DNA of 20,167 nucleotides from a virus, in the IMG/VR virus record IMGVR_UViG_3300032242_001345, positions 1 to 20,167 of that record. One strand, 5' to 3'. The notes under the pieces are model-generated. The model worked only from the letters and a program-made list of their open reading frames with translations. It was not told the DNA's origin and did not search any database. Shown in pieces: positions 1 to 20,167 of this stretch. The translations under genes and the position numbers were made by a program. Numbering within the stretch: position 1 is the first letter of the stretch; each line of letters begins with the position of its first letter.

Positions 1-22
1 ACCGCGATTCGAACAGGAGCCT

Positions 23-1063
23 ATGCGAATTCCATGGAGCCGCGAAGAGGAAGCCAAAGTCTTTGACCAGTACCCTCGTGGCGTCGCTATAAGCGACATC
101 GCAAAGGAACTTGGCCGAACCGAGAGCGCAATTCGGCTAAAGGCTCAAAACATGGGCTTACGGTTTGCGTCTGGAGCCAACAAGGGCTTCAAGATCGCAA
201 CCGAAGTTCCTTCACCCAACCGATCGGTCGAGAAGATTTTCGAAGACCAGCGGGCCGAATACGAAGCCAAGCGCGGCCGGCAGAAAGTCAAGGCCGAAGG
301 GATTCGGATCGAGCTCGAAGACGCGGGGCCTTACGCTCTCATGTTTACGGGCGATCCACACGCCGGAGACGACGGTTGCGATCTCGGGCACCTTGCCTCG
401 GATCTTCAAATCATCAAAGACACGCCCCACATGTTTGGGGCGAACATGGGCGATCTGACAAACAACTGGATTCGAGCCCTTGGCCACCTTTACGCCAAGC
501 AGCACACCACTGACGGCGAAGAACTTGCGTTGATGCGCTGGCTCATCGGCGCGGCTGATTGGCTATTTGTCATTTTAGGCAACCACGATAAGTGGGGCCC
601 ACTCGCGGCGGCGGTTTGCGAGAATGCGGGCGTGATGGCTGTCGATCACGGGTCCATGTTTCGAATCGTCTCGGGTGATTCAGAGCTACTGGTTGACGCT
701 CGGCACACCCACAAAGGGCACAGCATGTACAACCCTGGCCATGCTCAACTCAAGAAGAACTATAGAGGCAGCCAAGCCGACATCATCATCGGAGCCCACA
801 CCCACACCAGCGCGTACACGCAGATCAAGAACGGCATTACCGGCAAAATCGGCCACGCCATTCGAGTAGGCGCTTACAAAAAAGTCGACGAGTACGCGGA
901 TCAGCACGATTTCGAAGACGGCGCGATCAGCCCGTCAGTGGTTGCCGTAATCGACCCCAGCGCGGACGAGGTTGGCAAAGTGACCATTTTCCACAACCCA
1001 CACCACGCCGTGACGTTTCTTCGTGCGCTGCGGGAAGCTTGGGAGATGGAAGAAGCAGCGTGA
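23..1063 (+). CDS. Metallophosphoesterase with N-terminal helix-turn-helix domain
   Basis: The 346-aa product has two parts. Residues 4-48 look like a SANT/GcrA-type helix-turn-helix (W-x-R-E-E-E start, then DIAKELGRTESAIRLKAQNMGL), suggesting DNA binding. Residues 105-265 carry the calcineurin-like metallophosphoesterase signature in order: GDPHAG at 110-115, GDLTN at 143-147, GNHDKWG at 186-192, RHTHKG at 227-232 and GAHTHT at 257-262. All the expected metal ligands are present, so an active two-metal phosphodiesterase or phosphatase is likely. The substrate cannot be told from sequence; DNA or a nucleotide is a reasonable guess given the fused DNA-binding domain. AGGAG at 15-19 supports the start, with a short 3-base spacer. 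The gene lies just upstream of the terminase genes, where phages often keep packaging or DNA-processing accessories. Confidence 0.9.
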   Translation: MRIPWSREEEAKVFDQYPRGVAISDIAKELGRTESAIRLKAQNMGLRFASGANKGFKIATEVPSPNRSVEKIFEDQRAEYEAKRGRQKVKAEGIRIELEDAGPYALMFTGDPHAGDDGCDLGHLASDLQIIKDTPHMFGANMGDLTNNWIRALGHLYAKQHTTDGEELALMRWLIGAADWLFVILGNHDKWGPLAAAVCENAGVMAVDHGSMFRIVSGDSELLVDARHTHKGHSMYNPGHAQLKKNYRGSQADIIIGAHTHTSAYTQIKNGITGKIGHAIRVGAYKKVDEYADQHDFEDGAISPSVVAVIDPSADEVGKVTIFHNPHHAVTFLRALREAWEMEEAA

Positions 1064-1075
1064 CCCTGAGATCCC

Positions 1076-1195
1076 ATGGCTAAGATCCGTCTCAACAGGT
1101 CCAAAACGGTCCGCAAATTTCGCGACAAGGCGGCGAGGGCTCGGGCTAGAGAAAACGCATGGCGCATAGTCCAGAAACCAAAGCGCGCGCACTAG
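1076..1195 (+). CDS. Possible small basic peptide (39 aa)
   Basis: A short open frame between the metallophosphoesterase and the small terminase encodes 39 residues that are strongly basic: about 17 are Lys, Arg or His, and the middle reads KFRDKAARARARENAW. It starts 12 bases after the preceding stop and overlaps the TerS start (1159) by 37 bases in another frame. There is no good Shine-Dalgarno site (only CTGAG at 1066-1070). Basic peptides of this size are common in phage genomes and may bind nucleic acid, but the frame could equally be chance. No family is recognised. Confidence 0.3.
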   Translation: MAKIRLNRSKTVRKFRDKAARARARENAWRIVQKPKRAH

Positions 1196-1608
1196 CGGAC
1201 TACTTAGAGATCGGGTTTACGGCCACGATCCAAAAGCACGGGATCGGGCGCAAAACGCTTTACGAGTGGATCAAAAGCGCGGGAAGCTTGGACACACCGA
1301 GAACGCCCAAGATCAAGAATTCAAGGTCATCACGGGCCGCCGTTGCGAAGTACGTGCCGGAAGCTGGATCCGCTCCGATTACTAGACCAGCACCAACAGC
1401 AGAGCGGTTCGACACTGCACTTCGAACGTTCCTGATTTCCACCGTTGATATGCTTCAGGCAATCACGGAAACTTGCTCCGATCCCGCGTTTATCAAAGAG
1501 AATCCAGAAGGCGCGAATGTCCTGGTCCAAACTGTTCTCGCCAGAGCCGACATGCTCGCTGCCATGGTTCGAGAGCCAAGCCCCGAGCAGCAGCAGCCCG
1601 AAGAGTAA
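1159..1608 (+). CDS. Putative terminase small subunit
   Basis: The 149-aa product begins with a helix-turn-helix of transposase/TerS type (residues 1-41: ETKARALADYLEIGFTATIQ, then HGIGRKTLYEWI). A basic, Ser/Pro-rich linker follows (about 42-80). The C-terminal part is helical (about 85-140, RTFLISTVDMLQAI and VLVQTVLARADMLAAM). Small terminases recognise the packaging site on concatemeric DNA and oligomerise. A DNA-binding N terminus, a helical oligomerisation region and a position directly before the large terminase all fit. The ribosome site is weak (AGAGAAAA at 1148-1155). The last 92 bases overlap the inferred start of the large subunit, so the two are probably translationally coupled. 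The family call comes mainly from context; the sequence alone says only HTH protein. Confidence 0.72.
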   Translation: MAHSPETKARALADYLEIGFTATIQKHGIGRKTLYEWIKSAGSLDTPRTPKIKNSRSSRAAVAKYVPEAGSAPITRPAPTAERFDTALRTFLISTVDMLQAITETCSDPAFIKENPEGANVLVQTVLARADMLAAMVREPSPEQQQPEE

Positions 1609-2908
1609 CGCGGGTTACCTAGACTGGTACAAGACCACGATTCCCGGCACATGGACAGTCCCAGATCATGTTCGACTCATCGCTGAAGCCCTCGACGCGG
1701 TGGACCGAGGCGAGATCGACCGGTTAGCGATCCACATGCCGCCGAGGCACGGAAAGTCTGAAACGATCACGGTTCGGTACCCGGTCTATCACCTGCTGAA
1801 CCATCCGGATCAGAACGTCCTAATTACCGGCTACAACGAACGGTTTGCTCGCAAGTTTGGCCGCAGAACTCGCAACATCGCCAAAGAGCGCGGGCTTGTG
1901 GCTTCAGATAAGGCGGCAGCGGACGAGTGGTCAACCACCGGCGGCGGGCTTTTTATGGCTCGCGGCGTGGGCTCACCTCCGACCGGAACCGGATTTAACC
2001 GTGTTGTCATTGACGACCCGATCCGAAGGCGCGAGGATGCAGACAGCGAGACGTACCGCGAGAAAACCTGGGACTGGTACAGCGAGGACCTTTACAGCCG
2101 TGTCGAGCCTAGTGGCGCAATCATCATGGTCTGCACGTTGTGGCACGAAGACGACGTGGCCGCGAGGGCAAAGGCGAGCGAGCTTGGTAGGTGGCACACG
2201 CTCAACCTTCGAGCGATCAGCGACGAGGGCAACGCGCTTTGGCCCGATCGGTTTGACGTTGAAGCCCTGACGCGGATCCGCTCCGTGATGGGCGAGTACG
2301 GGTTTGAGGCGCTGTATCAGCAAAACCCGACCCCGCGAGAAGGAAGCTTGTTTAAGGTCGGGATGCTCGAAATCGTGAACGCGGTCCCGGCTGGACTACC
2401 AAAGGCCAGGGCGTGGGACATGGGCGCGACGGCGAACGACGGCGACTATACGGCAGGGTGCCGCATCGAAGGTCCTGACACGAGCGGCATCTACTACGTG
2501 ACCGACGTTGTACGCGGTCAGTGGGAACCAGCCGAGCGCAATCGGATCATCAGACAGACAGCGGAGATCGACGGGGTTGAGTGTCGCATCCGTGGGCCTC
2601 AAGATCCAGGTGCGGCCGGTAAAGAGTCGGCGCACATGTTTACGCGAATGCTGGCGGGGTTCTCGGTCAAGACCGCGCCCGTGACTGGCGATAAACAGCT
2701 TCGCGCGGAACCGTTAGCCGCCCAGGTCAACGCAGGCAATGTGAAACTTTTACGCGGAGATTGGAACCGGGCCTACATCGAAGAATTCCGGACGTTCCCG
2801 AGCGGGAAGCACGACGACCAGGTTGATAGCTCGACCGATGCTTTTAGCACTTTGCGATCCACGCGCCAATCGGAAGTCCGCGCACCCATTTTGAGATCCT
2901 ATGTATAG
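1517..2908 (+). CDS. Terminase large subunit (packaging ATPase and nuclease)
   Basis: This is the DNA-packaging motor. With the chosen start the product is 463 aa. The ATPase half has Walker A MPPRHGKS at about 74-81, the variant typical of one large phage terminase group, and Walker B VVIDDP at about 163-168. The nuclease half has the RNase H-fold acidic patch: AWDMG (about 299-303), QDPG (about 362-365) and HDDQVDS (about 432-438). The frame is open back to an ATG at 1445, deep inside TerS. The ATG at 1517 is preferred because AGAAGG (1506-1511) sits 5 bases upstream, whereas 1445 adds 24 residues without visible homology. There is no further ATG, GTG or TTG before the conserved region. The stop overlaps the portal start by 8 bases (ATGTATAG). 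Confidence 0.94.
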   Translation: MSWSKLFSPEPTCSLPWFESQAPSSSSPKSNAGYLDWYKTTIPGTWTVPDHVRLIAEALDAVDRGEIDRLAIHMPPRHGKSETITVRYPVYHLLNHPDQNVLITGYNERFARKFGRRTRNIAKERGLVASDKAAADEWSTTGGGLFMARGVGSPPTGTGFNRVVIDDPIRRREDADSETYREKTWDWYSEDLYSRVEPSGAIIMVCTLWHEDDVAARAKASELGRWHTLNLRAISDEGNALWPDRFDVEALTRIRSVMGEYGFEALYQQNPTPREGSLFKVGMLEIVNAVPAGLPKARAWDMGATANDGDYTAGCRIEGPDTSGIYYVTDVVRGQWEPAERNRIIRQTAEIDGVECRIRGPQDPGAAGKESAHMFTRMLAGFSVKTAPVTGDKQLRAEPLAAQVNAGNVKLLRGDWNRAYIEEFRTFPSGKHDDQVDSSTDAFSTLRSTRQSEVRAPILRSYV

Positions 2909-4397
2909 CAAGCCCGAAGACTTGATTGGAACGGTACACAACCCGCCCGGGTTTGATGCCGCGCGGGCGTACAGCCGTCAATCGAAGGCGTATTTTGGGC
3001 TTCAGCCGTACCCTCGATGGTCTCCGATGACCAAAGACTGGAAGATCGAGACGCGCGGCCCGCTGCCTCGATGCCAGCCGTTTGTTCGTCGGCTCATTCA
3101 AAAGGGGGCGGTTTGGTTGTTTGGAAAGCCTCTTACGTTTCGGGCGGCAAGCGATCACACACTCAGCGCGGCGCTTAACGACACTTGGGCGGCGGCTTCG
3201 ATGGGAAGCCGGGCGGTTTCGCTTGGAGCTATCGGCGGTCTGTCGGGTGGCGTGGTCCTAAAGTTTTCGTTCGACCCTAAAAAATCGGACCTTCCATCCA
3301 TTTCGGTCCTCGACCCAGGCGAACAGACTCGGCTTTATTGGGACGCGTTTGACTGCAACAAATTGTTGATGGCGCGGGTTCAATTCCCGTACATCGACCC
3401 AACATCGGGTCGGAAGTTCTGGTACCGCGAAGATTGGACGGACTCGCTCCATGTGACTTACAAGCCGTTCGAGGATTCGGGCGCGTTCTCAACTCACGAT
3501 ACAATCTACGAAAACGCCAACATCGCCGACAAAAATTCAGGGTGGCAAGTAGAAAAATCCACGCCTAATCCGTTCGGGATCATTCCGCTCTGGTACATCC
3601 AGAATCGCAACTCGGGCGCGGATATTGGCGAGGGCGATTTGTGGCAGTACTTCCACATCATCGACCAGATCAACTTTACGATTGACCTTGCCCATAAGCA
3701 CAATCAGAAGCATATCAGCCCCGATAAGGCGTACATCGACCTTCAACCGCCAGTTAGTGACCCGGCAATGTCGGGCGCGCCTATCGAGTCCGAAGTTCTT
3801 GAAACCATCGAAGGCAAACCGTCACAAGGCAAGGTCCAAGTTCTTGAGACGGACGGCTCAATGCGGCCGCACATCAAGCAGTTTTTAGACGACCTTCTTC
3901 GGGACCTATTCCAGACCATCGGCATGGTCGATGTTTCGCCCGACTCCATCACGAATAAAGGCAACCTGACGGCGTCGGTACTTACCCAGCTTTACGCCCC
4001 GCTCATCGAGACGACAAGCCTAAAACGTGGCTCCTACGGCGAGGACGGTATTGCTGTTTTCATGGAGCGAATGTCCACCGGCATGGCAAACCTCGGAGTA
4101 AAGCCGTGGAAGTCAGGCGTAGACGTGCAAATCGTTTGGCCTCCGATGATTCAAGAATCCGAGGACGAAAAGACCGCCCGAACCGCGCGAAAGACGGCAG
4201 AAGTTGCCGCCGGATTCGACACCCCAATTAGGGCCGCGCGAGAGATTTTGACCCAAAACAACGGCGTAATTGACGTTGACGACGTGTTGACGCAGTTACC
4301 GCAAGCTGACCCGTCCAGCCCCAACGACGGAGAGGAAACTAATGGCACAGACACCACAAGCACCACTCGCAGAAAGCAAGCCAAGAAATTGGCGTGA
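2901..4397 (+). CDS. Portal protein (SPP1 gp6-like)
   Basis: The 498-aa length and the residue pattern match the SPP1-type portal family: an N-terminal RLIQKGAVWLFGKP block; the central PFGIIPLWYIQNRNSGADIG, then GDLWQYFHIIDQINFTIDLA; and a long helical C-terminal half with FLDDLLRDLFQTIGMVDVSP and LTASVLTQLYAPLIETTSLK. Portals form a dodecameric ring at one capsid vertex, through which TerL pumps DNA and to which the connector proteins attach. The C terminus is Asp/Thr-rich and ends in a basic run (RRKQAKK). That terminal stretch overlaps the next gene by 56 bases in another frame. The start overlaps the TerL stop by 8 bases and has only a weak ribosome site, as expected for a coupled gene. 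Confidence 0.92.
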   Translation: MYSKPEDLIGTVHNPPGFDAARAYSRQSKAYFGLQPYPRWSPMTKDWKIETRGPLPRCQPFVRRLIQKGAVWLFGKPLTFRAASDHTLSAALNDTWAAASMGSRAVSLGAIGGLSGGVVLKFSFDPKKSDLPSISVLDPGEQTRLYWDAFDCNKLLMARVQFPYIDPTSGRKFWYREDWTDSLHVTYKPFEDSGAFSTHDTIYENANIADKNSGWQVEKSTPNPFGIIPLWYIQNRNSGADIGEGDLWQYFHIIDQINFTIDLAHKHNQKHISPDKAYIDLQPPVSDPAMSGAPIESEVLETIEGKPSQGKVQVLETDGSMRPHIKQFLDDLLRDLFQTIGMVDVSPDSITNKGNLTASVLTQLYAPLIETTSLKRGSYGEDGIAVFMERMSTGMANLGVKPWKSGVDVQIVWPPMIQESEDEKTARTARKTAEVAAGFDTPIRAAREILTQNNGVIDVDDVLTQLPQADPSSPNDGEETNGTDTTSTTRRKQAKKLA

Positions 4398-4659
4398 CGA
4401 CCAAAAGAAGGGCTATGTAGCCCATTTTGACCCCGAAACGGGCCAGTTTGACGGACCATCCGACGCGTTTGTTTGGTTTGGGCTTCCATACCAGGGATCT
4501 CCGTGGTCAGATGAAAAGATCGGCATGGACGGGAAACCGTTCAAGGTCTCGTCTTACATTGACCCCGACAAATTAAGCCAGGCACTTGGCAGCACGGCGG
4601 TCGAATGGGTTGAGTGGGACACCGAAACCCAGTGCAACGTGTACCGGAGGCTTGCGTGA
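4342..4659 (+). CDS. Small head-region protein of unknown function
   Basis: The 105-aa acidic, aromatic-rich product has several Trp residues (FVWFGLPYQGSPW, EWVEWDTE) and matches no family I recognise. It is very likely real: GGAGAGGA at 4329-4336 stands just before the ATG, and its stop shares the sequence GTGA with the scaffold start (4656-4659). It begins inside the portal 3' end. Phages often place a minor head protein or scaffold accessory between portal and scaffold, so a head-assembly role is plausible. This is inferred from position only. Confidence 0.72.
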   Translation: MAQTPQAPLAESKPRNWRDDQKKGYVAHFDPETGQFDGPSDAFVWFGLPYQGSPWSDEKIGMDGKPFKVSSYIDPDKLSQALGSTAVEWVEWDTETQCNVYRRLA

Positions 4660-5210
4660 GCGAAGTAATCCCGCCAGTAGACGGCGAAAACAGCACGATT
4701 CGCACCCTTCGAGAGTCACGCGAAAAGGCAGTTGGCGAGTTAAAGGCAGAACAGGAGGCGCGAGCTGCGCTGGAGGCTGAAAAGGCCGAGTTGGCCCTCA
4801 AACTTCAGGCGTTTGAGCGGTCTCAGCTTGACGAGCAGTCTCGGCTGAAACTTGAAGCCGAAGAGGCTAGAGCGAAGGTTGCCGAACTTGAGCCCATCAA
4901 AGGTGAAGTTGAGCGGTACCAAGCGGCTTTTAAGTCCCTGTACGAGACAGAATTAGCTTCCGTGCCGGACGATGTTCGCGCCACGGCTGAAAAGCTAACG
5001 TCGGCTGGATCTTATCCAGACCGGCTCGAATCGCTTCGGTTATTCAAGACCACGGTTCCCGCGTTGCAGACGGCAGGAACCCGAACGGCTCCGGTTACGC
5101 CTCCAGCTCCGCAAGCTACGCAACCCAACCCGAACGTGGTTTCGGCGGACCCTTCGACTTGGGGCAAGATCGCGTACTCCGACGCTCTGGCACAGACCGC
5201 CAAGGTCTAA
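4656..5210 (+). CDS. Putative capsid scaffolding protein
   Basis: With a GTG start the product is 184 aa. Residues about 15-95 form one long charged helix with heptad character (KAVGELKAEQEARAALEAEK, then LALKLQAFERSQLDEQSRLK), a clear coiled coil. The tail is Pro/Thr/Ala-rich (TAPVTPPAPQATQPNPN) and ends in a short conserved-looking WGKIAYSDALAQ. A coiled-coil protein of this size between portal and major capsid protein is the usual place and shape of an internal scaffold, which templates procapsid assembly and leaves before packaging. GTG at 4656 is preferred over an ATG at 4614 because CGGAGG (4645-4650) lies 5 bases upstream and GTGA overlaps the previous stop; the ATG lacks such a site and would overlap the upstream gene by 46 bases. 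Confidence 0.75.
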   Translation: MSEVIPPVDGENSTIRTLRESREKAVGELKAEQEARAALEAEKAELALKLQAFERSQLDEQSRLKLEAEEARAKVAELEPIKGEVERYQAAFKSLYETELASVPDDVRATAEKLTSAGSYPDRLESLRLFKTTVPALQTAGTRTAPVTPPAPQATQPNPNVVSADPSTWGKIAYSDALAQTAKV

Positions 5211-5228
5211 CCCGACTTCAATCTCATA

Positions 5229-5249
5229 GGGCGCGACCGCTTCGCGCCT
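5229..5249 (+). promoter_or_regulatory. Stem-loop in the capsid gene leader
   Basis: In the 79-base gap before the major capsid gene, GGCGCGA (5230-5236) and TCGCGCC (5242-5248) form a perfect 7-bp stem around the loop CCGCT, with a G-T pair possible outside it. No T run follows, so it is not a standard intrinsic terminator. It may stabilise or process the highly expressed capsid mRNA; this is inference. Confidence 0.35.
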
Positions 5250-5275
5250 CGGAACAACAAGCGAGAACGACAACT

Positions 5276-5283
5276 AAAGGAGA
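5276..5283 (+). promoter_or_regulatory. Strong ribosome binding site of the capsid gene
   Basis: AAAGGAGA lies 6 bases before the ATG at 5290. It is among the best Shine-Dalgarno matches in the window, fitting the most abundant virion protein. Confidence 0.7.
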
Positions 5284-5289
5284 CAGCTT

Positions 5290-6306
5290 ATGCCCGCAGG
5301 TATTAGCACAGCATCACTAACTCTCCAGCAGTACGCAGCGCAGTCCAACGAGCCGTTGGTCCAGCGCGTCGTTTTCTCGCTGTTGGAAGTCGGCTCGGTT
5401 CTGAACGATATTTCGTTCCAAACCAACGGATCACTTAAAGCAAACGGTAGCCGAATTGTTGGCGCGTTGCCGACCGTCGGCTATCGACGGCTCAACGAAG
5501 ACACCACGACCGCTTCCGGTACGGCTCAGCCGTTCCAGGAGCAGGCATACATCATGTCGAACACGATCGACATTGATCGCTTGCTGATGATGGATGTCAA
5601 CCAGATCGGCGATCCGTCGGCGGTTCAGGTCGATATGTGGCTCAAGGCCGCGTCTTACGACTACACCGATAAGTTCTTCAACAACAACCACACCAGCGGT
5701 GACCCCAAAATGGTCATTGGTATTCGGCAGCGGCTTGATGACCCAACCACTTGGGGCACCAACACCGCTTGCAAGATCAACGCTGGCGGCGTGGACCTTT
5801 CTGATAGCGGGTTGACTTCGGCCAACGCCAACGTCGCTATTCGCTACATGGAGCAGATGCTCGACGAAATCGGCGCACCCGACGGCAACGATGTGGTCAT
5901 TTACATGAACCGCAACCTTCGCCGACGATTCCAGCAGGCTATCCGATCACTCGGAGCTGGCGGCGGTTTCGATATGACGACTGACGCTTTTGGTCGCCGA
6001 CTCTTGACGTTCCGAAACGCGGTCATTCGAGCTGTTGGAACCAAGGCCGATCAGTCCACGGAAATCATCACGAACACCGAAACTTCGGCCGGCGCAAACG
6101 GTTCGAGCACCTATTCCTCCATCTACGCGGTTCGCTACGGTGATAGCGCGTTAAATGGTTGGCAGATGGAGCCGATCCGCATCCAGAACCTTGGTCTTCG
6201 CCAGGACGTTCCCACCCAGAACCGAGTGTTCATTGAGTGGGCTTCTGGCCTGTACCAGGTTCATACCCGAGCCGTCGCGCGTGTTTACGGCATCAAGGTG
6301 GCCTAA
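5290..6306 (+). CDS. Major capsid protein (HK97-fold type expected)
   Basis: The 338-aa product lies after the scaffold-like gene and has the strongest ribosome site. It resembles major capsid proteins of tailed phages: an N-terminal helical segment with early Leu/Val content (QRVVFSLLEVGSVLNDISFQ), a GYRRLNEDTT segment in the E-loop region, a central KFFNNNHTSGDPKMVIGIRQ, a P-domain-like ANVAIRYMEQMLDEIGAPDG followed by VVIYMNRNLRRRF, and a C-terminal FIEWASGLYQVHTRAVARVY strand. The IYMN...R...F and IEW-G pattern is common in capsid proteins of this group. There is no fused protease and no separate protease gene in the window, so maturation by prohead proteolysis is not evident. The fold assignment is inference. 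Confidence 0.88.
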   Translation: MPAGISTASLTLQQYAAQSNEPLVQRVVFSLLEVGSVLNDISFQTNGSLKANGSRIVGALPTVGYRRLNEDTTTASGTAQPFQEQAYIMSNTIDIDRLLMMDVNQIGDPSAVQVDMWLKAASYDYTDKFFNNNHTSGDPKMVIGIRQRLDDPTTWGTNTACKINAGGVDLSDSGLTSANANVAIRYMEQMLDEIGAPDGNDVVIYMNRNLRRRFQQAIRSLGAGGGFDMTTDAFGRRLLTFRNAVIRAVGTKADQSTEIITNTETSAGANGSSTYSSIYAVRYGDSALNGWQMEPIRIQNLGLRQDVPTQNRVFIEWASGLYQVHTRAVARVYGIKVA

Positions 6307-6317
6307 GGAGTAACCAT

Positions 6318-6704
6318 ATGGCATACGACGCTCTACTTGCTCTCCAGTCTTCGGTCACTAAGACCGCAACGTTCAACGGTACGGGTGTCTCGATTCCTTT
6401 CGGGACCACCCGCCGAGGGCTGAACGCTCGCGTTATCTATTCCGCAGCGACCAACGCTTCGGGTAGCAACTCGGTTCAGTTCCAGGTTGACATTTCGCCA
6501 GACGGCGGTTCCACTTGGACCCGCTCAATCTTGTCGGACCCCGTGGTTCTAAGCACCACGGCTCAGGCTGGCGTGATTCAGATTCCGTTCATGACCCCCG
6601 ACAACCGCCAAGCATGGCAAGTCCGTTTGACGGCAACGTTCAGCGGCGCGGGTTCGACTCCCACGATCACCTACTCGGCAGATATGGGCAACGCGTTTCC
6701 CTAA
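6318..6704 (+). CDS. Small beta-rich protein, candidate capsid decoration protein
   Basis: The 128-aa product starts at the ATG at 6318, not at an in-frame ATG 81 bases upstream inside the capsid gene, because AAGGAG (6305-6310) lies 7 bases before 6318. The sequence alternates polar and hydrophobic residues, as in a beta-sandwich. It contains an Asp-box-like SPDGGSTW at residues 60-67 and ends TITYSADMGNAFP. There is no Cys, no signal peptide and no membrane segment. Its place between the capsid gene and a terminator, and its size, suit a capsid decoration or cement protein that binds the outer capsid surface. No specific family is recognised, so the role is inference. Confidence 0.62.
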   Translation: MAYDALLALQSSVTKTATFNGTGVSIPFGTTRRGLNARVIYSAATNASGSNSVQFQVDISPDGGSTWTRSILSDPVVLSTTAQAGVIQIPFMTPDNRQAWQVRLTATFSGAGSTPTITYSADMGNAFP

Positions 6705-6709
6705 CCAAT

Positions 6710-6738
6710 AGCCCCGGACTTCCGGGGCTTCCCCTTTT
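6710..6738 (+). terminator. Intrinsic terminator after the head genes
   Basis: AGCCCCGG (6710-6717) pairs perfectly with CCGGGGCT (6722-6729) around the loop ACTT, followed by TCCCC and four T. It ends the capsid/decoration transcript. Its T run touches the ATG at 6739, so the only purine-rich stretch that could serve the next gene (GGGG at 6724-6727) lies inside the stem. Confidence 0.75.
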
Positions 6739-7413
6739 ATGGCAATCACTTACACGGCATGGCCTACGGTTACCTTTGTTCGAGGGCTTCTTGCGTCTAC
6801 GCAGGTGTCTTTGCCTTCCGGGGTGACTGATGACATCGTGCAATCTCGCATTGACTCGCGGGTTGCCGAAGTTGGTCGCCGTACTCGCCGTGAGTTCTTG
6901 ACCACCACCGAAACCCGCCAATTTAATGGTTCTGGCACGGGTGAGATGGTGGTCAGCGATTACCGCTCGATCTCCGCTATCCAGTTCTATTTGACGGCAG
7001 GCATCGGGGCGGTTAGCCTTGCCCAGTGGCAAGAAGTCAGCGTAGACGCAGGGCCAAAGAACCGAATCCACATCTTTGCAGGCCCAGCGTTCGCGTCGGC
7101 TGGATATTACAACAACTTCCCCGAGGGCCGGTCTAACGTCGCAATTACGGCAACGTGGGGCTATGCGGACTCGATTCCTCAAGACGTCTGGAACTCAGTC
7201 GCCGAGGCGGCCGCAGCCGACATTGTGGATGGGCTAAAGATCACCAACGGCGGCGTTCAGACGAGCATTAAAGACGACGACGTAACACTCAGCTTTTCCC
7301 AAGAAATGCTATCGAATCTAAGCCGCTGGGGCGCGAACTTTGAGGGCGTCTGTAAGCGGTACACCCGGGACCTCGGGACGTTCATGGCTCGCAAGCGGGA
7401 GCACCTGATCTAG
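6739..7413 (+). CDS. Head-tail connector (gp6/gp15-like adaptor)
   Basis: The 224-aa product starts MAITYTAWPTVTFVRGLLAS and continues with a helical R-x-D-S-R-V-A-E-V-G-R-R-T-R-R segment (about 37-52). It then has a beta region containing WQEVSVDAGPKNRIHI and a further helix, VWNSVAEAAAADIVDGLKI. This helix-beta-helix organisation, with an N-terminal multihelix part and late DxxVTLSFSQEML, fits the adaptor proteins that bind under the portal ring. As the first gene after the head block it is in the expected place. No separate Shine-Dalgarno site exists; the preceding terminator abuts the ATG. The next in-frame Met lies near residue 71, inside the domain, so the start is secure. Confidence 0.78.
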   Translation: MAITYTAWPTVTFVRGLLASTQVSLPSGVTDDIVQSRIDSRVAEVGRRTRREFLTTTETRQFNGSGTGEMVVSDYRSISAIQFYLTAGIGAVSLAQWQEVSVDAGPKNRIHIFAGPAFASAGYYNNFPEGRSNVAITATWGYADSIPQDVWNSVAEAAAADIVDGLKITNGGVQTSIKDDDVTLSFSQEMLSNLSRWGANFEGVCKRYTRDLGTFMARKREHLI

Positions 7414-7811
7414 TGGCGATTACGGGTTGGCAGGCGGTGGCGTTCACGGACTCGATGTCCATTTATCGTCAGGACGCGCGGGATCGGAATAGTCGCGGCG
7501 AATCGACCGGGCTTCGATTAGTCGCCTCGGGCGTGGCCTGCAAAAAGCACGATACCGACAACTACGACGCGGCGACACCGGTTGGACAGATCAAGCGAAA
7601 CAACATCGACACGTCCGATAAGGTTGAGTGCGCTTTAACCGTGGACCTTCGAGCCGAGGACACGGTTTACATCACCACTTCGGACGGGCGCACGGACTAT
7701 TTCAAGATCGCGGGTGCGACCAAAGGCCGAACCATTTTGGGCTATCAAAAAGGCTACATCACGATTGAGCCAATAGCCCCGACAATCATCTCGGGAGCGT
7801 GGGTCTCGTGA
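7413..7811 (+). CDS. Head-closure / head-tail stopper protein candidate
   Basis: The 132-aa product starts at GTG, which overlaps the previous stop by one base (TAGTG). It is a small beta-barrel-like sequence (MSIYRQDARDRNSRGESTG, DKVECALTVDLRAEDTVYIT, TDYFKIAGATKGRTILGYQK). The D-x-V-x-T-S-D-G-R-T-D-Y-F-K-I-A pattern resembles the SPP1 gp16 / HK97 gp9-type stopper family, which plugs the portal channel after packaging and offers a docking surface for the tail. A weak GGGAG stands 11 bases before the GTG; coupling to the upstream gene is likely. The function follows mostly from order: second small protein after the adaptor. Confidence 0.68.
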   Translation: MAITGWQAVAFTDSMSIYRQDARDRNSRGESTGLRLVASGVACKKHDTDNYDAATPVGQIKRNNIDTSDKVECALTVDLRAEDTVYITTSDGRTDYFKIAGATKGRTILGYQKGYITIEPIAPTIISGAWVS

Positions 7812-8299
7812 CACTGAACGCCTTAATTGACGAGTTATTCGCGGCCGTCACTGCGACGTGGTCCGAGATTAGTGTCTCGAATGGGAACCTTATATCGAGC
7901 GTTCAGGCGACACAAGAACAGCTCATCGAGCGGTTCAACTCGGGGCAAGGGTCTACCCCTCGCGTGGTGGTCAACATCGGGCACACGATCCCCGATCCGG
8001 ACTTTGGCAGTGCCAACAACGCGCAGCGGGCCATTGTTGGCATCTATTACATCACGCATAAGGGTCCAACCGTATCGAACGGCTCGCAACTACAGCAAGG
8101 CGATTTGGACGCCAAAATGAGGGCGCTCAAGACCTACATCGAGGGCAACAACTTCACCACGTTTCGGGAGACCAGTTTCGCGGGCGCGATCGACACTTCG
8201 GAAAGCAGCTCCGTGAATTCCATGACGCTTGCGGATTCAAAGACTTCGATCCTTTGCGGTTCGCTTCTTTACTCGAACGGGCTTCTCATTCTTGGCTAA
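7808..8299 (+). CDS. Tail completion / head-tail joining protein candidate
   Basis: The 163-aa product is started here at GTG 7808, which overlaps the previous stop (GTGA) and is 10 bases after GGGAG (7793-7797). An in-frame GTG at 7799 would leave only one base between that site and the start. The N terminus is helical (LNALIDELFAAVTATW). A mixed alpha/beta part follows with PRVVVNIGHTIPDPDFG, RAIVGIYYITHKG and a helix, LDAKMRALKTYIEGNNF. The length, fold pattern and position before the gp10-like gene are like tail-terminator or joining proteins of lambda gpU / SPP1 gp17 type. This is inference from context; I recognise no diagnostic motif. Confidence 0.58.
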   Translation: MTLNALIDELFAAVTATWSEISVSNGNLISSVQATQEQLIERFNSGQGSTPRVVVNIGHTIPDPDFGSANNAQRAIVGIYYITHKGPTVSNGSQLQQGDLDAKMRALKTYIEGNNFTTFRETSFAGAIDTSESSSVNSMTLADSKTSILCGSLLYSNGLLILG

Positions 8300-8730
8300 T
8301 GGCGCGAGATCTTGACCGATTGATGCCCGACATCATGTCGGCGATTGCTTCGGGTATGGCCGAAGGGTTGAAGCAAGGCAACGAGGTCGCCAAGGGTAAA
8401 TCATCGGGGCCGTTCTCACTGAACCAGTTGGCGCGGATGGATCACCCCTATGCCACTCGGCACCCACAGGCAACGCTTGACCCTTCGACAATCAACGTTC
8501 AGTCCGGGGCCTTCCTCGCCGCATGGCAGACCGGAACGGTTCGGGTGTCGAAGTTTGACGTTTCAGGCTCGATTGTCAACGCGAACCCGGTCGCGGACTA
8601 CCTTCAATTTGGAACCCGGCGCATGGTCGCAAGGCCGATTGTGCAAGCCATCACACCCGAAATCACTCGACTCGTCGAAGTGAACATCGAATCAGCCGTT
8701 ACCCGCCAACTCAACGCACATTACGCCTAG
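8299..8730 (+). CDS. HK97 gp10-like tail completion protein
   Basis: The 143-aa product starts at the ATG in TAATG (8297-8301), coupled to the preceding stop; an in-frame ATG at 8254 would place 15 unlikely residues inside the upstream gene. The key motif is VADYLQFGTRRMVARP (residues about 105-120), the Y-x-x-F-G-T-x-x-M-x-A-R-P signature of HK97 gp10-like proteins, followed by a C-terminal helix (IVQAITPEITRLVEVNIESA). The N terminus is an amphipathic helix (LDRLMPDIMSAIASGMAEGL). Proteins of this family take part in tail completion or head-tail joining in siphoviruses. Confidence 0.84.
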   Translation: MARDLDRLMPDIMSAIASGMAEGLKQGNEVAKGKSSGPFSLNQLARMDHPYATRHPQATLDPSTINVQSGAFLAAWQTGTVRVSKFDVSGSIVNANPVADYLQFGTRRMVARPIVQAITPEITRLVEVNIESAVTRQLNAHYA

Positions 8731-8742
8731 GAGACATCTAAC

Positions 8743-9213
8743 ATGCCAGCAGTACCAAACCCACAGTTAGGAAAAGACCTAACGTCCTACACCGTCCAGG
8801 GTTATTCCAACTCTGGCGGCACTCTCACCCTCACCGGATCGGCGATCAGCATCAAAGCGATCCACCAGTCCCACAGCCTGCAATACAAAAACACGCTATC
8901 CGAAATCAACTCGTCCAGCTCGACGCGCCGAAACATGGTGAAGATCGACGGCGGGTTTACGATGGACATTAGCGTGTTTCTCGTCAACGACGGCACGGAT
9001 CCAAGCCCGCTCGAAACGCTGGCAAACTCGGTTGACTACGTGAAAGTTGCATGGGTTACCGGCAATGTGACGGGATCCGTCGAAACTCACGCATTCAACG
9101 GCATCATTGAAGGGTTCAGCCGCGAATCTAGCGGACGAGACGCGCGAATCTGCAATTTCAGCCTCGCCGAGATCGACCTTGGAACTTCGGCGTACACCAG
9201 GACGGTGGCTTAA
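8743..9213 (+). CDS. Major tail tube protein
   Basis: The 156-aa product is beta-rich and of a size suitable for a siphovirus tail tube subunit: an N-terminal arm, SYTVQGYSNSGGTLTLTGSA, the central VKIDGGFTMDISVFL strands, then VKVAWVTGNVTGSVETHAFN and the closing FSLAEIDLG. These resemble tail tube/Hcp-like folds, where subunits stack as hexameric rings around the tape measure. AGGAGA (8729-8734) is 8 bases before the ATG. Its place directly before the tail assembly chaperone pair and the tape measure is exactly that of a tail tube gene. No Ig-like extra domain is present. Confidence 0.8.
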   Translation: MPAVPNPQLGKDLTSYTVQGYSNSGGTLTLTGSAISIKAIHQSHSLQYKNTLSEINSSSSTRRNMVKIDGGFTMDISVFLVNDGTDPSPLETLANSVDYVKVAWVTGNVTGSVETHAFNGIIEGFSRESSGRDARICNFSLAEIDLGTSAYTRTVA

Positions 9214-9704
9214 TGGCTAAGCTTAACCCTTTGGCAATCACGCGGCCACCCATTGAGGCCAAGTTGCACGTTTGGGAAGATCCGACGCGCCCGGGGCTTA
9301 AATTAGATCTCAACCTACGCAAGCTGTCGCGGATGGACGTCGTCAATGCGGAAACGCTGACGACGATCAAAACGCAGCAGTACGTGACCGGTTCGGGCAT
9401 CCCCGGGAAGTCTGGCTACCAGGCCCCCGAGTTGCTTCCTCCGATTGACGGTCAGCCAGTCCGCGTGAGCGAGTCCACCGTTCGCGTGGCTTGCTACATC
9501 GAGCGAGCGCAGGTTTGCGAAAAGGAAGACCGGTATACCCCTGAAGAGTTGATGGGGCTTATGGTCTCGGATGCGTTCTGCGACGGGCTACTTGCGGCCG
9601 TGGCTGAGATCGTGCCGAGCGACGACCCAAAAGAGCCGACTTTGCCGGAGCCCTCGCCAGACATTGCGTCCGAACCGGAGCCAGCAGCCACCCCGACGTC
9701 CTAG
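9213..9704 (+). CDS. Tail assembly chaperone, unshifted form (G-like)
   Basis: The 163-aa product is the zero-frame version of the tail assembly chaperone, which holds the tape measure protein while the tail tube polymerises. The ATG overlaps the tail tube stop (TAATG, 9211-9215). Residues 1-135 hold the conserved-looking part (LHVWEDPTRPGLKLDLNLRK, ESTVRVACYIERAQVC, YTPEELMGLMVSDAFCDGLL). The C-terminal 28 residues are low complexity, rich in Pro, Glu, Ser and Ala, as expected for a stretch that is dual-coded with the frameshifted product. The identification rests on position, length and the slippery heptamer at 9626-9632; the sequence alone does not name a family. Confidence 0.75.
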   Translation: MAKLNPLAITRPPIEAKLHVWEDPTRPGLKLDLNLRKLSRMDVVNAETLTTIKTQQYVTGSGIPGKSGYQAPELLPPIDGQPVRVSESTVRVACYIERAQVCEKEDRYTPEELMGLMVSDAFCDGLLAAVAEIVPSDDPKEPTLPEPSPDIASEPEPAATPTS

Positions 9705-9883
9705 CGTTTCAATGTGACGCCCTATGGTCTATCAACGACCGGCTGGGCGCACTTTGCGACGCGCTGGGGGCCAAAGACGCGGGCCACGATTTAGACCCGC
9801 TGGGCAACCTTTGGATGAACGACCTTCTTGACATTGCCGACGAAGACGCCGAGATCGCGGCCCGTATCCAGGACATAAGATAA
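9213..9883 (+). CDS. Tail assembly chaperone, -1 frameshifted long form (G-T-like)
   Basis: A -1 shift in the heptamer CCCAAAA (9626-9632) joins residues 1-140 of the chaperone to a frame that is open from 9608 to the stop TAA at 9881-9883, adding 83 residues for a 223-aa product (join 9213..9632, 9632..9883). The extension begins RADFAGALARHCVRTG. Past the zero-frame stop it reads LAFQCDALWSINDRLGALCD and ends in an acidic helix, MNDLLDIADEDAEIAARIQD. It has no usable start codon of its own before an internal ATG near 9827, so frameshifting is the only simple way to translate it. The stop is 3 bases before the tape measure ATG. Many siphoviruses make such a pair in this place; the ratio of the two forms governs tail assembly. 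Confidence 0.78.
9626..9632 (+). promoter_or_regulatory. Slippery heptamer CCCAAAA for -1 frameshift
   Basis: Read in the chaperone frame it is C CCA AAA, a canonical X XXY YYZ site where both tRNAs can re-pair after moving back one base (CCA to CCC, AAA to AAA). It lies between the last upstream stop of the -1 frame (TGA at 9605) and the zero-frame stop (9702-9704). No strong downstream hairpin is obvious by eye. Confidence 0.75.
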
Positions 9884-9886
9884 GCC

Positions 9887-11323
9887 ATGGCAATCGTAAT
9901 CGACGTTGGGTTCAAAGGGTCACCGGCTCTCACAAAGCTAAACAACACGGTTGACAACCTCAAGAAAGTCAACAAGCAGTTCGACTCTTTGGCCGGGAAA
10001 ATCAACACGGCAAACACGGGTCTCGCTCGCATGAACTTGCTGCTGTTGAACGTGGCGCAAAACGCCAAGTCCGCGGCCAACGCTATTGGAGCCATCGGCG
10101 GGGCGAGGATCAGCACGGGCGGCAGCGGGACTTCTCGCGGCCCACGCGTGACTAAGCCCCCGTTGGCTTACGCGCACGATCCGAAAGCGGGCATGAACTA
10201 CTATGCTCAGGCCGCAGCGGCGGGCGATCCTCGGGCCGGGAAGCTGTTTGCGAAGTACCGCAACATGTACGGCGCAGCTCAGCGCAATCAGGCCAGCGCG
10301 TCGGCATACTCTGCTGTCCAAAACCATCCGCTTGGGGCGCAACTTCTAAACGCGGTTTCTCGAACTCGATTTGGGAAAATGGGCGGGCAGATCCTAGGCG
10401 TTGACATGATGTCCTTGCTTGGCGGCCCAGGTGGTGCGGGAGCTATCTCGGCTATCCAAGGGTTTGGGGCAGCAGGAGCGGCAGGCGAAGCCGGGATGGG
10501 GGCAATGGGCGCGGCTGGACTTGCGGCGTTAGCTAGCCCGATCGGGATTGCAGTTGCGGCGCTCACGGGGCTGGCGGTCGCCACGGCGTTGGCTAAAAAC
10601 GCAATGTCAGCATGGGGCCAATCGTTGGTGTCTGGCGGCGGTTCAGTCGGTCAGGCTCGGGCGGCAAACGCACTCAGCCAATTCACCGGCGTAGACGTTG
10701 CAGGGGTCGGAAAGAACATGGGGCCGGTCGCGGCAGGCATCGCGGGCGTTGGGGCCTTTACTGGGCCATTCGGGGCAAACGACTACAACGCTCGGGGCCT
10801 TGCGATCATTGATAAGATCCGAAACGCAAGCTCGTTTGACCAGGCAAGACGCATTGCGGAACTTGCGGGATCTCCAGACCTCGCTAAGGTGAAGTTCTTA
10901 TCTCAAGGGTCTTACGACGCGCTTCGAGGTCAGCCCAACTCTAGCGGCGGGGCGGCGGGAATTCAATCATCGGCCGAGTTCGACGCGGCGGTCATTAACA
11001 TGAAAACCGCGCTTGAAAGCCTCGCGGTTGGCGCAACCCCGCTTATCCAAGGGTTTGCAGATTTAACCAGCGCGGCGGCCGCAGCGATTAAGGTGTTTAA
11101 GGACATTGACGACGCGGTACATGATTTTGTGGCTCGGCTATTGGGTGGGAAATCCGAGCACTCCAACGCGCTCCGTGATAACACGCGAGCCATTCAAGAA
11201 AACACCAACCAGTATCGGGAAGGTACCTATGGTGGCGGGCCGAGAACTCGCGGCGCGGTTCCTCGAAATCTAAATGGCCTACCGGGTAGTGGGTATTCCA
11301 ACGCGGACTATGGCCTAATCTGA
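9887..11323 (+). CDS. Tape measure protein (short)
   Basis: The 478-aa product begins with a beta-strand (AIVIDVGFKG) and a helical segment with heptad repeats (TKLNNTVDNLKKVNKQFDSL and on to about 75), typical of tape measure N termini. A Gly/Ala-rich hydrophobic stretch lies at about 182-238 (GLAALASPIGIAVAALTGLA), the likely membrane-active segment released at DNA injection. More helix follows (FDAAVINMKTALESLAVGAT, NTRAIQENTNQYREG), then a Gly-rich end. The tape measure sets tail length; 478 residues is short, implying a tail of the order of 70 nm. No peptidase domain (NlpC/P60 or M23) is visible. The ribosome site is weak, and the ATG follows the frameshift product's stop by 3 bases, so coupling is likely. 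Confidence 0.87.
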   Translation: MAIVIDVGFKGSPALTKLNNTVDNLKKVNKQFDSLAGKINTANTGLARMNLLLLNVAQNAKSAANAIGAIGGARISTGGSGTSRGPRVTKPPLAYAHDPKAGMNYYAQAAAAGDPRAGKLFAKYRNMYGAAQRNQASASAYSAVQNHPLGAQLLNAVSRTRFGKMGGQILGVDMMSLLGGPGGAGAISAIQGFGAAGAAGEAGMGAMGAAGLAALASPIGIAVAALTGLAVATALAKNAMSAWGQSLVSGGGSVGQARAANALSQFTGVDVAGVGKNMGPVAAGIAGVGAFTGPFGANDYNARGLAIIDKIRNASSFDQARRIAELAGSPDLAKVKFLSQGSYDALRGQPNSSGGAAGIQSSAEFDAAVINMKTALESLAVGATPLIQGFADLTSAAAAAIKVFKDIDDAVHDFVARLLGGKSEHSNALRDNTRAIQENTNQYREGTYGGGPRTRGAVPRNLNGLPGSGYSNADYGLI

Positions 11324-11325
11324 GT

Positions 11326-11331
11326 TAGAAT
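11326..11331 (+). promoter_or_regulatory. Possible -10 element before the BamE-like gene
   Basis: TAGAAT ends 7 bases before the ATG at 11339, where a -10 element for a leaderless or nearly leaderless transcript would be. I see no good -35 at 16-18 bases upstream, so this is weak. Confidence 0.25.
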
Positions 11332-11338
11332 AGGGGCA

Positions 11339-11905
11339 ATGATGCACCCTCCACAACCTCAGAGTAACGGGCTCAAAGTGGCACTGATAGTGCTGGCGGC
11401 CATCGTTGCGATTTTAGTTGTTGATCGAATCAGGTTTCAAATGAGCCTGAACCGGCTATCAAACAGCATTCAAGAAAGTTTTGATAGGATTCACGCGACG
11501 CCGGCCGAGCGAGCGTCAAAACTAGCTATCGGGATGACCAGGGAACAGGTAGTCGCAGCCATCGGTGAACCCGATCACGATTACGGAAAGGTCTTCCACT
11601 ACCGAACGGACGGGACCGATCAGCCGTACATCGTTGGGTTTGATGACAACGGGAAGGTCGAAGGGTTCAACGCGAGGCCACTCACGCAATCCGAAAAAGA
11701 CTACGCGCGAGATCCTCGAACTATGGCTGATTCATTGGCTGTAGGCGATACCGCCGAACAAGTTCTCGCGCAGCTTGGGCAACCAACCTCGCGAACCACA
11801 TCCACAAACGAGCATCCAGCGGTTTGGCGGTACGAGACCCAAAACGGAACCTTGCCAATCGAAATGGCAAACGGGCGAGTATTCAAGATCTACCCTGTCG
11901 AGTAA
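11339..11905 (+). CDS. Membrane-anchored protein with two BamE/SmpA-like repeats, moron candidate
   Basis: The 188-aa product has one transmembrane segment (about 13-31, VALIVLAAIVAILVV) with a short N-terminal cytoplasmic end. A helix follows, then two repeats of the BamE/SmpA/OmlA kind: LAIGMTREQVVAAIGEPD (about 62-79) and LAVGDTAEQVLAQLGQPT (about 132-149), each followed by beta-strands (HYRTDG, VWRYETQNG). There is no lipobox Cys, so it is a membrane-anchored protein and not a lipoprotein. It lies between tape measure and tail tip but looks like no tail protein, and it is closed by its own terminator (11925-11959). A lysogenic-conversion or superinfection-exclusion role is possible. The start is ATGATG at 11339-11344; the AGGGG site (11332-11336) fits the second ATG (11342) better. 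Confidence 0.74.
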   Translation: MMHPPQPQSNGLKVALIVLAAIVAILVVDRIRFQMSLNRLSNSIQESFDRIHATPAERASKLAIGMTREQVVAAIGEPDHDYGKVFHYRTDGTDQPYIVGFDDNGKVEGFNARPLTQSEKDYARDPRTMADSLAVGDTAEQVLAQLGQPTSRTTSTNEHPAVWRYETQNGTLPIEMANGRVFKIYPVE

Positions 11906-11924
11906 AACTTCTACCCAGCACCCC

Positions 11925-11959
11925 AGGGCCTCGCGATCATCACGGTCGCGGGGCCTTTT
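11925..11959 (+). terminator. Intrinsic terminator after the BamE-like gene
   Basis: GGCCTCGCGA (11927-11936) pairs with TCGCGGGGCC (11946-11955), 10 bp with one T-G pair, around a 9-base loop. The stem can extend by G-T and A-T pairs, and four T follow. It ends the moron-like unit and lies 12 bases before the next ATG. Confidence 0.76.
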
Positions 11960-11971
11960 CATTTCAACACC

Positions 11972-14902
11972 ATGAGCGGAACCGGCGTTTTTGATAACCG
12001 ATCCACGCGGCTGGTCTTCAATGACTATCTGCCATCGGTCATATCGCCGTGGGTGGCAGTTGAGCGAGACGCGCCGGAGATGGCTCGCTCGTCCGAGTCG
12101 CAAGTCTCCCAGATGATACGCATTCAGGGGATCGGGTGGCAGCTCGAATCCTATCACTCAAAGCCCAGTGATCCGGTTTGGCTGACGGCGGCCGCATCGG
12201 GCAATTTGTCGGTAGCAAACGGGGCGTCCGTGGCTCCGAAAATGGTCGAGGAAGACTCTTTCGTTAAACCGTCACTCTCCGGCGTCAGCTACGATTCGAG
12301 CGTTCAGGCATCCGGCGCGCCAAAGATCCAAGCCAAGTACGCGGCGGTTGACGACCGGTCTACCAACACGCTCTCGACTGACCAGTCCTCGTATCCAGGG
12401 CCAAACACTTCCGAGGACGCGACAAATCTTGACCGGGTTTACAAGTTCACGTCCACCAACCCGGACGACGACCTGCAATTTCGGCTCCATGCGCCCGGAA
12501 GCTCGATTGTGCCGAGCGTTACGCTCGCGACGTTCTACTTTGGCGGCCCTGCGGGGTCCGATAAGGCGGCCTCGAGCGATTCCACGAAGTTTGGCCAGGG
12601 AAAATACGCGCTCAAGGTTCGAGGGGATGGTAAGTGTTGCCTCTACGAAAAGTTAGCCGACAACAGTTGGCTGCTCCGCACGACTTTTCCTTGGTTTGAC
12701 CCCTCGGAGCCTATTCGATCCACCGACGCGGTTTTCAACGTGTACCGGCGAGTTTGGGTGGACACGAACGGAGACTACCAAGGTGACCGGTTGGCGTTTG
12801 GCGTTAAAGCCGTGATCGACGCGGCGACCGGGACAGAAACGGGGTTTGGTGGGGTTGCGGCATCGGCGGCGTTTCTGGCCTCGTACAACGCGCCCGTCAA
12901 GACCTTTGAGTATGTTCCCCCTCGCCTTACCCAGAAGGCCACAACGCTTGAATCCAGCCATTCACCGGTCCGCATAGATCTTGCCCGGGACGTTCGCGCC
13001 AGCTTCTCGGTCGCCAAACACGTTTACAAGGATTCCGGCTACATCCTAGACGACTGGATGGATCTTGGGGTGGCCATCGGCACGTCGGAGAACATCTACG
13101 TTTACATCTACGGGGTGAAGCCTTCGGGTTCGGACTGGAGTCTCGCGGTTTACGACCAAAACGGAACTGCGCTCTCATCGGCCGGCGCGATTGCGACCGC
13201 TACCGTCCCCTACGGCGTGGTTAGCGTTCAGGGGTTCACCCCGACGGCTCGCATGTCGAAAGTGCGAGTAAAAGTTTCCGCGACGGCAAGTTCAGATAAG
13301 TTCAAGACCCCGACCGTCACAAACTACGCGGTTTACAAAGCACCGGTCTACACCACGGACAACCCACTCTCGCTGGCCTATTGCCCTACCTACGGTAGCA
13401 ACCTGCCGCGATCGACGGTTGAAAGCGTGATGATCCACAACCCGGATCAAAACCCGCAGACCGACACGGCTACGATTACGGTTTCGGACCTCTACGGGGA
13501 CCTGTCGTTTTTGGGGAACCGGAACATGGTCCCGATCCTCGTTCAGACGCGGTACGACACGACATCGACCAACTGGGCCAACTTGTTCCGCGGCTACGTG
13601 CTCCAGGCCACGGGCGAAAACATGCGAAATGGCATCGTTCGCTGGACGCTTCAATGTTCCGGCGAATGGGCGCGAATGCAAGAAACGACGCTTCCGATGC
13701 GTAAGTCTTGGGCGGCGCGGACTTCGGGAGGCGCGGTTTACAACGTCACGGACGTCATTCGCTATTACGCGCAGCTCATCTACCCGGCGAGCATGGTGGA
13801 CGTGCCCGATATTTCGGTTCCGCTGCTGGGTGATGACCCGAGCGCACTGACGCCGGAACCGGGCTCAAAGGTCTTCGACAACGCCAAGGGGCTTTGCGAT
13901 GACTACCTTGGGTCTTACCTCGACTTCGACCCATCGGCAGGCTCTAAGGGCATGCTGCGGATGTTCACTCAGAAGAAACCGCCGTACAACAACCTCGCGG
14001 TGTTTGAGATAAAGCACCCGACCACGCTCGCGGGTGACGGCGTTCCCAGGCTTCCCCAGTTTTGCGCGGCTTACGGGACGACGACTTCAAGCGGGCAGAC
14101 AATCCAATACCTTCCGATTATCGCGGGGTCTTACCGGTCTTGGCTTGAGAAAGCCGAGGGAAACCTCGTGCGGGTGGTTGGTGGAGCCCACAACGAAGAC
14201 GCGTCGAAAGCCGGAACCGTCGGGATGGGGATTATCAGCCAGTTCGCCATTAAGACGGATTCGTTTAACTTCCTTGGCTTGGCATCAAGTGCGTCCCACT
14301 ACCCCGACGGCAGTTCACCTGAGTTTTACGGGCGCGTGGTTCCGATTACGGTGGTCGATTTCAAGTGCGGAAGCCAAGACGCGGTCAACTGGAAGTGTCG
14401 CCGGATCTTCGATAAGGCATGCTACACCCAGTTTTATCTGCGGTTTGAGGCTCCGCTTATCCTGGTCACCGACATCAACGATTCGTTGCAGACGAGCCCG
14501 AGGCCGCTGCGGTATTACGACGCCGTCCAGGTGCGACAACCGGACGCGTCGCTCGCTCAATTTCTGGTTGTGAGTTGCACTCCGTCTTACAAGAAGGATC
14601 ACGTACAGATGGCTGAGTACGTTCTCGTGACGCAATCGAACATCAACACAATCGGGATTGTGAACAAGGAATCGCGGGGGTATCGAGCGTTTAAGAAAGC
14701 GCTTTCGAGGGCGAAAGGCAGCCAAGAGGAATTCAACTCCTACAAGTCGTCTCAGCAGGCGTCAGCGGACCATCTGAAGTCTCAGATGATGGGGCTTCCG
14801 ACGTTTACCGCGCTCCCTATCCAGGATTTAGACCCAACAAGTTCGACGTTTGGCCAGTTCATCAACATGAGCTCGTATGACGCGGTCCCGAGTCGGCACT
14901 AG
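11972..14902 (+). CDS. Tail tip / baseplate hub candidate (976 aa)
   Basis: This is the first large protein after the tape measure, the place of the tail tip or hub (Tal-like) protein. Residues about 480-565 resemble the start of hub domains: VESVMIHNPDQNPQ, ATITVSDLYGDLSFL, NMVPILVQTRYDT, LFRGYVLQATGENM and RWTLQCSGEWARMQ, that is, a local-frame description of a disc-shaped beta domain. A helical DVIRYYAQLIYPASM (about 590) follows, and later beta parts contain YYDAVQVRQPDASLAQFLVV (about 848). The N-terminal 450 residues are beta-rich, Ser/Thr-rich and probably separate sandwich domains. The C-terminal end has a charged helix (FKKALSRAKGSQEEFNSYKS). No lysozyme or peptidase motif is seen. 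There is no Shine-Dalgarno site before the ATG, only a pyrimidine-rich leader after the terminator. The end overlaps the minus-strand RHH gene by 4 bases. Confidence 0.68.
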   Translation: MSGTGVFDNRSTRLVFNDYLPSVISPWVAVERDAPEMARSSESQVSQMIRIQGIGWQLESYHSKPSDPVWLTAAASGNLSVANGASVAPKMVEEDSFVKPSLSGVSYDSSVQASGAPKIQAKYAAVDDRSTNTLSTDQSSYPGPNTSEDATNLDRVYKFTSTNPDDDLQFRLHAPGSSIVPSVTLATFYFGGPAGSDKAASSDSTKFGQGKYALKVRGDGKCCLYEKLADNSWLLRTTFPWFDPSEPIRSTDAVFNVYRRVWVDTNGDYQGDRLAFGVKAVIDAATGTETGFGGVAASAAFLASYNAPVKTFEYVPPRLTQKATTLESSHSPVRIDLARDVRASFSVAKHVYKDSGYILDDWMDLGVAIGTSENIYVYIYGVKPSGSDWSLAVYDQNGTALSSAGAIATATVPYGVVSVQGFTPTARMSKVRVKVSATASSDKFKTPTVTNYAVYKAPVYTTDNPLSLAYCPTYGSNLPRSTVESVMIHNPDQNPQTDTATITVSDLYGDLSFLGNRNMVPILVQTRYDTTSTNWANLFRGYVLQATGENMRNGIVRWTLQCSGEWARMQETTLPMRKSWAARTSGGAVYNVTDVIRYYAQLIYPASMVDVPDISVPLLGDDPSALTPEPGSKVFDNAKGLCDDYLGSYLDFDPSAGSKGMLRMFTQKKPPYNNLAVFEIKHPTTLAGDGVPRLPQFCAAYGTTTSSGQTIQYLPIIAGSYRSWLEKAEGNLVRVVGGAHNEDASKAGTVGMGIISQFAIKTDSFNFLGLASSASHYPDGSSPEFYGRVVPITVVDFKCGSQDAVNWKCRRIFDKACYTQFYLRFEAPLILVTDINDSLQTSPRPLRYYDAVQVRQPDASLAQFLVVSCTPSYKKDHVQMAEYVLVTQSNINTIGIVNKESRGYRAFKKALSRAKGSQEEFNSYKSSQQASADHLKSQMMGLPTFTALPIQDLDPTSSTFGQFINMSSYDAVPSRH

Positions 14903-15033
14903 CCTTTGTTTCGATGCTGCCGATGAAGCCAAACAAGGTACGCGGACACGGTCAAGCCCAGTTTAGCGGCCTCGGTTTCGATCTCGGCTTTGATCTCCAC
15001 GGTCACTCTGACGCGAACTGTCTGGTCCTTCAT
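14899..15033 (-). CDS. Small ribbon-helix-helix (CopG/Arc-like) protein
   Basis: The minus strand encodes a 44-aa protein from ATG at 15033-15031 to TAG at 14901-14899. The pattern is that of an RHH DNA-binding domain: an N-terminal beta-strand with alternating residues (KDQTVRVRVTVEI), helix A (KAEIETEAAKLG), the turn LTVS, and helix B (AYLVWLHRQHR). RHH proteins dimerise, pair the strands into a ribbon that enters the major groove, and often bind tandem direct repeats as repressors. It is the only minus-strand gene I can support here. It faces away from the promoter at 15056-15084, making a divergent arrangement, and its 3' end overlaps the tail gene stop. The ribosome site is weak (TAGG just upstream). 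Confidence 0.76.
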   Translation of the reverse strand: MKDQTVRVRVTVEIKAEIETEAAKLGLTVSAYLVWLHRQHRNKG

Positions 15034-15034
15034 G

Positions 15035-15044
15035 CCTAGTTAGG
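15035..15044. repeat. Short inverted repeat CCTA-GT-TAGG
   Basis: CCTAGTTAGG lies directly upstream of the RHH start codon. The arms are 4 bp with a 2-base centre. It might be an operator for the RHH protein itself, but it is short enough to be chance. Confidence 0.25.
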
Positions 15045-15055
15045 TTGTCGGAAGG

Positions 15056-15084
15056 TTGACGCGTGGGCCTTTTGTGGCTACAAT
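15056..15084 (+). promoter_or_regulatory. Sigma70-type promoter before the small membrane protein
   Basis: TTGACG (15056-15061), a 17-base spacer and TACAAT (15079-15084) match the housekeeping consensus in 5 of 6 positions at each box. The expected start is near 15091, only about 3 bases before the ATG at 15094, so the mRNA would be leaderless or nearly so. It is the best promoter seen in the window and probably works from the prophage, independently of late transcription. Confidence 0.7.
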
Positions 15085-15096
15085 GGGCCTACAATG
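15064..15096. repeat. Two sets of direct repeats over the promoter
   Basis: TGGGCCT occurs at 15064-15070 and 15084-15090 (20 bases apart), and TACAATG at 15079-15085 and 15090-15096 (11 bases apart, one helical turn). They cover the spacer, -10 box and start site. Such repeats are what an RHH repressor would bind; the neighbouring RHH gene makes this a reasonable inference, not a demonstrated operator. Confidence 0.42.
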
Positions 15097-15354
15097 CTCA
15101 AAACGCTTATTCCTGACCCTGCCGGATTTCGAGAAGACCTTATCAAGCTCGCCGTTCTTGGCGTGATGCTGTTCTTCGTTTACCAAATCGCGCACACAAG
15201 CTTCGTGAAATCGAGCGAGATCTACTCGCACGAAGACGCTTACGTTTCTCCTCATGGCTTATCGAACAGGCAGGTCCCGGCGGCTCTACTTCCGGGGGAG
15301 CATGGCGGTGCCGGTTCACTTCCACGCGGAAGCGGATCCCATCAAGTCGGGTGA
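15094..15354 (+). CDS. Small single-pass membrane protein, moron candidate
   Basis: The 86-aa product has a polar N terminus of about 16 residues (LKTLIPDPAGFREDL), one transmembrane helix (about 17-35, LIKLAVLGVMLFFVYQIAH) and a hydrophilic C-terminal part. From about residue 54 the sequence is Pro/Gly/Ser-rich and overlaps the start of the next gene by 101 bases in another frame, so its end may be less constrained. It has its own consensus promoter (15056-15084) and no Shine-Dalgarno site, in line with near-leaderless expression. Lying between two tail genes, it has the hallmarks of a moron expressed in the lysogen. It could be a superinfection-exclusion protein; a holin is less likely because there is one helix and no lysis neighbours. 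Confidence 0.62.
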   Translation: MLKTLIPDPAGFREDLIKLAVLGVMLFFVYQIAHTSFVKSSEIYSHEDAYVSPHGLSNRQVPAALLPGEHGGAGSLPRGSGSHQVG

Positions 15355-18274
15355 CACCTGGCAAAGCCAACTGGGGTTTGGTTACTGCGTCACCGAAGCT
15401 CTCGGGTGCGTCTTTAATGTTCAGTCGTCCTCGGTCTATTCGGACGACGTCGCATCGAACCAGATCACGCTCTATTACGACACGGCGATCACTTGTACGG
15501 CTCTCGGAATCAGTAGCGTTGATAATGCCGCAGTCGTCAACGACTACTTCGATCCTCGCTCGAGGCCGCTTGATTACACTCACGCGGGTTCCTTTTCGTG
15601 GAAGGTCTATCTAGACGTTGAGGAGTGGTTCGACCCTTCTGCGCCACCGACCGACGTAACGACGATTGACGGGACCGATTTCCCTTCGTTTGGCGGGGCG
15701 GCCCAGGTTGACGGGGTTTCGGCGCGAGGCGGCGCATTTTACGAGCTACCGAAGGTTGGCGGGGCGTTCTACGCGGAACTCTCGGGAGAAGGGCGGTTCT
15801 GCTCGATCTCGCGGACTATCGGGAGCACGTTCCCGAACCTGGTCAGTTACGAAAACTATCGCGAAGTTTTTAGCGAGCTTTATCGCTGCTCGGCTACGTT
15901 TTCGGTCTACGGCGAATTCTGGGACGGAACCACGGCCACGGGCATCGGCTCAGTCATCTACTCACAATCGGCCACGAACGGATCCACAACCGCGACGTGC
16001 AATTTCGGGCCGACGACGTCCATTGTCGCATCGGACAGCGCGACTTACGCGCTCGATGGCCATCAATACAGCATTGCCAAGCAGTACTGCTCGATGGATT
16101 ACAACTGGACGTTTAAGGGCAACCTGCGAACGTTCACGCAGGCTTACCCTGGCAGTCTGACGGCTCACGTGTCTTCGGCGGGTCTTTCGACCGATGTAAC
16201 GTGCGCACCAACGGGCTCGGCGAGTATCACGCAACGGTACGCGGTCTATCAGCCGACGCCAGCCGCGACACCAAAAACGAACTACTCACTCGACGAGCGC
16301 GGTTCAATGCGGGTTTGGGTCACGGGGCTCAGCGCGGCGGGCGAAGACTCCCGCGACTGGCGCATGATGATCCTCGGTTTTCGCCGGGACGCGGTTCAGC
16401 TCACGCACAATAACCCGGAGACGCTTGACGACGGGACGAGCCTGACCGGTTGGACGGCAGGATCGAACACCACGCAATCCATCGTGAGCGGCGCGGTTCG
16501 GTTGACAGTGTCGGGGGGCACGGGCTCGGCTTCGCGGGCGTTTACGCTCTTCAGCTCCGAAGCCTACCGGTACCTGCGAATCAGAGCCAAAGCGGACACG
16601 GCGCGGACGGTTCAGGTCACGATAGCCGGGAAGACTTACACGCTCTCGCTGACGTCGTCCTACGCTGACTACGACCTCGACTTGGCAATGTGGCCGGGTG
16701 AGACTTCGACGGTTTTCACGAAAGACACCCGCAACCCGATTCGCGGTCCGGCCGATACGCCGGCCGATGGGTTTCCGCAGCTCGAAAGTGAGTTCGGATG
16801 GGGTATCAACCGGATCGCGTCTATCGGGTTCGGAGCCATCAACTCGGGCGCGGTCATCGACATCGACGCCATCACATTGGTTCGAAAGCGCAACGCGTAC
16901 TTGACCAACTTGGCGGGGTTCAAGTATTGGCCGCTGATGTGGTCATCGCCGACAGACAACACGCTTGGGCAGCCGTTCTTTTCGCTCGCGACCGACGAAC
17001 GCGGGCCGCTGGATCTTTGGCATTGCGCGTGGGTTCAGCCGCTTTCAGGCAGCGGGAACTACCTCAGCTACGTATCGCAATCGGCGATGGTGTCGCGGCT
17101 CAACACGATTCGCGGGCTATCGGCTACGATGCTTTCCGACCACGCGGATGGCTACCACACGTCGGGCCTAGAGTCATACCTACTGGGTGGCGGGGGCGCA
17201 ACGTTCGACTACACTAGCGGGGCGGCCTCGCCTTGGGCGTTCTACGTTGACAAGGCCATCACGACTTCGACCGTGATCCAGTCCCAGGATCTTTGGGATC
17301 AAGTCAGTATTTACCCGGGTGCCGGCGAAGTTTGGACGAGCGGAGCGTACAACGTGGCGACCGTCTTGGCTTCGTGCAAGTTCTTGCGGGGTGATGCGGT
17401 TGGGATGGCTGGCGACAGCACTGGCTCGGCGATGTCTGGCCAGACCGTAGCGACCTACAAGACGGCTTCGACCTCTACCAGTGGTGGTTCGGCAACAACC
17501 GGCACCTATGGGCAGTATGAGACCGGCACACCTTGGGGCTTTGGGAACATCCGGTACACGACCGAGTTTCGTGGCACCACGCCCTATCTGACGGCAAACG
17601 AAATTTGGGATAACCGGCGGCGGGCCCGGACTTCGTTCTGCAAAGTTATCATCGTTCCCGGTCAGCCGGTTTGGCATCTTCAGGACCAAAACGGACGCAT
17701 CCACATCGCCACGGTTCACAACGGAGACGTTGTTTACTATCGCGGGAAGTACGTCACCCCCGAGGCCGGGTGGTTCAGCACCAACACGGTCACAGCGTTT
17801 GGCGACGTGACCGGGGCGCGGATGGCTATCAACCCGCGTGACCGCTCGATTGTGATGATCGTGGCGCGAACGGCGGCGGGTACTACCAACCTTTGGAAGC
17901 TGACTTCGCACTCGGACGGTACCGATTTTGACGGAGGAGCACTCTTTATGAGCAACGCAATCGCCGGGACGCCTTGGGCCGAAAGGTCGGGCGCGATGGG
18001 CATTTCTTGGTTCCAGTACGACTCTGGCACGTCTGGGCAGGGCAAGCAAAAAGCCCAGTACAAGCGGATGGGATCCAACTCATTCGGAACAACATTCACG
18101 TTCAAGGATTCGACCTCGACCGACATTGCCGTTGCGGACGGTGGCTGGTCGGTGGTTGTGCCTGCCCACGATAGCCAGCAGCGGCTGACCTGGACGCCGG
18201 TTATCCAGGGCGAGACTTCGCCTTCGGTTTGGTACTCCACCGACGACGGCAAAACCTGGCTCCGCAGCTCCTAA
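15254..18274 (+). CDS. Large tail protein, receptor-binding candidate with carbohydrate-binding-like domain and Asp box
   Basis: The 1006-aa product is almost wholly beta-strand and rich in Ser, Thr, Gly and aromatic residues. Residues about 389-490 (SLTGWTAGSNTTQSIVSG, then GSASRAFTLFSSEAYRYLRI and VQVTIAGKTYTLSL) resemble a galactose-binding/CBM-like jelly roll. Residues about 790-1006 look like blades of a beta-propeller (WHLQDQNGRIHIATVHNGDV, ARMAINPRDRSIVMIVAR), and the end carries one clear Asp box, STDDGKTW (995-1002), as in sialidase-like proteins. This suits a tail fibre or tip adhesin that binds host glycans; catalysis is not shown. The start may be ATG 15254, or ATG 15302 sixteen codons later; neither has a properly spaced ribosome site. 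It overlaps the small membrane protein gene. Confidence 0.66.
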   Translation: MAYRTGRSRRLYFRGSMAVPVHFHAEADPIKSGDTWQSQLGFGYCVTEALGCVFNVQSSSVYSDDVASNQITLYYDTAITCTALGISSVDNAAVVNDYFDPRSRPLDYTHAGSFSWKVYLDVEEWFDPSAPPTDVTTIDGTDFPSFGGAAQVDGVSARGGAFYELPKVGGAFYAELSGEGRFCSISRTIGSTFPNLVSYENYREVFSELYRCSATFSVYGEFWDGTTATGIGSVIYSQSATNGSTTATCNFGPTTSIVASDSATYALDGHQYSIAKQYCSMDYNWTFKGNLRTFTQAYPGSLTAHVSSAGLSTDVTCAPTGSASITQRYAVYQPTPAATPKTNYSLDERGSMRVWVTGLSAAGEDSRDWRMMILGFRRDAVQLTHNNPETLDDGTSLTGWTAGSNTTQSIVSGAVRLTVSGGTGSASRAFTLFSSEAYRYLRIRAKADTARTVQVTIAGKTYTLSLTSSYADYDLDLAMWPGETSTVFTKDTRNPIRGPADTPADGFPQLESEFGWGINRIASIGFGAINSGAVIDIDAITLVRKRNAYLTNLAGFKYWPLMWSSPTDNTLGQPFFSLATDERGPLDLWHCAWVQPLSGSGNYLSYVSQSAMVSRLNTIRGLSATMLSDHADGYHTSGLESYLLGGGGATFDYTSGAASPWAFYVDKAITTSTVIQSQDLWDQVSIYPGAGEVWTSGAYNVATVLASCKFLRGDAVGMAGDSTGSAMSGQTVATYKTASTSTSGGSATTGTYGQYETGTPWGFGNIRYTTEFRGTTPYLTANEIWDNRRRARTSFCKVIIVPGQPVWHLQDQNGRIHIATVHNGDVVYYRGKYVTPEAGWFSTNTVTAFGDVTGARMAINPRDRSIVMIVARTAAGTTNLWKLTSHSDGTDFDGGALFMSNAIAGTPWAERSGAMGISWFQYDSGTSGQGKQKAQYKRMGSNSFGTTFTFKDSTSTDIAVADGGWSVVVPAHDSQQRLTWTPVIQGETSPSVWYSTDDGKTWLRSS

Positions 18275-18302
18275 CACCCTTTAACCCACGCTTCATCCAT
18301 CA

Positions 18303-18334
18303 AGCCTCGCGCCCCTTCTGGCGTGGGGCTTTTT
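18303..18334 (+). terminator. Intrinsic terminator after the 1006-aa tail gene
   Basis: AGCCTCGCGCC (18303-18313) pairs with GGCGTGGGGCT (18320-18330), 11 bp including two G-T pairs, around the loop CCTTCT. Four T follow. It separates the tail adhesin gene from the last gene. Confidence 0.74.
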
Positions 18335-18342
18335 CTATGCCC

Positions 18343-18348
18343 GGAGGG
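18343..18348 (+). promoter_or_regulatory. Ribosome binding site of the right-edge gene
   Basis: GGAGGG lies 10 bases before the ATG at 18359. It decides the start: a nearer ATG at 18337 belongs to another frame that closes at 18477. Confidence 0.55.
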
Positions 18349-18358
18349 CTTACACATC

Positions 18359-20167
18359 ATGGCAATCGGTACCAAAGATTCAGTAACACTCACAACGACG
18401 CCCTACAAGGCATTTACGGGGACCACAAGCCCCAACCAATTCCGTTCGGCAGTCAGAATTTGCGCGGGTTTGTCTAACACTGACGCGATCTACTTTCTAA
18501 TTGTGAAGGCAGGCGACACAGCTCCAGCCAACCTTGCGGCCATCACGGGCGACCCTCGATCTATTGCCTTATCGGCGGGCGACGAATACTTTGGCGCGTC
18601 GGATTCCGGTTTTGGATCTGACATCTACCTCGTAGCCAACTCGGGCAGCCAGGCGGCAGTTGTTGAAGAAAGCGGAGCGTCAGCAGATCCCCAAGTCATC
18701 AAGAAGGCGGCCGCAGTTCGTCTTCAGGACGGTTCTAACGGTAACCAGGTCACGGTCCAAGCGTTCCACAACGCGGACAACCAGCAGCTCTCCGCTACGT
18801 CTTACGGCCTTTTGACTGGTGGCGTCCCGCAGCTCGTTAACCTGGCCGGTGGCCTTGACCGACAGCGCGAGGTAACGACCGACAACAACCCTGGACAGGG
18901 CTACCCGATTGCGGTCACGGCGATGGGAATGTCACTGGTTACGACCTCCTCCGGCAACTACGCGATCGGCACGAGCACGTTTACCCTCACGGCGGTCTCG
19001 GGCACGTACAACGGCGTCCCGTGGTCGATCCAGCCGGGCACGATTCTCATTTTCGAGCCCGACACGGCGAACCAGGAATCGCTTGAGGTCAGCACCGTAA
19101 ACGCGGGAACGAAGGTCGTCACGACCATCTCGAACTCGACGATTGCACACAACGGATCCACGACCGCGTTTAAGATCTCAGGGTTCACGTACAACATCCA
19201 GCGCGACGCGAGCGGAGAGCCGAGCGGTACTCGTGGCCGTGGTGCTCCGACGGCTATTCCGTACCTTTACAACGGAGGAGCGGCGAACGGAACCGCCAAC
19301 TACGACAAACTTCGATCACTGGAAGGCGAAAAGGGCGTCGTCACGTACCTCACTAGCGCGGCTGCGGCAGGAGCGACATCCGTAGTTCTGGCATCAGCGA
19401 CCGGCTACGTAGCGGGTGAGCACTTGGTTGTTTTGGACGCGATAACCGGTCCAGACAAACTCTATTCCCGGCAGGATTACACCAACGGTACGACGACAGT
19501 TGTCCTTGAAAACCTGCCCGCAAACGCCCACGCGGTTGGAGGGTCCTCGACGCTGACAAGCTCTCCGAGCGCAGGCGCTACGACGTTTACGGTTGCGTCC
19601 AGCACGGGCCAGACTCAGAACCAGTACGCGATTATCAACCCGACGGGAGCCAACGCTGAGTTGATCATCATGACCAACACTCCCGGAACTACGGTCACGT
19701 GCGCAGCACTCCAGCGGCCTCACGCCTCGGGCGAGACCATTGTCTACGGTCCGCTGTTCTTCTATGACGCGTTTGATGTCCTCGGACCTCAGACCGGAAT
19801 CATGGGGGTCGCTGCGGAAGAGGCAATGGCGATTGCCGCATGGGATCCGGCGTCTAAAAGCATTCGGCTTTTGACGGTGACTTCCCAGAACGGTCAGCCA
19901 ACGGGAACCACGTTGGCTGTGTCGCCTGGCCTTAGTGACGGTTCAGGGAACGTTGTCGCTCAAAAAGCGGGATCAGCTACAGGTGATGCTCACCCGGCCA
20001 ACACCTCAGCATCGGTTGCTTTGTCGCTCTACAACGGCACCACGTGGGACCGACAACGATGTTTGCCCAACGCTACTGGAACAGCTCGCGTTACGACCGG
20101 TGGAGGGCAGACAACGGCTATCGCGGCGGCCAACGCGTCAAACACTGTTGTAAAGGCGTCTAGCGGA
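18359..20167 (+). CDS. Large repetitive virion structural protein, partial at the 3' end
   Basis: From ATG 18359 the frame is open for 603 codons to the window edge with no stop, so the gene is cut by the boundary. The sequence starts MAIGTKDSVTLTTTPYKAFT and is rich in Thr, Ser, Ala, Gly and Asn, without Cys-rich or membrane parts. Three degenerate repeats of about 65 residues are visible: near 202-262 (GTSTFTLTAVSGTYNG), 330-395 (AGATSVVLASATGYVAGEHL) and 398-465 (AGATTFTVASSTGQTQNQYA). Each goes from a G-x-T-x-F-T-V strand to an ending near H-A-x-G or H-N-G. A YNGTTWDRQR motif near 560, common in phage virion proteins, is also present, with a looser copy (YNGGAANGTANYDKLRS) near 305. A tail fibre, tip or virion surface role is likely. 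Confidence 0.8.
   Translation, partial: MAIGTKDSVTLTTTPYKAFTGTTSPNQFRSAVRICAGLSNTDAIYFLIVKAGDTAPANLAAITGDPRSIALSAGDEYFGASDSGFGSDIYLVANSGSQAAVVEESGASADPQVIKKAAAVRLQDGSNGNQVTVQAFHNADNQQLSATSYGLLTGGVPQLVNLAGGLDRQREVTTDNNPGQGYPIAVTAMGMSLVTTSSGNYAIGTSTFTLTAVSGTYNGVPWSIQPGTILIFEPDTANQESLEVSTVNAGTKVVTTISNSTIAHNGSTTAFKISGFTYNIQRDASGEPSGTRGRGAPTAIPYLYNGGAANGTANYDKLRSLEGEKGVVTYLTSAAAAGATSVVLASATGYVAGEHLVVLDAITGPDKLYSRQDYTNGTTTVVLENLPANAHAVGGSSTLTSSPSAGATTFTVASSTGQTQNQYAIINPTGANAELIIMTNTPGTTVTCAALQRPHASGETIVYGPLFFYDAFDVLGPQTGIMGVAAEEAMAIAAWDPASKSIRLLTVTSQNGQPTGTTLAVSPGLSDGSGNVVAQKAGSATGDAHPANTSASVALSLYNGTTWDRQRCLPNATGTARVTTGGGQTTAIAAANASNTVVKASSG

Follow-up and report, generated by a model that had tools for sequence, protein, structure and literature searches.

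A candidate cassette of a ribbon-helix-helix regulator and a small membrane protein in the tail operon of an environmental phage

What lies between the two large tail genes of the environmental phage represented by IMG/VR virus record IMGVR_UViG_3300032242_001345? The window analyzed here is the whole stretch of 20,167 nucleotides at positions 1 to 20,167 of that record, and within its tail operon 351 bases between the genes that we call tailA and tailB form an accessory island. The island holds two divergent small genes, one for a ribbon-helix-helix (RHH) protein on the minus strand and, on the plus strand, a promoter followed by a gene for a membrane protein. We propose, with a probability of about 0.5, that the island works as a self-contained cassette: the RHH protein would repress its own gene as well as the membrane-protein gene, and the membrane protein may function in exclusion. 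The proposal draws on what computation shows: an RHH fold, a promoter match, a periodic repeat array, a coding signal, a helix predicted to lie in the membrane, and relatives that lack the island. The features are as follows.

11972..14902, plus strand: tailA, the upstream tail gene (976 aa), whose stop codon shares bases with the end of the RHH ORF
14899..15033, minus strand: RHH ORF, for a 44-aa protein of the NikA-like ribbon-helix-helix type, encoded divergently from the tail operon; probable (auto)repressor
15042..15062, no strand assigned: first 11-base-step tandem pair, AGGTTGTCGGA / AGGTTGACGCG, which adjoins the RHH start and overlies the −35 element; candidate operator
15056..15084, plus strand: sigma70-type promoter TTGACG-17-TACAAT, with 10 of 12 consensus matches
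15073..15096, no strand assigned: second 11-base-step tandem pair, TGTGGCTACAATG / TGGGCCTACAATG, which overlies the −10 element, the transcript start, and the membrane-gene ATG; candidate operator
15094..15354, plus strand: membrane ORF, 86 aa, with one predicted membrane helix (about residues 16–34)
15254..18274, plus strand: tailB, the downstream tail gene (1006 aa)

The original prediction placed a 44-residue RHH gene on the minus strand, and by profile match and modeled fold the ORF at 14899–15033 does encode a ribbon-helix-helix protein. The Pfam family PF21983 (NikA-like) matches it with an E-value of 2.2e-07 and 31.4 bits against a curated cut-off of 27, the match covering only model positions 3–34 of 72, and the NCBIfam RHH models match it more weakly (MobA at 4e-05, then TraJ and RelB). 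AlphaFold2, run on the single sequence, places helices at residues 12–25 and 29–42 with a pLDDT of about 92 at residues 21–30; the model is of a monomer only, in which an extended N-terminus precedes both helices and the intermolecular strand pair is not visible. Structure prediction had been named as a check on the RHH assignment, and the folds that best resemble this two-helix model are indeed RHH proteins: CopG, Arc, AtaR, and KacA are the top Foldseek matches, with E-values of about 0.15 owing to the short chain, and Rv0298 is also among the structural matches. The codon log-odds of the ORF, 0.150 per codon, fall inside the range of real genes. The protein has no match in the phage and plasmid collections or among PDB sequences, and a search of the minus strand gave no consensus-type promoter for its gene. 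We regard the protein as a probable (auto)repressor.

To what might this protein bind? Over the 63-base spacer between the divergent starts, 27 of 52 positions are identical at a lag of 11, a value reached by none of 5000 shuffles at any of the lags between 6 and 24; elsewhere in the 20 kb, the high-scoring windows show lags divisible by three, as expected of coding DNA. The first tandem pair, AGGTTG[T/A]CG, with units at 15042 and 15053, had not been noticed previously. The units of the second, at 15073–15085 and 15084–15096, are identical at 11 of 13 positions, and their core is the TACAATG at 15079 and 15090 that the original prediction had singled out as a repeat 11 bases apart and that now appears as part of a tandem pattern across the promoter. 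The other repeat reported at that time, TGGGCCT, is present with its copies 20 bases apart, but it is at chance level (at best 7/11 at lag 20) and we reject it as an operator. The two tandem pairs differ from each other in sequence, and a motif common to all four repeat units, RTTGWMGS, is not above chance given the tandem repeats (P about 0.38).

The TTGACG-17-TACAAT promoter was recovered as described, and it is the only site on the plus strand across the 20 kb with at least 10 of 12 consensus matches; at 9/12, a 4-kb scan found one promoter-like site against 1.3 expected, i.e., chance level. The promoter ends 10 bases ahead of the membrane-gene ATG, and since the transcript start is predicted at about 15091, the message of the membrane gene is predicted to be leaderless. 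No Shine-Dalgarno site is recognizable ahead of the 86-residue ORF.

The small single-pass membrane protein of the original prediction is borne out by a coding signal and by a predicted helix. Codon log-odds are 0.395 per codon over the unique 160 bases of the ORF (15094–15253) and −0.17 in the part that overlaps tailB, the reference value for wrong frames of known genes being about −0.24; in its codon bias the unique part follows the rest of the phage, with a signal no weaker than that of real genes. The hydropathy of the protein is 1.87, a hydrophobicity that about 5% of spurious ORFs reach, and AlphaFold models a single long helix at residues 9–43 with a pLDDT of 96 at residues 21–30. Because the final 101 bases of the ORF overlap tailB, the end of the membrane protein would be constrained by, or borrowed from, another frame. 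The protein has no homolog and no family, defence-system, or phage-protein match in Pfam, PHROG, NCBIfam, or PADLOC. Since it is without a homolog, nothing ties it to exclusion, and superinfection exclusion as its likeliest role is a speculative assignment.

Both flanking genes have homologs in other phages, and their role in the virion is suggested by their position. Homologs of tailA occur in Microcystis phage Mae-JY24 (27%, E 7e-62) and in four IMG/VR contigs; it has no Pfam or PHROG match, and its place after a tape-measure-like gene points to a tail function. The C-terminal half of tailB has a homolog in Microcystis phage Mwe-Yong1318-1 that is annotated ‘sialidase 2’, and the similarity of tailB to Mae-JY24 falls in two blocks. 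No Shine-Dalgarno site precedes the tailB start at 15254; this start is supported by the N-terminus M..TGRSR...F.G, which tailB shares with its relatives in Mae-JY24 and contig G034 and, more loosely, in L092.

How is the same junction built elsewhere? Five relatives were found, Mae-JY24 and contigs G033, G034, G035, and G036, with 25–30% identity in the tailA protein, and in all five the tailA-tailB junction lacks the RHH gene and any membrane protein of this kind. In Mae-JY24 the junction is a 4-base overlap; in G033, G034, and G036 the next gene begins 6, 3, and 9 bases, respectively, past a short C-terminal piece of tailA; and in G035 the junction holds a single unrelated small plus-strand gene. 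The relatives carry other membrane-protein genes beside tailA, on either strand. Because the island is absent at the same junction in all five, this comparison identifies it as an accessory insertion (moron). Its GC content is 52.7%, versus 57.7% overall, among the lowest 3.6% of windows. For the original prediction, close relatives with the tail genes but without the RHH frame and promoter would have refuted the module. Absence is what we see, but in distant relatives only, where it agrees with recent gain of a moron and is no refutation of function. These distant relatives were obtained by tblastn against phage genomes and with hand-made motif patterns, and direct scans of viral contigs and genome contigs turned up nothing closely related to the complete tail proteins. 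In three further sequences from the motif patterns (L083, L084, and L090) no tail-protein relative is encoded, and they were discarded. Relatives by terminase are mosaic: none of the 32 records checked matches tailA or tailB, and none has a NikA-like RHH protein above the cut-off. The one sub-threshold NikA-like RHH protein among them, in L093, was set aside; it lies outside any tail operon, beside an ORF judged by eye to be integrase-like. Within the island no terminator-like site was found for either gene. Searches for an RNA element or tRNA gave none. A temperate life cycle is conjectural for this phage; no integrase or lysogeny repressor was recognized within the 20-kb record.

The self-contained module originally predicted is supported by the RHH fold, the promoter and 11-base repeats between divergent genes, a coding second ORF with one predicted membrane helix, and the lack of the whole block in five relatives, while we infer the binding of the RHH protein to the repeats, repression, and the independent expression of the membrane gene. 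We propose that the RHH gene is transcribed against the late operon and that RHH dimers would bind the 11-base-step tandem repeats in the spacer of about 60 bases, on the same face and one helical turn apart. The bound protein would block the membrane-gene promoter and limit its own expression. Independently of the late operon, a leaderless message would then yield the membrane protein, which, held in the inner membrane by a one-helix anchor, would most likely counter DNA entry of related phages, as do the membrane exclusion proteins HK97 gp15 and P22 SieA (PMC10883804). Counting against this reading are the RHH gene's lack of a consensus-type promoter, the lack of terminators, the sequence difference between the two repeat pairs, the membrane protein's lack of homologs, the absence of any recognized lysogeny gene, and the overlap of the membrane ORF with tailB.

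Could the two genes instead be independent morons that share one junction? The RHH protein would then have its targets elsewhere, e.g., at other promoters of the phage or the host, and the late operon would supply the membrane protein for lysis or virion release. The membrane gene does run in the direction of the operon and would be read by late transcripts, the relatives show that membrane-protein genes of either orientation can stand beside tailA, and the repeats are candidate operators only; however, exactly between the divergent starts sit a promoter and an array of repeats with strong statistical support, neither of which a late-operon gene would need, so we consider independence rather unlikely. 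We think it unlikely, too, that the RHH gene is a shortened, non-functional remnant of a mobilization or relaxosome accessory gene of the NikA/MobC type carried in with the insertion. The NikA-like family is its best match, at less than half of the model positions, with MobA and TraJ next in NCBIfam, yet its 44 residues make up a complete RHH core (the matched CopG chains have 41–45 residues), its codon usage is normal, no relaxase family appears among the window proteins scanned, and a remnant would leave the repeat array unexplained.

The long overlap with tailB, the missing Shine-Dalgarno site at 15254, and the fall of the coding signal within the overlap would suit a quite improbable arrangement in which the plus-strand ORF is a leader that sets tailB expression via the 101-base overlap, or supplies by frameshifting an alternative, membrane-anchored N-terminus for tailB. 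Against this, tailB in the relatives has no such leader, the required frame change is +1, which is uncommon in phages, and the coding signal of the unique part equals that of real genes. Small single-helix proteins can be membrane-toxic, and RHH antitoxins are common, with AtaR, KacA, and Rv0298 among the structural matches; a toxin-antitoxin-like pair, in which the RHH protein silences a toxic membrane protein, is nonetheless very improbable, given that type II modules are co-transcribed whereas these genes are divergent, that the 44-residue protein ends at its second helix without a toxin-binding tail, and that PADLOC gave no match.

Is the layout of our proposed cassette new? The original prediction knew of no counterpart, and this does not hold: P22 immI has the same anatomy (PMC8022706), and in HK97 a moron among the tail genes encodes the small exclusion protein gp15 (PMC10883804). 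In P22, immI is arranged as sieA - orf59a - mnt / arc - ant between gene 16 and the tailspike gene 9, and it varies among relatives (PMC8022706). Both islands lie inside the late operon between virion genes, before a spike- or fibre-type gene; in both, a minus-strand RHH gene (mnt in P22) diverges from a plus-strand promoter, the likeness here being one of arrangement, with repression predicted; P22 has operators in the spacer, where our island has candidate operators; and the exclusion protein SieA is encoded nearby in P22, as is a predicted membrane protein here. The parts differ. The 44-residue protein is not of the Arc family, as PF03869 (Arc/Mnt) does not match it up to an E-value of 10 (the controls Mnt and Arc score 4e-30 and 5e-31) and the PHROG of Mnt reaches only 0.064. 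There is one regulator rather than two, and no antirepressor (ant), for which the tail genes leave neither room nor an ORF. The membrane protein has one helix, versus three in SieA, shows no similarity to it and no match to phrog_7745 (SieA control, 9e-109), and stands opposite the repressor.

Among its tail genes HK97 encodes gp15, a small protein predicted to lie in the inner membrane, and also gp22/gp23, a pair of morons, one forward and one reverse, between tail genes I and J (PMC10883804). However, gp15 is YebO-like (Pfam control 1.2e-08) whereas our protein has no Pfam match, gp23 is by profile not an RHH protein, and the HK97 morons have annotated terminators, which we did not find in the island. 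The NikA/MobC-type RHH proteins (PF21983) belong to the same sequence family as the 44-residue regulator, and plasmid members can also autoregulate, MobC of RA3 being a reported case (PMC4175270); our protein is half their length and is encoded in a tail operon, with no relaxase family matched in the window. The best structural resemblance is to CopG, the repressor of plasmid pMV158/pLS1, also an RHH core of about 44 residues (TM-score about 0.75). CopG acts by binding its own promoter; it belongs to another Pfam sequence family and controls the copy number of a plasmid, not a phage cassette. By sequence comparison, the parts of the island are not homologous to those of P22 immI or HK97 gp15, and the kind of layout is already known.

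Finally, we tentatively suggest that the island is a minimal immI-like cassette of about 350 bases, unrelated in sequence to that of P22, that combines a NikA-type RHH autorepressor, an 11-base-step tandem operator, and an exclusion protein with a single membrane helix, made from a leaderless message; in these phages, interchangeable membrane-protein cargo may flank tailA. If this is true, unrelated environmental phages would have arrived anew, with different parts, at the P22 solution, an independently switched RHH-repressor island beside a tail or spike gene, and tail-operon junctions would be suggested as a general site for repressor-controlled membrane cargo. The island would also offer for testing a candidate superinfection-exclusion protein of very small size, together with a compact RHH-operator system.

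The original prediction placed a divergent ribbon-helix-helix (RHH) gene, a promoter with direct repeats and a small membrane protein between two large tail genes, and all of these features are present, carried by the 351 bases separating the genes here called tailA and tailB. The window is an entire 20,167-base viral record with a run of phage structural genes, including terminase, an SPP1-type portal and a GP7-like major capsid protein.

Genes and candidate sites in the window
1445-2908: terminase
9887-11323: tape-measure-like gene (weak match to PHROG, the phage protein families)
11339-11905: gene with membrane anchor (helix) and BamE-like domain
11972-14902, plus: tailA, large gene after the BamE-like gene
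14899-15033, minus: RHH ORF, 44 residues
15042/15053: tandem pair adjoining the RHH start and covering the -35 element, candidate operator
15073/15084: tandem pair covering the -10 element, start point and membrane-gene ATG, candidate operator
15094-15354, plus: membrane ORF
15254-18274, plus: tailB, second large gene

Neither Pfam nor PHROG models match tailA or tailB. Relatives of the terminase in IMG/VR (L002-L010) reach 73% identity, yet the window's portal, capsid and tail genes are undetectable in the contigs holding them: mosaicism is strong directly after the terminase.

Are the two small ORFs genes? The RHH protein matches the Pfam NikA-like family (2.2e-07, exceeding the curated cut-off), and its remaining matches (NCBIfam MobA, TraJ and RelB/DinJ) are also RHH families. 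At 0.150 bits per codon, the codon usage of this ORF falls within the real-gene range, close to the top of what antisense frames give; it is the family match that makes the case. The AlphaFold model has an extended N-terminus and then two helices, and among solved structures it most resembles RHH proteins, including CopG and Arc, each with a weak E-value, as expected for only 44 residues. The first helix is preceded by an alternating T-V-R-V-R-V-T, which we take to be the pattern of the RHH DNA-contacting strand. The membrane frame scores 0.395 bits per codon over 15094-15253, compared with an average of 0.31 for this phage's real genes and -0.24 (SD about 0.15) for wrong plus-strand frames. 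Hydropathy alone is unconvincing, as about 5% of spurious ORFs reach the same level; AlphaFold predicts a single confident helix (residues 9-43), within which falls the hydrophobic run LIKLAVLGVMLFFVYQIAH. This frame extends 101 bases into tailB; within the overlap its coding signal is lost and the tailB signal sets in. An N-terminus common to relatives supports placing the tailB start at 15254: MAYRTGRSRRLYFRG in the window, MSFSNGRTRNVTFSG in the Microcystis phage Mae-JY24, MANPFKTGRSRTIVFDG in the IMG/VR contig G034 and a looser version, MSYHHRTQAYDFTG, in G036 (L092).

The two start codons lie 60 bases apart, and the intervening TTGACG-17-TACAAT is the sole plus-strand promoter match of at least 10/12 in 20 kb; by chance alone, a few kb would be expected to contain sites of 9/12 or better. 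Its -10 element ends 10 bases upstream of the membrane-gene ATG, so the predicted transcript has little or no leader. This ATG lacks an upstream Shine-Dalgarno site, whereas several other genes of the phage have one. For the RHH gene, a promoter scan of the window gave no site of consensus type; the only other 10/12 site, TTGAAA-18-TAAAAT, lies on the minus strand at 11440, inside the BamE-like gene. The spacer is strongly periodic at 11 bases (27/52 identities at lag 11, a score reached by 0/5000 dinucleotide shuffles at any lag from 6 to 24), and both tandem pairs share this step. A step of eleven bases, roughly one turn of the helix, is what RHH dimers lined up on a single DNA face would be expected to show, and Arc half-sites are about 11 bases apart. 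One motif common to both pairs was not demonstrable (P about 0.38). Given where the pairs lie, a protein bound there would act as a repressor of the membrane gene, and probably of the RHH gene too.

No match came from scanning viral and genome contigs with the complete tail proteins. Relatives came from tblastn against phage genomes (Microcystis phages Mae-JY24 and Mwe-Yong1318-1) and from two hand-made motif patterns (IMG/VR contigs G033 (L086), G034 (L089/L097), G035 (L091) and G036 (L092)). A tailA gene is present in all of them (about 25-30% identity) and a recognisable tailB in most; G033 also shares the capsid protein (49%) and portal (34%).

The tailA-tailB junction in relatives
Mae-JY24: tailA and tailB overlap by 4 bases
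G033: plus-strand gene of 293 aa, starting 6 bases past the tailA C-terminal piece
G034: small C-terminal piece, with tailB starting 3 bases past it
G035: a single plus-strand gene of 66 aa, unrelated
G036: C-terminal piece, with tailB starting 9 bases past it

Neither an RHH gene nor a matching membrane protein lies at this junction in Mae-JY24 or G033-G036, all distant relatives. The simplest history is a gain of the island in the window's lineage. Its GC content is 52.7%, against 57.7% for the rest, and this, together with junctions lacking both genes, fits a moron.

In the window, Mae-JY24 and L091, tailA and its C-terminal segment (motif DLDPxSxTFG) form one ORF. In G033 (L086 4105-4389), G036 (L092 9404-9670) and probably G034 (L097, reverse complement, 3548-3757), the segment occupies a short ORF of its own that overlaps tailA or follows it closely, so that tailA there is either split or expressed by frameshifting. 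Directly upstream of tailA, five of the six phages compared carry a membrane-protein gene, in either orientation: the BamE-like gene in the window; in Mae-JY24 (L082 11276-11920, minus) and G036 (L092 6150-6794, minus), an opposite-strand gene with a zinc ribbon, a helix and a C-terminal domain of weak similarity; a zinc ribbon and helices, by eye, in G034 (L099 105-722, strand opposite to tailA); and DUF2335 in G035 (L091 1095-1553). G033 has none there. This upstream junction has the look of a hotspot for cargo and may supply candidate exclusion proteins. In G036, two more minus-strand genes (L092 4401-5803) lie in the interval from the tape-measure gene to tailA; their translations resemble, by eye, an HNH-type endonuclease and an ImmA-type zinc peptidase.

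What we say of the island's function is inferred from sequence. We propose that RHH dimers would hold down the membrane gene and their own gene, and that the membrane protein would be made while the late operon is off. In HK97, gp15 adjoins the tape-measure gene, and two morons, one forward and one reverse, lie as a pair between tail genes. Direct profile tests matched no island part to the Arc/Mnt family, direct tests found no similarity of the membrane protein to SieA or YebO, and the island holds no ant gene. The island appears to work like an immI or moron island (P22 immI, PMC8022706) built from non-homologous parts outside both protein families. HK97 gp15 and P22 SieA (in immI) are small membrane proteins beside tail genes that block DNA injection by related phages (PMC10883804); by this analogy, superinfection exclusion is the leading, still tentative, role for the membrane protein, with a probability of about 0.3.
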